From NCBI RefSeq assembly GCF_000422985.1, contig NZ_AUHC01000001.1, positions 248,001 to 312,000 on the forward strand: DNA of 64,000 nt, read 5' to 3'. A program made the position numbers and the translations under genes. This document shows, piece after piece, positions 1 through 64,000 of the stretch. The notes beneath the pieces were generated by a model, which saw only the letters and a program-made list of their open reading frames with translations, searched no databases and was not told the DNA's origin. Source of the DNA: Erythrobacter cryptus DSM 12079 (GTDB lineage Bacteria > Pseudomonadota > Alphaproteobacteria > Sphingomonadales > Sphingomonadaceae). Positions within the stretch are counted from its first letter, which is position 1. Each line of letters starts with the position of its first letter.

Positions 1-1
1 C

Positions 2-226
2 GAGAAGAAGCTGTTTCCCAATGTCGATTTCTATTCTGGGATCATCCTTTCGGCGATCGGCTTCCCGACCACCATGTTCACCGCCCTGTTTGCCCTCGCG
101 CGCACCGTGGGCTGGGTGGCGCAGTGGAACGAGATGATCTCCGATCCGGCGCAGAAGATCGGGCGTCCGCGCCAGCTTTACACCGGGCCGACCCAGCGCG
201 ATTACGTGCCGATCGACCAGCGCTGA
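2..226 (+). CDS. gltA: Citrate synthase, C-terminal fragment
   Basis: The reading frame is open from the window edge and encodes the last 74 residues of a type II citrate synthase, which condenses acetyl-CoA and oxaloacetate at the entry to the TCA cycle. The visible part holds the conserved C-terminal helices ([15 protein letters not shown]) and the family's ending, with a GRPRQLYTG stretch and a terminal YVPIDQR. The start and the catalytic residues lie outside the window. A small membrane protein gene follows nine bases later on the same strand. Confidence 0.93.
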
Positions 227-235
227 GCGGCGCGC

Positions 236-439
236 ATGGCCGCGCTGCGCAGGCTGATCTGGATGATCGGTCTCGCCATGGTGGTGCTGGGCGGCCTCTG
301 GAGCCTGCAGGGCCTGGGGCTGCTCGCCTGGCCCCCCGGCACCTTCATGTTCGCGCACGGCGAATGGGCGCTTGCAGGGGCGCTCACCCTTGCAGCCGGG
401 GCGGTCATCCTGTGGTGGCTGCGCCCATTGGTGCGGTAA
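236..439 (+). CDS. Small two-helix membrane protein
   Basis: This encodes 67 residues of unknown function. Two hydrophobic stretches are clear, about residues 8-31 and 43-62, joined by a short loop containing PPGTFMFAHGEW, so it is a small integral membrane protein ending in a basic tail (LRPLVR). It starts nine bases after the citrate synthase stop and is probably co-transcribed with it. Downstream it converges on the histidine-kinase-like gene. Short membrane proteins of this sort are common in sphingomonads, but I cannot assign a role. Coding potential rests on the clean frame, the typical start context and the membrane pattern. Confidence 0.7.
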   Translation: MAALRRLIWMIGLAMVVLGGLWSLQGLGLLAWPPGTFMFAHGEWALAGALTLAAGAVILWWLRPLVR

Positions 440-494
440 GGCAGCGGCCTTCTTGCCGCGCTCACCAACCTCCCTTCGATGATCGCTGACGCCG

Positions 495-1925
495 TCAGCC
501 GGTTGCGCTGGGCTTTTCAACCCAGGCGGGCAGATCGAGCCGGAACACCGCCCCGCCTTCCGGCCCGTTGCTGACCGTGAGCGTGCCGTCCATGGCTTCG
601 GCGAGCCGGCGCGAGATGTAGAGGCCAAGGCCCGCGCCGCCCTCGCGCCCGCCCTCCTGCGCGCGCCCGAGCCGCTCGAACTTGTCGAAGATCCGCGCCG
701 CCTGCTCGGGCGTGATGCCCGGGCCTTCATCGGCAACGCTCACGCCCACGCGGTCTCCGGCGGCTCCGTGCACGGTGATGGTGACGGTGCTCGCCGCGGG
801 GGCATAGGCGATGGCGTTGCCAATGAGGTTGATGAGGATCTGCAGCACCCGGCGAAACTCGGCGCGTGCCACCGCCGCGCCCGCCTCGCCCACGACCTCA
901 AGCACGGTCTCGCGGCTGCGTGCCCGCACGCCGAGGATGCCCGCCGCGCGCCTTGCCGCATCAACCAGATCGACCGGCTCCTCGGCGGTGGCAAAGCCCG
1001 GGGTCTCGACCACCTCGAGATCGGCAAGATCATCGAGCATCGCCGCAAGGTGCTGCCCCGCACTGGCGATGGTCGCGGCATAATCGCTGTATTCCTCGCG
1101 CAAGGGGCCGGCAAGGCGCGCGCGGATGGTCTCGGCATTGGCGATGATCCGCGCCACCGGCTGGCGCAGCACCGGGGTGAGCGCGGTGCCGACCAGGCGC
1201 GCAGGGCTTGCCTCGCCGGCATCGTCCTCGGCCTCGGCGGCGGGCTCGGCAAGCAGGGGTTCCTCAGGCACCAGCAACCATTCAAACCCGCTCGGGGCCT
1301 GGGGATCGGGGCCGAGCGGAATCAGCCGCACGCGCCAGCTGCGCGCCGATCCGGCAAAGCGGCACAGCGCGCCATCGAGCAGGCGCCAATGTAGCGGCTG
1401 GTGATGCGAAATGTCGGCCAGCTCGACCAGCTGCGTCCAAACCTGCCCCGGGGCTGCCATCGCTGCTGCCTCGAGTGCGGCGGCATCGGGGGCGGTGGCG
1501 TTCAGCACCTGCACCTGCTGGCGGGCATCGAGCCGGGCGCTGACTTCGGCGCTGGCCCGGTCGATCGCATCGAGCGTTGCGGCCATGTCGCGCGCCAGCC
1601 CTGCCGAAGGCGCCCGGCGCTGCCAGTTCTCGACCAGCACCTCGCACCCCCCGCCCTCATCCGCGCCGAGCGGACGGATCCGAGCAAAGCCAGAGACCTC
1701 CGCCTCGCCATCATAGGCGCTGAAGGCGCGCGCGAGGCGCAGCCCCATGCGCCGCGCCTGCTGCACCAGCGCCAGCAATTCGGGGATGGCGAGCGTTCCC
1801 GGCAATTCGCCGCCACAGCGCTCCTGCAGATCGGCAAGCGCCGCATCGGCCTGGAGCAGGCGGTCGCGCGCATCGGTGATGCCGGCGGCGCCAAGGCGGC
1901 TGTCGGGAAGGTCCATCGCGGTCAT
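495..1925 (-). CDS. Histidine-kinase-like protein lacking the phospho-acceptor His
   Basis: A 476-residue protein with no clear membrane span. Residues 1-240 are a helical and mixed region that I cannot match to a named sensor domain. Residues 241-305 follow the HisKA dimerisation pattern, but the H-box reads LTPVLRQPVARI, so Pro251 sits where the phosphorylated histidine (H-D/E-L-R-T/Q-P) should be. Residues 350-466 form a complete HATPase_c domain: N-box LINLIGNA, G1 DEGPGI, F-box FDKFERL, G2 GGAGLGL. ATP binding therefore looks intact while standard autophosphorylation does not. The ATG at 1925 overlaps the upstream gene's TGA by one base, which decides the start over a longer frame. It is last in a four-gene operon. 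Confidence 0.85.
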   Translation of the reverse strand: MTAMDLPDSRLGAAGITDARDRLLQADAALADLQERCGGELPGTLAIPELLALVQQARRMGLRLARAFSAYDGEAEVSGFARIRPLGADEGGGCEVLVENWQRRAPSAGLARDMAATLDAIDRASAEVSARLDARQQVQVLNATAPDAAALEAAAMAAPGQVWTQLVELADISHHQPLHWRLLDGALCRFAGSARSWRVRLIPLGPDPQAPSGFEWLLVPEEPLLAEPAAEAEDDAGEASPARLVGTALTPVLRQPVARIIANAETIRARLAGPLREEYSDYAATIASAGQHLAAMLDDLADLEVVETPGFATAEEPVDLVDAARRAAGILGVRARSRETVLEVVGEAGAAVARAEFRRVLQILINLIGNAIAYAPAASTVTITVHGAAGDRVGVSVADEGPGITPEQAARIFDKFERLGRAQEGGREGGAGLGLYISRRLAEAMDGTLTVSNGPEGGAVFRLDLPAWVEKPSATG

Positions 1926-2836
1926 CACCAGGCCGGATCGCTGGCGAGGATTTGCCCGGCGCGCGCGGGCGCCAGCGCGGCAATCGCACGGGGCATCCGC
2001 GCGGCGGGGGCGATCAACAGGCATTGGCGCTCGATCTCGGGCAACTCGGCCCCGGCGGCGCGCAGCGCCAGCGCCAGCCTTGCCCCCTGCCCCTCGTGAC
2101 AGGCGAGCACCAGCGCGCCGCGCGGGAGGCGGGTGGCGGCGGCGAGCGCGCTGGCAAAGAGCGCAAGCCCCGCGTGCTCAAGGCCAAGCGCCGCCCGCGC
2201 CGCCCCGCGCATCGCCGCCACCAGGCGCGCGAGCAGACCAATACGGCTGGCCCCCTCATCATGCCCGGCCTGAAGATGCTCAAGGCCGGCGCGCATTGCG
2301 AGGGCGTGGAACAGCTCGGCCGGAAGTTCGCCGAGCGGCAGTTCCATCCGCCGCTGGCTCTGGATGAAGCGCGATTGCGCCGCGAGCGTGCGCATCGCCA
2401 GGCTCGCGGTGGCGGGATCCTGCGCGGCGATGAGTTCCTGAAGCAATGGGCTCAACACCGGATCGATGGCGTGGCGCTGGTGCAGCCGCTCGGCGATCAG
2501 CCCCTCGGCGGCAAGCGCGTGGCAGAAGGCGAGCAGCGCCTCGTCGGCAATCAGCGCGGCGCTCCAATGCGCGATCTGGTCTTCCGCCTCGGGCCCAGCG
2601 CGCATGGACGGATCGCGGCCCGCCCGTGCAGCGACGATCTGCGTGGAAAGATCTCCGATCATGCCGCGCACCCGGGCAAGCACGGCATCGCTCACCAGCC
2701 CCTCGGCCTCGCTGCCGAGCAGGTGGCGCAGCACCGGGACGACCGCCGCCAGCGCGCGCTGCTCGCGCGCGACAGCCTCCGTAAGGAGCGCCTCGACAGC
2801 ATTGTCGGCAGCCTGATCGATCACCTCATCGCCCAT
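1925..2836 (-). CDS. Helical protein, DUF2336-like
   Basis: A 303-residue, Ala/Leu-rich, almost wholly helical cytoplasmic protein without signal peptide or membrane segment. The layout resembles the uncharacterised alphaproteobacterial DUF2336 family: a helical N-terminal half, an RRMELPLGELPAEL-type linker, then repeated helix pairs around a GLALFASALAAATRLP stretch and an AAGAELPEIE-type turn. This is a resemblance judged by eye, not a search result. No catalytic motif is visible. It is the third gene of the minus-strand block and is coupled to the kinase-like gene through a TGATG overlap, so the two are very likely made together and may act together. Confidence 0.7.
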   Translation of the reverse strand: MGDEVIDQAADNAVEALLTEAVAREQRALAAVVPVLRHLLGSEAEGLVSDAVLARVRGMIGDLSTQIVAARAGRDPSMRAGPEAEDQIAHWSAALIADEALLAFCHALAAEGLIAERLHQRHAIDPVLSPLLQELIAAQDPATASLAMRTLAAQSRFIQSQRRMELPLGELPAELFHALAMRAGLEHLQAGHDEGASRIGLLARLVAAMRGAARAALGLEHAGLALFASALAAATRLPRGALVLACHEGQGARLALALRAAGAELPEIERQCLLIAPAARMPRAIAALAPARAGQILASDPAW

Positions 2837-2877
2837 CGCACGAGGCTTAGTCCCGGCATAGTTAAATCCGCGTTAGT

Positions 2878-4068
2878 TCATTGCATCGGCGCGCGCAGCA
2901 GCAAGACCGCCAGAAGCGTGAGCGCGAGCACGGCGACCGCGCCGGGCAGCTGGCCAAGCGCGGCAGCAAGCCCGAGCAGCGCGAGGAGGCCAGCACGCTC
3001 GGCCGCAAGCGGCGCCAGCGCTCCGGCAGAGCGCGCTGCAAGGCGGGCAAGCCCGACAAGGAGCGGCCCGATGAGCGCCAGCGGCGTCTCGAGCGGCCAG
3101 GGATCGAGCGCGAACCATACGACCAGCGCGGCAAGCCCGTCTCCCAAGGGGCTGAGCGCGGCAAGGCCGCGGCCTGGCGGCACGCCGTGCAGCCGCGCGC
3201 CCAGCAAGCCGATCGCCTCGGCAAGCGCGACGCCGAGGCTCGCTGCCGCGCCAAGCGCCAGCGCGAGCGGGGCTGCGCCGACGAGCGCGGCGGCCACCGC
3301 CGCGCCGAGGCCCGCCAGCCCCAGTCCACCTGCGATCAAGGCGCCCTGCGCCACCCCGCGCGGCGCAAGCGCCCGCGCCAGCGCCATGGCCAGCATCGCC
3401 GAGGGGGCGGACCCGGGAACGGGCGCCGCGGCAGCCGCGATCAAACGCGCCTCGTGCCGCCCGGCAGCCTCGGCGCTGTCGAGCAGCATCCAGCTTTCGT
3501 CGCCAAGCACCGCGCCCGGCAGCGTCTCACACGGTGTGCCGGCCTGAAGCGCAAGGCGCAGCAGCACCGAAATCGCATCGGCATCTTCGGGAACATCGGC
3601 AAGGCGCTGCACAGGCCCGCCGCGCATCACCAAGAGGCCCGCCCAGCAGTGGGCGGCATCGATGCGTTCGAACACCTGCGGATGCGCGGCCGCGCGGGGG
3701 TGATCGGCCGGGATCGCCACCACCACGCGCCGGGCGCTTTCGCCCGCGCCAAGCAGGCCCGAGAGCGCCGCGGGATCGGGCAGGATCCCTTCGCGCAGCA
3801 CGATCAGCGTGTCCTCGGCCCTCACCAGCGCGGGCAGCGCGGCAAAGCGCGCGAGGGCGTGGAACTCCGTCCCCGCCGCCTCGGTCTCGTGCTGCGCCGC
3901 CAGCACGGCATCGCAGCGCTCTCGGCACAGGCAGATCACCCGCTCGGCCCCTGCCTTGCGCAAGAGCGCCGCCTGCCAGGCGAGCAAGGGTCGGCCGGCG
4001 AGCGGCAATTCGGCGCCGAGCGCGCCCGTCTCGGTGGTTGAAAGCGCTGTCAAAAGCGCGATCCGCAT
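2878..4068 (-). CDS. Nucleotidyltransferase-like protein fused to a membrane domain
   Basis: A 396-residue two-part protein. Residues 1-215 look like a sugar-nucleotidyltransferase fold: a strand MRIALLTA, then LPLAGRPLLAWQAALLRKAG, which matches the conserved 'kPLL.w.i..l..aG' helix, then alternating strands and helices. The usual GxGTRL phosphate-binding loop is replaced by STTETGALG. Residues 232-396 are strongly hydrophobic, with about five or six membrane helices. I see no CDP-alcohol phosphotransferase signature (DGx2AR), so a fused phospholipid-headgroup synthase is not supported. It lies between the HPt-like gene (95 bp upstream) and the DUF2336-like gene (41 bp downstream) on the same strand. 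The substrate is unknown. Confidence 0.7.
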   Translation of the reverse strand: MRIALLTALSTTETGALGAELPLAGRPLLAWQAALLRKAGAERVICLCRERCDAVLAAQHETEAAGTEFHALARFAALPALVRAEDTLIVLREGILPDPAALSGLLGAGESARRVVVAIPADHPRAAAHPQVFERIDAAHCWAGLLVMRGGPVQRLADVPEDADAISVLLRLALQAGTPCETLPGAVLGDESWMLLDSAEAAGRHEARLIAAAAAPVPGSAPSAMLAMALARALAPRGVAQGALIAGGLGLAGLGAAVAAALVGAAPLALALGAAASLGVALAEAIGLLGARLHGVPPGRGLAALSPLGDGLAALVVWFALDPWPLETPLALIGPLLVGLARLAARSAGALAPLAAERAGLLALLGLAAALGQLPGAVAVLALTLLAVLLLRAPMQ

Positions 4069-4163
4069 GTCCTGCTCCGCCTCGCGGCGATCATGTCCGC
4101 ATCAGCGCAGTGCCGCTTTGTGCGGGCCAGTGCAAGCGGTGTGCGCTGCCCTGCCTTTGCCGC

Positions 4164-4511
4164 TCAGCGGCGCTGCTGGCGCTGCTGGTCGCGCTGGTGG
4201 GCGCGGGCATAGCGGGCGATCACCCCTTCGACCTCGCGCACCGCCATCGGCTCGCCGGGTGCGGCGTGGAGCGCGATCTCGGCCGCCTGAAGCAGATCAT
4301 CGGCGTTGAAGCTCGCGGCAAGGCCCTTGAGCCGCATCGCGGCGACGTGCCAATTGCCATCGCACCGCGCACGCTTGAGCAGATCGAGCTGGCGCGCCGC
4401 GCTTTCGAGAAAGGCTTGGCGCAGCTCGCGCATCAGCGCGGCATCATCCCCGGCCGCTGCGGCGAGGGTGGCATCAAGGGCACCGTAATCGAAGGCCATG
4501 GCCGCTGCCAT
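4164..4511 (-). CDS. HPt-like protein lacking the phospho-acceptor His
   Basis: A 115-residue all-helical protein with the layout of a histidine phosphotransfer domain: FDYGALDATLAAAAGDDAAL, a helix ELRQAFLESAARQLDLL, then the helix that should carry AHxLKGxA. Here that helix reads VAAMRLKGLAASFNA, so Met59 replaces the histidine while the LKG and following small residues remain. The nearest histidine (residue 55) is one helical turn away. The tail is basic and Gln-rich. The start is uncertain: ATG 4511 is used, ATG 4499 is equally good, and a start at 4571 would overlap the divergent gene. It is first in the block of four minus-strand genes. Confidence 0.75.
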   Translation of the reverse strand: MAAAMAFDYGALDATLAAAAGDDAALMRELRQAFLESAARQLDLLKRARCDGNWHVAAMRLKGLAASFNADDLLQAAEIALHAAPGEPMAVREVEGVIARYARAHQRDQQRQQRR

Positions 4512-4569
4512 AGGCCTGTTCGGGTTAAAGCGGGGTTTATCGCGATTCCGAGTGTGGTAAGGATGTCCC

Positions 4570-7134
4570 ATGGCAGGACGGCATCAGATGCGCGCCTTGG
4601 GGCGCGGGGGCAGCCAGGGCGACGCGGCTGAGGAGAGCGCGGCGGCAGGGGCCGAGGCGCTGGAGCTTGGCCCTGCCGATGAGGAACTGGCGCTTGCCGA
4701 TGGCTGGAGCGCCGAAGACGAGGCCGAGGCGGCGCATGCGCCCTCCCCGCGCCGCGGCTGGATCGCCGCGGCGCTCGCCGGGCTGGTGCTGGCCGGGTGG
4801 AGCGGGTTTTTCGCCTGGGCGCATCAGGACGTGCTCGCCAGCGGCGCAGCACCGCGCGAATGGGCAGCGCTGATCGGCCAATGGGCGGTGCCGGCCGGGC
4901 TCATCGGCATCGTCTGGCTGCTGGCGATGCGCTCCTCGCGCGCCGAGGCGCAGCGCTTTGCCGAGAGCGCTGCGCTGCTGCGGCGCGAGAGCGAGGCGCT
5001 CGAGGCGCGGCTCAAGGTGGTCAACCGCGAACTCAGCCTCGCGCGCGAGTTTCTTGCCGCCGAAGCGCGCGATCTCGAAACGCTCGGGCGTCTTGCGGTC
5101 GAGCGGATCTCCACCCACGCGGCAGAGCTGCAGGCGCTGATCGCCGACAATGGAGCGGAGGTGAGCGCCATCGCCACCGCCAGCGAGGCGGCGCTCGGCA
5201 ACATGAACCGGCTGCGCGGCGATCTGCCGGTGATCGCCCAGGGTGCGCGCGATGTGTCCAACCAGATCGGCGCCGCCGGCCATGCCGCGCACGAGCAACT
5301 GGCCCGGCTCAGCGAGGGCTTCACCCGGCTCGAGGCCGCGAGCGCGGCAAGCGCGGCTAAGGTCGATGGGCTGGGCAGCGAGGTCGAGCGGATCACTGCC
5401 GGGCTTGAAGCGGCGATGGCGCGGATCGAGGCGCTGGCGCAGGGCCGCTTTGCCACGCTTCAAGCCGAGGCCGAGGCCTACCAGACCAAGCTCGAGACGC
5501 TCGCGGGCGAGGCGCGCACGGCCCATGAAGCGCGCCTTGCCGCGGTGGAGGAGGAAGGCAAAGCGCTCACCACGCGTCTCACCGAGGCGGCAGAAAATGC
5601 CCGCAGCGCCTATGAACAAGCGATCGCGGCGCTCCATGACCGGCTGGTCGAAAAGCTGCACAACATTGATGAGCTTGACCGCAGCACCGGCGCCGCGGCG
5701 AGCCAGCGCGTTCTTGCCTTGCGCGAGGAAGCGGCGCGCCTTGACGAACTTCTGGCCGAGCATTGCCGCCGCTTTGATGCCATGATCGCGCAGCGTCAGG
5801 CCGCCTTCGAGACGCAGGAGGCCCAGGCGAGCGAGGTGCTGGCGCAGCGCCTTGCCGCGCTCGATGATGCGCTTGGCGAGCGGCGCGCCGCCCAGCTGGC
5901 CGAGGCCGAGCAGCTGGTGGCACAGGGCGAGGCGCTCGCCGGAAGGCTCGAGGCGCTGCGCGCGGTGATGGCCGAGGCCGGCGCTGCCGGGAGCGAGGCC
6001 GAGCAGCGCCTCAACGCCGCTCTGGCGGCCATCGCCGCGGCGCTCTCCGACAAGCGCAGTGCGCTCGGCGACACCGCCAGAGGCCTCGAGCAGCTAACCG
6101 ACAGCGCGGTGCGGCTGCTCGAGATCATCCAGGCTGCCGCGCGCACCTTGCGCGAGGATCTCGACGCGGCCATTGCCGCTGCCGGGGACGCGCTCGGCAC
6201 GCTCGAGACCCGCGCCGAGGCGGTCTCGCAACTTATGCTCACCAGCAGCGCGGCGGGGCAGGATCTTTCTGCCTATCTCCACGAGACCCGCGCCGGGATC
6301 GAGGCCGCCGAGGCCGCCATGACGAGCTTCAAGGCCGATCTTGCCGCCGACAGCGAGGAGGCCCTCGCCCGGCTCCAGGGCTTGCGCGGCGGCTTTGCCC
6401 GGCTGGCTGCCGAAAGCGCGGCACTCGCCGGCGAGAGCCAGGATGCGCTGCGCGCCGCGCTCGCCCGGCTTGAGGAGGCGATCCGCGAGACCTTTGCCAC
6501 GCTCGAGGATGGCACGCTCACCCGCGCCGGCGCGCTGGCCGAGCAGCTTGGCGGTCAGGCGGTCGAGACGCTCGAGCGCGCGCTGCGCAACGAGGCCGCG
6601 GCCACCATCGGCAAGCTCGAACAGGCCGCCGCCCATGCCTCGGGCGTGGCACGCGAAGCGGCGATCCAGTTGCGCGACCAGCTGGTCAAGGTCAACGAGC
6701 TCACCGGAAATCTCGAGCAGCGCGTGGCGCGCGCCCGCGAACTGGCCGAGGAACAGGTCAACAATGATTTTTCCCGGCGCATGGCGCTCATCGCCGAGAG
6801 CCTCAATTCGGCCGCGATCGACATTTCCACCGCGCTTTCGGCCGAGATCGCTGATACCGCCTGGGAGGCCTATCTCAAGGGCGACCGCGGGATCTTCACC
6901 CGCCGGGCGGTGCGGCTTATTGATAACGCCACGGCGCGCGAGATCGCCGGGCTCTATGGCAGTGACGAGACCTTCCGCGCCAATGTCAACCGCTACATCC
7001 ACGATTTCGAGGCGCTGCTGCGCGCCACGCTCTCGACCCGCGACGGGCATGTGCTGAGCGTCACCATGCTGGGATCGGACATGGGCAAGCTCTATGTCGC
7101 GCTGGCCCAGGCGATCGAGCGGCTGCGCACCTAG
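4570..7134 (+). CDS. Membrane-anchored giant coiled-coil protein
   Basis: An 854-residue protein. The first 60 residues are acidic and disordered, two membrane helices follow at about 64-84 and 98-120, and residues 125-790 are almost unbroken Ala/Glu/Leu/Arg heptad-like coiled coil. The last 90 residues are more globular and look conserved (GDRGIFTRRAVRLIDNATA, then a RYIHDFEALL stretch and a VTMLGSDMGKLYVALAQA ending). The start follows AAGGA with seven bases of spacing. Two N-terminal helices plus a very long coiled coil recall polarity or cell-shape scaffolds such as Caulobacter TipN, but I have no sequence evidence of homology. It is divergent from the HPt-like gene and converges with the DUF1467 gene, sharing a 4-bp stop overlap. 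Confidence 0.85.
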   Translation: MAGRHQMRALGRGGSQGDAAEESAAAGAEALELGPADEELALADGWSAEDEAEAAHAPSPRRGWIAAALAGLVLAGWSGFFAWAHQDVLASGAAPREWAALIGQWAVPAGLIGIVWLLAMRSSRAEAQRFAESAALLRRESEALEARLKVVNRELSLAREFLAAEARDLETLGRLAVERISTHAAELQALIADNGAEVSAIATASEAALGNMNRLRGDLPVIAQGARDVSNQIGAAGHAAHEQLARLSEGFTRLEAASAASAAKVDGLGSEVERITAGLEAAMARIEALAQGRFATLQAEAEAYQTKLETLAGEARTAHEARLAAVEEEGKALTTRLTEAAENARSAYEQAIAALHDRLVEKLHNIDELDRSTGAAASQRVLALREEAARLDELLAEHCRRFDAMIAQRQAAFETQEAQASEVLAQRLAALDDALGERRAAQLAEAEQLVAQGEALAGRLEALRAVMAEAGAAGSEAEQRLNAALAAIAAALSDKRSALGDTARGLEQLTDSAVRLLEIIQAAARTLREDLDAAIAAAGDALGTLETRAEAVSQLMLTSSAAGQDLSAYLHETRAGIEAAEAAMTSFKADLAADSEEALARLQGLRGGFARLAAESAALAGESQDALRAALARLEEAIRETFATLEDGTLTRAGALAEQLGGQAVETLERALRNEAAATIGKLEQAAAHASGVAREAAIQLRDQLVKVNELTGNLEQRVARARELAEEQVNNDFSRRMALIAESLNSAAIDISTALSAEIADTAWEAYLKGDRGIFTRRAVRLIDNATAREIAGLYGSDETFRANVNRYIHDFEALLRATLSTRDGHVLSVTMLGSDMGKLYVALAQAIERLRT

Positions 7135-7427
7135 CGCGTGCTGGCTTCAGCGCTCAGCCCGGGCGGCTTGGGCAGGAAGTCGATATCCTCCGGGGTAATC
7201 CAGCCATAGGTGTAATTGGCAAGATAAAGCCCGGTGCACAGGGCCGCAAGGATGGTGGCGCGCAGCATCAGCCGGCCGGGGCGGAAGTTGACCGGCGCGC
7301 TCTCGGCCTGCCCCGGCACCTTCTCCACCCCGGCCTCGTCGGCGGTCTTGACGCCGAAGGGCAGCATGATGAAGGCGCACATCACCCAGAACAGGAAGTA
7401 GATCGCCAGGATCGAGGTGATCTGCAT
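7131..7427 (-). CDS. DUF1467 family membrane protein
   Basis: A 98-residue protein with two membrane helices, about residues 4-24 and 53-72, around a loop with FGVKTADEAG and a PGQAESAP stretch. This is the usual pattern of DUF1467, a short family found mainly in alphaproteobacteria and often next to ribonuclease J, as here. Its ATG overlaps the rnj stop codon by one base, so translation is probably coupled. Its function is not known. It is the last gene of the long minus-strand transcript that begins with nuoA. Confidence 0.88.
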   Translation of the reverse strand: MQITSILAIYFLFWVMCAFIMLPFGVKTADEAGVEKVPGQAESAPVNFRPGRLMLRATILAALCTGLYLANYTYGWITPEDIDFLPKPPGLSAEASTR

Positions 7428-9082
7428 CAGGCCGCGGCCCCAGGGATAATCACCCGCACCTGTGGGCGCTTGCCCGACCAGCGCTGCGCCGCGCGCCGGG
7501 CGGCGAGCCGTGCCGCCTCGCGGATCGCCTCGGGATCGCGCCCGTCGCGCCCCTTGAGCCGCCCGATCGCGGCGAGCACGTCCTCGGCGGCTTCATCGAG
7601 GAACTCGGGCAGATCCTCATCCAGCGGCAGGCCCACCGCCTCGATCACCGGCCGCTGCCCGCGCAGCAGCACCACCACCACCAGCCCCTCGGCGGCGATG
7701 CGGCGGCGCATCGTCATCGCTTCGCCATTGGCCGGGGTGATGATGTCGCCATCAAGCACCAGGCGCCCGGCGCGCACCTCGGCGATCTTGCCGGGGGCGC
7801 CGGGGGCTAGGCGGACGAGATCGCCGTTCTTCTGCACCACCTGCGCCGGGATACCGCAGACCTTGCCGAGGCGCGCTTGCTCGGCCATGTGGCGCATCTC
7901 GCCGTGCACCGGCACCAGCACCTGCGGGCGCAGCCACAGGTAGAGTGCCTCAAGCTCGGGCCGGCCGGGATGGCCTGAAACATGGATGAATGCCTGCCGG
8001 TCGGTCACCATGGTGATGCCGCGGGCGGCCAGCTGGTTCTGCACCCGGCCAATCGCGATCTCGTTGCCGGGGATCTGGCGCGATGAGAACAGCACCACAT
8101 CGCCCGGCGCCAATTCGATCGGATGGTTGCCCTCGGCCATGCGCGCCAGCGCCGCGCGCGGCTCGCCCTGCCCGCCGGTCGCCAGGATCAGCACCTCGCC
8201 GCGCGGCAGGCCCATGGCGGTGTCGAAATCGACCGGCTCGGGAAAATCGGCAAGGTAGCCATTGTCCTGCGCCACCTCGATGATCCGTTCGAGCGAGCGG
8301 CCCGCCACCACGATCCGCCGCCCTGTCTCGCGCGCGACCTCGCCCAAGGTCTGCAACCGCGCGACATTGCTGGCAAAGGTGGTGACGACCACGCGCTTGC
8401 CTGCATGGCGCGCCACTTCCTCCATCAGCGCGCGGTGCACCGCGCCCTCGCTGCCCGAGGCCCTGGGATTGAAGACATTGGTGGAATCGCACACCAGCGC
8501 GAGCACCCCATTATCGCCGATGGCGCGCAGCTCCTCCTCGGTGGTCGGCTCGCCGATGATGGGCTCCTCGTCGAGCTTCCAATCGCCGGTGTGGAAGATG
8601 CGCCCATGGGGCGTGTCGATCAGCAGGGCGTTGCCCTCGGCAATCGAATGGGCGAGCGGCACATAGGTGATGGCGAAGGGGCCAATGGGAATAGGCCCGT
8701 GATCCTCGGGGATGATATTGAGTTCGACCTCGTCGAGCAGCCCCGCTTCCTCGAGCTTCCTCGCCACGAGGTCGGCGGTGAAGGGCGTGGCATAGATCGG
8801 CACGCCGAGATCGGCGGCGAAATAGGGCACGGCGCCGATATGGTCCTCGTGCGCATGGGTGAGCACGATGGCGAGCAGATCCTCGCGGCGCTCCTCGATG
8901 AACTCAAGATCGGCAAAGACCAGCTCAACCCCGGGATATTCGCTGCCCGAAAAGGTCATGCCGAGATCGACCATGATCCACTTGCCCTGGGCGCCGTAGA
9001 GGTTGACGTTCATGCCGATCTCGCCCGAGCCGCCAAGGGCGCAGAACAGCACTTCGTCCTTGGGGGAAAATTCCTTGGTCAC
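7427..9082 (-). CDS. rnj: Ribonuclease J
   Basis: A 551-residue metallo-beta-lactamase/beta-CASP ribonuclease with 5'-exonuclease and endonuclease activity in rRNA and mRNA processing. The zinc motif H76-x-H78-x-D80-H81 (THAHEDHIGAVPYF) is present, followed by HTGDWKLDEEP, the beta-CASP segment with SSRQIPGNE, and the late motifs HVSGHPGRPE and PVHGEMRHM. Length is normal. The start is GTG at 9082, chosen because AAGGA lies about seven bases upstream. It follows coaX by 23 bp and is coupled to the DUF1467 gene. Its C-terminal domain (about 460-551) is basic and Ala-rich, as is usual for the family. Confidence 0.97.
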   Translation of the reverse strand: MTKEFSPKDEVLFCALGGSGEIGMNVNLYGAQGKWIMVDLGMTFSGSEYPGVELVFADLEFIEERREDLLAIVLTHAHEDHIGAVPYFAADLGVPIYATPFTADLVARKLEEAGLLDEVELNIIPEDHGPIPIGPFAITYVPLAHSIAEGNALLIDTPHGRIFHTGDWKLDEEPIIGEPTTEEELRAIGDNGVLALVCDSTNVFNPRASGSEGAVHRALMEEVARHAGKRVVVTTFASNVARLQTLGEVARETGRRIVVAGRSLERIIEVAQDNGYLADFPEPVDFDTAMGLPRGEVLILATGGQGEPRAALARMAEGNHPIELAPGDVVLFSSRQIPGNEIAIGRVQNQLAARGITMVTDRQAFIHVSGHPGRPELEALYLWLRPQVLVPVHGEMRHMAEQARLGKVCGIPAQVVQKNGDLVRLAPGAPGKIAEVRAGRLVLDGDIITPANGEAMTMRRRIAAEGLVVVVLLRGQRPVIEAVGLPLDEDLPEFLDEAAEDVLAAIGRLKGRDGRDPEAIREAARLAARRAAQRWSGKRPQVRVIIPGAAA

Positions 9083-9105
9083 GATTGTCCTTACGTTGGC
9101 GATCT

Positions 9106-9900
9106 TCAGGCGGTTTCGGCCTGGCGGGCAAGGATGGCAAGGCCATCGAGCGTGAGATCGGCATCGACATGGTCGAAGATGTCGCTCGCCTCGTCGAACA
9201 GGATGGCAAGCCCGCCGGTGGCCACCACCTTGGCCGGCCGGCCGATCTCGGCCTTCATCCGTGCGACCATCCCCTCCATCATCGCGACATAGCCCCAGAA
9301 CACCCCGATCAGCATCTGGTCCTCGGTGTTGCGGCCGATCACGCTGCGGCTTTCGGGCACGCGGATGGCGATTCGCGGCAGCTTGGCGGTCTTGCCCACC
9401 AGCGCATCGAGCGAAAGGTTGATGCCCGGGGCGATCGCGCCGCCCTTGTAGGCGCCGGTGTAATCAATCGCCTCGAACTTGGTGGCCGTGCCGAAATCAA
9501 CGACGATGAGGTCGCCGCCATACTTGTGGTGGGCGGCAAGGATATTGACCGCCCGATCGGCCCCGAGCGAGGAGGGCTGATCGACATCGATGGCAAAGCG
9601 CCAGCGCGCCGCCCCCTGCCCGGCAAACAGAGGGGTGATGCCGAAATATTTCTGCGCCAGCACGGTGAGATTGTGGTCGGCGCGCGGCACCACCGAGGCG
9701 ATGATGATCTGCGTGATGGCGCTGCGCTCCACCCCCTCGATCTTGAGCAGCTGGAGCAGCCAGACGGCATATTCATCCCCGGTGCGGCGCGGATCGGTGG
9801 CGATGCGCCAGCGCGCGCGGATGGTGTGGGTTCCATCCACGCCAAGGTCGACAAGCGCAAAGACGACATTGGTGTTCCCGACATCGGCGGCAAGCAGCAT
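9106..9900 (-). CDS. coaX: Type III pantothenate kinase
   Basis: A 264-residue CoaX of the ASKHA fold, which phosphorylates pantothenate in the first step of CoA synthesis without the feedback inhibition seen in CoaA. The phosphate-1 motif [17 protein letters not shown] starts the protein. The [13 protein letters not shown] motif and the following [12 protein letters not shown] carry the catalytic and pantothenate-binding residues, and [15 protein letters not shown] and [15 protein letters not shown] complete the family pattern. It lies 20 bp after birA and 23 bp before rnj, so all three are probably expressed from the nuo transcript. Confidence 0.97.
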
Positions 9901-9920
9901 GGGGCCGGTCCTCTCTCGCT

Positions 9921-10631
9921 TTAGGATAAGTCGCCTGCGCGAATGGCACGTTCGCGGCCATCCGCCAAGCGCAGCCGCAAGGCCCCGTCTGCCTCATCGA
10001 GCCCGGCGAAGGTGCCGGTGATGCGCGCGCCGTCGCTGTCATGCACGGTGACGGGCGTGCCCGGGGCGTGGATTGATCGCAACAGGAAGGCCGAAAGGAT
10101 CGGCGCAAGGCCAAAGGTGCGCCAGGCAGCAAGGCGCTCGGCAAAGCACGCGGCAAGACGCGCGGCAAATTCCTCGGGCGCGGGCGTTGCGGTGACATCT
10201 GCGAGCGCCGCCGTCCGGCGTTCGGGCACCTGCGGTGCGTGAGCCAGATTTACCCCGATCCCGATGATGATGCGCCCTTGCACCATCTCAAGCAGGATGC
10301 CGGAGAGCTTGCCGCCATCAAGGAGCACGTCATTGGGCCACTTGAGGGCCAGCGCCGCCCCCTCACCTACCTGCGCCGCAGCGGCATCGTGCACCGCCAG
10401 CGCGGCAACGAAGCTGAGGCTCGCCGGTGGCGGATCGCCGGGGCGCAGTATGACCACGCTCGAGCCCATGAAATTGCCCGCCCCGTCGAACCATTGGCGC
10501 CCCTGCCGCCCACGCCCGGCGGTCTGGCGCCGCGCCACCAGCCAGTGCCCCTCGGCCCAGCCCTCGCCGCGCCGGATCGCCGCGGCAATATCGGCGTTGG
10601 TCGAGCCGGTCTCGTCGAGGAGGGTAATCAA
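9921..10631 (-). CDS. birA: Biotin--[acetyl-CoA-carboxylase] ligase
   Basis: A 236-residue biotin protein ligase that activates biotin to biotinyl-AMP and attaches it to the biotin carboxyl carrier protein. The core motif GRGRQGRQW is at about residues 38-46 (biotinyl-AMP loop), after DETGSTNAD and [25 protein letters not shown] and [10 protein letters not shown] follow, then a small C-terminal SH3-like domain. There is no N-terminal helix-turn-helix, so it is the monofunctional enzyme and not a repressor. I chose TTG 10631, which overlaps the nuoN stop by four bases (TTGA), because the upstream part of the frame lies wholly inside nuoN and shows no homology. Confidence 0.93.
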
Positions 10632-12106
10632 ACCGCGAGGAACAGGGCTGAAGCGGCCTTGTCGGCAAGGTCGCTGAGCGAGCGGGTGAGGAAATAGCCG
10701 AGCGGCGAGACGATCACCGCGGTCAGGCCCAGCAGCACCCAATGCGCCGCGCCGCTGCGCCCAGTGATCACCCCGGCGGGCGGATCGAAGAACATCACCT
10801 TGACGAACTTGATGTAGTAGAAGGCCCCGATCACGCTCGCCGCGATGGCGATGGCGCCGAACGCAACGAGCCCGGCCTCGACCGTCGCCTGGAACACCAC
10901 GAACTTGGCATAGAAGCCGAGCAGCGGCGGTATCCCGGCAAGGCTGAACATGAAGATGAGCAGCGCCGCGGCCAGCGCCGGACGGGTGATCGATAGGCCG
11001 CGGATATCGGCAAAGGTCTCCATCAGGCTGCCATCCTCGCCGCGCAACATCAGCAGCGCAACAAAGCTGCCAAGGCTCATGACAACATAGATGAACAGAT
11101 AGACCAGCATCGCCGCCGCCCCGCTGTGATTGGCCACCGCAAGACCAAGCAGGATAAAGCCGATATTGTTGATCGAGGAATAGGCGAGCAGGCGCTTGAG
11201 GTTCTCCTGCCCGATCGCCCCCAGCGCCCCGAAGATGATCGAGGCAAGCGCGGTGAACATCACGATCTGCTGCCAGGCGGCAACCTGCGCGCCAAACACC
11301 TCGAACACCACCCGCGCGGTGAGCGCCACCGCCGCCACCTTCGGCGCGGTTGCAAAGAAGGCGGTGACCGGCGTGGGCGCACCCTCATAGACATCAGGCG
11401 TCCACATGTGGAAGGGCACGGCGCTGATCTTGAAGGCTAGCCCTGAGAGGACGAAGATCACCCCGAACAGGGCGCCATAGCCAAGCTCGCCCGAAAGCCC
11501 GGCGCGCACCGCGGCAAAGCCGGTGCTGCCGGTAAAGCCGTAAAGCAGGCTCATGCCATAGAGCAGGATGCCCGAGGCCAGCGCCCCGAGAACGAAATAT
11601 TTGAGCCCCGCCTCGCCCGAGCGCGCATCGCGCCGCAGGATCGCCGCGAGCACATAGGCCGAGAGGCTGTTGAGCTCGAGCCCGAGATAGAGGCTCATGA
11701 AATCATTGGCCGAAACCATCAGCCCCATGCCGACGCAGGCGAACAGCACGAGCACCGGATATTCGCCGCGCATCCCGCGCTCGCTGCCAGCGGCGGGGCT
11801 GGCGAAGAAGGCGGGCGCAACCATCAGCGCGCCGATCGCGGAAAGATAGATCAGCGCCTTGGCGAAAAGGGCAAAACCATCAACCTTGATGAGGCCGCCA
11901 AAGCCCAGCGTCGCCGGCCCCTCGGCGCCGCCGTGCAACCCGGGCACCAGCAGGAAGCCGGCAACGAACAGTGCCGCTGCCGCCCCGATGGCGATCTGGC
12001 GCGCGCCCTTGTCGCCGCTCCAGGCTACAACCAGTAGCAGCACGAGCCCGGAAACGCTCAGCAGCAGATCGGGAATGATAAGGCCGAAGGAATGGGCAAA
12101 GTCCAT
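10628..12106 (-). CDS. nuoN: NADH-quinone oxidoreductase subunit N
   Basis: A 492-residue antiporter-like membrane subunit of complex I with about 14 helices. It forms one of the three proton channels of the membrane arm. The Mrp-type core is visible: a GLELNSLSAYVLAA segment with the key Glu of TM5, then LKYFVLGALASGILLYGMSL and FHMWTPDVYEGAPTPVTA with channel Lys/His positions, and LKRLLAYSSINNIGFILLG. Its ATG overlaps the nuoM stop by one base, and its stop overlaps the birA start. It is the last nuo gene. Confidence 0.97.
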   Translation of the reverse strand: MDFAHSFGLIIPDLLLSVSGLVLLLVVAWSGDKGARQIAIGAAAALFVAGFLLVPGLHGGAEGPATLGFGGLIKVDGFALFAKALIYLSAIGALMVAPAFFASPAAGSERGMRGEYPVLVLFACVGMGLMVSANDFMSLYLGLELNSLSAYVLAAILRRDARSGEAGLKYFVLGALASGILLYGMSLLYGFTGSTGFAAVRAGLSGELGYGALFGVIFVLSGLAFKISAVPFHMWTPDVYEGAPTPVTAFFATAPKVAAVALTARVVFEVFGAQVAAWQQIVMFTALASIIFGALGAIGQENLKRLLAYSSINNIGFILLGLAVANHSGAAAMLVYLFIYVVMSLGSFVALLMLRGEDGSLMETFADIRGLSITRPALAAALLIFMFSLAGIPPLLGFYAKFVVFQATVEAGLVAFGAIAIAASVIGAFYYIKFVKVMFFDPPAGVITGRSGAAHWVLLGLTAVIVSPLGYFLTRSLSDLADKAASALFLAV

Positions 12107-13668
12107 CAGTGCGCGCCCTCCTTGGCGCTTGCATGATCAGCGCTTTGATGATGCTCGATGGCGTTGGCGGGCCCGCGTGGGGCGCCTGCGGCAAGCTGCG
12201 CATCGCCCTTGGGCGCCGCGGCGGCAAGACGCGCATCGAGCGCGGCAATATCGGCGCGCATCGGCGCAAGGAAGGTCTCGGGATAGACCCCCATCCACAG
12301 CACCGCCGCCGCGATCGGGGCCATCATTGCCCATTCGCGCGCGGTGATATCGGGCATGGCGGCGGCATCGGCATTGCTCTGCGCCCCGAAGGCAACCCGG
12401 CGGTAGAGATAGAGCATGTATGCCGCGCCAAGGATGATCCCGGTGGTGCACACCAGCGCCACCGTGCTCGAGATCTGATAGATCCCGGCGAGCGAGAGGA
12501 ACTCGCCGACAAAACCGCTGGTGCCGGGCAGGCCGATCGAAGCCATGGTGAAAAGCAGGAAGAACAGCGCGTAATAGGGCATGTTCGTTGCCAACCCGCC
12601 ATAGCGCGCGATCTCGCGGGTGTGCAGCCGGTCGTAGATCACGCCGACGCACAGGAACAGCGCGCCCGAGACGAGGCCGTGGCTCAGCATCACGATCATC
12701 GCCCCTTCGAGCCCCTGCACGTTGAAGGCGAACAGGCCGACGGTGACGATCGCCATGTGCGCGACCGAGGAATAGGCGATCAGCTTCTTCATGTCGGCCT
12801 GCACCAGCGCGACCAGCGAGGTATAGACCACCGCCACCATCGAGAGGGCAAAGACCAGCCAGGCAAACTGCGCGCTCGCCTCGGGGAACATCGGCAGGCT
12901 GAAGCGGATGAAGCCATAGCCGCCGAGCTTCAGGAGCACACCGGCAAGGATCACCGAGCCGGCGGTGGGCGCCTGCACGTGGGCATCGGGCAGCCAGGTG
13001 TGGAAGGGCCACATCGGCACCTTGACCGCAAAGCTGGCGAAGAAGGCGAGCCACAGCCAGGTCTGCGCCTGCGGCGGGAAGTCATATTGCATCAGCGTCG
13101 GGATGTCGGAGGTGCCCGCCTCGGCCACCATCCACAGCATCGCGATGAGCATCAGCACCGAGCCGAGCAGGGTATAGAGAAAGAACTTGTAGCTCGCATA
13201 GATGCGGTTGTCGCCGCCCCACACCCCGATGATGAGATACATCGGAATGAGGCCCGCCTCGAAGAAGACATAGAACAGGAACAGGTCCTGCGCGGCGAAG
13301 GTGCCGATCATCAGCACCTCCATGAACAGGAAGGCGGCCATGTATTCGCCCACCCGCTTGTCGATCGCCTCCCAGCTGGCAAGGATGCAGATCGGCATCA
13401 GGAAGACGCTCAAGAGGATCAGCATCAGCGCGATGCCGTCGATCCCCAGCGCCCAGGCAAAGCCGGCGAAAAGCTCGGCCCGCTCGGTGAATTGCCACTG
13501 CGGACCGCCGATCTCGTAGCCCGACCAGAGCACGAGGCCGAGCAGGAAGGTGACGAGCGTGGCCACGAGCGCAATCAGCCGCGCGGCCTGCGCCCCGGCA
13601 AACAGGCAGAGCAGCGCGCCCATGAGGGGCACGAGCATCATCAGCGAAAGGAGAGGAAGGCCTTCCAT
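12106..13668 (-). CDS. nuoM: NADH-quinone oxidoreductase subunit M
   Basis: A 520-residue antiporter-like subunit of the complex I membrane arm with about 14 helices. Diagnostic stretches are [20 protein letters not shown] (Glu of TM5 and loop), [37 protein letters not shown] and the GFVGEFLSL motif of the central helices. The soluble C-terminus is longer than usual, Ala- and His-rich, and ends in [15 protein letters not shown]. It sits 15 bp after nuoL and is coupled to nuoN by TGATG. Confidence 0.97.
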
Positions 13669-13683
13669 GAGCGAAGCGCGCTC

Positions 13684-15675
13684 CTAAAGCAAAACGTAGG
13701 TGACAGCCGCGACCAGCCCCAGCAGCATGATCAGCGCGTAGGTGTAGACATAGCCCGACTGGAGCGACCTTGCGGCAAGCGAAGAACGCGCCACCACCGC
13801 GGCAACGCCATTGGGCCCGAAGCGATCGATCGTGCCGATATCGCCCCACTGCCAGAAGATCCGGCCAAGCGCGAAGGCGGGCCTGACGAAAAGCGCGTCG
13901 TAAACCTCGTCGAAATACCACTTGCGATAGACGAAGTTGTGAATGGCACCGAAACGCTGCACGAACTTCGCCGGAAGCTCGGGCCGCGCGATATAGGCAA
14001 GGTAGGCCCCGGCAAGGCCGATGAGCATGACGATCAAAGCCGTGTATTTCACCCAATAGGGCACGGAGTGCATCGCGTGGATCAGCGCCTCGTTGTAAAA
14101 GATCGAACCGTTCCAGAAAGCCGCGCTGTCGAGGAAGCTCGGGGCAAAAACCTGCCCCGCGGCAACCGCGCCCAAGGTGAGCACGCCCAGCGGCACAAGC
14201 ATCGAGAGCGGGCTTTCGTGCGGGTGATAGCCGCCGGTGGTGTCGGCGCCCGCTTCCTCCGGCGTCTTGTGCACGGCGTGCTGGATGTGTTCGCTCTCGA
14301 TCCAGCGCGGCTTGCCCCAGAAGGTGAGGAACATCAGGCGCCAGGAATAGAAGCTGGTGAGAAGCGCCGCGAAAGCGCCCGCCCAGAAGGCGAACTGCCC
14401 CGCGCCATTGCCGCGCGCAAAGGCGGCTTCGAGGATCGCGTCCTTCGACCAGAAGCCGGCAAAGCCGAGCCCGAGGTGATAGACGCCCAAGCCTGTGATC
14501 GCCAGCGTGCCGGCCATCATCGCCCAGAAGGTGAAGGGAATGTGCTTCCTGAGGCCACCATAGAAGCGCATGTCCTGCTCATGGTGCATGGCATGGATCA
14601 CGCTGCCTGCGCCGAGGAACAGCAGCGCCTTGAAGAAGGCGTGGGTAAAGAGGTGGAACATCGCCGCGCCATAAGCCCCCACCCCGGCGGCGAAGAACAT
14701 GTAGCCAAGCTGTGAGCAGGTCGAATAGGCGATCACCCGCTTGATGTCCCATTGGGTGGTGCCGATCGTGGCAGCAAAGAAGCAGGTCGCCGCGCCGATG
14801 ATGGTGACCAGCGCCAACGCGGTCGGCGCGGTCTCGAACATCGGCGAGAGGCGGCAGACCATGAACACGCCCGCCGTCACCATAGTTGCCGCATGGATCA
14901 GCGCGGACACCGGGGTCGGCCCTTCCATCGCGTCAGGAAGCCAGGTGTGCAGCCCGAGCTGCGCGCTCTTGCCCATCGCCCCGATGAACAACAGGATGCA
15001 CAGCACATCCATGGTGTAAAGGCGCATCCCCAGGAAGGTGATGGTCGAGCCGCTCATGCCCGGCGCAGCGGCGAGGATCTCGGGGATCGAGGTGGTCTGG
15101 AACACGAGGTAAGTGCCGAAGATCCCCAGCATGAAGCCAAGGTCGCCGACGCGGTTCACCACGAAGGCCTTGATCGCCGCGGCGCCCGCACTCGGCTTCT
15201 GATACCAGAAGCCGATCAGCAGGTAGGAAGCCAGGCCCACCCCTTCCCAGCCAAAGAACATCTGCACCAGATTGTCCGCCGTCACCAGCATCAGCATCGC
15301 GAAGGTGAACAGCGAGAGATAGGCAAAGAAGCGCGGCTGATCAGGATCCTCGGCCATGTAGCCCCAGGAATAGAGGTGCACCAGCGCCGAGACCGAGGTG
15401 ATCACCACGAGCATCACCGCTGTGAGCGTATCGACCCGCAAGGCCCAGTCGAAGCTGAGCGTGCCGCTTTCGACCCACTTGAGCACGCGCACGACCTCGG
15501 CGCTCTCGCTCCCCGAGAGGTAGCCAAGGAAGATCGGCCAGGCGAGCGCGGCGGAAAGGAACAGCGCAGCCGTGGTCAAGGACTTCGCCGCAACATTGCC
15601 GATCATGCGGTTGCCCAGCCCCGCAACGAGCGCAGCCAAAAGCGGCCCGAAGGTGATGATGAGGATCGGATGCAC
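13684..15675 (-). CDS. nuoL: NADH-quinone oxidoreductase subunit L
   Basis: A 663-residue distal antiporter-like subunit of complex I. It has the usual 14-helix core plus the long lateral helix and a final C-terminal transmembrane segment ([20 protein letters not shown]). Core motifs include [20 protein letters not shown] with the channel Glu, [20 protein letters not shown], and [31 protein letters not shown] marks the central half-helix region. It follows nuoK by seven bases. Length and layout are normal for alphaproteobacteria. Confidence 0.97.
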
Positions 15676-15682
15676 GAGCGCC

Positions 15683-15988
15683 TTACCCCTTCATCCGGTT
15701 GATATCATCGACCGCAATGGTGCCGCGGCTGCGGAAATAGATCACCAGGATCGCAAGGCCGATCGCGGCCTCGGCCGCGGCAACGGTGAGCACCAGCATG
15801 GCAAAGACCTGCCCCACCAGATCTTGCATGAAGGCGCTGAAGGCGACGAGGTTGAGGTTGACGCTGAGCAGTATCAGCTCGACCGCCATGAGGATCACGA
15901 TCACGTTCTTGCGGTTGAGGAATATCCCCAGAACCCCGAGCACGAACAGGATTGCCGCGACGGTCAGGTAATGTTCGATCCCGATCAC
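15683..15988 (-). CDS. nuoK: NADH-quinone oxidoreductase subunit K
   Basis: A 101-residue, three-helix subunit at the junction of the complex I membrane arm. The two conserved glutamates of the E-channel are visible, one in [18 protein letters not shown] and one in [14 protein letters not shown]. The protein starts [19 protein letters not shown], as in related bacteria. Its ATG overlaps the end of nuoJ by four bases. Confidence 0.97.
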
Positions 15989-16608
15989 AGTTCGATCCCC
16001 TTGCCCACTTCGGGCCGCTTCATCACCACGGCTTCCTCCGGACGGCGGCGAATTTGCTTGCCGACATCCTGCCGCGCCCGCGCGCCCGGCCCGGGCGGCT
16101 GGAAGGTGAGCACGATCGCGCCGATCATCGCCACCAGCAGGATGATGCCCGCCACCTCGAACAGGAGGATGTAGCGGCCATAGAGCAGCGCCCCGAGCGC
16201 CTCGATATTGGGCACATCAGCCGGCTGCAGCGCCGCGCCATCGGGCGTGCCCAAACGGATGCCCCCAGCCTGCCAGGCGCCCACCCCGAGGAGCAGCTCG
16301 GCCAGCAGCACCGCGGCAATGGCAAGGCCGAGCGGGGCATTGCGGGCAAATCCTGCGCGCATCGCGGCAAAATCGATGTCGAGCATCATCACCACGAAGA
16401 GGAACAGCACCGCAACCGCGCCGACATAGACGATCACCAGCAGCATGGCGATGAACTCGGCGCCGACCAGCACCATCAACCCGGCGGCGTTGAAGAAGGC
16501 GAGGATCAGCCACAGCACCGAGTGCACCGGATTGCGGGCCATGACGACCATGACCGCGCTGGCGACCACAATCGTCGCGAAGAAATAGAAGGCGATGGCC
16601 TGTATCAT
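15985..16608 (-). CDS. nuoJ: NADH-quinone oxidoreductase subunit J
   Basis: A 207-residue, five-helix subunit of the membrane arm that carries the TM3 pi-bulge region used in coupling ([20 protein letters not shown], with [15 protein letters not shown] after it). The start ATG at 16608 is preceded by GGGGA with good spacing; a TTG twelve bases upstream is in frame but less likely. The cytoplasmic tail is basic and longer than in E. coli ([20 protein letters not shown]). About 134 bases separate it from nuoI, the only wide gap inside the operon, with a hairpin at the nuoI end. Confidence 0.95.
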
Positions 16609-16736
16609 GCTTGTCCCCAACCCCTAGCCCGCCCCTTGCAGGAGCGAGGCCGCGGGGGCCGTCCGAAATAATCCCAATTTGCGCTTCCCGGAGCCGGCGC
16701 AGGTTGCTGTCCGGGCGCGCGTGGCTTTGTGTTCGG

Positions 16737-16758
16737 CGCCCCCTAGCGATAGGGGGCG
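16737..16758 (-). other. Perfect hairpin over the nuoI stop codon
   Basis: A 9-bp perfect inverted repeat (CGCCCCCTA at 16737-16745, TAGGGGGCG at 16750-16758) encloses a 4-base loop. In the nuo mRNA the stem contains the last codons and the TAG of nuoI. No U-run follows, so it does not look like a standard intrinsic terminator. It may stabilise the upstream mRNA, pause the polymerase or act as a processing site. The gap towards nuoJ also holds an AT-rich patch near 16659-16676 that could be part of an internal promoter. Confidence 0.6.
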
Positions 16759-17231
16759 TCGGCTTCAAGATTTGCCGCGATGGCCCTTTCCCACTTGTCC
16801 CCGTTCGCCAGCAGCTTGGCCTTGTCGTAAAGCAGCTCCTCGCGGGTTTCTGTGGCGTATTCGAAATTCGGCCCCTCGACGATGGCATCGACCGGGCAGG
16901 CTTCCTGGCAAAAGCCGCAGAAGATGCATTTGGTCATGTCGATGTCGTAGCGGGTGGTGCGGCGGCTGCCGTCTTCACGCGGTTCGCTCTCGATGGTGAT
17001 CGCCTGCGCCGGACAGATCGCCTCGCACAGCTTGCAGGCGATGCAGCGTTCCTCGCCATTGGGATAGCGGCGCAAGGCATGCTCACCCCGGAAACGGGGG
17101 CTGAGCGGCGCCTTCTCGAAGGGGTAGTTGATCGTCACCTTGGGCTTGAAGAAATACTTCAGCGTCAAGGCATGGGCCTTGAGGAAGTCCCAGAGGGTGA
17201 AGGATTTGATCAGGTGGGAAACGCTGGTCAT
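16743..17231 (-). CDS. nuoI: NADH-quinone oxidoreductase subunit I
   Basis: A 162-residue ferredoxin-like subunit that binds the two 4Fe-4S clusters N6a and N6b and passes electrons to NuoB. The two CxxCxxCxxxCP motifs are complete: [12 protein letters not shown] and [30 protein letters not shown], the typical C-terminal contact segment, follows. The ATG at 17231 overlaps the nuoH stop by four bases, which sets the start. A strong hairpin spans its 3' end. Confidence 0.97.
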
Positions 17232-18274
17232 GCGAAATGCCCCATGGCCATGAGATAGCCGGAAGTGGCGGCAACAAAGACGAGGCTCATCGGCAGGAAC
17301 ACCTTCCAGCCAAGCCGCATCAGCTGGTCGTAGCGGTAGCGCGGCACGGTCGCCCAGATCCAGCTGAACATGAAGAAGAAGATGAAGGTCTTGACGAGGA
17401 ACCAGACGATCCCCGGCACCGCATAGAGCGCCGGAATGACGAACGGCGGCAGCCACCCGCCCCAGAACAGCAGCGTGTTGAGGCTGCACATGAGCAGAAT
17501 GTTGGCATATTCACCCAGCCAGAACAGCGCGAAGCTCATCGAGGAATATTCGGTCTGGTAGCCCGCGACCAGTTCGCTCTCGGCCTCGGTGAGGTCAAAC
17601 GGTGCGCGCGCGGTCTCTGCGAGCGCCGAGATGAAGAACACCACCCACATCGGGAACAGCAGCGGGTGCACCGCATAGGCGTTGATGAGCCCCAGCCCGA
17701 AACCTTGTTGCCCGTTGACGATGCCCGAAAGGTTGAAGGTGCCGGCAAACAGCACCACGCATACGAGCACGAAGCCGATCGAGACTTCGTAGGAGATCAT
17801 CTGCGCCGAGGCGCGCATCGCCGAGAAGAACGGGTATTTGGAGTTCGAGGCCCACCCGCTCATCACCACGCCGTAAACCCCCATCGAGGAGATCGCGAGA
17901 ATGTAGAGGAGGCCCACATTGATGTCCGCAATCACCATGCCCGCATCGAAGGGGATCACCGCCCAGGCCGCGAGCGCCACGGTGAAGGTGATGATCGGCG
18001 CGATGAGGAAGATGCCCTTGTTCGCGGCCGAAGGGATGATGGTTTCCTGCAAGAACACCTTGATCCCGTCGGCAAAGCTCTGGAGCAACCCGAAGGGCCC
18101 CACCACATTGGGCCCGCGCCGCAGCATGATCGCGCCGAGCACCTTGCGGTCGACATAGATCACCATGGCGACGCTGAACATGACGAGCAGCGAGACGATC
18201 AGGATCGCCGCAAGCGTCGCCACGGCCCAGGCCCATTCATAAGAAAGGCCAAGCGATTGGAAGAAGGCGGTCAT
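17228..18274 (-). CDS. nuoH: NADH-quinone oxidoreductase subunit H
   Basis: A 348-residue, eight-helix subunit that forms part of the quinone cavity and links it to the proton path. Visible family marks are [35 protein letters not shown], and [20 protein letters not shown] with the cluster of acidic residues facing the E-channel, then [19 protein letters not shown]. Start and stop overlap nuoG and nuoI by four bases each, which indicates tight translational coupling. Confidence 0.97.
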
Positions 18275-20286
18275 TCCGCGGCCTCCTTGAAATCAGCCCC
18301 GTGGAGCAGTTCCTGCGAGCAGCGCTGCATCACCGCGCTGGCGCGGGCGATGGGGTTGGTGAGGTAGAAATCCTTGATCGGATAGGCCGCAATCTCGCCC
18401 TCGAACCTGGCGGCGCTGTCGGCCTTGGGAAGCGCGCCGAAATCGGCAAGGCCCTCTTCGCCCAGCGCCGGAACCGCGGCGATCATGGCGGCCTGAAGCT
18501 CATCAAAACTGTCGAAGCCCACGCGCACCCCCAGCGCATCGGCCAGCGCGCGCAGGATCGTCCAGTCCTCGCGCGCGTCCCCCGGGGCAAACACCGCCTT
18601 TTCGGCAAACTGTACGCGGCCCTCGGTGTTCACATAGGTGCCGTCCTTCTCGGCATAGGAAGCGCCCGGAAGAATGATGTCGGCGTGATGCGCGCCCTTG
18701 TCGCCGTGGTGGCCGATATAGACCTTGAGAGCGCCGGCAAAGGGCGCATAGTCCATCTCGTCGGCGCCGAGGCTGAGCAGCACCTTGGGGTTGGCCGCGG
18801 CCAGCTCGGCCATGCCGCCCGGCAGCGTGAAGCCGAGCATCAGCGAGGCCATGCGCGCAGCCGAGATGTGCAGCACATTAAAGCCGTTCCACTCCTCCTT
18901 CACGAGGCCGAACTTGTCGATGAGCTTCAAAGCGGCCGACAGCGCGCCCCTGGCCAGCGCCGCCGCGCCGAGGATCACCGCCGGGCGCTGCGCTGCCTTC
19001 ATGACGTCACCCAATTCCTTGGGCACGCGGTTGAGGATCTTGAGATCGCTGCCGAGGAAGGTCGCCGGATAGGTGGTCTCCCATTCCGGCCCGATGATGA
19101 ACACCCTGGCCCCGGCCTTGACCGCCTTCCTCAGGCGCACATTGAGCAGCGGCGCCTCCCAGCGCACGTGGCTCCCGATGATGAGGATCGCATCGGCAGT
19201 CTCGATCCCGGCTAGCGTGGAATTGAAATTGACTGCCGCGAGGTTCGACACGTCATAGGTCATGCCGGTCTGGCGCGCCTCGGTAAGCTGCGAGCCGCAG
19301 GCATTGATGAGCGCCTTGGCGGCAAACATGGTCTCGGCATCGACGAGATCGCCCGCCACCGCGGCGATGCTGGCCTTGTCGGCGCCGAGCACGGCGGCGA
19401 TGAGGTCAAAGGCCTCGCGCCATTCGCCCGGCTGTAAGCGGCCCTCGCGCCGGATCCACACCCGATCGAGCCGCCGCCGGGTGAGGCCATCGACCTGGTA
19501 GCGGCCCTTGTCTGAAAGCCATTCCTCGTTGACCTCGTCATTCACTCGCGGCAACGCGCGCATCACCTCGCGCCCCTTTGAATGGAGCGTGATATTGGCG
19601 CCGATCGCATCGGAAACATCGATGCTCAGGGTCTTCTTCAGCTCCCAGGGCCGGGCCTCGAAGGCATAGGGGGCGCTGGTGAGCGCGCCCACCGGGCACA
19701 GATCGATGACATTGGCCGAAAGCTCGTGGCGCGCGGCGCGCTCGAGATAGGTGGTGATCTGCGTGTCCTCGCCGCGATAGAGCGCGCCGATCTCGTCCAC
19801 CCCGGCGATTTCTTCGGAAAAGCGCACGCAGCGGGTGCAGTGGATGCAGCGGGTCATGATCGTCTTGATCAGCGGGCCCATGTATTTCTCGGTGACGGCG
19901 CGCTTGTTCTCGGCAAAGCGCGAGGTGCCGCGCCCATAGGCCATCGCCTGGTCCTGCAGATCGCATTCCCCGCCCTGGTCGCAGATCGGGCAATCGAGCG
20001 GGTGGTTGATGAGCAGGAACTCCATCACCCCCTCGCGGGCCTTCTTGACCATGGGGCTATCGGTGCGGATCTCCTGCCCATCGGCAGCCGGAAGCGCGCA
20101 GCTTGCCTGCGGCTTGGGCGGCCCGGGCTTCACCTCGACGAGGCACATGCGGCAATTGCCCGCAATGGAGAGGCGCTCGTGATAGCAGAAGCGCGGGATT
20201 TCCTTGCCCGCCAGCTCGCAGGCCTGGAGCACGGTGGCGCCTGCCGGCACCTCGATCTCGACGCCGTCAACGGTGACCTTGGGCAT
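18271..20286 (-). CDS. nuoG: NADH-quinone oxidoreductase subunit G
   Basis: A 671-residue peripheral-arm subunit. The N-terminal 2Fe-2S ferredoxin domain ([19 protein letters not shown]) is followed by the His/Cys-ligated cluster ([18 protein letters not shown]), a [16 protein letters not shown] 4Fe-4S motif, and a large molybdopterin-oxidoreductase-like domain that has no molybdopterin role in complex I. Length matches alphaproteobacterial and mitochondrial 75-kDa subunits rather than the longer E. coli form. Its ATG overlaps the nuoF stop by one base. Confidence 0.97.
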
Positions 20287-21578
20287 TACTCGGCTGCCTC
20301 TTGGAATTGTGCGCTGCGTTCATGGATCCGCCGCTCAAGCTCGGGGCGGAAGTGGCGGATGAGGCCCTGGATCGGCCAGGCCGCGGCATCGCCCAGCGCG
20401 CAGATGGTGTGGCCTTCGACCTGCTTGGTGACTTCCTGCAGCATGTCGATTTCCTCGATCGCCGCGTCACCCGTGCGCAGGCGTTCCATCATGCGCCACA
20501 TCCAGCCCGTGCCTTCACGGCAGGGGGTGCACTGGCCGCAGCTTTCGTGCTTGTAGAAATAGGACAGGCGGCTGATCGCGCGGACGATGTCGGTGGACTT
20601 GTCCATGACGATGACGGCCGCCGTCCCGAGGCCGCTGCCGAGTTCCTTCAAGCCATCAAAATCCATCGGCGCATTGCGGATCTGCGCGGCCGGCACCAGC
20701 GGCACCGATGAGCCGCCGGGGATCACCGCAAGCAGGTTGTCCCACCCGCCGCGGATGCCGCCGCAGTGCTTCTCGATCAGCTCCTCGAAGGGGATGCTCA
20801 TCGATTCTTCCACCACGCAGGGCTTTTCCACATGGCCCGAAATCTGGAACAGCTTGGTGCCCTTGTTGTTCTCGCGCCCGAAGCTGGCGAACCAGTTGGC
20901 CCCGCGCCGCAGGATGGTGGGCACGACCGCGATGCTCTCGACATTGTTGACCGTGGTCGGGCAGCCATAGAGTCCTGCGCCCGCCGGGAAGGGGGGCTTC
21001 AACCGCGGCTGGCCCTTCTTGCCCTCGAGGCTCTCGATCATCGCGGTTTCTTCGCCGCAGATATAGGCCCCCGCGCCGCGGTGCATGAAGACGTCGAAGT
21101 CATAGCCCGACTTGCAGGCATTCTTGCCGATCAGGCCGGCGGCATAGGCCTCGTCGATCGCCTTCTGGAGCGTTTCGGCCTCGCGGATATATTCGCCGCG
21201 GATGTAGATATAGGCCGCGCGCGCACGCATGGCGAAGCCCGCCAGCAGCGCACCTTCGATGAGCTTGTGCGGATCGTGGCGGATGATCTCGCGGTCCTTG
21301 CAGCTGCCCGGCTCGGATTCATCGGCATTGATGACGAGGAAGCTCGGGCGGCCATCGCGGCTTTCCTTGGGCATGAAGCTCCACTTGAGCCCCGTGGGGA
21401 AACCCGCCCCGCCCCGGCCGCGCAGGCCAGAGGCCTTGACCTCCTCGATGATCGCATCGGCCCCGCGCTCGAGCAGCGCCTTGGTATTGTCCCAATCCCC
21501 GCGCGCCTGCGCAGCCTTCAGGCCCCAGTCCTGAAAGCCGTAGAGGTTGGTGAAGATGCGGTCCTTATCCGCGAGCAT
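20286..21578 (-). CDS. nuoF: NADH-quinone oxidoreductase subunit F
   Basis: A 430-residue subunit that binds NADH, FMN and cluster N3 and is the entry point for electrons. The NADH/FMN glycine-rich loop is [17 protein letters not shown], the FMN site continues with [15 protein letters not shown], and the cluster motif is [18 protein letters not shown] chose ATG 21578 (MLADKDRIF) because AAGGA lies nine to ten bases upstream and homologues begin there. This start lies 14 bases inside the end of the small membrane-protein gene that precedes it, so the two are translationally linked. Confidence 0.97.
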
Positions 21579-21753
21579 TGCTGCTGTCCTTCCCTTTGGC
21601 GCGCTTGAGGCGCACCAGCGCAATCACCTGAAAAACAAGGGCCAGGCCCATCACGATCACGCCCATCTCGTAAGGCCCGGTGACGGTGAGCACCGCGCCA
21701 AGGGCAAAGCCGGTGAGCCCCAGCATGGCAAGGAGGAGCGTGAGCGGGTTCAT
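21565..21753 (-). CDS. Very small membrane protein in the nuo operon
   Basis: A 62-residue protein with two hydrophobic helices, about residues 3-24 and 28-47 ([19 protein letters not shown]), and a basic tail [17 protein letters not shown]. The start is fixed by an ATGA overlap with the stop of the preceding 47-residue frame, and its end overlaps the start of nuoF by 14 bases. This coupling on both sides makes it likely to be translated. I do not recognise a family. It could be an accessory or assembly factor of complex I, or only a passenger gene. Confidence 0.6.
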
Positions 21754-21893
21754 CCGATCACCCCCTGGCTCCACAGCCCGGCCAGCACGGCGATGATCAG
21801 CAGGATCACACCCACGCGCAGCAGCCCCATCAGCACCTTGTAGGCGATGAAGGCGAGCACAGCCGCGCCAACCAGGGAGGCGATCGCGCTCAC
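21750..21893 (-). CDS. 47-residue membrane microprotein between nuoE and nuoF
   Basis: A short frame from GTG 21893 to TGA 21750 encodes 47 residues, nearly all hydrophobic, with two likely membrane helices (IASLVGAAVLAFIAYKVLMG and LRVGVILLIIAVLAGLW). It begins one base after the nuoE stop and ends in an ATGA overlap with the next small gene. A GGAG lies about a dozen bases upstream of the start, inside nuoE. It is easily missed because of its size and GTG start. Function unknown; coupling on both sides argues that it is real. Confidence 0.55.
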   Translation of the reverse strand: MSAIASLVGAAVLAFIAYKVLMGLLRVGVILLIIAVLAGLWSQGVIG

Positions 21894-21894
21894 C

Positions 21895-22563
21895 TTACCA
21901 CTCGCTCCGGTAATCGTGATTCTCGTGCACCATCTCCTTCAAGGTGGTCGGCCCGCCCAGCGGTTCGCTGGTGTGCCGCCCCGGCTCCTGCGTGCCGGTC
22001 TTGGGCTGCTCGCCGCGCGCGAGCGCATCGAGGATGGCATCGAGCCGTTCGGGCGTCAGATCCTCGTAATTGTCGTCGTTGATCTGCACCATCGGCGCGG
22101 TGGCACAATTGCCCATGCATTCGACTTCGGTGAGGGTCCACAGCCCATCATCCGAGACCTCGCCCTTCTTCATCCCCCGCTTCTTGCAGGTGGCGATGAG
22201 ATCGTCGCTCCCGCGCAGCATGCAGGGCGTGGTGCCGCACACCTGCACGTGGAATTTGCCCACGGGCTTCAAGTTATACATGAAGTAGAAGCTGGCGACC
22301 TCGAGCACGCGGATCACCGGCATGTCGAGATACTTGGCGACATATTCGATCACCGGCAGCGGCAGCCAGCCCTGCGTGCCGGTCTCCGCGCCGACCTGCC
22401 GCTGGGCGAGATCGAGCAGCGGCATCACTGCCGAGCGCTGGCGGCCCGGCGGATATTTGGCGATGTGCCAATCGGCGAGCTTCTTGTTCTCAGGCGTCCA
22501 CGCGAAGCCGCCCCAGCGGGCGCGCAGTTCGGGGGTGTCGGGAGCGGGGGTACGGTCAGCCAT
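21895..22563 (-). CDS. nuoE: NADH-quinone oxidoreductase subunit E
   Basis: A 222-residue thioredoxin-fold subunit carrying the 2Fe-2S cluster N1a beside NuoF. The four ligands are visible in VQVCGTTPCMLRGSDDL and EVECMGNCATAPMVQIND. The N-terminal helical bundle contains KYPPGRQRSAVMPLLDLAQR. The C-terminal 30 residues (KTGTQEPGRHTSEPLGGP) form an extension typical of alphaproteobacteria. It overlaps nuoD by one base and is followed by two microproteins before nuoF. Confidence 0.97.
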   Translation of the reverse strand: MADRTPAPDTPELRARWGGFAWTPENKKLADWHIAKYPPGRQRSAVMPLLDLAQRQVGAETGTQGWLPLPVIEYVAKYLDMPVIRVLEVASFYFMYNLKPVGKFHVQVCGTTPCMLRGSDDLIATCKKRGMKKGEVSDDGLWTLTEVECMGNCATAPMVQINDDNYEDLTPERLDAILDALARGEQPKTGTQEPGRHTSEPLGGPTTLKEMVHENHDYRSEW

Positions 22564-23774
22564 TATCGGTCACACTCCCCGAACACCACGTCGATCGCGC
22601 CCAGAATGGCGGTGACGTCGGGCAGCATGTGCCCCTTGGACATGAACTCCATCGCCTGGAGGTGCGAGAAGGCGGTGGGGCGGATCTTGCAGCGATAGGG
22701 CTTGTTGGTGCCATCGCTCACCAGATAGACGCCGAACTCGCCCTTGGGGCTTTCAGTCGCCACGTAAACCTCGCCCGCAGGCACGTGGAAGCCTTCGGTG
22801 TAGAGCTTGAAGTGGTGGATGAGGCTTTCCATCGATTGCTTCATCTCGCCCCGCTTGGGCGGCACCACCTTGCGATCGGTGCTGGCGATCGGCCCGCCCG
22901 GCATGTCGCGCAGACACTGGCGGATGATCTTGGCGCTCTCGTAAACTTCCTTCACCCGCACCATGAAGCGATCATAGCAGTCCGAATTGGTGCCCACGGG
23001 CACATCGAACTCCATGCGATCATAGACATCATAGGGCTGGCTCTTGCGCAGATCCCAGGGGATGCCCGCAGCGCGGATCATCGGGCCGGAAAAGCCCCAG
23101 GCAATCGCATCCTCGCGGGCAACCACGCCGATATCGACATTGCGCTGCTTGAAGATGCGGTTGTCCATGACGAGGCTCATCGCATCCTCGAACAGCTGGA
23201 AGAAGCGGTTGTCGAGCCAGGCGCCGATATCGACCAGCAGCTTCTCCGGCACGTCCTGATGCACTCCGCCCGGACGGAACCATGCCGAATGCATCCGCGC
23301 GCCGCTCGCCCGCTCGAAGAAGGTGAGGCAATCCTCGCGCAGATCCATGATCCACAGGTTCGGCGTGAAGGCGCCGACATCGAGGATATGCGCCCCCATG
23401 TTGAGCATGTGGTTGCAGATGCGGGTGAGTTCCGCGAACAGCACCCGCAGATATTGCGCGCGCAGCGGCACCTCGAGGTTCAAGAGCTTCTCGATCGCCA
23501 GCACATAAGAGTGCTCCATGGCGAGCGGCGAGCAATAGTCGAGCCGGTCGAAATAGGGGAGCGCCTGCAGATAGGTCTTGTGCTCGATCAGCTTCTCGGT
23601 GCCGCGGTGGAGCAGGCCGACATGCGGGTCGATCCGCTCGATCACCTCGCCATCAAGCTCCATCACCATGCGCAGCACGCCGTGCGCGGCCGGGTGCTGG
23701 GGGCCAAAATTGATCGTGTAGTTGGTAACGATCTCGCCCTCGGTGGTGGGCGATTCTTCCTTGGTAAGGGTCAT
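22563..23774 (-). CDS. nuoD: NADH-quinone oxidoreductase subunit D
   Basis: A 403-residue, 49-kDa-type subunit related to [NiFe]-hydrogenase large subunits, which forms much of the quinone pocket. Visible marks are [20 protein letters not shown] with the quinone-contact His, [20 protein letters not shown], and GSCDR-type ending GECDR at the C-terminus. It is a separate gene from nuoC, not the fused nuoCD of E. coli. It overlaps nuoC by four bases and nuoE by one. Confidence 0.97.
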
Positions 23775-24415
23775 TTCTTCGCCTCGCCTTCGGGCCTCGC
23801 AGGGGCCTTTTCATCGCCCGGCAGCACGTAATCCGCCCCTTCCCAGGGCGAGAGGAAATCGAAGCTGCGCATTTCCTGCGCGAGTTCGACCGGCTCATAG
23901 ACGACGCGCTTTTCCTCCTCGGAATAGCGCAGCTCGGTATAACCCGTCATCGGGAAGTCCTTGCGGAAGGGGTGCCCTTCAAAGCCGTAATCGGTCAGGA
24001 TGCGCCTGAGATCAGGGTTGCCGGCGAAGGTCACGCCGAACATGTCGAAGACCTCGCGCTCGAGCCACCCGGCATTGGGCCACAAGGTGGTGACGGTCGG
24101 AACAGGCGTGTCCTCGCTCGCCGAGCACTTGACCATCACGCGGTGGTTCCTGGTCAGGCTCTGGAGCATATAGACGACCTCGAAGCGCTCGGGCCGCGAG
24201 GGGTAGTCAACCCCGGCAATCTCCATCAGCTGCTGATATTCGTGCGCATCGCGCAGGATCTCGAGCACCCGCGCGATGCCATCGCGCGTGACCCGGAAGA
24301 TCACCTCGCCATGGGCCTCTGTCGCCTCGATCAGCCAGACGCTGATCGTCGGACTGATGGCCTCGATCACGCCCTCGTTGGAAGCAAACCGTGGGGCGGA
24401 ATGAAGAACAGCCAT
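23771..24415 (-). CDS. nuoC: NADH-quinone oxidoreductase subunit C
   Basis: A 214-residue 30-kDa-type subunit of the peripheral arm. Diagnostic stretches are the [20 protein letters not shown] core and [20 protein letters not shown], followed by [20 protein letters not shown]. The C-terminal tail carries [19 protein letters not shown]. It lies 12 bases after nuoB and overlaps nuoD by four. Confidence 0.97.
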
Positions 24416-24427
24416 TGGCCTTGCCCC

Positions 24428-25006
24428 TTACCTTTCGATCGTGCCCACGCGCCGGATCTTGCGCTGCAATTGCATCACGCCATAGAGCAGCGCCTCGGCG
24501 GTCGGCGGGCAGCCGGGCACGTAGATGTCCACCGGCACGATGCGGTCACAGCCGCGCACCACCGAATAGGAATAGTGATAATAGCCCCCGCCATTGGCGC
24601 AGGACCCCATGCTGATCACATATTTGGGATCGCTCATCTGGTCATAGACCTTGCGCAGCGCCGGGGCCATCTTGTTGCACAGCGTGCCCGCCACGATCAT
24701 CACGTCCGACTGGCGTGGACTAGCGCGCGGCGCGGCGCCAAACCGCTCCATGTCGTAGCGCGGCATGTTGACGTGGATCATCTCGACCGCGCAGCAGGCA
24801 AGGCCAAAGGTCATCCACCACAGCGAGCCGGTGCGCGCCCACTGGAACAGCTCCTCGGTCGAAGTGACGAGGAAGCCCTTATCAGTGACCTCGGTCTGGA
24901 GCGCGTTGAAGAAGGCAGCATCGGGCTGGCGCACCTCACCGCCGCGCGCGGTGGGCAAGGCCGAGACATCGGCAAGATTGCGGGGAGGAGAAACGGTGTC
25001 GGTCAT
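24428..25006 (-). CDS. nuoB: NADH-quinone oxidoreductase subunit B
   Basis: A 192-residue subunit holding cluster N2, the last iron-sulfur centre before quinone. The tandem-cysteine ligands are in [12 protein letters not shown], and the remaining ligands are in [20 protein letters not shown] and [17 protein letters not shown]. The start ATG 25006 (MTDTVSPP) overlaps the nuoA stop by four bases, which is preferred over an in-frame start further upstream inside nuoA. Confidence 0.97.
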
Positions 25007-25377
25007 TCCCAGTCCAGCGCCCCCTTCTTCCATTCATAGGCCAGGCCCACAGCGAGGATGAACAGGAACAGCATCATCCCGCCCCAGCCAACCCAGCCCG
25101 TCTGACCGAGGCTCACCGCCCAGGGGAACAGGAAGGCCGCCTCGAGATCGAAGACGATGAAGCTGATCGCCACCAGATAGAAGCGCACGTCAAAGCGGCT
25201 GCGGGCATCCTCGAAGGCGGGAAAGCCGCATTCATATTCCGAAAGCTTCTCGGCCGTCGGATTGTGCACCCCGGTGAGGCGCGAGACTGCCATCGGCGCC
25301 ACCACGAACAGGACCGAAAGCCCCAGGGCGACAAGCACGAACAGCAGTATCGGCAGATACTGGCTAAGGTCGAGCAC
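25003..25377 (-). CDS. nuoA: NADH-quinone oxidoreductase subunit A
   Basis: A 124-residue, three-helix subunit at the junction of the membrane and peripheral arms. It carries the mobile loop with [20 protein letters not shown], which includes the Cys that reports the active/deactive transition in related enzymes. I use GTG 25377 ([13 protein letters not shown] after initiation) because homologues begin at this point. TTG 25389, preceded by TTGGGA, is a real alternative. It is the first gene of the nuo operon; a GC-rich hairpin lies 44 bases upstream. Confidence 0.95.
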
Positions 25378-25518
25378 GAGGATGTCCAAGCTGTTAATCC
25401 CAAGGCTCGCCCTAGGCCGGTCGGGCCCCGCGCGCAAGGGCCCGACTCGGGGAAAAGCCCGTGTCTATATTGCAGGAAATCGAACAGTCGTTGCGGCCGG
25501 CTGCGCGCTGCGCCTCGC
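25378..25518 (-). promoter_or_regulatory. nuo operon leader with hairpin
   Basis: This 141-base stretch between the aldehyde dehydrogenase stop and nuoA is the only upstream gap of the nuo operon. It holds a perfect inverted repeat, TCGGGCCC at 25421-25428 and GGGCCCGA at 25438-25445, with a nine-base loop. No T-run follows on the minus strand. A weak -10-like TATAGA is read on the minus strand at 25469-25464, but I see no convincing -35. The hairpin could end aldehyde dehydrogenase transcripts or sit in the nuo 5' leader. Confidence 0.4.
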
Positions 25519-26955
25519 CTATTTCATCATCCGCGCTGCCGCCGCCGCGGTCGCCTTGCCATAGGGGGGCTTGAGCCCGCCGAGCTTGGCCACATCGATC
25601 TTAGGCTGGTGATAGACCGCGCGGGCGTGGCTGAACTCGCGGAAACCCTCGATGGCGTGATAGCTGCCCATCCCCGATGGCCCGACCCCGCCGAAGGGCA
25701 GGTCTTCCATCGAGACGTGGAAGATCACGTCATTGGTGGTCACCCCGCCCGAGATGGTCCGGCTCAGCACCCGCTCCTGCTCGGCCTTGTCCTCGCCAAA
25801 GTAGTAAAGCCCGAGCGGGCGATCATGCGCGTTGATGTAATCGATCGCCTCGTCCACCGCCTGATAGGTCATCACGGGCAGCAAGGGGCCGAAGATCTCC
25901 TCTTGCATCACTGCCATGTCGTCATTGACGCCGCGCAGCACGGTGAGCGGGAGCTTGCGCTGGTTGGCATTGGCGAAATCCTCACCCGCCGGGTTCACCT
26001 CGATCACCTCGGCGCCCTTGTCGCGAGCATCGGCGATGAGGCCCTTGAGCCGCTCGAAATGGCGATCCGAGACAATCGAGGCATAGTCTTCGTTGTCGAG
26101 CAGGCGCGGATACATCGCCGCGGCCGCGCCAGTGACGCCGGCCACCGCCTCATCGGCCTTGTCCTCGGGCACCAGCAGATAATCGGGGGCAAGGCAGATT
26201 TGCCCGGCATTGAGCATCTTGCCGATGGCGATGCGCTCGCCCGCGCGCTTCAGATCGGCGCTGCGCCCCATCACCACCGGCGACTTGCCGCCCAGCTCGA
26301 GCGTCACCGGCACGAGGTTCGCCGCCGCCGCCTGCATCACCCGGCGGCCTGTGGCGGTCGATCCGGTGAAGATCAGGTGATCGAAGGGGAGCGACGCGAA
26401 AGCCGCCGCCACCTCGGGCCCGCCGGTCACCACCGCCACTTCCTCGGGCGCGAAATATTGCGCCGTCAGCTCGGCCATCAGCGCGCTGGTGCGCTCGGTG
26501 AACTCGCTCGGCTTGATCATCGCCCGGTTACCCGCGGCCAGCACCTGCATCAGCGGGCCGAAGGCAAGCTGGACGGGGAAGTTCCAGGGCGAAAGGATGC
26601 CCACCACCCCCTTGGGCTCATAGCGCACCTCGGCCTTGGCTCCGAGCAGGCCGAGCGGAAACTGCACCTTGCGCTTTTCCGGCCGTGCCCATTGATCGAG
26701 GTGCTTCAGGGCATGATTGCCCGCCCCCACCGTGGCGGCGATATCGGTGAGCATCGACTGGTGCGCCGAACGGTTGCCGAAATCGGCGCTCATCGCCTTG
26801 GCGAAGGCCTCGCCATGCTCCTTGACCAGCGCGATGGCGCGGCGGATGCGGTCCTTGCGCTGACTCAGCGGCTCGGGGCGCGAGGCGGTGAAGGCGGCGC
26901 GCTGGCGCTCGAGCAGGCTTTCAAGTTCGGCGCGGCGGTCGTCGGCCATGGTCAT
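25519..26955 (-). CDS. Aldehyde dehydrogenase (coniferyl aldehyde dehydrogenase type)
   Basis: A 478-residue NAD(P)-dependent aldehyde dehydrogenase. The class is close to coniferyl-aldehyde and fatty-aldehyde dehydrogenases (CalB/ALDH3-like). The general-base Glu is in VTLELGGKSPVVM, the catalytic Cys in NAGQICLAPDYLLVP, the cofactor loop in FTGSTATGRRVM, and the oxyanion Asn in SPWNFPVQLAFGP. EEIFGPLLPV is also present. The C-terminus ends in a helix rich in Ala and Met. Start ATG 26955 follows GAGGGGAG closely; ATG 26949 is equally possible. The true substrate cannot be told from sequence. It is divergent from a thiolase. Confidence 0.92.
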   Translation of the reverse strand: MTMADDRRAELESLLERQRAAFTASRPEPLSQRKDRIRRAIALVKEHGEAFAKAMSADFGNRSAHQSMLTDIAATVGAGNHALKHLDQWARPEKRKVQFPLGLLGAKAEVRYEPKGVVGILSPWNFPVQLAFGPLMQVLAAGNRAMIKPSEFTERTSALMAELTAQYFAPEEVAVVTGGPEVAAAFASLPFDHLIFTGSTATGRRVMQAAAANLVPVTLELGGKSPVVMGRSADLKRAGERIAIGKMLNAGQICLAPDYLLVPEDKADEAVAGVTGAAAAMYPRLLDNEDYASIVSDRHFERLKGLIADARDKGAEVIEVNPAGEDFANANQRKLPLTVLRGVNDDMAVMQEEIFGPLLPVMTYQAVDEAIDYINAHDRPLGLYYFGEDKAEQERVLSRTISGGVTTNDVIFHVSMEDLPFGGVGPSGMGSYHAIEGFREFSHARAVYHQPKIDVAKLGGLKPPYGKATAAAAARMMK

Positions 26956-27113
26956 CTCCCCTCGGTCAGGATTGGTTTTCATTTGCGACGCGTTCTTGCG
27001 CAAAGCCCGCGGCCTGACAAGCGCCTTGCCGCGCAGCCGGCGCAATTGCCAATGTCGCAATGCAGCATTAGAGGCAGGCCCAGCCTTCCGCCATGTCACG
27101 CGAGGAACCTGCC
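26956..27113. promoter_or_regulatory. Divergent control region, aldehyde dehydrogenase/thiolase
   Basis: The 158 bases between the two divergent starts carry several symmetric TTGCG/CGCAA elements. These are TTGCGAC at 26983-26989 with its inverse GTCGCAA at 27054-27060, the palindrome TTGCGCAA at 26996-27003, and GCAATTGC at 27042-27049. Such symmetry suggests binding of a dimeric regulator that could control both genes, but no regulator gene is adjacent. I could not place a convincing -35/-10 pair. Confidence 0.4.
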
Positions 27114-28310
27114 ATGACCGCCTTTTCCGCTGCCGACCCGATCGTGATCCTCTCCTATGCCCGCACCCCGATGGGGGCGATGCAGGGCGCGCTGGCCGAT
27201 CTTTCTGCAACCGATCTTGGCGCTATCGCGGTCAAGAACGCAGTCGCGCGCGCGGGCGTTGCGGGTGAGGACATCGACCGCGCCTATATGGGCTGCGTGC
27301 TTCCCGCCGGGCTCGGCCAGGCCCCGGCGCGTCAGGCGGCGATCAAGGCCGGCCTGCCGCAATCGGTTGAGGCCACCACCGTCAACAAGGTGTGCGGCTC
27401 GGGGATGCAAACGGTGATAATGGGGGCCGAGGCGCTCGCCAGCGGCACCATCGACATGGTGGTGGCCGGCGGGATGGAGAGCATGACCAATGCCCCCTAC
27501 CTGCTCAAGAAGCACCGTTCGGGCGCGCGTCTCGGGCATGACACGGCCTATGACCACATGTTCCTCGACGGGCTCGAGGATGCCTACGAACCGGGCCGGG
27601 CGATGGGCACCTTCGCGCAGGAAACCGCCAATGCCTATCAGATGACCCGCGAGGAAATGGACGCCTATGCGATCGAATCGCTCGCCCGGGCCAACCGCGC
27701 GATCGCCGAGGGCGCCTTTGCCGACGAGGTGGTGCCGGTGACCGTTGCCACCCGCGCGGGCGAGGTGGTGGTGACGGTGGACGAGCAACCCGGCAAGGGC
27801 CGCCCGGACAAGATCCCGCAGCTCAAGCCCGCCTTCGCCAAGGATGGCACCATCACCGCGGCGACATCCTCCTCGATCTCCGATGGTGCGGCCGCCCTCG
27901 TGCTCACCCGCGCCAGCGTTGCCGAGGCCAAGGGCCTCACCCCCGTCGCCCGGGTGGTGGCTACCGCTGCCCATGCCCATGCCCCGGCGCTGTTCACCAC
28001 TGCGCCGATCCCGGCGATCCAGAAGGTGCTGGCGCGCGCCGGGTGGAGGGTCGATGATGTCGATCTGTTCGAGGTCAACGAGGCCTTCGCCTGCGTTGCC
28101 ATGTTCGCGATGCGCGATCTCGGCATCCCGCACGAGAAGATCAATGTGAACGGCGGGGCGACCGCGCTCGGCCACCCGATCGGCGCCTCGGGCGCGCGCA
28201 TCATCGTTACGCTGATCGCCGCGCTCAAGGCGCAGGGCAAGAAGCGCGGGGTGGCGAGCCTGTGCATCGGCGGGGGCGAGGCCACCGCGATCGCGGTCGA
28301 ACTGGTCTGA
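27114..28310 (+). CDS. Acetyl-CoA C-acetyltransferase (thiolase)
   Basis: A 398-residue thiolase II family enzyme that condenses two acetyl-CoA to acetoacetyl-CoA, or thiolytically cleaves 3-ketoacyl-CoA. The nucleophilic Cys is in NKVCGSGMQTV, the GGMESMTNAPYLL signature is intact, NEAFACV carries the oxyanion Asn, GGATALGHPIGASGAR carries the catalytic His, and CIGGGEATAIA holds the second Cys. Start ATG 27114 is preceded by GAGGA with good spacing. No phaB or other polyhydroxybutyrate gene is adjacent, so biosynthetic versus degradative use is open. Confidence 0.95.
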   Translation: MTAFSAADPIVILSYARTPMGAMQGALADLSATDLGAIAVKNAVARAGVAGEDIDRAYMGCVLPAGLGQAPARQAAIKAGLPQSVEATTVNKVCGSGMQTVIMGAEALASGTIDMVVAGGMESMTNAPYLLKKHRSGARLGHDTAYDHMFLDGLEDAYEPGRAMGTFAQETANAYQMTREEMDAYAIESLARANRAIAEGAFADEVVPVTVATRAGEVVVTVDEQPGKGRPDKIPQLKPAFAKDGTITAATSSSISDGAAALVLTRASVAEAKGLTPVARVVATAAHAHAPALFTTAPIPAIQKVLARAGWRVDDVDLFEVNEAFACVAMFAMRDLGIPHEKINVNGGATALGHPIGASGARIIVTLIAALKAQGKKRGVASLCIGGGEATAIAVELV

Positions 28311-28335
28311 GGCGCGGCTGGGGCGATCCGGGCGG

Positions 28336-28851
28336 CTAGCGGTCGCCCGGCAAATCCTCGCTCCCCCACAGGCGCCCGCGCGCAACCCAGCCCTTGAGGC
28401 TCACCCCGCGCGCGCGCTCTGCGCTGCGGGCGAAATCGACCTCGCACCAGGCCTCGCGGCAGCGCAGCAGCCGCGCCAGCGCCCCCGGCTCGGCGCGCCA
28501 CTTGAGCCGCCCCGCCGCGCCCGGCTCGGCCCGCACCTCGGCGAGCCCTGCGCCGATCACCACCGCCCCGCGCTCGCGCAGAAGCTGGCTTTCGGCAATC
28601 CAGCCTCTGGTGCCCTCGGGATCCTCTACGAGGCGCCAGCCCTCACGCACGCGCACCACCCGCACGGGAAGGCCCCGGCGCTTGTAAACCCAGGCGATCG
28701 GATATTCATCGCTCGGCCCCACGCGCATGCGCACCTCGTCGTAGCGCAGCATCGCCCAATAGGGCACTTTCCTGTCCTGCGCCCGCGCAGGCGCGGCGAG
28801 CGCCGCCCCAAGCAGCAGCACCAGCGCCGCGATCTTTGGCCAATATCCCAT
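28336..28851 (-). CDS. Secreted SH3-domain protein
   Basis: A 171-residue protein with a signal peptide (hydrophobic about 6-20, likely cleavage after APARA) and two bacterial SH3-like modules. The first, about 30-90, contains MRVGPSDEYPIAWVYKRRG and a WRLVEDPEGTRGWIAE stretch. The second, about 95-160, contains RCREAWCEVDF and a GWVARGRLWG ending. Such periplasmic SH3 domains usually bind peptidoglycan or other cell-wall parts, but the ligand is unknown here. It is divergent from the hydroxyacid dehydrogenase gene and converges on the thiolase gene. Confidence 0.85.
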   Translation of the reverse strand: MGYWPKIAALVLLLGAALAAPARAQDRKVPYWAMLRYDEVRMRVGPSDEYPIAWVYKRRGLPVRVVRVREGWRLVEDPEGTRGWIAESQLLRERGAVVIGAGLAEVRAEPGAAGRLKWRAEPGALARLLRCREAWCEVDFARSAERARGVSLKGWVARGRLWGSEDLPGDR

Positions 28852-28949
28852 AAGTCATGGCGATAGCCGCAGCGCGCCGGCGCTTTCAAGGCCCCGCTGC
28901 GCCCGCGCGCCTTGACCGCGGCGGGGCTGTGGCATTAGCCCCCATAGCC

Positions 28950-29960
28950 ATGAGTCAGCGCCTGCCCCGCCCGCTTGCCGCGCCCCCCCGCGTGATCGTC
29001 ACCCGCCACCTGATGCCGCAGGTAGAAGCGCGGATGCGCGAGCTGTTCGACGTCGTGCTCAACGAGACCGACGTGCCCTTCACCCGCGATCAGCTGGCCC
29101 AAGCCATGCAGGATTGCGACGTGCTGGTGCCGACCGTGACCGACCGCATCGATGCCGAACTGATCGCAGGCGCGGGCGAGCGGCTGGGCCTGATTGCCAA
29201 TTTCGGCGCGGGCACCGAGCACATCGATCTCGCCGCCGCCGCATCGCGCAGGATCATCGTCACCAACACCCCGGGGGTCTTCACCGATGACACCGCCGAT
29301 ATCGCCATGGCGATGATCATCGGCGTGCCCCGGCGGGTACGCGAGGGCACCGCGCTGGTGCGGCGCGGGGAGTGGACCGGGTGGACACCTTCGGGCCTCC
29401 TGGGGCGAAAGCTTGCCGGCAAGGTGCTCGGCATCATCGGCATGGGCCGGATCGGCCAGGCGGTCGCGCACCGCGCCCGCGCCTTCGGGCTCGAGATTGC
29501 CTATCACAACCGCAAGCGCCTGCCCGAGGCATTGGAGCGGATGCTTGGCGCACGCTTCGTCGCGGGGCTTGATGACCTCATCGCCGCGGCCGACATCCTC
29601 ACCCTGCACTGCCCGCTTACCGAGGAGACCCGCCACCTCATCGACGCCCGGCGGATCGGGTTGATGAAGCCGGGCGGCGCGATCGTGAACACCGCGCGCG
29701 GCGAGCTGATCGATCAGGAGGCGCTGATTGCGGCGCTGGAAAGCGGGCATCTCGCCGGCGCCGGGCTCGATGTCTATCCCGACGAGCCGCATGTGGACGC
29801 ACGCCTCATCGCCCACCCCAATGTCATGACCCTGCCCCACATCGGCAGCGCCACCGCCGAGGGCCGCGAGGAATCGGGCCACAAGGTGATCGCCAATATC
29901 CGCATGTGGGCCGACGGCCACCGCCCGCCCGACCAGGTGCTCGACGCGCTGGTGCCCTGA
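28950..29960 (+). CDS. D-isomer-specific 2-hydroxyacid dehydrogenase
   Basis: A 336-residue NAD(P)-dependent reductase of the glyoxylate/hydroxypyruvate reductase type. The Rossmann motif GIIGMGRIGQAVAHRARAFG, the catalytic Arg in NTARGELIDQEAL, the Glu in DVYPDEP, and the His in LPHIGSATAEGREE are all present, so it should be active. I chose ATG 28950 because the upstream part of the frame is low-complexity and not conserved, although the ribosome-binding site is weak. Glyoxylate reductase is the likely activity; the substrate is an inference. Confidence 0.92.
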   Translation: MSQRLPRPLAAPPRVIVTRHLMPQVEARMRELFDVVLNETDVPFTRDQLAQAMQDCDVLVPTVTDRIDAELIAGAGERLGLIANFGAGTEHIDLAAAASRRIIVTNTPGVFTDDTADIAMAMIIGVPRRVREGTALVRRGEWTGWTPSGLLGRKLAGKVLGIIGMGRIGQAVAHRARAFGLEIAYHNRKRLPEALERMLGARFVAGLDDLIAAADILTLHCPLTEETRHLIDARRIGLMKPGGAIVNTARGELIDQEALIAALESGHLAGAGLDVYPDEPHVDARLIAHPNVMTLPHIGSATAEGREESGHKVIANIRMWADGHRPPDQVLDALVP

Positions 29961-29989
29961 TCCGGATCAAGGCTGGCGGCGACCGCGCC

Positions 29990-31393
29990 TCAATCCCCCG
30001 TCAAAATCCGCTCCACCAGCTCCTTCACGCTCGGCGTGTAGCCGTTAGAGAAGAAGGGATCGGTCTTGAAGCGATAGGCCGCATGGCCGGCAAAGGCGAG
30101 GTTGCGGGCGGGATCGGCGCCGTGGGCAATGTCCTGCAGGGTCTTCTGGATGCAGAAGCTGCGCGGATCGGCAAGCCGCCCGGTGGTGAAGTCGTCGTGA
30201 TCCTTCCAGCTCGAAAACTGGCAGTGCGACAGGCAGCCCATGCAGTCCTGCTGGTCCTTGCGGATGGTCTCGCGGGTTTCCGGGGTGACGAAGACGAGCG
30301 TACCGTCCGGAGTCTTCAACGGCTCGGTATGCCCGGCACGCATCCACAGCTCGGCCCGCGCCTTGTCCTCGGGCCACACCCAGAAGCTCCGCGCCTTGCC
30401 CTCCTCGCCGAGCGGCACCGTGCCCTCCTGCTCGCCGCGTTTGAAGAAGGCGATCTGGCGCTCAGAGCGGTGCATCAGGTCATAGAGGAACGGGGTCTTG
30501 ACCGCGCTCGAATAGAAGCCGGTGGGCGAGAACTTGTGCAGGAGCACGTCGCCCGGCTCGACATTGCGCAGCATATCCTTCCACACCTGCGGGATCGGGC
30601 TTTCCTTGGTTAGCAGCGGGCGAGTGCCGAACTGGAAGGCAATGCTGCCCAGCTCGGGATTGTCGATCCAGTCGTTCCATTCGCGCAGATACCACACCCC
30701 GCCGGCCATCACGATCGGCACGCTCTCGCTCACGCCTTCGGCGCGCATGGTCTCGCGCAGCAGCTTGACCCGGGGATAAGGATCCTCGGGCTTGGTCGGG
30801 TCCTCGGCGTTGGAAAGGCCATTGTGCCCGCCGGCGAGCCAGGGATCCTCATAGACCACCGCCGCCATCAGCTCGGCAACCTTATGGTAGGAGCGCTTCC
30901 ACAAGGCCCTGAAAGCTCGGGCGGAACTGACGATCGGCAGATAATTGACGTTGAAGCGCGCGGCGATCTCGGCCAGCTTGTAGGGCATTCCCGCCCCGCA
31001 GGTAACGCCTGCAACCAGCCCACGGGTGCGCTCGAGCACGCCTTCGAGCACCGCCTGGGCGCCACCCATTTCCCACAGCACGTTAATGTTGATCGCGCCC
31101 CTGCCGCTGGCGATCTCGTAGGCCTTCTTCACCTGGGTGACCGCGCCCTCGATGGCATAGCGGATCAGCTCCTGGTGGCGCTCCTCGCGGGTGCGACCAT
31201 GATAGATCTGCGGGATGACATTGCCGTCGGCATCATAGCTGTCGGCGTTGACGGCGCTGACCGTGCCGATGCCCCCCGCAGCCGCCCAGGCGCCAGAGCT
31301 TGCATGATTGGTGGCCGAAACGCCCTTGCCGCCCTCAACCAAAGGCCAAACTTCGCGCCCGCCGTAAAGGATCGGGCTAAGTCCCTTGAACAA
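29990..31393 (-). CDS. FMN-dependent nitronate monooxygenase-like oxidoreductase with four-Cys tail
   Basis: A 467-residue TIM-barrel flavoprotein of the nitronate monooxygenase/2-nitropropane dioxygenase family. Marks are ASSGAWAAAGGIGTVSAVNA near the N-terminus, VAGVTCGAGMPYKL, and the phosphate-binding strand GVWYLREWNDW with IAFQFGTRPLL. Unlike the textbook enzymes it continues with a C-terminal stretch holding C384-x2-C387-x3-C391-x22-C414, which could bind a metal or iron-sulfur cluster. The start is TTG 31393, supported by AAGGGGA about six bases upstream. A promoter-like element with a dyad lies 52-80 bases upstream. Confidence 0.9.
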   Translation of the reverse strand: MFKGLSPILYGGREVWPLVEGGKGVSATNHASSGAWAAAGGIGTVSAVNADSYDADGNVIPQIYHGRTREERHQELIRYAIEGAVTQVKKAYEIASGRGAININVLWEMGGAQAVLEGVLERTRGLVAGVTCGAGMPYKLAEIAARFNVNYLPIVSSARAFRALWKRSYHKVAELMAAVVYEDPWLAGGHNGLSNAEDPTKPEDPYPRVKLLRETMRAEGVSESVPIVMAGGVWYLREWNDWIDNPELGSIAFQFGTRPLLTKESPIPQVWKDMLRNVEPGDVLLHKFSPTGFYSSAVKTPFLYDLMHRSERQIAFFKRGEQEGTVPLGEEGKARSFWVWPEDKARAELWMRAGHTEPLKTPDGTLVFVTPETRETIRKDQQDCMGCLSHCQFSSWKDHDDFTTGRLADPRSFCIQKTLQDIAHGADPARNLAFAGHAAYRFKTDPFFSNGYTPSVKELVERILTGD

Positions 31394-31444
31394 TTATGAT
31401 CCCCTTCAGCGCGAGAGCCGCCCCGCGCGCACTTTCCGGTTTTT

Positions 31445-31473
31445 GCCATAATGCGCGCCGCCGCGCATCGCAA
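31445..31473 (-). promoter_or_regulatory. Promoter with palindromic spacer upstream of the flavin oxidoreductase
   Basis: Read on the minus strand, TTGCGA (31473-31468) and TATGGC (31450-31445) are separated by exactly 17 bases, a good sigma-70 layout. The spacer is almost filled by a perfect 7-bp inverted repeat, ATGCGCG and CGCGCAT around CCGC (31451-31468), which is well placed for a repressor. The downstream start is TTG 31393. Confidence 0.5.
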
Positions 31474-31492
31474 CCTTGCGCCCCAGACGGCC

Positions 31493-32218
31493 TCAATCGG
31501 CGCTGCACACCTTGATCGCCTCGGGCGCGGTGCGCGCCTTGCCACGCTCGAAGCGGGCATAATAGCCCTGGATATCGGGCCGCTCGATATATTCGGCGAG
31601 CACGTAGCCCACCGCCTCGAACTCGCAGAACAAGAGGCCGTGCGGCAGCCCGTGCTCACCCACCGGGCGCTCGCTTTCTACCACGATGATCTGCCCGCCC
31701 GTCGCCAGTGCCGGCCACAGCCGCCAGAGGAAGGCATAGGGCTCGCTCACCTCGTGATACATGTGCACCATGAAGATGCGGTCAAAACTGTCCGGCGGCA
31801 ACTGCGGATCGTCCGGCTGGCCGAGCTTGATCGAGATGTTCTCGAGCCGCTCGCGCTCGACCCGGCGCCCGAGCCGCTCGAGCGCTTCGCGGCTGATGTC
31901 CTGCGCCAGCACCCGGCCTTCGGGGCCCACCCTTTCGGCAAGGCGCACGGTGTAATAGCCCTCGCCCGCGCCGATATCGGCCACGGTCATGCCGGGGCGG
32001 ATATCAGCAAGGTCCATCACCACCTTGGCCTCGCCGCGCTCGTCGCGGTCATCCTCGTTGGAAAACTCGTTCGCAACCACCCGCACCACCGGGCGGCTCG
32101 GCCGGGGAAAGCTGAGCGCGCTTTCGGGCCGCTCGGCCGCGACCGGAACCACCGCATCGCAGCCGGCAATGAGCGGCGCCAGCACCGCCATCAGCAGAGC
32201 AAGGCCCCGCGTGCCCAT
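31493..32218 (-). CDS. Class I SAM-dependent methyltransferase with lipoprotein signal
   Basis: A 241-residue protein. Residues 1-19 form a signal peptide ending in the lipobox LIAG-C (Cys19), so it should be lipid-anchored outside the inner membrane. Residues 60-220 are a Rossmann methyltransferase: motif I VADIGAGEGYYTVRLAE, acidic ribose contact LAQDIS, and DRIFMVHMYHEVSEP. The methyl donor SAM is not normally present in the periplasm, so either the signal is not used or the protein has another function. Its stop is followed 99 bp later by the flavin oxidoreductase gene. The gene starts three bases after the prfB stop. Confidence 0.85.
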   Translation of the reverse strand: MGTRGLALLMAVLAPLIAGCDAVVPVAAERPESALSFPRPSRPVVRVVANEFSNEDDRDERGEAKVVMDLADIRPGMTVADIGAGEGYYTVRLAERVGPEGRVLAQDISREALERLGRRVERERLENISIKLGQPDDPQLPPDSFDRIFMVHMYHEVSEPYAFLWRLWPALATGGQIIVVESERPVGEHGLPHGLLFCEFEAVGYVLAEYIERPDIQGYYARFERGKARTAPEAIKVCSAD

Positions 32219-32221
32219 GGC

Positions 32222-33349
32222 CTATTCGACATCCTCGATCTCGACCTTCTCGCCCGTCACCCTTTGGGCAAGCGCGGCCGAGATGAAGGGATCGATCGCC
32301 CCGTCGAGCACGTCATTGGGCGAGGTCGAGACCACCCCGGTGCGCAGGTCCTTCACCATCTGGTAGGGCTGGAGCACATAGGAGCGGATCTGGTGGCCCC
32401 AGCCAATATCGCTCTTGGAGGCGTGCTCGGCATTGGCGGCTTCCTCGCGCGCGCGCATCTCGGCCTCGTAGAGCCGCGCCTTGAGCATGTTCATGGCGAT
32501 CTCGCGGTTCTTGTGCTGGCTGCGATCCTGCTGGCTCGCCACCACGATGCCGGTGGGCACATGGGTGATGCGCACCGCCGAATCGGTGGTGTTGACGTGC
32601 TGCCCACCCGCGCCCGAAGCGCGGTAGGTGTCGATCTTGAGGTCGGCCGGGTTGATCTCCACCTCGAAGCTATCGTCGATCACCGGATAGACCCAGACGC
32701 TCGAAAAGCTGGTGTGGCGCCGGGCCGAGCTGTCATAGGGGCTGATGCGGACGAGCCGGTGCACCCCGCTTTCAGTCTTGGCATAGCCATAAGCGTTCTC
32801 GCCCTTGATCAGCAGCGTTGCCGACTTGATCCCGGCCTGCTCGCCCGCCTGGTATTCCACCGTCTCGACCTTGAAGCCGCGCCGCTCGGCCCAACGGACA
32901 TACATGCGCAGCAGCATCTCGGCCCAGTCCTGGCTTTCGGTGCCACCCGCCCCGGCGTGGATTTCAAGATATGTGTCGTTGGCATCGGCCTCGCCCGAAA
33001 GCAGCGCCTGCACCTTGTCGGCATCGGCGCGCTCGGCGAGGCGCGCAAGCGTGGCAAGCCCCTCGGCGATGATGCTCTCCTCACCCTCGGCCTCGCCCAG
33101 CTCGATGAACTCGATCGCATCGGCCATCTCGGCGGCGATCTCGTTGACCGTGCCGATCGCGGTCTCGAGCCGCTTGTGCTCGCGGGTTATCGCCTGGGCC
33201 TGCTTGGGGTTGTCCCAGAGCGCCGGATCCTGCACCCGCGCGCTCAGTTCATCGAGGCGCCTGAGCGCGCGTTCCCAGTCGAGCGATTGGCGCACCAGCG
33301 CCAGCGCCGCCTCGATCCGGTTGACATAGGTCTGGGCCTCGGCCCGCAT
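32222..33349 (-). CDS. prfB: Peptide chain release factor 2
   Basis: A 375-residue class I release factor that reads UGA and UAA stops. The GGQ catalytic motif is in [16 protein letters not shown], and the stop-recognition loop is [13 protein letters not shown], where alphaproteobacteria have SPY in place of SPF. The start ATG follows GAAGGA with good spacing. Codons 23-25 (Leu-Asp-Trp, CTC GAC TGG) fall at the place where E. coli has its programmed frameshift, but the frame is continuous here, so the autoregulatory frameshift is absent. It lies downstream of the peroxiredoxin gene and three bases before the methyltransferase. Confidence 0.97.
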
Positions 33350-33399
33350 GGGTCTTCCTTCGCATCCGCAAGCTGATCAGGCGGCCCCGCTTAGCGTTG

Positions 33400-33422
33400 G
33401 CGGCGCGATTGTAAAGCGCCGC
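33400..33422 (-). terminator. Hairpin between peroxiredoxin and prfB genes
   Basis: A perfect 7-bp GC-rich stem (GCGGCGC at 33400-33406, GCGCCGC at 33416-33422) with a nine-base AT-rich loop lies just after the peroxiredoxin stop. No U-run follows, so terminator function is uncertain. On the minus strand the loop contains TACAAT, a -10-like hexamer that could instead belong to a prfB promoter. Confidence 0.3.
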
Positions 33423-33443
33423 GCCGGGCTGGCCGCCGTGCGG

Positions 33444-33986
33444 CTACTTCTTCGCCAGCCTGCGCACCGCGGCGAGGGTCTTTTCGACATGGCTGCGATA
33501 GTCGGGATCGGAATGGACCAGCACCACCCGGCCATCGCGGTCGATCACATAGGAGGTGCGCCGCGCCAGGCCCGAAGTGCCCATGCCCACGTCATAGGCG
33601 GCGATGATCTTCCGGCTCGCCACCCCCACCGGAAACGCATCGCGGCATTCCTCCCGGCTGAAGCGCTTCAAGGTCTCGATATCGTCGGCCGACATGCCGA
33701 TCACGCTTGCCCCTGCGGCCTTGAAGCGGGGCATGGCCTCGGCAAAGGCATTGGCCTCGAGCGTGCAGCCCTGGGTGAAGGCCTTGGGGTAGAAATAGAG
33801 CACCACCGGTCCCTTGGCGAGCGCGGCGCGCAGGGCAAAGCCGAATTCCTTGCCCTTGAGCGCCGCCCGGGTGGCAAAGACCGGCGCTGTTGCCCCTTCG
33901 GCGAGTTCGGCAGCGGCGGGGGCGGAAATGAGCGCAAGCGCTCCGGACACAAGCGCGGCGGTGAGGTTTTTCAGAGGCCTGATCAT
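33444..33986 (-). CDS. Secreted peroxiredoxin (Bcp-like)
   Basis: A 180-residue AhpC/TSA-fold thiol peroxidase. Residues 1-26 form a signal peptide (cleavage near SAPAAA), placing it in the periplasm. The peroxidatic Cys is in YFYPKAFTQGCTLEANAFAE, matching the Bcp motif, and a second Cys in SREECRDAF may resolve it. The C-terminal strand-helix pattern (RRTSYVIDRDGRVVLV) is normal. It lies between the PBP1A gene and prfB on the same strand and may detoxify hydroperoxides in the envelope. Confidence 0.92.
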   Translation of the reverse strand: MIRPLKNLTAALVSGALALISAPAAAELAEGATAPVFATRAALKGKEFGFALRAALAKGPVVLYFYPKAFTQGCTLEANAFAEAMPRFKAAGASVIGMSADDIETLKRFSREECRDAFPVGVASRKIIAAYDVGMGTSGLARRTSYVIDRDGRVVLVHSDPDYRSHVEKTLAAVRRLAKK

Positions 33987-34045
33987 ACCCGCCCAACCCG
34001 CAACACCTGCCGCCGGTTCCTTGTCGAAATCTTCAGGCCCGAACT

Positions 34046-36565
34046 TTAAAGCCCTGCCGGATCGAGGCCGATATCGTCGATCGGCTCCTCCTCGGCATCG
34101 ACCACCGCGTTTTCGGCGTTGCGCCGTCCGGCGCGGATGAGGGCGATGATCTCGTTGCGCTTGGCCGCGATCGCATCCTGGCGGGTGAAGCGTTCGGGCT
34201 CGGTATCGGGCTTGAAGGCCTCCCAGATGATCGCCGACTTGGGATCATCGCTCGGCCAGCCCTCGAACACGCGCTTGCCCGAGCGCCGATCGACCCGCAC
34301 CATGCGCACCCCATAGGGCGCCACCGGCGGCAGATCGGACCAGCGCGAACGGGTCTTCTCGATCAGGCTTTTCACGATCGGCGCGGCAATCGTGCCGCCA
34401 TAGGCATAGCCGCCCATGTTGCGCGGGCGATCGAAGCCGACATAGGCCCCGGCGATCATCGCCTGGGTGCCGCCGATGAACCACACGTCCTTGGGGCCGG
34501 TGGTGGTGCCGGTCTTGCCGAACAGCGGCAGGCCGAGCGAATTGAGCACTGTGGCGGTGCCGCGGCTCACCGCGCCGCGCAGCATGTGCATCACCTGGAA
34601 GGCGGTGCGCGCATCCATCGCCTGCACCCCGCGCATGCCCAGGCGCGGCATCGGCTTGCCATCCCACTTGGCCATGTTGCAGCCGCGGCACTCGCGCGTG
34701 TCCGCGCGCCAGAGCACCTTGCCGCGCCGGTCCTGGACATAGTCGATCACCGTCGGCGGGTTGAGCCGCCCGTGATTGGCGAGCGCGCCATAGGCGGCAA
34801 CCATCTTGATCAGCGTTGTCTCGCCGGCGCCCAATGCGGTCGAGGGATAGGGCGGGAACTTGCCGATCCCGACCTTCTCGATCTCTTTCACGACATTGGC
34901 CATGCCGGCGCTCATGCCGATCTGCACGGTCATGATGTTCTGCGACTGTTCAAGGCCATAGCGCATCGGGAACTGCCCGCCGCGCCCGCCGCGGATGCAT
35001 TTCTCGCCGAGGCCTGCGCCCTGGTAATAACAGAAGCGCGAATTGTCGATCTGGGTCGAAGGCGTCATTCCGGAATCGAGCCCCGCGGCATAGACGAAGG
35101 GCTTGATCGTCGAGCCGGGCTGGCGCAGCGCCTGGGTGGCGCGGTTGAAGTCCGACAAGCGGTGATCGAACCCGCCCTGCATCGCCAGCACCCGCCCGGT
35201 CTGCGCCTGCTCCACCACCAGCGCGCCTTGCGCCTCGGGAATGGTGCGCACCTGCCAGGCATTGCCGGCTGGGCTGGCGGCGATCACGTCGCCTGCCTTC
35301 AGGCGATCGGGCAGGCCCGTGAGCGGCGCCTCGCTGCCATCGGCAAAGCCGATCCGCGCGCTCGGCCCGCTGCGGCTGGTGACCACGCCGACGCGCCAGT
35401 CCTTGTAGCTGATGCCGAGCGGCGAACTTTGGAGCTGACGCGCCCAATCGCCGCGGCGCACATCGATGGTGGCAATCGGCCCGGCCCATCCGCGCGCGCC
35501 GTGATAGCGCAACAGGCCCTCGCGCAGGGCATCGCGGGCGGCGCGCTGGATCTCGGGATCGAGCGAGGTGCGCACCCACAGCCCCCCGGCATAGACCGAA
35601 TTGGGCCCATCCTCGGCAGTCTCGCCGAAGCGCTCGATCAGCTCACGCCGCACCTCCTCGAGGAAATAGCCGGCATCGACGCTGCGCTCCTGGCGCTGGG
35701 TGACAAGGCCGAGCGGCTTGGCCGCAGCCTCGCGCCGCTCGGCCTCGGTGATGAAGCCATTGGACGCCATCTGATCGAGCACGAAGGCGCGCCGGGCATA
35801 GGCGGCCTTTTCCTGCCCCTTGCGGCCATAGCGCTCGGGCGCCTTGGGCAGGGTGGCAAGGAAGGCCATCTCGTGCAGCGCCAGATCGCCCACATCCTTG
35901 TCGAAATAGGCGCGCGCGGCGGCCTGCACCCCGAAGCTGCGCCGCCCGAGCGGGATCTCGTTGAGATAAAGCTCGAGGATCTCCTGCTTGGTCAGCACCG
36001 CCTCTATGCGCCCGGCAAGGATCATCTCCTTGAGCTTGCGGGTGATCGAGTATTCATCGCCAAGCAGCAGGTTCTTGGCGACCTGCTGGGTGATGGTCGA
36101 GCCGCCCACCGCGCGCTCGCCCGAGCCGAGCTTGCGGGCATAGTCGAACACGGCGTTGAGCGTGCCAAGATAGTCGATCCCGCCGTGGCTGAAGAAGTTC
36201 TTGTCTTCCGCGGCGAGGAAGGCCTCGATCAGCTTCGGGGGAAAATCGGCATATTGGAGCTGCACCCGCCGCTCGCGCGCATAGGAGTGGACGATCTCGC
36301 CATCCACGCCGCGCACCACCGTGGGCAGCGGGGTTTCATAGGTGAGCAGCGCCTCGGCCTCGGGCAGATCGCTCGCCAGCCATACGAACAGAGCGATCCA
36401 CAGGCTCAAGCCCAGCCCCAGCGCGATCGCGCCGAGGCGGAACAGGCGGCTCGCACGCCAGCGCGCGACAAACCACGCCCCTGCCCCGCGCAGATCACGG
36501 TTCACCCGGTAGCGCAGATAGGCCCAAAGGCCGAGGGCTTCGGAAGGGGCGGAGGCTTCACTCAT
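34046..36565 (-). CDS. mrcA: Penicillin-binding protein 1A (bifunctional)
   Basis: An 839-residue class A PBP that polymerises and cross-links peptidoglycan. One membrane anchor lies at about 45-68. The GT51 domain has EAFLAAEDKNFFSHGGIDYL with the catalytic Glu, GGSTITQQVAKNLLL, and RKLKEMILAGRIEAVLTKQE. An OB-like insert follows. The transpeptidase has SxxK in QPGSTIKPFVYAAG, SxN in LEQSQNIM, and KTG in LFGKTGTTTGPKDVW. The acidic C-terminal tail is disordered. It lies downstream of the amidase gene on the same strand, so the two wall enzymes may be co-expressed. Confidence 0.97.
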   Translation of the reverse strand: MSEASAPSEALGLWAYLRYRVNRDLRGAGAWFVARWRASRLFRLGAIALGLGLSLWIALFVWLASDLPEAEALLTYETPLPTVVRGVDGEIVHSYARERRVQLQYADFPPKLIEAFLAAEDKNFFSHGGIDYLGTLNAVFDYARKLGSGERAVGGSTITQQVAKNLLLGDEYSITRKLKEMILAGRIEAVLTKQEILELYLNEIPLGRRSFGVQAAARAYFDKDVGDLALHEMAFLATLPKAPERYGRKGQEKAAYARRAFVLDQMASNGFITEAERREAAAKPLGLVTQRQERSVDAGYFLEEVRRELIERFGETAEDGPNSVYAGGLWVRTSLDPEIQRAARDALREGLLRYHGARGWAGPIATIDVRRGDWARQLQSSPLGISYKDWRVGVVTSRSGPSARIGFADGSEAPLTGLPDRLKAGDVIAASPAGNAWQVRTIPEAQGALVVEQAQTGRVLAMQGGFDHRLSDFNRATQALRQPGSTIKPFVYAAGLDSGMTPSTQIDNSRFCYYQGAGLGEKCIRGGRGGQFPMRYGLEQSQNIMTVQIGMSAGMANVVKEIEKVGIGKFPPYPSTALGAGETTLIKMVAAYGALANHGRLNPPTVIDYVQDRRGKVLWRADTRECRGCNMAKWDGKPMPRLGMRGVQAMDARTAFQVMHMLRGAVSRGTATVLNSLGLPLFGKTGTTTGPKDVWFIGGTQAMIAGAYVGFDRPRNMGGYAYGGTIAAPIVKSLIEKTRSRWSDLPPVAPYGVRMVRVDRRSGKRVFEGWPSDDPKSAIIWEAFKPDTEPERFTRQDAIAAKRNEIIALIRAGRRNAENAVVDAEEEPIDDIGLDPAGL

Positions 36566-36624
36566 GCGCGCCGCGCGCCCCTAGCATGGACGCAGGCCTG
36601 AAGGCTAGCCGCTTTCCCATCGCC

Positions 36625-37518
36625 TTAGCCCGGTGCCCGGGCCGCCTCGCGCGCAAGAAAGACCCTTATCGCCCGCGCCAGCGCCGCGGCATAGGCAGCG
36701 CGGCCCTCGGGCGTGGTCAGCCGCGCACGATCCGTGGTGTTGGTGACAAAGCCGCTCTCGAACAGGACGGAGGGCACATCGGGGGCGCGCAGCACGGCGA
36801 GCGCGGCGCTGCGCTGCGGCTGGGGATGGAAGGCGATCGCGCTCCCGCCCTCGCGCAGCACCAAATCGGCAAAGGTAAGCGCAGCTTCCTGCGTGCGCTG
36901 CTGCGACAATTCGACGAGGATCGCGCTCACCGCCGGGCTGGTGCCGGCAATGGCGATGCCGTTGAGCCGGTCGGCATCGTTCTCGCGCGCGGCAAAGCGC
37001 GCCGCCGCCTCGCTCGAGGCGGCCTCGGACAGGGTGTAGATGCTCGCCCCCCCCACCTCGGCCTTGTCTCCGGCGGAATCGGCGTGGATCGAGACGAACA
37101 GATCGGCCTCGAGCCGCCGGGCGATCTCGGGCCGGTGGGCGAGCGGCAGGATGCGGTCATCCGCGCGGGTGAGCGCCACGCGAATCCCGCCGCCGCGCAA
37201 CAGCTCGGCGCGCAGCGCCTGGGCGAGCGCAAGGGTAATGTCCTTCTCGGCAACCCGGCGCCCTGCCGCATCGGTGCCGATCGCGCCGGGATCGCGCCCG
37301 CCGTGCCCGGCATCGATCACCACCAGCGGGCGGGAGGGATCGGCCGGCCCTTCGACCGGGGGCAGCACCAGCGGCGCGCGCGCGGCGCCCAGCGCCACGT
37401 GCACCACATAATCGCGCCCCCAGACGGGCACCGGCACGCGCCAACCCATCAGCCCGGCCGCGCCGAACACAGCCAGCGGCACCAGCAGCACGATGAGGGC
37501 AAGGCTGCGCAGGCTCAT
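36625..37518 (-). CDS. amiC: N-acetylmuramoyl-L-alanine amidase
   Basis: A 297-residue Amidase_3 enzyme that cleaves the bond between MurNAc and the stem peptide during cell separation. An N-terminal hydrophobic helix (about 6-25) acts as signal or anchor. Zinc ligands and catalytic residues are in VVIDAGHGGRDPGAIG, ADLFVSIHADSAGD and the final VLFESGFVTNTTDRARL. EKDITLALAQALRAEL and LVELSQQRTQEA are also typical. No AMIN targeting domain is visible, so it is shorter than E. coli AmiC. It is divergent from rne. Confidence 0.94.
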   Translation of the reverse strand: MSLRSLALIVLLVPLAVFGAAGLMGWRVPVPVWGRDYVVHVALGAARAPLVLPPVEGPADPSRPLVVIDAGHGGRDPGAIGTDAAGRRVAEKDITLALAQALRAELLRGGGIRVALTRADDRILPLAHRPEIARRLEADLFVSIHADSAGDKAEVGGASIYTLSEAASSEAAARFAARENDADRLNGIAIAGTSPAVSAILVELSQQRTQEAALTFADLVLREGGSAIAFHPQPQRSAALAVLRAPDVPSVLFESGFVTNTTDRARLTTPEGRAAYAAALARAIRVFLAREAARAPG

Positions 37519-37948
37519 TACGAGCGGCGCTTACGGTTTTGTGCGGGCCAAGCGCAAGAGAGTTGCGGGGTTTGTCCCACAATGCTAGCGCATGAGATTG
37601 AAAGGCCGCACCAAGGCGCACCCACGCGTCCCCACCGTCCGTCTTTCCCGCCCCATCGCCCAATTCTTCCCCGGGCAGCGGCTCGAATACAGGTTGATGC
37701 AGTGACAGGATGTCTTTCCCCGCTTCCATGCACCCGGCGCCCGGCGCGCGCGGGCGCGGGTGCGGGCCAAGGCGCGGCGCCGTGCCGCACGCCTGCTACT
37801 GCAGACACAGGCTTCGCACTTGCCGGCCCCGGCCGGTCGAGCGCGGCACTCCCTTCCGGCACGCCCGCGCGGCGCGCCGGTTCACCCCACAATGCGCGCC
37901 CCCCTGCGGCCCCGATGCGGGCCCGGCCGGGCGCATGGAGACGATTGA
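37519..37948. promoter_or_regulatory. Divergent region and long rne leader
   Basis: This 430-base gap is the largest in the window and shows no convincing gene. It must hold the promoters of the amidase gene (minus) and rne (plus). The rne-proximal 250 bases are very GC-rich and full of short inverted repeats. The clearest is the perfect 12-bp palindrome GCCCGGCCGGGC at 37921-37932, just before the GGAG ribosome-binding site at 37937-37940. Long structured leaders are known to mediate RNase E autoregulation in E. coli; the same role here is inference. Confidence 0.5.
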
Positions 37949-40678
37949 ATGGCAACGCGCATGCTTATCGATGCGCGCCACCCGGAAGAAACCCGGGTGG
38001 CGGTTCTGCAGGGCAACCGGATTGAGGAATTCGATTTCGAATCTGCCGAACACAAGCAGATCAAGGGCAATATCTATCTTGCCAAGGTAACCCGGGTCGA
38101 ACCTTCGCTGCAGGCGGCCTTTGTCGATTTCGGCGGCAACCGCCACGGCTTTCTCGCCTTCAGCGAAATCCACCCTGATTACTACCAAATCCCCAAGGCC
38201 GATCGCGAGGCGCTGCTTGCGGCCGATGCCGAGGCCGCGGCCGAGGAGGAGCGGCTGCGCGCCGAGGAGGAGGCCGAGGGCATCGCGCCGGGCGCCGAAT
38301 ATGACGCTGCCGACGACAGCGGTGAGGCGCTGGCCGAGGATCTGGCCGAAAACGGGGTCGAGGAAGTCGACACCTCGGACAAGGACGAGGTAGCCACACT
38401 CGAGGACGGGGTTTCCGACGAGGACGAGACGGCTGAGGAGAGTGAGGCCGAAGGCGCCGAGAGCGATGAGGGCGATGAGCAGCCCCGTGCGCGCCGCGGG
38501 CGCCGGCGCCAGGGCAAGGGCGGCGAGAAGGCCAGCGAAAAGAGCCGCAGCCGCGCCAAGCTGGTTGATGAACTGCGGGCCCGGCGGCTGGAGCTTCGCC
38601 GCCGCTACAAGATCCAGGACGTAATCCAGCGCCGCCAGGTGCTGCTGGTGCAGGTGGTCAAGGAGGAACGCGGCAACAAGGGCGCCGCGCTCACCACCTA
38701 TCTGAGCCTCGCCGGGCGCTACACCGTGCTGATGCCCAACAGCACCAGCGGCGGCGGGATCAGCCGCAAGATCAGCTCGGCCGCCGATCGCAAGCGGCTG
38801 AAGGAAATGGTCGCTGATCTCAAACTGCCCAAGACCATGGGCCTTATCGTCCGCACCGCCGGGATGAGCCGCACCAAACCCGAGATCAAGCGCGATTTCG
38901 ACTATCTTGCGCGGCTGTGGGACGAGATCCGCGAGAAGACCCTCGCCTCCACCGCCCCTGCGCTCATTCATTCCGACAGCGATCTCATCAAGCGCGCGAT
39001 CCGCGACATCTATCACCGCGATATCGAGGAAGTGGTGGTCGAGGGCGAGGAGGGCTACAAGTCGGCCAAGGCCTTCATGAAGCTGCTGATGCCGAGCCAC
39101 GCACGGCGGGTGAAGGCCTATTCCGATCCGGTGCCGCTGTTCCAGCGCTATGGCGCCGAGGACCAGCTGCGCGCGATGTATGATCCGATGGTGCAGCTCA
39201 AGAGCGGTGGTTACATCATCATCAACCCCACCGAAGCGCTGGTCTCGATCGACATCAACTCAGGCAGGTCGACCAAGGAACACAATATCGAGCAGACCGC
39301 GCTCAACACCAATCTCGAGGCCGCCAAGGAAATCGCCCGCCAGCTGCGGCTGCGCGACATGGCCGGGCTGATCGTGATCGACTTTATCGACATGGAATAT
39401 CCTTCCAACGTCCGCAAGGTCGAGAAGGCGATGAAGGAGGCGCTCAAGAACGACCGGGCGCGTATCCAGGTGGGCCGCATCAGTTCCTTCGGGCTGATGG
39501 AGATGAGCCGCCAGCGGCTGCGCACCGGGGTGCTCGAGGCGACCACCCGCCCCTGCCCGCACTGCGATGGCACGGGCCTGGTGCGCACCGCCTCCTCGGC
39601 CGGGCTGTCGGCGCTGCGGCTGATCGAGGACGAGGCGGCCAAGGGCAAGGGCACGCGCATCCGCCTTGCCGCCAGCACCGAGGCGGCGATCTACCTCCTC
39701 AACGAGAAGCGCGCCGACCTCATCGAGATCGAGCAGCGCTACGGCGTCAGCGTCGAGGTGGTGCCCGAGGGCGAGCAGGAAGGCGCGAAGATGAGCATCA
39801 CGAGCCTGGGGCCGCGCCCGCTCCAGGCCCCGAAATTCGCGCCGATTATCGACGAGGACGACGACGAGCTCTCCGAGGAGGAGGACGAGGCCGCCGAGGA
39901 GGCCGCGGATGCATCCGCCGCGCGGCAGGATGACGAGGACGGCGGCGGGCGCAAGAAGAAGCGCCGCCGGCGCCGCGGTGGGCGTGGCCGCAACCGCGAG
40001 AGTGACGAAGGCAGCGCGCACGAGGTTGCCGCGGGCGAGGCCAAAACAGGCGATGCCGATGCGGCCGAGGCGGCAGGCGATGAGAGCGCCGCGGACAGCG
40101 AGGCGCGCCCCAAGAAGAAGCGCCGCCGCGGCGGACGCGGGCGCAAGCGGCGCGAGGCCGGAGAGGTGTCCACCAGCGAGGAGCAGGATGGCGAGGAGAC
40201 GCGTGCGGGCGGTGAGGAAGCCCCCGCACCTGCTGCCGATGCCCCTGCGCCCGAGGAGGTGACGCCCGCCGGCCCGGCCGATGAAGGCGAGGCGGCGGCG
40301 GAAAAGCCCAAGCGCAAGCGTGCGCCGCGCAAGACCAAGGCCGCCGTCGCCGATGAGACGGCACGCGAAGCCGGGGCCGAAGCCGCGCCTGCCGAGCCCG
40401 CCGAAGTCGCCGAGGAAGCCGCCCCGCCTGCCGAGGAGAAGCCCAAGCGCAAGCGCGCGCCGCGCAAGGCCAAGGCTGCCGAGGCCGAGAACGGAGCGGT
40501 GGAAACCGCCGCCGCCAGCCCGGCTGAGTCGGTCGAACCGGCCGAGGCGCCGCAGGCCGAAGCCCCGGCTGCGCCCGAGCCTGAGACTCAGCCCGAGCCC
40601 CAGCCTGAACCCCAGCCTGAACCCCAACCTGAACCCAAGCCGCGCCGCGGCTGGTGGCAACGCACCTTCGGGGAATAG
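37949..40678 (+). CDS. rne: Ribonuclease E
   Basis: A 909-residue endoribonuclease and degradosome scaffold. The S1 domain (about 35-260) is split by an acidic then basic insert at about 90-215, usual in alphaproteobacteria. The 5'-sensor and DNase I-like parts follow, with catalytic Asp in ALVSIDINSGRST and in VIDFIDME. The zinc-link motif is RPCPHCDGTG, and the small domain ends near 640. The last 270 residues are disordered: acidic blocks, Arg/Lys clusters (KKKRRRRRGGRGR), two PKRKRAPRK repeats, five Pro-Glu repeats, and a terminal GWWQRTFGE that may be a partner-binding motif. The start follows GGAG. Confidence 0.97.
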   Translation: MATRMLIDARHPEETRVAVLQGNRIEEFDFESAEHKQIKGNIYLAKVTRVEPSLQAAFVDFGGNRHGFLAFSEIHPDYYQIPKADREALLAADAEAAAEEERLRAEEEAEGIAPGAEYDAADDSGEALAEDLAENGVEEVDTSDKDEVATLEDGVSDEDETAEESEAEGAESDEGDEQPRARRGRRRQGKGGEKASEKSRSRAKLVDELRARRLELRRRYKIQDVIQRRQVLLVQVVKEERGNKGAALTTYLSLAGRYTVLMPNSTSGGGISRKISSAADRKRLKEMVADLKLPKTMGLIVRTAGMSRTKPEIKRDFDYLARLWDEIREKTLASTAPALIHSDSDLIKRAIRDIYHRDIEEVVVEGEEGYKSAKAFMKLLMPSHARRVKAYSDPVPLFQRYGAEDQLRAMYDPMVQLKSGGYIIINPTEALVSIDINSGRSTKEHNIEQTALNTNLEAAKEIARQLRLRDMAGLIVIDFIDMEYPSNVRKVEKAMKEALKNDRARIQVGRISSFGLMEMSRQRLRTGVLEATTRPCPHCDGTGLVRTASSAGLSALRLIEDEAAKGKGTRIRLAASTEAAIYLLNEKRADLIEIEQRYGVSVEVVPEGEQEGAKMSITSLGPRPLQAPKFAPIIDEDDDELSEEEDEAAEEAADASAARQDDEDGGGRKKKRRRRRGGRGRNRESDEGSAHEVAAGEAKTGDADAAEAAGDESAADSEARPKKKRRRGGRGRKRREAGEVSTSEEQDGEETRAGGEEAPAPAADAPAPEEVTPAGPADEGEAAAEKPKRKRAPRKTKAAVADETAREAGAEAAPAEPAEVAEEAAPPAEEKPKRKRAPRKAKAAEAENGAVETAAASPAESVEPAEAPQAEAPAAPEPETQPEPQPEPQPEPQPEPKPRRGWWQRTFGE
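40580..40639 (+). repeat. 12-bp tandem repeat in the rne tail
   Basis: Five consecutive 12-base units of the type CCTGAACCCCAG encode Pro-Glu-Thr-Gln, then Pro-Glu-Pro-Gln three times, and Pro-Glu-Pro-Lys. The units differ by only a few bases, so copy number may vary between strains. The repeat forms an extended linker just before the conserved C-terminal GWWQRTFGE motif of RNase E. Confidence 0.85.
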
Positions 40679-40698
40679 GCCTCACGGACAAAAGTAAA

Positions 40699-40730
40699 GC
40701 GGGCGGGAAGGCCTGGCCCTTCCTGCCCGC
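40699..40730 (+). terminator. Hairpin terminator after rne
   Basis: A 13-bp stem (40699-40711 with 40718-40730, one G-U pair) closes a six-base loop 20 bases after the rne stop. The stem is GC-rich and stable. Only a weak T-containing stretch (GTTCACTT) follows, so it is a terminator-like or mRNA 3'-end protecting hairpin rather than a textbook intrinsic terminator. The same structure could also end the convergent methyltransferase transcript. Confidence 0.55.
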
Positions 40731-40823
40731 GTTCACTTGGCGGGCGCGCAAGCCGCCCTGCTGTTCGCCAATCGCGCCGGGACGCAAGCGCTGCAGGTGC
40801 CTGCGCGGGCAAGGCACACCCTG

Positions 40824-41456
40824 TCAGCCGGCCTTGCGCGCCACCCCCCATTCCATCCAGCCCGCGATCCGCGGGGCCTTGGGCGTATAGCCCTCCCCCA
40901 GACGCTCGACGACAAAGCCCGCGTGTGCGAGCGCGCTTGCGATCGGGCGGGTAAGGTGGCAGCCCCCGGCAAGGCGCTTCCACAAGGGTTCGATGCGCTC
41001 CTGCCAGCGCCGCACGCCGGCATCGGGCGCGCGGCCATGTTCGAGGAACAGCACCTCGCCGCCGGGGCGCAGGATGCGGCGCAGCTCGCGCATCACCTGC
41101 GCCGGATCTTCCACGGAGCACAGCGTAAAGGTGCACACCACGCAATCGAAGCTGGCATCGGCAAAGGGGATCGCCTCGCCTCGCCCCTCGCGGATGTCTG
41201 CCGCCCAGCCCTTGCGCTGTGCTGCTGCGCGCGCGCCATCGAGCAGGCCGGCGTGCGGGTCGATCCCGGCATAGGTGGTGATCGCCGCCGGATCATAGAA
41301 AGCCTGGTTGATCCCGCCCCCGCAGCCCAGCTCAAAGACATCGCCGCGGGCGCGCGGCACGACTTCGGCGCGGCGTTTCATCACCTTAGGCTGGCTACAG
41401 GCGCAGGTGATCAGCCGCGGCATGATCCGCGCCTCGTACCAATCCTTGAGCCCCAT
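40824..41456 (-). CDS. Class I SAM-dependent methyltransferase
   Basis: A 210-residue UbiE/Methyltransf_11-type enzyme. Motif I is VFELGCGGGINQAFYD, the acidic SAM contact is YAGIDPHAG, then EAIPFADASFDCVVCTFTLC (motifs II-III) and LRPGGEVLFLEHGR. The N-terminus (GLKDWYEARIMPRLITCACS) resembles phospholipid N-methyltransferase-like proteins, but the substrate is not clear. Start ATG 41456 is fixed by GAGGAG six bases upstream. It converges on the rne hairpin and is divergent from a small membrane protein gene. Confidence 0.9.
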   Translation of the reverse strand: MGLKDWYEARIMPRLITCACSQPKVMKRRAEVVPRARGDVFELGCGGGINQAFYDPAAITTYAGIDPHAGLLDGARAAAQRKGWAADIREGRGEAIPFADASFDCVVCTFTLCSVEDPAQVMRELRRILRPGGEVLFLEHGRAPDAGVRRWQERIEPLWKRLAGGCHLTRPIASALAHAGFVVERLGEGYTPKAPRIAGWMEWGVARKAG

Positions 41457-41547
41457 CACGCGCTCCTCAATGCCCCTATCGCGCCGGGCCCATGCGTGGC
41501 ATATCTCGCCTCCCTTGCCAAACCGCTTCGTGCCGGGGAGTGCCATG

Positions 41548-41844
41548 ATGACCCTCAACACCGCCCCCAATCCCAAGCGCCGGCTGCGCCTCCACCCGAT
41601 GCTCTGGCTCGGCGCGGCGCTGCTTCTTGCCTTTCCGGCGCTGGCGATGGTGATGAGCGCCGAGGTGCGCTGGGGGCCTGAGGATTTTGCCGTCTTTGCC
41701 CTGTTGCTCGCAGGGCTGTGCGCGGGGATCGAGGCCGCCCTGCACCTGTTCGAGACGCCGCGCTGGCGGATCGGTGCGGGGCTGATGGCGGTGCTGATAT
41801 TCCTCACCATCTGGGCCCATCTCGCCGTGGATTTGTTTGACTAG
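41548..41844 (+). CDS. Small three-helix membrane protein
   Basis: A 98-residue integral membrane protein of unknown function. Three hydrophobic helices are visible, about residues 18-37, 47-68 and 75-95, after a basic N-terminus (NPKRRLRLHP). The start is either ATG 41545 or ATG 41548; GGGGAG gives better spacing to the second. It is divergent from the methyltransferase, and its stop overlaps that of the SDR gene on the other strand. I recognise no family. Confidence 0.75.
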   Translation: MTLNTAPNPKRRLRLHPMLWLGAALLLAFPALAMVMSAEVRWGPEDFAVFALLLAGLCAGIEAALHLFETPRWRIGAGLMAVLIFLTIWAHLAVDLFD

Positions 41845-42587
41845 GCCGGCACTTCGGCGCCGCGCCAGTCGAACACCCGGCCCGATTGTTCCGGGCTCAG
41901 CCCTGCGAGCACACCAATCAGCCTCTCGGCGGCAAGCTCGGGCGCGGTCAACTGCCCCGGGGCAAGCCCCGCCTGGAACGGGCGCGAGAGCGCGCTGTCG
42001 ACCGTGCCCGGGTGCAGCCCCACGACGATCCCTTGCGGGTGGGTGCGGGCCATCTCGATCGCGAAATTGCGGATCAGCATGTTGAGCGCGGCCTTGCTGG
42101 CGCGGTAGGAATGCCACCCGCCAAGGCGATTGTCGCTGATCGAGCCGACCCGGGCGCTGAGCGCAGCGAAAACGAAAGGCCGGCTGCGCGGCATGAGAGC
42201 AAGGCAATGCTTGGCAATGAGCGCCGGGCCAATGGTGTTGAGCGCAAAGACCTCGGCCATCACTCGTGGATCGAGCCGCTTGTAGGTGCGCTCCGGCCCG
42301 GTGCCATCGGCAAGGGTGAGCACCCCGCTCGCCACGATCACCCATTCGGGCGGATCGTCCTTCATCATCGCTGCCGCCGCGGCGATGCTCACCTCGTCAT
42401 TGAGATCGAAGGCGAAGGGCGTGAAGGCTGATCCTGTCGGCGCAGCGCCGCGGCGCGATCCGGCGTAAATCCGCTCGCAGCCAAGCGCCGCCAGCTTCTC
42501 GCACAAGGCCTTGCCGATCCCGCCCGAGGCGCCGAACACGCAGGCCGTGCGCGGCACGGCGCGCGGGGCATTGGTTGTCTCGTCCAT
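41841..42587 (-). CDS. Short-chain dehydrogenase/reductase
   Basis: A 248-residue SDR. The cofactor motif is [18 protein letters not shown], close to TGxxxGIG with Gly-Ala-Ser in first place. The active site is YRASKAALN (YxxxK), with the catalytic Ser in [11 protein letters not shown]. The C-terminus carries a [13 protein letters not shown] signature and resembles the C-factor/CsgA-like SDR group. The start ATG 42587 is preferred over an in-frame TTG nine bases upstream. The substrate is unknown. Confidence 0.92.
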
Positions 42588-42738
42588 GCTGGCCAAAGCG
42601 CCTGGGCGGCCCCGGGGTTCCCTTGCCCGGCGCTTGCTGTGCGCGGTTCAACCCCTGTTAAAAAGGCTGCAACACCCCCCGCTTGCGCGCCCCGCCAATC
42701 GCGCTAAACAGGGCCGCGTCAGGCACAGGGATCAATCA
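42588..42738 (+). promoter_or_regulatory. sdhB upstream region with promoter-like element
   Basis: This divergent gap holds a reasonable sigma-70-like pair on the plus strand, TTGCGC at 42683-42688 and TAAACA at 42705-42710, with a 16-base spacer. A wide inverted repeat, CCCTGTT at 42653-42659 and AACAGGG at 42707-42713, overlaps the -10 element. No strong ribosome-binding site precedes the sdhB ATG at 42739. Confidence 0.35.
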
Positions 42739-43518
42739 ATGGCGACCTTCACTCTCCCCAAGAACTCGAAGATCAACCCCGCCGGCAAGGTGCACAAGGC
42801 CAGCGGCGGGCGGGTGAAGGCGTTCAAGATCTACCGCTACGATCCCGACAGCGGGGAAAACCCCCGCTATGACCGGTTCGAGATCAATCTCGATGAATGC
42901 GGGCCGATGGTCCTGGACGCGCTGTTCAAGATCAAGAACGAGATCGACCCGACGCTGACCTTCCGCCGCTCGTGCCGCGAGGGCATCTGCGGCTCGTGCG
43001 CGATGAACATCAATGGCAAGAACGGCCTTGCCTGCACCACCGCGATCGAGGACTTGAAGGGCGAGATCCGCATCACCCCGCTGCCGCACATGGACGTGAT
43101 CAAGGATCTCGTTCCCGATTTCACCCATTTCTATGCCCAATATGCCTCGATCCGCCCGTGGCTGCAGACCGTCACCCCCGCGCCCTCGGGCAAGGAGCGG
43201 CTGCAGAGCCCCGAGCAGCGCGAGAAGCTCGACGGGCTTTACGAGTGCATCCTGTGCGCCTGCTGCTCGACCTCGTGCCCGTCCTATTGGTGGAACTCGG
43301 ACAAATTCCTTGGCCCCGCGATCCTGCTCCAGGCCTATCGCTGGCTTGCCGACAGCCGCGACGAGATGACCGGCGAGCGGCTCGATGCGCTCGAGGATCC
43401 GTTCCGGCTCTATCGGTGCCACACCATCATGAACTGCGCCAATGTCTGCCCCAAGGGCCTCTCGCCCGCCAAGGCGATTGCCGAGACCAAGAAGATGCTG
43501 GCCGAGCGGGCCATCTGA
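42739..43518 (+). CDS. sdhB: Succinate dehydrogenase iron-sulfur subunit
   Basis: A 259-residue subunit that carries the three iron-sulfur centres of complex II. The 2Fe-2S ligands are in [18 protein letters not shown] and the nearby GLAC. The 4Fe-4S motif is [15 protein letters not shown], and the 3Fe-4S region is [17 protein letters not shown]. Length is normal. No sdhA, sdhC or sdhD gene lies on the same strand nearby, so the subunit is encoded apart from its partners, or the rest of the operon is elsewhere. Thioesterase and zapE genes follow closely. Confidence 0.97.
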
Positions 43519-43539
43519 GCCGCGGCGCGGGGCTGGCTC

Positions 43540-44037
43540 ATGGCAGATGTCGGCGAGCGGGCGCTGCCCTTTGAATATCGCCCGCTCGCGCCCGAGGAAT
43601 GTGGCGGCGAAGAGGGCTGGTTCACCTGGAACCTCGTTGATCGCACTCGCTTCAACACCGCGGTGCTGGGCGAGATGCGGGTGCGGCGCGAGGGCGACAA
43701 GTGTCGCCTGCGCATGTTCCCTGAACGGCGGCACACCAATCTTGGCGACAATATCCACGGGGCGGTGACGCTGGGGCTGATCGACATTGCCCTGTTTGCG
43801 GCGATGCACATCAACGGCAGCGGCGAGGCCGGGCCTTCGGTGACGGTCGAGCTATCCACCCAGTTCGTCGGCGCGGGCGATCCCACCCGCCCGCTCGATG
43901 CGGTGAGCGAGATCGTGCGCGAGACCGGGCGGATGCTGTTCCTGCGCGGCTTTGCCACCCAGCCCCGCGCCGATGGCGGTGAGGACGTGATCGCCGCCTA
44001 TTCGGGCATCGTGCGCAAGATGCGCGCGCGCGCCTGA
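43540..44037 (+). CDS. PaaI-family hotdog thioesterase
   Basis: A 165-residue hotdog-fold protein. The family signature HTNLGDNIHGAVTLGLIDIA, with the His-Gly and the helix Asp, is followed by TVELSTQFVGAGDPTRPLDA, the second strand block. Such proteins hydrolyse acyl-CoA or aryl-CoA thioesters. The substrate is not known here. It lies between sdhB and zapE, 21 and 7 bases from its neighbours, and is probably co-transcribed with both. Confidence 0.92.
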   Translation: MADVGERALPFEYRPLAPEECGGEEGWFTWNLVDRTRFNTAVLGEMRVRREGDKCRLRMFPERRHTNLGDNIHGAVTLGLIDIALFAAMHINGSGEAGPSVTVELSTQFVGAGDPTRPLDAVSEIVRETGRMLFLRGFATQPRADGGEDVIAAYSGIVRKMRARA

Positions 44038-44044
44038 GGCGCCG

Positions 44045-45163
44045 ATGCCAGGCCTCATCTCCCGCTATGACGCGCTCATCGCCAGCGGCGAATTGCGCCC
44101 CGATGCCGACCAGCGTGCCGCCGCCGAAAGGCTGGCCGCGTTGCAGGGCGCGCTCGAGGCCCCGCCTGCCCCCCCCGGCTTCGTCGGCAGGTTGCTCGGC
44201 CGCAAGCCCGCCCCGCCCCCGCGCGGCATCTATTTGTGGGGCGGCGTCGGGCGTGGCAAATCGATGCTGATGGACCTTTTCGTCGAGACCCTCGGCATTG
44301 CCGCCAAGCGCCGCGTCCACTTCCATGCCTTTATGCTAGAGGTCGATCGGCGCATTGCCGCGGCGCGCGAGGGGCGCATTGCCGATCCGCTCACCAGCGT
44401 CGCGCAGGAGATGGGGCGCGGCCTTGCCTGCCTTGCCTTTGACGAGCTGGTCGTCACCAACACCGCCGATGCCGCGATCATGGGGCGCTTCTTCACCGCG
44501 CTGATGGCAAGCGGCACGGTGATCGTCACCACCTCGAACCGCCCCCCACGCGATCTTTACAAGGACGGGCTCAACCGCTCGCTGTTCGTGCCCTTCATCG
44601 AGCTGGTCGAGCGCGAGATGGATGTGCTCAGCCTCAACGGCCCGACCGACTACCGGCTCGAGCGGATCGGGGGTCTTGCCACCTGGCACACGCCGCTTGG
44701 CGATGCCGCCACCGCGCAGGTGCGCGAGGCCTTCTTCCGGCTCACCGATTTCGCGCCAGAGGATGCCGCCCACGTGCCTTCGGGCGCGCTCGATCTTGGC
44801 GGCGGGCGGGTGCTCCACGTGCCCAAGAGCCTCAAGGGCGTGGGTGTGTTCAGCTTCAGGAAGCTGTGCGGCGAAAACCGCGGCGCGGCCGATTATCTTG
44901 CCATCGCCCGCGCCTTCCACACCGTGATCCTTGTTGGCATCCCGCGCATGGGGCCGGAGCAGCGCAACGAGGCGATCCGCTTCACCAAGCTGATCGATGC
45001 GCTCTACGAGCACCGGGTCAAGCTCTTTGCCACCGCCGCCGCCGCGCCCGAGGCGCTCTATCCCGAAGGCGATGGCGCCTTCGAGTTTGCCCGCACGGTG
45101 AGCCGGCTCAAGGAAATGCAGTCCGACAGCTACATGGCGCTCGGCCACGGGGCGCAAGACTAG
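44045..45163 (+). CDS. zapE: Cell division protein ZapE (AFG1-like ATPase)
   Basis: A 372-residue AAA-type ATPase related to mitochondrial AFG1. Walker A is LWGGVGRGKSMLMDLF, Walker B CLAFDELVVTN, and the sensor region is VTTSNRPPRDLYKDGLNRS. HFHAFMLEVDRRI is the usual segment between them. In E. coli the protein acts at the division site under stress. It follows the thioesterase gene by seven bases and converges on the amidotransferase gene, six bases away. Confidence 0.95.
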   Translation: MPGLISRYDALIASGELRPDADQRAAAERLAALQGALEAPPAPPGFVGRLLGRKPAPPPRGIYLWGGVGRGKSMLMDLFVETLGIAAKRRVHFHAFMLEVDRRIAAAREGRIADPLTSVAQEMGRGLACLAFDELVVTNTADAAIMGRFFTALMASGTVIVTTSNRPPRDLYKDGLNRSLFVPFIELVEREMDVLSLNGPTDYRLERIGGLATWHTPLGDAATAQVREAFFRLTDFAPEDAAHVPSGALDLGGGRVLHVPKSLKGVGVFSFRKLCGENRGAADYLAIARAFHTVILVGIPRMGPEQRNEAIRFTKLIDALYEHRVKLFATAAAAPEALYPEGDGAFEFARTVSRLKEMQSDSYMALGHGAQD

Positions 45164-45169
45164 GTGCGC

Positions 45170-47065
45170 CTAGGCCGCAGGGCCAAGCCGCGCGAGCGCC
45201 CTTTCCAACATCAGCAATTGCCACAGGCTACGAGCATGGTCGGCCCGCCCGGCGATATGCGCCTCGGCCATGGCGGCGATCGCCTCGGGCTTGAACATGC
45301 CGGTCTGCGCCAGCCCGCCGCTGGCGATCCCCCGCGCCGCGCCGGCGAGCGGCCCCTTGAGCCACTCGGCGATCGGGGTGACAAAGCCCTGCTTGGGCCG
45401 GTAAAGCACCTCGTGGGGCAGATAGCGCGTGAGCGTGTGCTTGAGCAGCGCCTTGCCGATGGTGCCGCGCACCCTTTCGCGCTCGGGCAGGCGCGCGGCA
45501 AAGGCAACAAGGCGATGATCGAGCAGCGGCTCGCGCGCCTCGAGGCTCACCGCCATGCTGGTGCGGTCGATCTTGGTGAGGATATCGCCCGGTAGCCAAA
45601 AGGCCAGATCGGCATATTGCGCCCGGTCGAGCCCCGAACGCGCCGGCGCAGCGCGCATCAGCGCCACGAGTTCATCCTCGGCGCGAAAGCCGCCAAGCTC
45701 AGCGACAAAGCTGTCGGTATAGAGCGCGCGGCGCTGCTCGGGCGGCGTGATCGCCAGCGCCCGAGCATAGGCTTCCTCGCCGCTTTCGGCGAGCGCGAGC
45801 AGCGTGGTCTTGGCGCGCAGCGGGCGCGGCGCCCAATCGGCCTTGGGCCAGACGCGCCCGAGCGTGCCGAATACCCCGGCCCGCAACCCCGCGGGCAGCA
45901 GCGCGCGCAGGCGCTCCTCATGATGGTGGAACACCTGGCGGCGATAGCCGGCAAAGGCCTCGTCCGCCCCGTCGCCCGAGAGCGCCACCGTCACCCGCTC
46001 GCGCGCCAGCTCGCACACCCGCAGGGTGGGCAGCGCCGAGGCATCGGCAAAGGGCTCATCGAAGATCGCGGCGAGCCTATCGATCGCGGCGAAATCATTG
46101 GTGGCAACGATCCGCTCGGCATGATCGGCGCCAAAGCGCGCCGCGACCTGCCGGGCATGGGAGGTCTCGTCATAGGCAGCGACATCAAAGCCGATCGAAT
46201 AGGTCTGCACTGGGGCGGCACTCGCCTCGGCCATCAGCGCGACGACAGCGGAGGAATCGACCCCGCCCGAGAGGAAAGCGCCAAGCGGCACATCGGCAAC
46301 CATGCGCGCCTGCACCGCCTCGCGCAGCAGGTGGACGAGCCGGGCCGAAAGATCGGCGGTGCTGCCGGTCTCGCGCTCGGCAAAGGAAATCTCCCACCAG
46401 CGCTGCGGCGGCGGGGGCACCTTGCCCTGGGTGAGCAGGCGGAAATGCCCGGCGGGGAGCTTTTCCACCCCGGCAAGGATGGCGTGGCTATCGGGTACAT
46501 AGCCCCAGGCCAGATAGGCCTCGATCGCCTGCGGGCTCAAACGCCGGCGCAGCAGCGGGTGGGCGAGCAGGCCCTTGAGTTCGGAGGCAAAGGCAATGCT
46601 GCCATCGGAAAGCGCTGCGGTGTAGAGCGGCTTGACCCCAAAGCGGTCGCGCGCAAGCAGCAATTGGCGCTTTTCGCGGTCGAACAGGGCAAAGGCGAAC
46701 ATGCCATCGAGCCGCGCAAGGCAATCCGTGCCCCATTGCTGCCAGGCGGCAAGGATCACCTCGGTATCGCCGCTGGTGCGGAACACATGGCCCGCCGCTT
46801 CGAGTTCGCGGCGCAGGGCGCGGAAATTGTAGATCTCGCCGTTGAAGACGATCACCGCGCGGCCATCGGCCGAGGCCATCGGCTGGGGCGATCCGGCCAG
46901 ATCGATGATCGAGAGGCGCCGGTGACCGAGCCCTACCCCGTGATCGGTCCACACCCCCGAGCCGTCCGGCCCGCGGTGGGCGAGCGCATCGCACATGCGC
47001 ACGAGGCGCGCGGGATCAACCGGCTTGGGGGTTTCGGCATGGAAGATCCCGGCAATTCCGCACAT
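45170..47065 (-). CDS. XrtA-associated amidotransferase (asparagine synthase-like)
   Basis: A 631-residue protein with an N-terminal glutamine amidotransferase domain (Cys2 in MCGIAGIFHAE, then LAHRGPDGSGVW and VFNGEIYNFRALR) and a C-terminal asparagine synthetase domain with the PP-loop SGGVDSSAVVALM. It matches the exosortase A-associated amidotransferase 1 type rather than a housekeeping AsnB, judging from its place at the end of the XrtA operon. It probably amidates a sugar or another precursor of the exopolysaccharide. The start follows from Cys2 being required at the N-terminus. It lies 14 bases after xrtA. Confidence 0.93.
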   Translation of the reverse strand: MCGIAGIFHAETPKPVDPARLVRMCDALAHRGPDGSGVWTDHGVGLGHRRLSIIDLAGSPQPMASADGRAVIVFNGEIYNFRALRRELEAAGHVFRTSGDTEVILAAWQQWGTDCLARLDGMFAFALFDREKRQLLLARDRFGVKPLYTAALSDGSIAFASELKGLLAHPLLRRRLSPQAIEAYLAWGYVPDSHAILAGVEKLPAGHFRLLTQGKVPPPPQRWWEISFAERETGSTADLSARLVHLLREAVQARMVADVPLGAFLSGGVDSSAVVALMAEASAAPVQTYSIGFDVAAYDETSHARQVAARFGADHAERIVATNDFAAIDRLAAIFDEPFADASALPTLRVCELARERVTVALSGDGADEAFAGYRRQVFHHHEERLRALLPAGLRAGVFGTLGRVWPKADWAPRPLRAKTTLLALAESGEEAYARALAITPPEQRRALYTDSFVAELGGFRAEDELVALMRAAPARSGLDRAQYADLAFWLPGDILTKIDRTSMAVSLEAREPLLDHRLVAFAARLPERERVRGTIGKALLKHTLTRYLPHEVLYRPKQGFVTPIAEWLKGPLAGAARGIASGGLAQTGMFKPEAIAAMAEAHIAGRADHARSLWQLLMLERALARLGPAA

Positions 47066-47079
47066 CGCGCGTGCTGGGC

Positions 47080-48087
47080 CTAGAGCATGGCGAGCGCTGC
47101 GGCAATCGCGGCCAGCACCGCAATGCCAAGCGCACCGGCGGCGGGCGGCAGGGTGATGCGCTCGGCCCGGGCGAGCCAGCCCCACTGCGCCAGCGCCTCG
47201 GGCGGCCAGCCATAGGTTTCAGGCTCGCGCTCGAACCAGCGCCAGGCCGCGGCAAGCAGCCCGGCAACGATGAGCGCGAAAAACACCCAGCCATAGACGA
47301 TGTGATCGAACCCGGTTGCCGCCTCGGCGCCGATGAACTGCGCGACATAGACCGTCGCCCAGGCGCGCACGCCATTGGCCAAAATCGGCACGATCAAGCA
47401 GGCGATCAGGAAGGCCGCGCGCCGCTGCCAGCTCACAAAACGGGTGAAGATGACGAGCACGCCGAGCGTCACCATCGCCACCAGGAACTTCACCCCCGAA
47501 CAGGCCTCGGCCACGATGAACAGCCCGGCAGGGGTGTGGATGTGGATCCCCTCGATCCGCGCGGGGATGCCGCTCCAATGGGTGAGCGCAATGGTGATCT
47601 TGGCCGTGATCACTTGCAGCGGCGGGATGATCTCATCGCCAAAGGGGACGAGGAAGGCGCCCATGCCCAGCGGCAGGGCGAGTGTGAGGCTGGCGCGCAG
47701 GCCGAGGAGCGTGAGCACCGCGGCCTGGAGAGCGCCCACCGCGCCGGCATGGGCGAGCAGGTTGATGCCGCTTACCCGCCCGATCAGCCACAGCGCCAGC
47801 GCCGCTGCCACCAATGCAAGGCCGGGGGCAAAGGGCTGCGGGGCAAGGCGCGCCAGCGCGCCGGCCTTGAGCCGCACCAGCCACGCGACGATGAAGGGCA
47901 CGAGCAGCAGGTGATTGTAGGTGTCGATGTTCCACCACTGGTGGAGCATCTCGCCCCAGCTCGGGGCGGTGGCGGCAACGAGCGCCAGCACGGCTGCGCC
48001 GAGCGTGACCAGCGGCGCGCGCCAGGTGGCGGGCAGCGCGGCCAGCATCGCCGGGGCAGGCGCGGTTGCGAGCGGCTCAGGCGGCAT
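47080..48087 (-). CDS. xrtA: Exosortase A (no EpsI domain)
   Basis: A 335-residue polytopic membrane protein with about eight helices. Exosortases cleave the PEP-CTERM sorting signal of exported proteins. The proposed catalytic triad is present: Cys196 in IVAEACSGVKFLVA, Arg241 in ILANGVRAWATVY, and His262 in GFDHIVYGW. Many XrtA proteins carry a soluble C-terminal EpsI domain after the last helix. This one stops right after a helix-like segment (ALGIAVLAAIAAALAML). I chose ATG 48087, which overlaps the glycosyltransferase end by 11 bases; a longer TTG start is possible. Confidence 0.93.
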   Translation of the reverse strand: MPPEPLATAPAPAMLAALPATWRAPLVTLGAAVLALVAATAPSWGEMLHQWWNIDTYNHLLLVPFIVAWLVRLKAGALARLAPQPFAPGLALVAAALALWLIGRVSGINLLAHAGAVGALQAAVLTLLGLRASLTLALPLGMGAFLVPFGDEIIPPLQVITAKITIALTHWSGIPARIEGIHIHTPAGLFIVAEACSGVKFLVAMVTLGVLVIFTRFVSWQRRAAFLIACLIVPILANGVRAWATVYVAQFIGAEAATGFDHIVYGWVFFALIVAGLLAAAWRWFEREPETYGWPPEALAQWGWLARAERITLPPAAGALGIAVLAAIAAALAML

Positions 48088-49300
48088 GTCGCGCCCGCTC
48101 CCCTTCGATCCCGACGAGGCCGGCAAGCGGGGCGAGCATGGCTTCCCACCCGTGCTCCGCGATCACGAAGCGCCGCGCCGCCGCGCCGAGGCGCCCGGCA
48201 GCCTCGCGATCGGCAAGCAGGTCGGCAATGCGCCCCACCATCGCCACGGGGTCGGCGGGGCTGACCAGCCAATGGACCCCGTCGCGCGCGGCAATTCCCG
48301 TCGCCGCCTCGGGGGTGAGCACCACGGGCCGGGCCATGGCCATGGCCTCGAGCACCTTGTTCTGCACCCCGCGCGCGATCATCAGCGGGGCGAGCACCGC
48401 ATCGGCCGCGGCGAGGAAGGGGCGCACATCGGGAACCTCGCCCCATACCCGCACGCCCGCTTGGCCCGCTGCGGCGCGCAGCCGCGCCGTGGGCGCGCGC
48501 CCGACCACGTGAAAGCACGCCTCGGGCCAGCGCGCGCGCAGCTGGGGCATGAGCGCTTCGATCACCCACAGCGCCGCTTGCTCGTTGGGGCGATAGTCCA
48601 TCTGTCCGGTGAAGACGAAATGCGGCCCCGGGGCGCGCGCAAGTGCCGGATGTGGCTGGGCTGCGGCGGGATCGAAACGGGCCGCATCAATGCCATTGCC
48701 GATCACCCGGATATTGACCTTCCCGGGCGCGTCCAGGCGGCTGCGATAGAGCGCTGCCTCGTTCTCTGAAATCAGCAGGGTGGCATGGGCGCGGTGGCCG
48801 AGGCGCTCCTCCTCGGCGGCGAGCAACCGCGCCTCGCGCGCGTTGAGCCACACCCGCTCGCCCGCGGCGGCATAGGCGGCAAACTTGGCGCTATCGACAT
48901 CGCACAGGTCAACCACCACCCTGCCGGGATAATCATCGGGCACGAACTGGCCCATCTGGCCCGAGAACACCACGATCGCGCTGATGGGGCGTGCGGCCAG
49001 CGTCGCGCGCACGAAGGCGGCAAGGCGGCGGCTGGCAAAGGCGGCAAGGCTCACCGGCCTTCCCGTCAGCACCGCCTCGGCCCCGGCAAGAAGCAGCGGC
49101 TTTGCCCGGCGCACCACGCAAGCCGAAGCAGCAAGGGCGCGCAGCGCGGCCTCGGCCGCAGGGTCATGGCCCTCGGCAAAGCAGCCGACATGCACCGGGG
49201 CGAGGCGGGAGAGCGCCTGGAGGAGATGGTGCGAGCGGATGCGATCGCCGCGGTCGGGCGGAAAGGGCACGCGGTGGGCCAGAAACAGGATCTCGCCCAT
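48077..49300 (-). CDS. XrtA-associated glycosyltransferase (TIGR03087 type)
   Basis: A 407-residue GT-B glycosyltransferase of the GT4 kind. The N-terminal acceptor half starts with ILFLAHRVPFPPDRGDRIRS, the classic opening of the PEP-CTERM/EpsH1-linked sugar transferases. The donor half has HFVFTGQMDYRPNEQAALWV, VRVWGEVPDVRPFLAAAD and the nucleotide-sugar segment GVQNKVLEAMAMARPVV, followed by a TPEAATGI loop. Its ATG overlaps the FemAB-like gene stop by one base. It should add a sugar to the lipid-linked exopolysaccharide unit. Confidence 0.93.
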   Translation of the reverse strand: MGEILFLAHRVPFPPDRGDRIRSHHLLQALSRLAPVHVGCFAEGHDPAAEAALRALAASACVVRRAKPLLLAGAEAVLTGRPVSLAAFASRRLAAFVRATLAARPISAIVVFSGQMGQFVPDDYPGRVVVDLCDVDSAKFAAYAAAGERVWLNAREARLLAAEEERLGHRAHATLLISENEAALYRSRLDAPGKVNIRVIGNGIDAARFDPAAAQPHPALARAPGPHFVFTGQMDYRPNEQAALWVIEALMPQLRARWPEACFHVVGRAPTARLRAAAGQAGVRVWGEVPDVRPFLAAADAVLAPLMIARGVQNKVLEAMAMARPVVLTPEAATGIAARDGVHWLVSPADPVAMVGRIADLLADREAAGRLGAAARRFVIAEHGWEAMLAPLAGLVGIEGERARHAA

Positions 49301-50361
49301 CACGCCAGCCCACGCGCGATCCACGGCCCCAGGGTGTTGGCGATCGGCAGCGGCAGCTTCTTCCACAGCGCGATCTTGCGCGAATAGGCGGCATCGGTGG
49401 GATCGGCCCGGCGCGCCGGTGCGCCTGCCGCGCTCCAGGCGGCATAGGTCAACGGTTCGGGCGCGAAGCCCCAGTTCTTCTTGAAGTGATAGGGGCCGCT
49501 GCCGGTCTTGGAGCGGCCGAAATCGAAACGCGCCATGCCCCGGCTGCGGGCATGGCCCATGAGGGCGTAATACATCACCTCATTGGCCCGGGCCACGCGG
49601 GCGGCAAACACGCCCCCGCCCCAGAACGGCATCACGGCGCCGGCGTGATAGAAGCTGAGCACGCTCGCCAGCGGCCGCTCCCCCGCCCACACGGTGAGGA
49701 TGTCGCTCTCCTCGGCAAAGGCATCGAGCATGGCGGCAAACAGCCGCCGCGGAAACACCGGGGTGCCAAGATTGCGCACGCTGGCGCTGTAGCAGGCGTA
49801 ATGCGCGGCCAAATCGCCTGCACCCCGCCCGATGGTGATGCGGTGGCCCATGGCAAGGCCCTTGCGCACCTCGGCGCGGGCCTTGCGCGGGATGGCGGCA
49901 AGCTCGGCCTCGTCGCTCGGCGCGAGCGGGCGGGCAAAGCCGCAATGCCGGTCGCTCCAGGCCTCCCAGCCCTGGGGGATCGGCCCGCCGCGCAGCTCGA
50001 TCGTGGCAAAACCGTCGGCCCTGGCGCGCGCCTCGGCGGCGCTGGCGAGCGCCCGCGCGGCCGCCTCGCTTTCGGCGATGATCCCCCCGCCCACGCCAAA
50101 GCCGCTCGAGACCAGTGCTTTGCCGAACAGGGCCGAGCGCACCTCGGTGAGCGGCAGCCATCCGGTGATCACCCCGAGCCGCTCGCACACCAGGCCTGCG
50201 GCGCGCTGGCCGGTGCCAGCCTCGACCGCCATGAGCCAGGCCGGGCGGTGGAACAGGCTTCCCGCCTTTTCGGCCACGAAGCCCTCGATCCGCCGACGCG
50301 TGGCGGCATCGGCAAGATCAGCCGCGCGCACGCTGTGGCCGAGGGCGAGCGGCGCGTTCAT
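49300..50361 (-). CDS. FemAB-like XrtA-associated protein
   Basis: A 353-residue acyltransferase-like protein of the FemAB/GNAT superfamily, of the kind that occurs in PEP-CTERM loci (TIGR03019 type). Visible marks are SLFHRPAWLMAVEAGTGQ, IPRKARAEVRKGLAMG, and the GNAT-like core with AHYACYSASVRNLGTPVF. FDFGRSKTGSGPYHFKKNWG is the conserved C-terminal signature. FemAB proteins transfer aminoacyl groups to peptidoglycan precursors; the acceptor here is unknown and may be the polysaccharide. It overlaps the deacetylase gene by four bases. Confidence 0.92.
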   Translation of the reverse strand: MNAPLALGHSVRAADLADAATRRRIEGFVAEKAGSLFHRPAWLMAVEAGTGQRAAGLVCERLGVITGWLPLTEVRSALFGKALVSSGFGVGGGIIAESEAAARALASAAEARARADGFATIELRGGPIPQGWEAWSDRHCGFARPLAPSDEAELAAIPRKARAEVRKGLAMGHRITIGRGAGDLAAHYACYSASVRNLGTPVFPRRLFAAMLDAFAEESDILTVWAGERPLASVLSFYHAGAVMPFWGGGVFAARVARANEVMYYALMGHARSRGMARFDFGRSKTGSGPYHFKKNWGFAPEPLTYAAWSAAGAPARRADPTDAAYSRKIALWKKLPLPIANTLGPWIARGLA

Positions 50362-51272
50362 GCCGCCACTCCGGTGATCTGGCCTGTCTCTGCCGCAAGG
50401 CGCGCGGCCTCACGATGCGCCACCAGATCCATCCGCCCCCAGCGGAAGGCGTGAACGAGCGCCTTCAGCTTGCCCGCCATCTGCGCAAGGCCGGTGTAGT
50501 GGCGCAGGCGCGCACGCATCGGCGCGTGGCTGAGGCGGGGCTGATCGGGATCGATCTCCCAAGGGTGGAAATAGAAGATCGCCGGGCGGCCCTCGCGGCG
50601 GTTGACCTGGCGGATCGCCCAGCGCGAGAAGGCATAGGGCAGCACCCGGAAGAAGCCCCCTCCCCCCGCCGCCACCCGGCGTCCGCCGAGCATGGCGGTG
50701 GTGACGGGCAGTTCGATAAGATCGGCCCAGGGCAGCGGACGGAAGGCAAAGCGCGGCGCCTCGGGCCAGCCATAGTGGTCATGCACCACCGGGGCCACGC
50801 TCGAGGAATAGGCATAACCCTGCGCGGCAAGCTCGGCAAAGGCCCAGGGCGTGCGCTGGTCGATGGAGAAGCTGGGGGCGCGATAGCCGCGCACCGCCAC
50901 CCCGGCGCAATCCTCGATCACCGCGCGCGCCTTGCGGATATCCGCTGCAAATTCCTTCGGCGTGAAGGTGAACACCCGGGCATGGTCAAAGCCGTGGCTC
51001 GCCAGTTCATGCCCCGCATCGGCGATGCGGCGGATCATCTCGGGATGGCGCTGCGCCACCCAGCCAAGGGTGAAGAAGGTGGCGTGCACCTCGGCCTCGG
51101 CGAAAAGATCGAGCACGCGATAGATATTGTCGGCCACGCGGGTCTTGATGCTGTCCCACTCGTCGCGGGCGATCACGTTCTCGAAGGCGCCGACCTGAAA
51201 CCAGTCCTCAACATCGACCGACAGGCCGTTGAGAATGGCCGGCTGACCTGCACCATCGGCTTGTGCCATCAT
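50358..51272 (-). CDS. XrtA-associated polysaccharide deacetylase
   Basis: A 304-residue NodB-type carbohydrate esterase family 4 protein (TIGR03006 type). The metal-binding motifs are NGLSVDVEDWFQ (Asp pair), HELASHGFDHARV (His-x3-His), and GYRAPSFSIDQRTPW (catalytic Arg). A late YFHPWEIDPDQPR supplies the second His. There is no signal peptide, usual for this subgroup. It probably removes N-acetyl groups from the exopolysaccharide. ATG 51272 or 51269; the start is two bases after the ATPase stop. Confidence 0.94.
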   Translation of the reverse strand: MMAQADGAGQPAILNGLSVDVEDWFQVGAFENVIARDEWDSIKTRVADNIYRVLDLFAEAEVHATFFTLGWVAQRHPEMIRRIADAGHELASHGFDHARVFTFTPKEFAADIRKARAVIEDCAGVAVRGYRAPSFSIDQRTPWAFAELAAQGYAYSSSVAPVVHDHYGWPEAPRFAFRPLPWADLIELPVTTAMLGGRRVAAGGGGFFRVLPYAFSRWAIRQVNRREGRPAIFYFHPWEIDPDQPRLSHAPMRARLRHYTGLAQMAGKLKALVHAFRWGRMDLVAHREAARLAAETGQITGVAA

Positions 51273-51274
51273 GG

Positions 51275-52450
51275 TCAGGCCGCCTCGCGCGAGGGGCGAT
51301 CCTCGAGCCACTCGATCAGCATGGTGAGCACGTGGCGGAAGGATTGCTCCTGTTCCTCGAGCCGCGCCTCGATCCGCGCCAGCGCTGTGCCAAGGCGCGC
51401 CTCGGCCTCCTCATCGACGCCATCACCCACCCCGGCCGGTTGGGCGCGGCCGGCGGCCTGCAATTCGCTGATCGCTGCCTCAAGCTCGGCGGTGCGCGCG
51501 TCGCGGTCAGCCAGCAGCGCGGCGACCTCGGCGGTGGGCATGGTCTCGGGCGCCGCCGCAGGCGCGGCGGGCGCTGGCGCGGCCTCGGGCGCGGCGCGCA
51601 GATCGGCATGGCTTCGCGCCCCCCCGGCGCCGCGGGTCTGATCGGCCTTCATCTCGGCGATCACGGCATCGAGCATGGCATTATCAAGCGCGTCGCGCTC
51701 CTCGATCGCGCCGAGCAGCAGCAGCCGGTTCATCACCTGGTTGACCCGCCGCGGTATCCCGTCGGTGTGGCGATAGAGCGCCTCGAGCAGCCCTTCGGCA
51801 AAGCGCGGGTGGCCCTGCCAGCCCACCTGCGCCAGCCGGTGGCGCACGTAATGGGCAACTTCGCCAGCATCGAGCGCTTCGAGATGGTGCGAGGCGATGA
51901 TCCGCTGGCGCAATTGCTCGAGGCCCGGATGATGCGCAAGGGTGCGCCGGAACTCGGGCTGGCCGAGCAGCAGGCATTGCAGCAACGGGTGGGCACCAAG
52001 CTGGAAGTTGGAGAGCATCCGCAGCTCCTCGAGCGCGGCAAGATCAAGGTTCTGGCACTCGTCGACCACCAGCAGACAGCGCCGCCCGGCGCGCGCCTCG
52101 TCCTGGAGGAAGCGCTCGATCGCGCCGAGGGCCGCGGCCTTGTCGTGGCCCTCGACCGCAAGGCCAAAGGCCTGGGCAACGACATGGACGATCTCGGCCC
52201 CGTCAAGCGCGCTGGTCACCACCTGGGCCACGGTAAGCGCACCCGGATCGATGCGCTCCATCAGATGCGCCACCAGGGTCGATTTGCCCGCGCCGATCTC
52301 GCCGGTGATGACGATGAAGCCCTCGCCCTGGGCAAGCCCATAGCCGAGATAGCTCATCGCCTTCCTGTGGCTGGCGCTTTCGAAATAGAAGTGCGGATCA
52401 GGGGTGAGCTGGAAGGGCCTGCCGCTGAAACCGTAGAACTGTTCGTACAT
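51275..52450 (-). CDS. XrtA-associated ATPase (ExeA-like)
   Basis: A 391-residue AAA ATPase of the GspA/ExeA kind (TIGR03015 type). It opens MYEQFYGFSGRPFQLTPDP, then Walker A ITGEIGAGKSTLVAHL, Walker B LLVVDECQNLDLAALEEL, and HTDGIPRRVNQVMNRLLLLG as sensor 2. The last 100 residues are Ala/Pro-rich linker plus a coiled coil. Its job in the polysaccharide export system is unknown. It may energise or position the secretion apparatus. It lies between the outer membrane barrel and the deacetylase in the operon. Confidence 0.93.
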   Translation of the reverse strand: MYEQFYGFSGRPFQLTPDPHFYFESASHRKAMSYLGYGLAQGEGFIVITGEIGAGKSTLVAHLMERIDPGALTVAQVVTSALDGAEIVHVVAQAFGLAVEGHDKAAALGAIERFLQDEARAGRRCLLVVDECQNLDLAALEELRMLSNFQLGAHPLLQCLLLGQPEFRRTLAHHPGLEQLRQRIIASHHLEALDAGEVAHYVRHRLAQVGWQGHPRFAEGLLEALYRHTDGIPRRVNQVMNRLLLLGAIEERDALDNAMLDAVIAEMKADQTRGAGGARSHADLRAAPEAAPAPAAPAAAPETMPTAEVAALLADRDARTAELEAAISELQAAGRAQPAGVGDGVDEEAEARLGTALARIEARLEEQEQSFRHVLTMLIEWLEDRPSREAA

Positions 52451-52470
52451 GAGGCGTGAGGCTCCCCCGG

Positions 52471-54117
52471 CTAGAAATCGTAGCGCAGGCCCACCAGCGC
52501 GGTGGCATAGGCAAAGTCCTGCGCGTTGAACTCGCTGTCGAAATAGTCGACCGCCAGCGCCGCCCGGCCCGAGAGCCGGCGGGTGATCGCCTGGCTGTAG
52601 GCGGCCGAGGCGCCAAGCGCGGTCACGTCATTGTTGCCGGCCCCGTCGAACCAGTTGACATAGGCATTGGTGGTGAGGCTGGCATTGGCCCCGAGCTGGC
52701 GGGTGAGCCCGCCGATCACGTAATAGCTCTCGTCGGTCAGCCCATCGGCGGGCGCCAGCGCGGTGCCGGCCGCGGCGATGAAGGTGCGACGGTCATAGCC
52801 CGCGCCAAGCGCTGCGGTGGTGCGCCCGAACTGGCGCTGGTAGGAGGCGCGCACCCCGCGCCCGCGGAAGGCGGCCGAGCGCACCGAGCCGAGGCTGCCG
52901 ACCAGCGCCTGACCCTGGGTGCCGCTGACAAGGCCGCCGAAATCGCCGGTGACGGGGTTGCGGATCGCCTCGAAATCGCTGTCGAGCCCGGCGAGCGCAT
53001 TGTTGATCACCCCGCCAAAGCCACTCACCCCGTCATAGGCGGCGATCGCCAGCGCGCTGCGGGCATTGGGGGTGTAGGTGAAGGTGCCGTAATAGGTGGT
53101 CGAATCATAGCGCCGCCCCACCGCCGCGGCGAGGTTGGTGCGCGAGGAGGGGCGCCAGAGCACCCCCACGTCCCACAGCAACCCATCGACATCAAAGGCG
53201 ATCCGGCGCGGCGAGGATGGATCGGTGACGAAGCGGCCATCGCTGCCGATCACCGGGTTGCCATTGGCATCGCGCAGCGCATCGCGGCTCGAGATCTGCA
53301 CGTCCTCGTAGCCCGCGCCCGCCACCAGCGCGAGGCTGGGGCTGAGCGGCACGGTGACATCGCCGCGCACGTAAAGATCGCGCACCCGCTGGTCGAGATT
53401 GCCGATATCCTCCTGAAAACCGCCCGCGGTCACGGCAAGGCCCACGGGCAACACTTCGCCGGCGCGCACCCCGGCGCGCAGCTGCCCGAGATAGGTGACG
53501 CTGTCATCGAAGGCATCGACCAGCGCGCCCTGGGGGTTGATGATCGCCGCGTCGGTCTCGAAGCGGTTGTAGCCGACCCGGGCCACGCCCTCGATGCCGA
53601 CCCGCCCGACCTGGGTCTTGAGGCTCGGCCCGGCATAGAGGCTGTAGATGCGGCTTTCGGCATCCTCACGCACCAGCGGATTGGCGCTCGCCCCGCCCCC
53701 GCCATCGGCGCGGGTGCGCGCCGCCAGCGCCCCGGCCTCGAGGCTGAGCGCATTGGGGATCACCGCCAGCGTGCCGCGGGCAATCCCGCTCAGCGTGTCG
53801 GTGTCGATGCTGTCCTCGCCCCAGCCGATGTTGCGCTCATAGCGAAGCGAGACCGCCGCCCCACTGTTGCGGCCTTGCACATTGATGTCCACGCCCACGG
53901 CAACCTGGGTGAAGGTGAGCACGTCATCGCCAGGGGCGATCTCGGCCGAGAGCACCTGGGCGACCTCGATATAAGGCTGGATCACGCCGGCGCGGCGGGC
54001 CGGGGCGCCTGCCCCATCGCCCGCGCCCATGGCCTGCGCCCACACCGGCGCAGACGACAGGGCCAGCGCGGCGCCTGCCGCGGCCAGGGTGCCAAGCTGA
54101 AGGATGCGGGCACGCAT
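52471..54117 (-). CDS. XrtA-associated outer-membrane beta-barrel protein
   Basis: A 548-residue protein with a signal peptide (cleavage near APVWA-Q) and repeated amphipathic strands with aromatic ends. It finishes in VGLRYDF, the C-terminal Phe that targets barrel proteins to the outer membrane. It matches the TIGR03016 type found in PEP-CTERM systems. It probably forms the outer-membrane part of exopolysaccharide export, perhaps as a pore beside the export lipoprotein. It starts two bases after the tyrosine kinase stop. Confidence 0.93.
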   Translation of the reverse strand: MRARILQLGTLAAAGAALALSSAPVWAQAMGAGDGAGAPARRAGVIQPYIEVAQVLSAEIAPGDDVLTFTQVAVGVDINVQGRNSGAAVSLRYERNIGWGEDSIDTDTLSGIARGTLAVIPNALSLEAGALAARTRADGGGGASANPLVREDAESRIYSLYAGPSLKTQVGRVGIEGVARVGYNRFETDAAIINPQGALVDAFDDSVTYLGQLRAGVRAGEVLPVGLAVTAGGFQEDIGNLDQRVRDLYVRGDVTVPLSPSLALVAGAGYEDVQISSRDALRDANGNPVIGSDGRFVTDPSSPRRIAFDVDGLLWDVGVLWRPSSRTNLAAAVGRRYDSTTYYGTFTYTPNARSALAIAAYDGVSGFGGVINNALAGLDSDFEAIRNPVTGDFGGLVSGTQGQALVGSLGSVRSAAFRGRGVRASYQRQFGRTTAALGAGYDRRTFIAAAGTALAPADGLTDESYYVIGGLTRQLGANASLTTNAYVNWFDGAGNNDVTALGASAAYSQAITRRLSGRAALAVDYFDSEFNAQDFAYATALVGLRYDF

Positions 54118-54119
54118 GG

Positions 54120-55103
54120 CTATCTCCCCCTCGTGCCGTAAGTGCCGAAGCGCCGCCCCGAGGGGCTGTAGCGCGCGGCATTCAAGAGCAGCTTGATATC
54201 CCCGCAGGCCGAAAGCAGCTGCTGCGCATCCTCGAGCGCGGCGCGCCCGGTCTCCTCGGCGCGCACCACCAGCAGCGCCTGGCCGACATGCTGGGCGAGC
54301 GCGGCCGCGGGCGAGGCGGCAAGCGCGGGCGGGGTGTCGAAGATCACGATCCGGTCGCTTGTCCCGGCGGTCAGCCGGTCGAGCACCGCGCCGGTGCGGG
54401 CGCTGGCAAGCAGTTCGGCATCGCGGTTGGTGGCGCTGCCGGCGGGCAGCACGAAGAGGCCGGGAATGTCGCTGCGCAGCACCAGGGTTTCGGGCCGGAT
54501 CGCCGGATCGGCGAGCGCATCCATCAGCCCCGGCCCCTCGGGAAGGCCGAGCCTGGCGGTGATCGCGGGATTGACCACATCGGCATCGACCAGCAGCACC
54601 TCGAGTCCCGGCTCAGCGGCGAGCGCAATGGCAAGGTTCGTGGCGCAATAGGTCTTGCCCTCGCCCGAATGGGGCGAGCACACGAGGATGCGGCGCGCCA
54701 GCGGCGAGGCGGAGGCGCGGGCATCGGCGAGGAGCTCGCGTTTGACGATGCGGAACTCCTCGAGAAGGCCGGTGACCGGATCCTCGGGCACGATCAGGCC
54801 CTCAGCGCGCAGGTGATCGCGGTCGATTGCCACCATCGGCCCGCACAGCGCCACCGCGCGCGGCACTTCGGGGGCCGGCGCAGATGCGGCTGGGCGCGTG
54901 CTTGCGGCGCCTTGCGGACGTTCTGCTGCACCGGCAGGCGCAGGCCCCGGCTGCGGGCGCAGCGGGGCGCGGCGCAGCGCCTCGGGCACCGGCGGCACCC
55001 GCGGCGCGCGGCCCACCGGGCCAAGCCCGAAGGCCGCATCGGCACGCTCGAGCAGCGAAGCCGGGCGAGCCTTGGCGGGGTCGATCCTGCGCTGTTCGGT
55101 CAT
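54120..55103 (-). CDS. XrtA-associated tyrosine autokinase
   Basis: A 327-residue BY-kinase of the CpsD/CapB kind (TIGR03018 type). After a disordered Pro/Arg-rich N-terminus (about 1-85) come Walker A SPHSGEGKTYCATNLA, Walker A' VLLVDADV, and Walker B IVIFDTPP. The C-terminal tail has only two tyrosines (ARYSPSGRRFGTYGTRGR), fewer than the Tyr cluster of many relatives. It should partner the neighbouring chain-length protein to control chain length and export of the polysaccharide. Confidence 0.93.
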   Translation of the reverse strand: MTEQRRIDPAKARPASLLERADAAFGLGPVGRAPRVPPVPEALRRAPLRPQPGPAPAGAAERPQGAASTRPAASAPAPEVPRAVALCGPMVAIDRDHLRAEGLIVPEDPVTGLLEEFRIVKRELLADARASASPLARRILVCSPHSGEGKTYCATNLAIALAAEPGLEVLLVDADVVNPAITARLGLPEGPGLMDALADPAIRPETLVLRSDIPGLFVLPAGSATNRDAELLASARTGAVLDRLTAGTSDRIVIFDTPPALAASPAAALAQHVGQALLVVRAEETGRAALEDAQQLLSACGDIKLLLNAARYSPSGRRFGTYGTRGR

Positions 55104-55119
55104 CGCCTCTCCCCCCGCC

Positions 55120-56643
55120 TCAGACCAGCGTGCGCACCGTGATCACCTCGATCACGATCAGCACCATGAACACCGCCAGCAGCCCCCCGCAGGCGCCGAA
55201 GAACTGCGTCAGCCGCTTTTTCTCGAGCGCGCGCGCGGCATCGGAGAGGTTGAGCGAGATCGCCCCGATCACCGGCAGGGCGAGCGCGGCCTCGAGCTTC
55301 TTGGGCGTGGCAAAGCCGGCCTTGAGCTGGGCCATGGCATAGGCCGCCGCCACCCCGGCGCCGATCCCCACCACCAGCACGCCCAGCAGCAGCAGCGGGC
55401 GGTTGGGCGCGGCGGGCTTTTGCGGCACGCTGGGCTGCTGAACCACGTCGAAGCGGAACTGGCTGGCTTTGTCCTCGACCTTGCCGCGGGTGCGCAGCGC
55501 CTCGCGGTCCTCGAGCAGCTTTTCATAGTTCTTGCGCAGCACGTCATAGTCGCGGCTGATGCGGTTGGCCTCGGCGGCCACGGCCGGCTCGCTCGCCTGG
55601 CTCGCCATCAGCGCGGCGAAATTGCTCTGGAGCGCGGCGCGGCGGGCCTGCAGCGCCTCGACATTGGCCTGGCGCTCGCTGCGGATCGCCACCAGCGAGG
55701 CATAGGCGGGATTGGGCGTGCCGCCGCCATCATCCCCCGCCGCGGCGGCTTGCCTCGCCAGCAGCGTCACCTGGCGCGTGGCGGCGACCACATCGGGATG
55801 GTTGTCGGTCAGCCCGCGGGCGCGCAGCTCGGCAAGCTGGGTCTGGGCCTGAAGCAGCGCGGCCTTGGGCCCGGTGGCATCGCGCCCTGTGCTCGCCAGG
55901 GTGCGCGGGGTGCTGGCGATCTGCGCGGTGATCGAGGCGAGCGCGCTTTCGGCCGCGGCGAGATTGGCCTCGACATCGCGAAGCTCGGCGCGGGCCTGCT
56001 GGACCTTGTTCGAGAGGCTCTCCGAACCGCCGACGAGATCGGGATATTGGGCCTCGAAGGCAAGGCGGCGCTGTTCGGCCTCTTCCAGCTCGCGCTTGCG
56101 TTCCTCGAGCTGGCGGTCAAGATCGGCGATCGCGGTGCTGATCCCGGCGCGGTTGCCGACGATGTGCTCTTCGCGCAAGATGTCGAGCAGCTTTTGCACG
56201 ACATCGCGCGCCAGCACCGCGTTTTCCGCATCGCTCAGATTGCGCAGGCCGATCGTTGCCGTGATCTCGAACAGGTTGTCCTGCTCGCTCGTCACCTTGA
56301 CCTTCTTGTCGAGCTCGGCGATCGCCGCATCGAGCGCGCCGCGCTCGGTGATGCCTTCGCCCAGCCGGGTGGCGGTGATCACCTTTTCGAGGTTCTTGGC
56401 GCTCGAAAGGGTCTGGCGCACCCGCATGATCTCCTCCTTGCCGTCCCCGGCAAAGCCGAGCTGGCGCGAGAGCACATCCTTCACATCGACATAGACCCGC
56501 GCCTTCGATTCATAGGAATTGGGGATCAGCGAGATCACCAGCCAGCCGATGAGGCACACGCCCCAGGCGGTGGCGAGCGCGATCCAGCGGCGGTGCCAGA
56601 CCGCCCACAGCGCCGCGCGCAGTTCCTCGAGAAGCTCGCTCAT
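55120..56643 (-). CDS. XrtA-associated chain-length determinant (Wzz-like)
   Basis: A 507-residue polysaccharide co-polymerase with two membrane helices, about 19-40 and 485-505, around a large periplasmic part that is mostly coiled coil (AIADLDRQLEERKRELEEAE and onward). It matches the TIGR03007 type. RNPxP-like and GNVR-like positions lie near the second helix. It sits in the inner membrane and sets the length of the exopolysaccharide with the kinase 17 bases downstream. Confidence 0.94.
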   Translation of the reverse strand: MSELLEELRAALWAVWHRRWIALATAWGVCLIGWLVISLIPNSYESKARVYVDVKDVLSRQLGFAGDGKEEIMRVRQTLSSAKNLEKVITATRLGEGITERGALDAAIAELDKKVKVTSEQDNLFEITATIGLRNLSDAENAVLARDVVQKLLDILREEHIVGNRAGISTAIADLDRQLEERKRELEEAEQRRLAFEAQYPDLVGGSESLSNKVQQARAELRDVEANLAAAESALASITAQIASTPRTLASTGRDATGPKAALLQAQTQLAELRARGLTDNHPDVVAATRQVTLLARQAAAAGDDGGGTPNPAYASLVAIRSERQANVEALQARRAALQSNFAALMASQASEPAVAAEANRISRDYDVLRKNYEKLLEDREALRTRGKVEDKASQFRFDVVQQPSVPQKPAAPNRPLLLLGVLVVGIGAGVAAAYAMAQLKAGFATPKKLEAALALPVIGAISLNLSDAARALEKKRLTQFFGACGGLLAVFMVLIVIEVITVRTLV

Positions 56644-56659
56644 CGGCGCCGCGCCCGCC

Positions 56660-57301
56660 CTAGAACCGGCTCTCGGGGATGATGATGGTATCGCCCGGCA
56701 TCAGCATCACATTGGCGCTGGCATCGCCGCGGCGGATGAGATCGGACAGGCGCAGGCGATATTCCACCTGTTTGCCGCTCTCGCGATCAAGCCGGATCAG
56801 CTTGGCACGGTTGCCAGCGGCAAATTCGTTGAGGCCGCCCACCGCGATCATCGCGTCGAGCACGGTCATGTTGGCGCGGAAGGGCAGCGAGGCGGGCTTC
56901 TCGGTCGCCCCGATCACCCGCACCTGCTGGGTGAAATTGCCCTCGGGCACGTTGACGATCACCGAGACGATCGGCTGCTCGATATATTTGGAAAGCTCCG
57001 CGGCGATGTATTCCTGCAGCTGCGTGGCGGTCTTGCCCACCGCCGGGATGTCCTGCACCAGCGGGATGGTCAGCCGCCCATCGGGGCGCACACGCACCTT
57101 GTCCGCGGAAAGTTCGGGATTGCGCCACACATGGATGGTGATCTCGTCGAGCGGGCCGATGGTGTATTCCTCGCTTGGCGCGATGGTGCTGCTCGAATAG
57201 CTGGCGCTGGGCAGCTGCGGGCCGCTGCCCGCACAGGCGGCCAGAAGCGGCGCGGCCAGCCCCAGCGCGGCGAGCGGGACGAGAGGCAGACGGTGGAACA
57301 T
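56660..57301 (-). CDS. XrtA-associated polysaccharide export lipoprotein (Wza-like)
   Basis: A 213-residue export protein (TIGR03027 type). Residues 1-23 form a lipoprotein signal ending in LLAAC. The poly-export domain (PSEEYTIGPLDEITIHVWRN) and the SLBB-like domain (VRVIGATEKPASLPFRANMT) follow, with DAMIAVGGLNEFAAGN. It should form the outer-membrane export channel. I use ATG 57301 because the lipobox is then at the usual distance, and AAGGA lies upstream. A longer start at ATG 57346 exists. First gene of the ten-gene XrtA operon. Confidence 0.93.
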   Translation of the reverse strand: MFHRLPLVPLAALGLAAPLLAACAGSGPQLPSASYSSSTIAPSEEYTIGPLDEITIHVWRNPELSADKVRVRPDGRLTIPLVQDIPAVGKTATQLQEYIAAELSKYIEQPIVSVIVNVPEGNFTQQVRVIGATEKPASLPFRANMTVLDAMIAVGGLNEFAAGNRAKLIRLDRESGKQVEYRLRLSDLIRRGDASANVMLMPGDTIIIPESRF

Positions 57302-57494
57302 GATGTGCGGATCCTTGGCCAGTGCTTGCCGGGAGACCTGCACCATGCTGCAGGAGCGACCTGCAACACCTGACCTCCGGGCATGTCGGGTCGGTTCTGG
57401 CTGGAAATGGTGAACATCTGGTTAGTTATACAACGCCAAATCCCGCCCCATCCCGTTCCGGGACAGCGGCTGGGCGCAGGTTAACGCGGCGGTT
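57302..57494 (-). promoter_or_regulatory. Likely promoter region of the XrtA operon
   Basis: This 193-base gap is the only upstream space of the ten-gene operon. A perfect inverted repeat, TGCAGG and CCTGCA around AGCGA (57349-57365), lies just before the possible starts and looks like an operator. A TATAAC box on the minus strand (57430-57425) is a -10 candidate, but no good -35 is seen at the right distance. A small TCCCG/CGGGA hairpin lies at 57451-57463. I see no sigma-54 -24/-12 motif. Confidence 0.4.
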
Positions 57495-58721
57495 TCACAC
57501 CAGGATTTCAGCCGCCGGGCCATGGCCGAGAAAGGCCGCCGGGCTGGCGCTGGCGCCATAGGCCCCGGCGCAGAACACCGCCACCAGATCGCCCACCTCG
57601 GCGCGCGGCATCATCGCATTGTCAGCCAGCCGATCGAGTGGGGTGCACAGGCAGCCGACGATGTTGACCTCTTCTTCCGCCGGGGCGTCAAATCGGGTGG
57701 CGATCGCCACCGGATAGTTGCGCCGCACCACCGTGCCGAAATTGCCCGAGGCGGCCAGCTGATGGTGCAACCCGCCATCGGTGATGAGGAATGTGACGCC
57801 GTGGCTCACCTTGCGATCGACCACGCGGGCGAGATAGACCCCGGCCTCGCCAACGAGAAAGCGCCCCAGCTCCAGGCACAGCTCGGCCCCGGCCAGTGCG
57901 CTGGGCAAAGCGGCCACCCGTTCGGCCAGCGCCGCCCCCACCCGCGCCAGATCAACCGGCGTATCGCCGGGGAAATAGGGAATGCCAAGCCCCCCGCCCA
58001 TGTTGAGCTTGGGGCACGGCGCGCCGATCGCCTCGGCAAGCTCGGCCGCAAGACGCAGCACATTGGCCTGGGTCTCGATGATCGCCTCGGCCGCAAGCGT
58101 CTGGCTGCCGGTGAAGATGTGCAGCCCCCGCCATTCGGCCCCTTGCGCGATGACATGCCGCGCCAGAGCCGGCACGCGCTCGGCATCGAGCCCGAAGGGC
58201 TTGGCCCCGCCGCCCATCTTCATCCCCGATCCGGTCATCACGAAAGAGGGATTGACCCTGATCGCCAGCCGCGGCGCCTTGCCCAGCCGCGCGCCGATAA
58301 CCAGCGCGCGCGCCGCCTCGCCCTCGCTCTCGCAATTGAGCGTGACGCCGGCTGCAATCGCCGCCTCGAGTTCGCTGTCGCGCTTGCCCGGCCCGGCAAA
58401 GCTGATGCGCGCCGGATCGATCCCGGCGGCCATGCACAGCGCAAGCTCGCCCGCCGAAGCGATGTCAAAGCCATCGACCAGCCTGCCCATGTGCGCCACC
58501 ACCGCCGGGTGCGGATTGGCCTTGACCGCATAGTTGATCCTCACCCGCGGCGGGATCGCGGCGCGCAACTCAGCCATGCGGGCATCGAGATGCGCGCGCG
58601 AATAGACGAACAGCGGCGTGCCCCCGGCCTCATCCACCAGCGCGCGCGCCGTCCTGCCGCCGATCGCTAGTTCGCCTTCGATCACCTCATAGCCGGAGGG
58701 GATGGGGCCGACGGGCTTCAT
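57495..58721 (-). CDS. PLP-dependent decarboxylase, XrtA-associated
   Basis: A 408-residue fold-III PLP enzyme related to diaminopimelate and ornithine decarboxylases (TIGR03099 type). The PLP lysine is in RINYAVKANPHPAVVAHM. GGGLGIPYFPGD binds the phosphate, and the HIFTGSQTLAAEAI stretch is at the active site. The late VFCAGAYGASASPAAFLG is the conserved Cys/Tyr region. It overlaps the ligase gene by four bases. It may supply an amine for the acyl carrier or ligase step of the same locus; the substrate is unknown. Confidence 0.93.
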   Translation of the reverse strand: MKPVGPIPSGYEVIEGELAIGGRTARALVDEAGGTPLFVYSRAHLDARMAELRAAIPPRVRINYAVKANPHPAVVAHMGRLVDGFDIASAGELALCMAAGIDPARISFAGPGKRDSELEAAIAAGVTLNCESEGEAARALVIGARLGKAPRLAIRVNPSFVMTGSGMKMGGGAKPFGLDAERVPALARHVIAQGAEWRGLHIFTGSQTLAAEAIIETQANVLRLAAELAEAIGAPCPKLNMGGGLGIPYFPGDTPVDLARVGAALAERVAALPSALAGAELCLELGRFLVGEAGVYLARVVDRKVSHGVTFLITDGGLHHQLAASGNFGTVVRRNYPVAIATRFDAPAEEEVNIVGCLCTPLDRLADNAMMPRAEVGDLVAVFCAGAYGASASPAAFLGHGPAAEILV

Positions 58722-60259
58722 GAGGCATGTTCCCGGTCAAGCTCGGCCTGAAGCGCGGCGCGATCGATCTTGCCATTGGGGTTGAGCGGCAGCGCGGCGC
58801 GCCAGTGGATCGCCTTGGGCTGCATGAAATTGGGCAGCTCCCGCTGCAATTTCTCGGCCAGTTCGGCCTCGCGCGCCACATCGCCGCGCACCACCAGGTG
58901 CACCGCCTGGCCGAGCCGGGGATCGGCCACCCCCAGCGCCACCGCCTCGGCCACCAGCCCGGTGGCGAGCGCCGCCTCCTCGATCTCCTGCGGGCTGATG
59001 CGGTTGCCGGCACTCTTGATCATCGCATCGCGCCGCCCGGCAAAATAGAGCAGGCCGTCCTTGTCGCGCCGCACCCTGTCGCCCGACCACACCGCCATGC
59101 CGCCATAGGTGGAGGCTGCCGGGGCCGGGCGGAAGCGCTCGGCGCTGCGCGCAGGATCGCGCCAATAGCCCTTGGCCACCAGCGGCCCGCAATGGACGAG
59201 TTCGCCCTCCTCGCCATCGGCGGCGAGCGCGCCGGCATCATTGATGACCAGCACCTCGGCAAAGGGAATGGCCTTACCCATCGAGGTCGGGTGGTGATCG
59301 ATCAGTGCCGGATCGAGAAAGGTCGAGCGGAAGGCCTCGGTCAGCCCATACATGGCAAACAGGCGCGCCTCGGGGAGCAGCGCGCGCAGGCGCCGCACCA
59401 GATCGACCGTCAGCGCCCCGCCGCTGTTGGTGAGGCGGCGCAGGCCGGCGCGCGCCGCGGCGGGCCAGTCGGTCTCGGCCAGCTGCACCCACAGCGGCGG
59501 CACCGCGGCAAGCGTCGTCACCCCGTGCGCGGCGCAGGCCTTGACCACATCGCGGGCAAAGAGAAAGTCGAGCGGCACCACGCAGCCCCCGGCATACCAG
59601 GTGGAAAGCAGCTGGTTTTGCCCATAGTCGAAGGACAGCGGCAGCACCGCCAGCGTCACGTCATCCTCGGCCAGGTTGAGATAATGCGCCACGCTCACCG
59701 CGCCGAGCCAGAGATTGGCATGGCTCAGCATCACTCCCTTGGGCCGCCCGGTCGAGCCTGAGGTGTAGAGGATCGCGGCAAGGCTTTCGGGATCGGCTGC
59801 CGATGGCCCCAGCTCGCGCGCTGCCGCCGCGGCAGCGGCCAGAGCTTCGCCCTCGCCCAGCGCCGCGCAGCCGGGCGGCAGATCGCCGCTTGCCAGGCTG
59901 GCAAGGCGTGACGGCGTGCCGATGAGCAGCCGCGCACCGCTGTCGGCAAGGATATGGGCCACCTGCGCGCGCTTGAGCAGCGGGTTGATCGGCACATGCA
60001 CCAGCCCCGCGCGCGCCGCGGCGAGCGGCATCAGGCAGGAAAGCTCGCCCTTGGCCGCCCAGGTGGCCACCCGCGCACCCGGCTCGGGCACCATCGCAGC
60101 GAGCCACCCGGCAAGGCGCGCCACACGCTGTCTTAACTGATTGTGGTTAAGCACCTCCCCGCGCAGCACCAGCGCCGGCCGCGCGCCCAGCCCCGCCGCC
60201 TCGGCCCTTTCGGCGAGGTGATCGAGCGGGAAGGGGGTGGGGTCAGGGGCTTGGGCCAT
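58718..60259 (-). CDS. AMP-forming acyl-CoA ligase, XrtA-associated
   Basis: A 513-residue adenylate-forming enzyme (TIGR03098 type). The P-loop AILYTSGSTGRPKGVMLSH, the A5 motif MYGLTEAFRSTFLDP, the GDRVRRDKDGLLYFAGR hinge, and the final NGKIDRAAL with catalytic Lys are present. It should activate a carboxylic acid as acyl-AMP and load it on CoA or on the nearby acyl carrier protein. Its start lies 19 bases from the divergent acyltransferase gene, so the two have almost no room for separate promoters. Confidence 0.93.
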   Translation of the reverse strand: MAQAPDPTPFPLDHLAERAEAAGLGARPALVLRGEVLNHNQLRQRVARLAGWLAAMVPEPGARVATWAAKGELSCLMPLAAARAGLVHVPINPLLKRAQVAHILADSGARLLIGTPSRLASLASGDLPPGCAALGEGEALAAAAAAARELGPSAADPESLAAILYTSGSTGRPKGVMLSHANLWLGAVSVAHYLNLAEDDVTLAVLPLSFDYGQNQLLSTWYAGGCVVPLDFLFARDVVKACAAHGVTTLAAVPPLWVQLAETDWPAAARAGLRRLTNSGGALTVDLVRRLRALLPEARLFAMYGLTEAFRSTFLDPALIDHHPTSMGKAIPFAEVLVINDAGALAADGEEGELVHCGPLVAKGYWRDPARSAERFRPAPAASTYGGMAVWSGDRVRRDKDGLLYFAGRRDAMIKSAGNRISPQEIEEAALATGLVAEAVALGVADPRLGQAVHLVVRGDVAREAELAEKLQRELPNFMQPKAIHWRAALPLNPNGKIDRAALQAELDREHAS

Positions 60260-60278
60260 GATGAGGAGCGGTTTTCCA

Positions 60279-61322
60279 GTGATCGAAGCGCGGTATCACG
60301 AGAGCGTTAATGTCTTGCAAGCGCTCAATGCGCCCGCCGCCGCCCCGTTCGACCGGGCCGAGTGGTATGGGCTGCTCGCTCAAACCGGGCTGGTCCCGCT
60401 GATCGCGCTTGCCAGCGATGGCGAAAACAGCGCGGCCCTCGCGCTCACCGAAAGCGGCGGGCGGATCGTGCCGCTGCGCAATTGGTACAGCTTCACCTGG
60501 CGCGAGCTTGCCCCGCCCGGCCCTTCGGGCGACCTTCTGCTTGCGGCGATCGCCCGGCAATTGCGCGCGCGCGGCTGGCGCGTCACGCTCGAACCCGTGC
60601 CGGGCGAGGATGGCTCGGCCGCCCGCCTCGCGCGCGCCTTTCGCGCCGCCGGCTGGCAGGTGGCGGTGGAGCAATGCGACATCAACCACGTGCTTGCGGT
60701 CAAGGGGCGCAGCTTTGCCGAATATTGGCAGAGCCGCCCGGGGGCGCTGCGCAGCACGGTGAAGCGCAAGGGCCGCAAGGTGGAAACCCAGGTGCTCACC
60801 CGCTTCGATCCCGCCGTCTGGGCCGAGTATGAGGCGATCTATGCGGCAAGCTGGAAACCGGCCGAGGATCACCCGGCGATGCTGCGCGCCTTTGCCGAGG
60901 CCGAAGGCGCCGCGGGCCGGCTGCGGCTCGGCGTCGCGCGCGCTGATGGCCAGGCAGTGGCAGCCCAGTGCTGGACGGTCGAGAACGCCATCGCCTACAT
61001 CCACAAGCTCGCCCACCGCGAAAGCCACCGGCACCTTTCGGCCGGCACCACGCTCACCGCGGCGCTGTTTGCCCATGTGATCGATGTCGATGGCGTGGAG
61101 CTGGTCGATTTCGGCACGGGCGACCAGCCCTACAAGGCCGACTGGATGGACACCATCCGCCCGCGTTACCGCATCGACTGCCTCGATCCTGCCGACCCGC
61201 GCGCCTGGCCGGCGCTTGCCAAGCGCCTTTTGCGCAGGGCTTGCGCGCCTGCGTGGGGCTGGCTAAGCCCCGCGCCCACGGCCGCCCGGATGCGGCCGGC
61301 AGGGGACCGAGACTGCCGATGA
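60279..61322 (+). CDS. CelD/BcsL-like GNAT acyltransferase
   Basis: A 347-residue protein of the Acetyltransf_6 (CelD/BcsL) type. YWQSRPGALRSTVKRKGRK is the family's basic helix. IYAASWKPAEDHPAML and HRESHRHLSAGTTLTAALF carry the GNAT-like acyl-binding core, and VDFGTGDQPYKADWMD is the conserved ending. The start is uncertain: GTG 60279 (GAGGAG ten bases upstream) avoids overlap with the divergent ligase start, while ATG 60261 is an alternative. It is followed by an acyl carrier protein gene in ATGA overlap, which suggests it uses an acyl-ACP donor. Confidence 0.88.
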   Translation: MIEARYHESVNVLQALNAPAAAPFDRAEWYGLLAQTGLVPLIALASDGENSAALALTESGGRIVPLRNWYSFTWRELAPPGPSGDLLLAAIARQLRARGWRVTLEPVPGEDGSAARLARAFRAAGWQVAVEQCDINHVLAVKGRSFAEYWQSRPGALRSTVKRKGRKVETQVLTRFDPAVWAEYEAIYAASWKPAEDHPAMLRAFAEAEGAAGRLRLGVARADGQAVAAQCWTVENAIAYIHKLAHRESHRHLSAGTTLTAALFAHVIDVDGVELVDFGTGDQPYKADWMDTIRPRYRIDCLDPADPRAWPALAKRLLRRACAPAWGWLSPAPTAARMRPAGDRDCR

Positions 61323-61618
61323 CCAGCATTCCCATCCTTGACGGCGAGGCCGCGCTCGATCGGGAAATGAAGGGCTTGATTGCCGAAGTGCTCGGGCTCG
61401 ATCCCGATCGCGCCGCCGCCTTCGGGCCGGAGACCGGCCTGTTCGGCCACCTGCCCGAGCTTGATTCGATGGCGGTGGCAGGGCTGCTCACCGAGATGGA
61501 AGACCGGCTCGGCATCACCATCGAGGACGAGGATGTCGATGGCGCCATGCTCGAAACCTATGGCGCACTGCTGGACTTTGCCCGGGCGAAGCTCGCCGAG
61601 GCGAGGCGCCCCGCCTAG
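61319..61618 (+). CDS. Acyl carrier protein, XrtA-associated
   Basis: A 99-residue acidic carrier protein. The phosphopantetheine Ser is in HLPELDSMAVAGLL, and the helix pattern and acidic ITIEDEDVDGAML are typical of carrier proteins. It overlaps the acyltransferase gene by four bases (ATGA) and precedes two hydrolase genes. It is distinct from the housekeeping AcpP, being longer and more divergent. It probably carries the acyl or aminoacyl group activated by the neighbouring ligase. Confidence 0.92.
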   Translation: MTSIPILDGEAALDREMKGLIAEVLGLDPDRAAAFGPETGLFGHLPELDSMAVAGLLTEMEDRLGITIEDEDVDGAMLETYGALLDFARAKLAEARRPA

Positions 61619-61639
61619 CCTGCGCGGGCCGGTTGCCCC

Positions 61640-62332
61640 GTGATTTCCTCCTGGCTCTGTCCGGCTGATGCAGGCGGCTCGCCGCGCGAGGAACTGCTGA
61701 TCGCCTTTGATCGCGCTCGCAGCGCGCGCGTGCTGGTGCTGCCCGCGTGGTTTGACGAAGCAAACAAGCTCAGGCGCTTCACGCTCGAGGTGATGCGGCG
61801 GCTCGATCGCGCCGGGATCGACAGCTTCCTGCCCGATCTGCCCGGCTGCAACGAGAGCCTCGCCCCACTTGCTGAGCAAAGCCTCGATGGCTGGCGCCGC
61901 GCCGCCGAGGCTGCCGCGGCCGCCTGCAAGGCAAGCCACGTGCTGGCGATCCGCGCCGGATGCCTGATCGCCCCTCCCGCCCTGCCCGGCTGGCACTATG
62001 CCGCGCTCTCCGGCCCGAAGCTCTTGCGCGCGATGCTGCGCGCCCGCAGCCTTGCCGCGCGCGAGGCCGGGATTTTCGAGACTTCGGAAGAATTGCTCGA
62101 AATCGGTCGCGGCCAGGGCCTGGTGCTTGGCGGATGGTCGATCGGCGCGCCAATGCTGCGCGCGCTCGAAACCGCCGAGCCTGCGCCCGGCCCGGCCCAG
62201 CGCCCCGTCACGCAGGCCATGCTCGGCGCGGGCGGCGGCCTGTGGCTGCGCGCCGAACCCGATGAGGATGCGGCCCAGGCCGATGCCCTCGCCGCGCTGA
62301 TCGCGCAGGATCTTGCCGGGGGCGCAGCATGA
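61640..62332 (+). CDS. Exosortase A-associated hydrolase 2
   Basis: A 230-residue alpha/beta-hydrolase-like protein (TIGR03101 type). VLVLPAWFDEANKLRRFTLE is the conserved entry, and FLPDLPGCNESLAPL the following strand-turn. The place of the nucleophile elbow reads LAIRAGCLIA, so the GxSxG serine is missing. It may therefore be non-catalytic or use another residue. The start is GTG 61640 with no clear ribosome-binding site. It overlaps the hydrolase 1 gene by four bases. Confidence 0.88.
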   Translation: MISSWLCPADAGGSPREELLIAFDRARSARVLVLPAWFDEANKLRRFTLEVMRRLDRAGIDSFLPDLPGCNESLAPLAEQSLDGWRRAAEAAAAACKASHVLAIRAGCLIAPPALPGWHYAALSGPKLLRAMLRARSLAAREAGIFETSEELLEIGRGQGLVLGGWSIGAPMLRALETAEPAPGPAQRPVTQAMLGAGGGLWLRAEPDEDAAQADALAALIAQDLAGGAA

Positions 62333-63117
62333 CCCGCCTGCACCTTGCCTTTGCCTGCGAAGGAGCGATGCTCGCCGGCACGCTCGATCCAGCGCCGGGC
62401 AGCACCGGGCTGCTGATCGTCTCGGGCGGCAACGAGATCCGCAGCGGCGCCTTCAGCGGTCAGGCCGAGCTGGCCCGGCGGATCGCCGCGGTCGGCTTTC
62501 CGGTGTTCCGCTTCGACCGCCGCGGGGTTGGTGACAGCGAGGGCGATAACCGCGGCTTTCGCCATTCAGACAAAGATATAAGGGCCGCACTTGAGACCTT
62601 CCGCGCGCTCGCGCCGCAGCTTGGCCGGGTCGTTGGCTTCGGCAATTGCGATGCCGCCTCGGCGCTGATGCTGGCGCGCGGGGGCGGCTGCGATGCGCTG
62701 GTGCTCTCCAACCCCTGGACGATTGAGGAGGAACAGGGCGGCGCAGAGCACCCCACCCCGCCCCCCGCGGCGATCCGCGCGCGCTATGCCGAAAAGCTCA
62801 GGAACCCGCGCGAGATCGCCCGCCTCATCACCGGCGGGGTCGATCTCGGCAAGCTCGCCCGCGGGCTTGCCCGGGCGCTGCGCCCGGCCCCACCGCCGTC
62901 GAGCCTCGCCGACGAGATGCGTGCGGGGCTGTCCGGCTTCGCGGGGCCGGTGCGCATCCTGCTGGCCGGGGCCGACCGCACCGCGCAGGTGTTCGAAAGC
63001 GCGTGGGACCGGGCCGACCCGCGCATCCGCCGCTGTCCCGAGGCGGGCCATGCTTTTGTTGAAGCCGCGCACCGCGATTGGCTTGCGGCCGAGATCCGCG
63101 CGGTGCTCGAGACCTAG
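62329..63117 (+). CDS. Exosortase A-associated hydrolase 1
   Basis: A 262-residue alpha/beta-hydrolase (TIGR03100 type). LLIVSGGNEIRSGAFSGQAE is the conserved entry, followed by FPVFRFDRRGVGDSEGDNRG. The nucleophile elbow is GFGNCDAASALM, with Cys in place of Ser, and PEAGHAFVEAAHRD holds the late His. It could act as a thiol hydrolase or transferase on an activated acyl group. It overlaps hydrolase 2 by four bases, and its stop overlaps the end of the RNA methyltransferase on the other strand. Confidence 0.9.
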   Translation: MTRLHLAFACEGAMLAGTLDPAPGSTGLLIVSGGNEIRSGAFSGQAELARRIAAVGFPVFRFDRRGVGDSEGDNRGFRHSDKDIRAALETFRALAPQLGRVVGFGNCDAASALMLARGGGCDALVLSNPWTIEEEQGGAEHPTPPPAAIRARYAEKLRNPREIARLITGGVDLGKLARGLARALRPAPPPSSLADEMRAGLSGFAGPVRILLAGADRTAQVFESAWDRADPRIRRCPEAGHAFVEAAHRDWLAAEIRAVLET

Positions 63118-64000
63118 CGCTGAAACAGGCTGACGAGTTCGACATGGGTTGACCAGCGGAACTGGCCGACCGGGCGCAGCCGTGCGAGGCGATAGCCCGC
63201 TGCGGCCAGCACCGCCGCATCGCGCGCCCAGCTTGACGGGTTGCAACTGACATAGACGATCCGCTCCACCCGGCTTGCCGCCAGCTCGGCCACCTGCGCG
63301 CGGGCGCCGGCGCGCGGGGGATCGAGCAGCACCGCATCGAAGCGTTGAAGCTCCTCGGGCCGCAGCGGATTGCGGAACAGATCGCGGTGGAGCGCCAGCA
63401 CCCGCCCGCCAGCGCGCGCGCCCGCAGCCTTGCACGCGAGATGCGCGGCGCGATCGGCCTCCACCGCAAGCACCCGCGCCCTACCGGCAAGGCCGAAGGC
63501 AAAGGTGCCAAGCCCGGCAAAGAGATCAACGATCGTGCCCGCGCCCGCGAGCCATTGCGCCGCATCGCCCACCATCCGCGCCTCGGCGTCAGCAGTGGCC
63601 TGGAGGAAGGCGCCGGGCGGCAGGCTTACCGCCGTGCCCGAGAGGGTGATGGTCACCGGCTCCGGCTCCCACAGGGTTTCGGCCCCAAAGCCCTGATCGC
63701 ACGCGAGCCGCGCGAGGCCCTGCTCCCGGGCGAAAGCAAGCGCCGCCTCGGTCGCCTCCAGCCCCTCGAGCGCCAGCGGCCCGAGCGCGACATCCACCCC
63801 CTGATCACCAAGGGCAAGGTCGATCCCCACCATCTCCCGCGGCCCCCAGGCGGCAAGAAAGGCGCGCAGCGGGCCGATCAGGCGGGCGAGCGCGGGGTGG
63901 AGCACCGGGCAGGCGGACAGATCGACGATCCGGTGCGAGCCGGCCGCGCGAAAGCCCAGCACCGCCCCGCCCGCGGTGCGCAAGCCATGAAGCGCGGCCC
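63114..64000 (-). CDS. TrmA/RlmD-type RNA methyltransferase, partial
   Basis: The last 295 or so residues of a class I SAM-dependent 5-methyluridine RNA methyltransferase. Visible are PPGAFLQATADAEARMV (typical binding strand), motif I VDLFAGLGTFAFGLAG, AVEADRAAHLAC, LLDPPRAGARAQ, and the catalytic Cys in RIVYVSCNPSSWARD. The frame runs off the window edge, so the N-terminal TRAM or iron-sulfur part is not visible. It converges on the hydrolase gene with a 4-base overlap. Confidence 0.93.
   Translation of the reverse strand, partial: AALHGLRTAGGAVLGFRAAGSHRIVDLSACPVLHPALARLIGPLRAFLAAWGPREMVGIDLALGDQGVDVALGPLALEGLEATEAALAFAREQGLARLACDQGFGAETLWEPEPVTITLSGTAVSLPPGAFLQATADAEARMVGDAAQWLAGAGTIVDLFAGLGTFAFGLAGRARVLAVEADRAAHLACKAAGARAGGRVLALHRDLFRNPLRPEELQRFDAVLLDPPRAGARAQVAELAASRVERIVYVSCNPSSWARDAAVLAAAGYRLARLRPVGQFRWSTHVELVSLFQR

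Follow-up and report, generated by a model that had tools for sequence, protein, structure and literature searches.

A block of four minus-strand genes in the window, that is, the whole stretch of 64,000 nucleotides analysed here, is real, strongly conserved and unusual in its composition. Beside a DUF2336-family protein, it encodes three proteins without the catalytic residues of the folds to which they belong. By analogy with DivL, there is about an even chance that the block is a binding module that works without phosphotransfer, is specific to sphingomonads and might possibly be located at the cell pole and included in the CtrA regulon. Whereas single pseudokinases such as DivL are already known, this is a conserved block of signalling proteins that has lost catalysis as a whole in one bacterial family and is yet under purifying selection.

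Organization and conservation of the block

The block consists of an HPt-like gene (4164–4511), a gene for a nucleotidyltransferase-membrane protein (NT; 2878–4068, 396 aa), a DUF2336 gene (1925–2836, 303 aa) and a kinase-like gene (HK; 495–1925, 476 aa), all on the minus strand. These four open reading frames and the gaps between them at 2837–2877 and 4069–4163 are present as claimed in the initial annotation. The TGATG overlap that it described is also real, with the DUF2336 stop codon at 1927–1925 and the kinase ATG at 1925–1923. The domains that had been guessed for weakly scoring proteins were borne out through orthologues, which match DUF2336, NTP_transf_3, Hpt and HisKA/HATPase_c. The unit of four genes stands as far as these genes are concerned, but its extent does not, as a fifth, divergent gene for a transmembrane coiled-coil protein (4570–7134) belongs to it.

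Loci were sampled by order-wide searches and a scan of named genomes. In the Sphingomonadaceae in the broad sense, the complete order HPt-NT-DUF-HK is found in 78 of 102 loci and the order NT-DUF-HK in 96 of the 102, and these counts are to be read as not independent, since the loci share descent. Such frequencies indicate that the gene order is not due to chance. Its conservation across Sphingomonadales, on which the initial annotation had made its proposal depend, reaches far beyond close relatives. The genera with the block include Erythrobacter, Porphyrobacter, Qipengyuania, Tsuneonella, Novosphingobium and Sphingomonas; it is also present in Sphingorhabdus, where HPt is not adjacent. Full-length orthologues of the kinase and NT were found only within the Sphingomonadaceae in the broad sense. 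For each of the four genes, simple Nei-Gojobori estimates from five pairs of relatives gave dN/dS values of approximately 0.08–0.31, and with such low values, the proteins are maintained under purifying selection rather than decaying. At one locus (L198), overlapping and oddly long open reading frames take the place of NT, which is probably an artefact of open reading frame calling at high GC content.

Loss of catalytic residues in three protein folds

The kinase-like protein (495–1925, minus strand) has an N-terminal sensory region, which is PAS-like in relatives, followed by a DHp domain and an intact HATPase_c domain. In the window member, HisKA scores 28.3 bits and HATPase_c scores 96.4 bits, and both were matched in 19 of 19 orthologues. 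The phospho-acceptor histidine of the H-box is present in none of the 101 orthologues. The window protein has proline at this site, as do 66 of the 101, while 13 have arginine and the remainder are mixed; the substitutes include lysine, serine, glutamine and glutamate, and tyrosine is not among the listed residues. The flanking LRxP is kept in orthologues, and the N, G1 and G2 boxes of the ATP-binding domain are invariant in 19 diverse members. Other kinase paralogues of the same genome in which the H-box is readable do have the histidine. Helix 2 of the DHp domain carries an invariant histidine (AGxHL), but this was ruled out as a replacement phosphorylation site, as it also occurs in some histidine-bearing relatives (SGKHL and SGRHL in L340 and L353).

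The closest functional parallel is DivL of Caulobacter, a kinase without the histidine that binds a phosphorylated response regulator and thereby controls a phosphorelay, without kinase activity; it retains the kinase boxes and shows no autokinase activity (PMC4211667). Both proteins are alphaproteobacterial and combine HisKA and HATPase_c domains without the phospho-histidine, with the kinase boxes kept. The kinase profile found DivL (4q20) in the PDB at E 2e-26, and the conventional kinases 8u4x and 7z8n scored higher in this search. DivL has a tyrosine in place of the histidine, several PAS domains and DivK as its partner, whereas the protein of the block has proline, arginine, lysine or other residues there, lies downstream of a DUF2336 gene and shares its block with a pseudo-HPt and a pseudo-transferase. 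The different residue and the different gene context led us to reject the identification of the protein as DivL itself. A relay of the divJ/pleC type was likewise rejected, as there is no histidine. The term “phosphorylation-free” would not strictly hold if the kinase-like protein, like DivL, were to read a phosphorylated partner.

The second two-component fold is that of the HPt-like protein (4164–4511, minus strand). Translation probably begins with the ATG at 4499 and not at 4511, since the orthologues begin with MAF or MAY. It shares the helical domain and the LKG motif with HPt domain proteins (PF01627) and differs from them in that all 80 of its orthologues lack the phospho-histidine of HxLKG. 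Methionine stands at this position in the window protein and in 44 of the 80, the remainder being mixed, and RLKG is kept. The window member scores 15.6 bits against Pfam Hpt, which is under the cut-off of 24.6, and 15 of 23 orthologues match at E<=0.1, the best at 2.6e-6; an HPt profile gave only chance-level matches in the PDB. At the level of sequence, the claim of the initial annotation that two-component folds are reused here without the phospho-histidine is correct for every orthologue found (80/80 HPt and 101/101 kinase).

It is quite unlikely, though, that the kinase-like protein has kept its catalytic activity and transfers phosphate in trans to a histidine or aspartate of a different protein, in which case the module would not be phosphorylation-free. 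The invariance of the three ATP-binding boxes and the strong HATPase_c score are what such activity would call for. DivL, however, has the same boxes and no autokinase activity, the freely varying H-box position suggests a site that is not used, and any partner would have to be unlinked, as the linked HPt also lacks its histidine.

The third fold is that of the NT protein (2878–4068, minus strand), in which a cytidylyltransferase-like N-terminal domain is joined to a membrane bundle like that of CDP-alcohol phosphotransferases. The window protein has no Pfam match, and 12 of 36 orthologues match NTP_transf_3 (best 1.4e-6). Its predicted structure (pLDDT 93) resembles the bifunctional IPCT-DIPPS enzyme 4MND over the whole length (Foldseek E 3.9e-9), with a Z-score of 22.9 and an rmsd of 5.8 over 359 residues for what is a predicted model only. 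The sequence profile also detects 4mnd (E 4.5e-4) and 4o6m (E 0.0074). The protein thus shares its fold and domain order with IPCT-DIPPS and the AF2299 CDP-alcohol phosphotransferases (4MND, 4O6M) but has neither their membrane-domain catalytic signature nor their nucleotidyltransferase loop. The signature D1xxD2G1xxAR...G2xxxD3xxxD4 of CDP-alcohol phosphotransferases has been described as absolutely conserved (PMC4634129), and its first part, DxxDGxxAR, is found in 0 of 99 NT orthologues. The glycine-rich GxGTR loop of MobA-like NTP transferases (PF12804) is absent from 97 of the 99, and the other two have a loosely similar motif. As judged from these alignments, NT is a pseudoenzyme with an IPCT-DIPPS-like fold in which both active-site signatures are missing. 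The initial annotation took it for a nucleotidyltransferase-membrane fusion with apparent nucleotide binding; an active nucleotidyltransferase is probably the wrong reading, and an active di-myo-inositol-phosphate synthase was rejected for want of the signatures. One may still ask whether NT has acquired a new active site and works as a nucleotidyl- or alcohol-phosphotransferase that is regulated by the pseudo-relay proteins and makes an envelope or solute compound. Its fold and domain order equal those of the bifunctional enzyme, and conserved N-terminal residues persist (ADGL, FERID, WAG and Q175). This is nevertheless very unlikely, given the missing signatures and the fact that G94 and E134 are its only invariant columns.

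CtrA-type boxes and the neighbouring genes

Two boxes on the minus strand, each with one mismatch to the CtrA consensus TTAA-N7-TTAAC (PMC7200025), lie in the intergenic regions of the block. One, CTAACGCGGATTTAAC (2861–2876), precedes the DUF2336-kinase pair in the gap between NT and DUF2336, and the other, TAAACCCCGCTTTAAC (4524–4539), lies between the genes for HPt and the coiled-coil protein. The 64-kb window holds only three sites within one mismatch of the consensus, where 0.28 are expected and 2 of 100 shuffles reach three; two of the three are the block's own boxes, and the third, TTAACAGGGGTTGAAC, lies at 42646–42661 on the minus strand. Under the same threshold, a box precedes the DUF gene in 86 of 97 upstream regions (shuffles, approximately 0.26 per set) and the HPt gene in 41 of 61 (0.27 per set), mostly at positions −36 to −42 across the family. 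The slightly looser pattern TTAA-N7-TTAA is rare upstream of NT (1/88) and HK (2/101). An exact scan of the whole genome for YTAA-N7-TTAACC gave four sites, none of them before an obvious CtrA target; this pattern is stricter, and the two boxes of the block do not fit it.

A single operon for the minus-strand run of the initial annotation is unlikely, as there is one CtrA-type box upstream of HPt and another upstream of DUF2336. Their arrangement suggests two putative transcription units, HPt(-NT) and DUF2336-kinase. According to Brilli et al., Sphingomonadales retain CckA-ChpT-CtrA and are largely without DivJ-PleC-DivK (PMC2877005), and the source genome has a ChpT homologue. The known partner of DivL may therefore be absent, and the partner of the block need not be DivK. 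Sphingomonas melonis can live without CtrA (PMC8116508). The module can be considered a candidate further layer around CtrA in an order that largely lacks the DivJ-PleC-DivK inputs.

The fifth gene (4570–7134, plus strand) is linked to the HPt gene and encodes a protein of 854 aa with two N-terminal membrane segments (hydropathy peaks at 63–83 and 99–120), followed by a long, SMC-like coiled coil. It adjoins the block, divergent to HPt, in most loci. At L281, L119 and L120, HPt lies outside the block, and the coiled-coil gene is still beside it. The polarity factor TipN also has two N-terminal membrane segments and a large coiled coil (PMC9178275), and the likeness described here is one of architecture. 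TipN is said to be missing from most alphaproteobacterial genomes (PMC5182065), whereas the C-terminal domain of the coiled-coil protein occurs in 53 of 142 sampled genomes. A literature search found no paper that joins TipN with Sphingomonas or Sphingomonadales.

On the other side of the block, citrate synthase (gltA) motifs are found at positions 1–225 of the window, convergent with the kinase gene. In Caulobacter, the citrate synthase CitA has a cell-cycle role that was uncovered in tipN-related genetics (PMC7083601). The link of gltA to the block may be only conserved synteny.

Such synteny raises the question of whether the block is simply a stable chromosomal region, extending up to gltA, in which each gene acts separately. 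Citrate synthase motifs lie within 3 kb downstream of HK in 92 of 98 loci, and HPt has moved out of the block in some genera, as would be expected of a shared neighbourhood without shared function. When blocks are split, however, NT-DUF-HK remains one unit and HPt remains with the coiled-coil gene. The two units also have boxes of one and the same type, and the adjacency of DUF2336 and a kinase recurs in other alphaproteobacterial families. Separate functions are thus unlikely.

Ancestry and a possible mode of action

The DUF2336-family protein (1925–2836, minus strand) is all-helical. Matches to DUF2336 (PF10098) were obtained for 16 of 36 orthologues at E<=0.1, with Sphingomonas orthologues reaching 6.1e-27; the window member is below the Pfam threshold and has no match. 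A fold search yielded nothing convincing (Foldseek E of 1.4 and Z of 4.2 at best), and a literature search found no paper on DUF2336. In several other alphaproteobacterial families (L340–L343, L353 and L358), DUF2336 lies directly upstream of a related kinase, as in the block, but these kinases retain SHELRTP or SHELMTP; some of these outgroup kinases were chosen because the adjacency had been noticed, so its frequency is not an unbiased estimate. No relative of NT, HPt or the coiled-coil gene was present within the stretches read at these loci. In L340, L341 and L358, the kinase has DUF2336 genes on either side, and this two-sided flanking suggests a general DUF2336-kinase partnership. In genomic terms, DUF2336 thereby has histidine kinases as its partner.

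The sphingomonad pseudo-kinases fall into a single clade (100/100) on a long stem in a maximum-likelihood tree, and this clade is sister to four DUF2336-linked, histidine-bearing kinases (93/92). The histidine is intact (AHKLKG) in the HPt that adjoins the same coiled-coil gene in an outgroup, a different family of the order. Since the histidine is present in both the outgroup HPt and the DUF2336-linked kinases, the loss of each phosphotransfer site probably took place within the sphingomonad lineage.

We propose that phosphotransfer was lost from two ancestral units, a DUF2336-histidine kinase pair and an HPt gene, whose products were retained as binding proteins. In the pseudo-kinase dimer, the DHp domain would serve as a docking surface and the ATP-binding domain as a conformational switch, with ATP as a possible input. 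The pseudo-kinase and pseudo-HPt would act in the way of DivL, by binding to response regulators or relay partners that they do not phosphorylate, and DUF2336 may couple to the kinase. The dead IPCT-DIPPS-like protein would hold the complex at the membrane, perhaps with a remaining ability to sense a CDP-alcohol or a nucleotide. The divergent coiled-coil protein might position the assembly, possibly at the cell pole. The two transcription units probably belong to the CtrA regulon, which would tie the module to the cell cycle or motility. It is possible, if on balance somewhat doubtful, that all of these parts make up a co-inherited assembly in which three unrelated dead enzyme folds (a histidine kinase, a phosphotransfer protein and a bifunctional lipid-type transferase) and DUF2336 would signal by binding alone, under the control of CtrA and with a polar coiled-coil organizer.

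The surviving relatives with an intact histidine provide a natural comparison of the states before and after the loss. In another family of the order (L291–L294), two further genes come after the HPt/coiled-coil pair, one receiver-like with asparagine at the phospho-aspartate position (SNWDMHP, by eye) and the other a second HPt-like gene (AHDMKGQGG).
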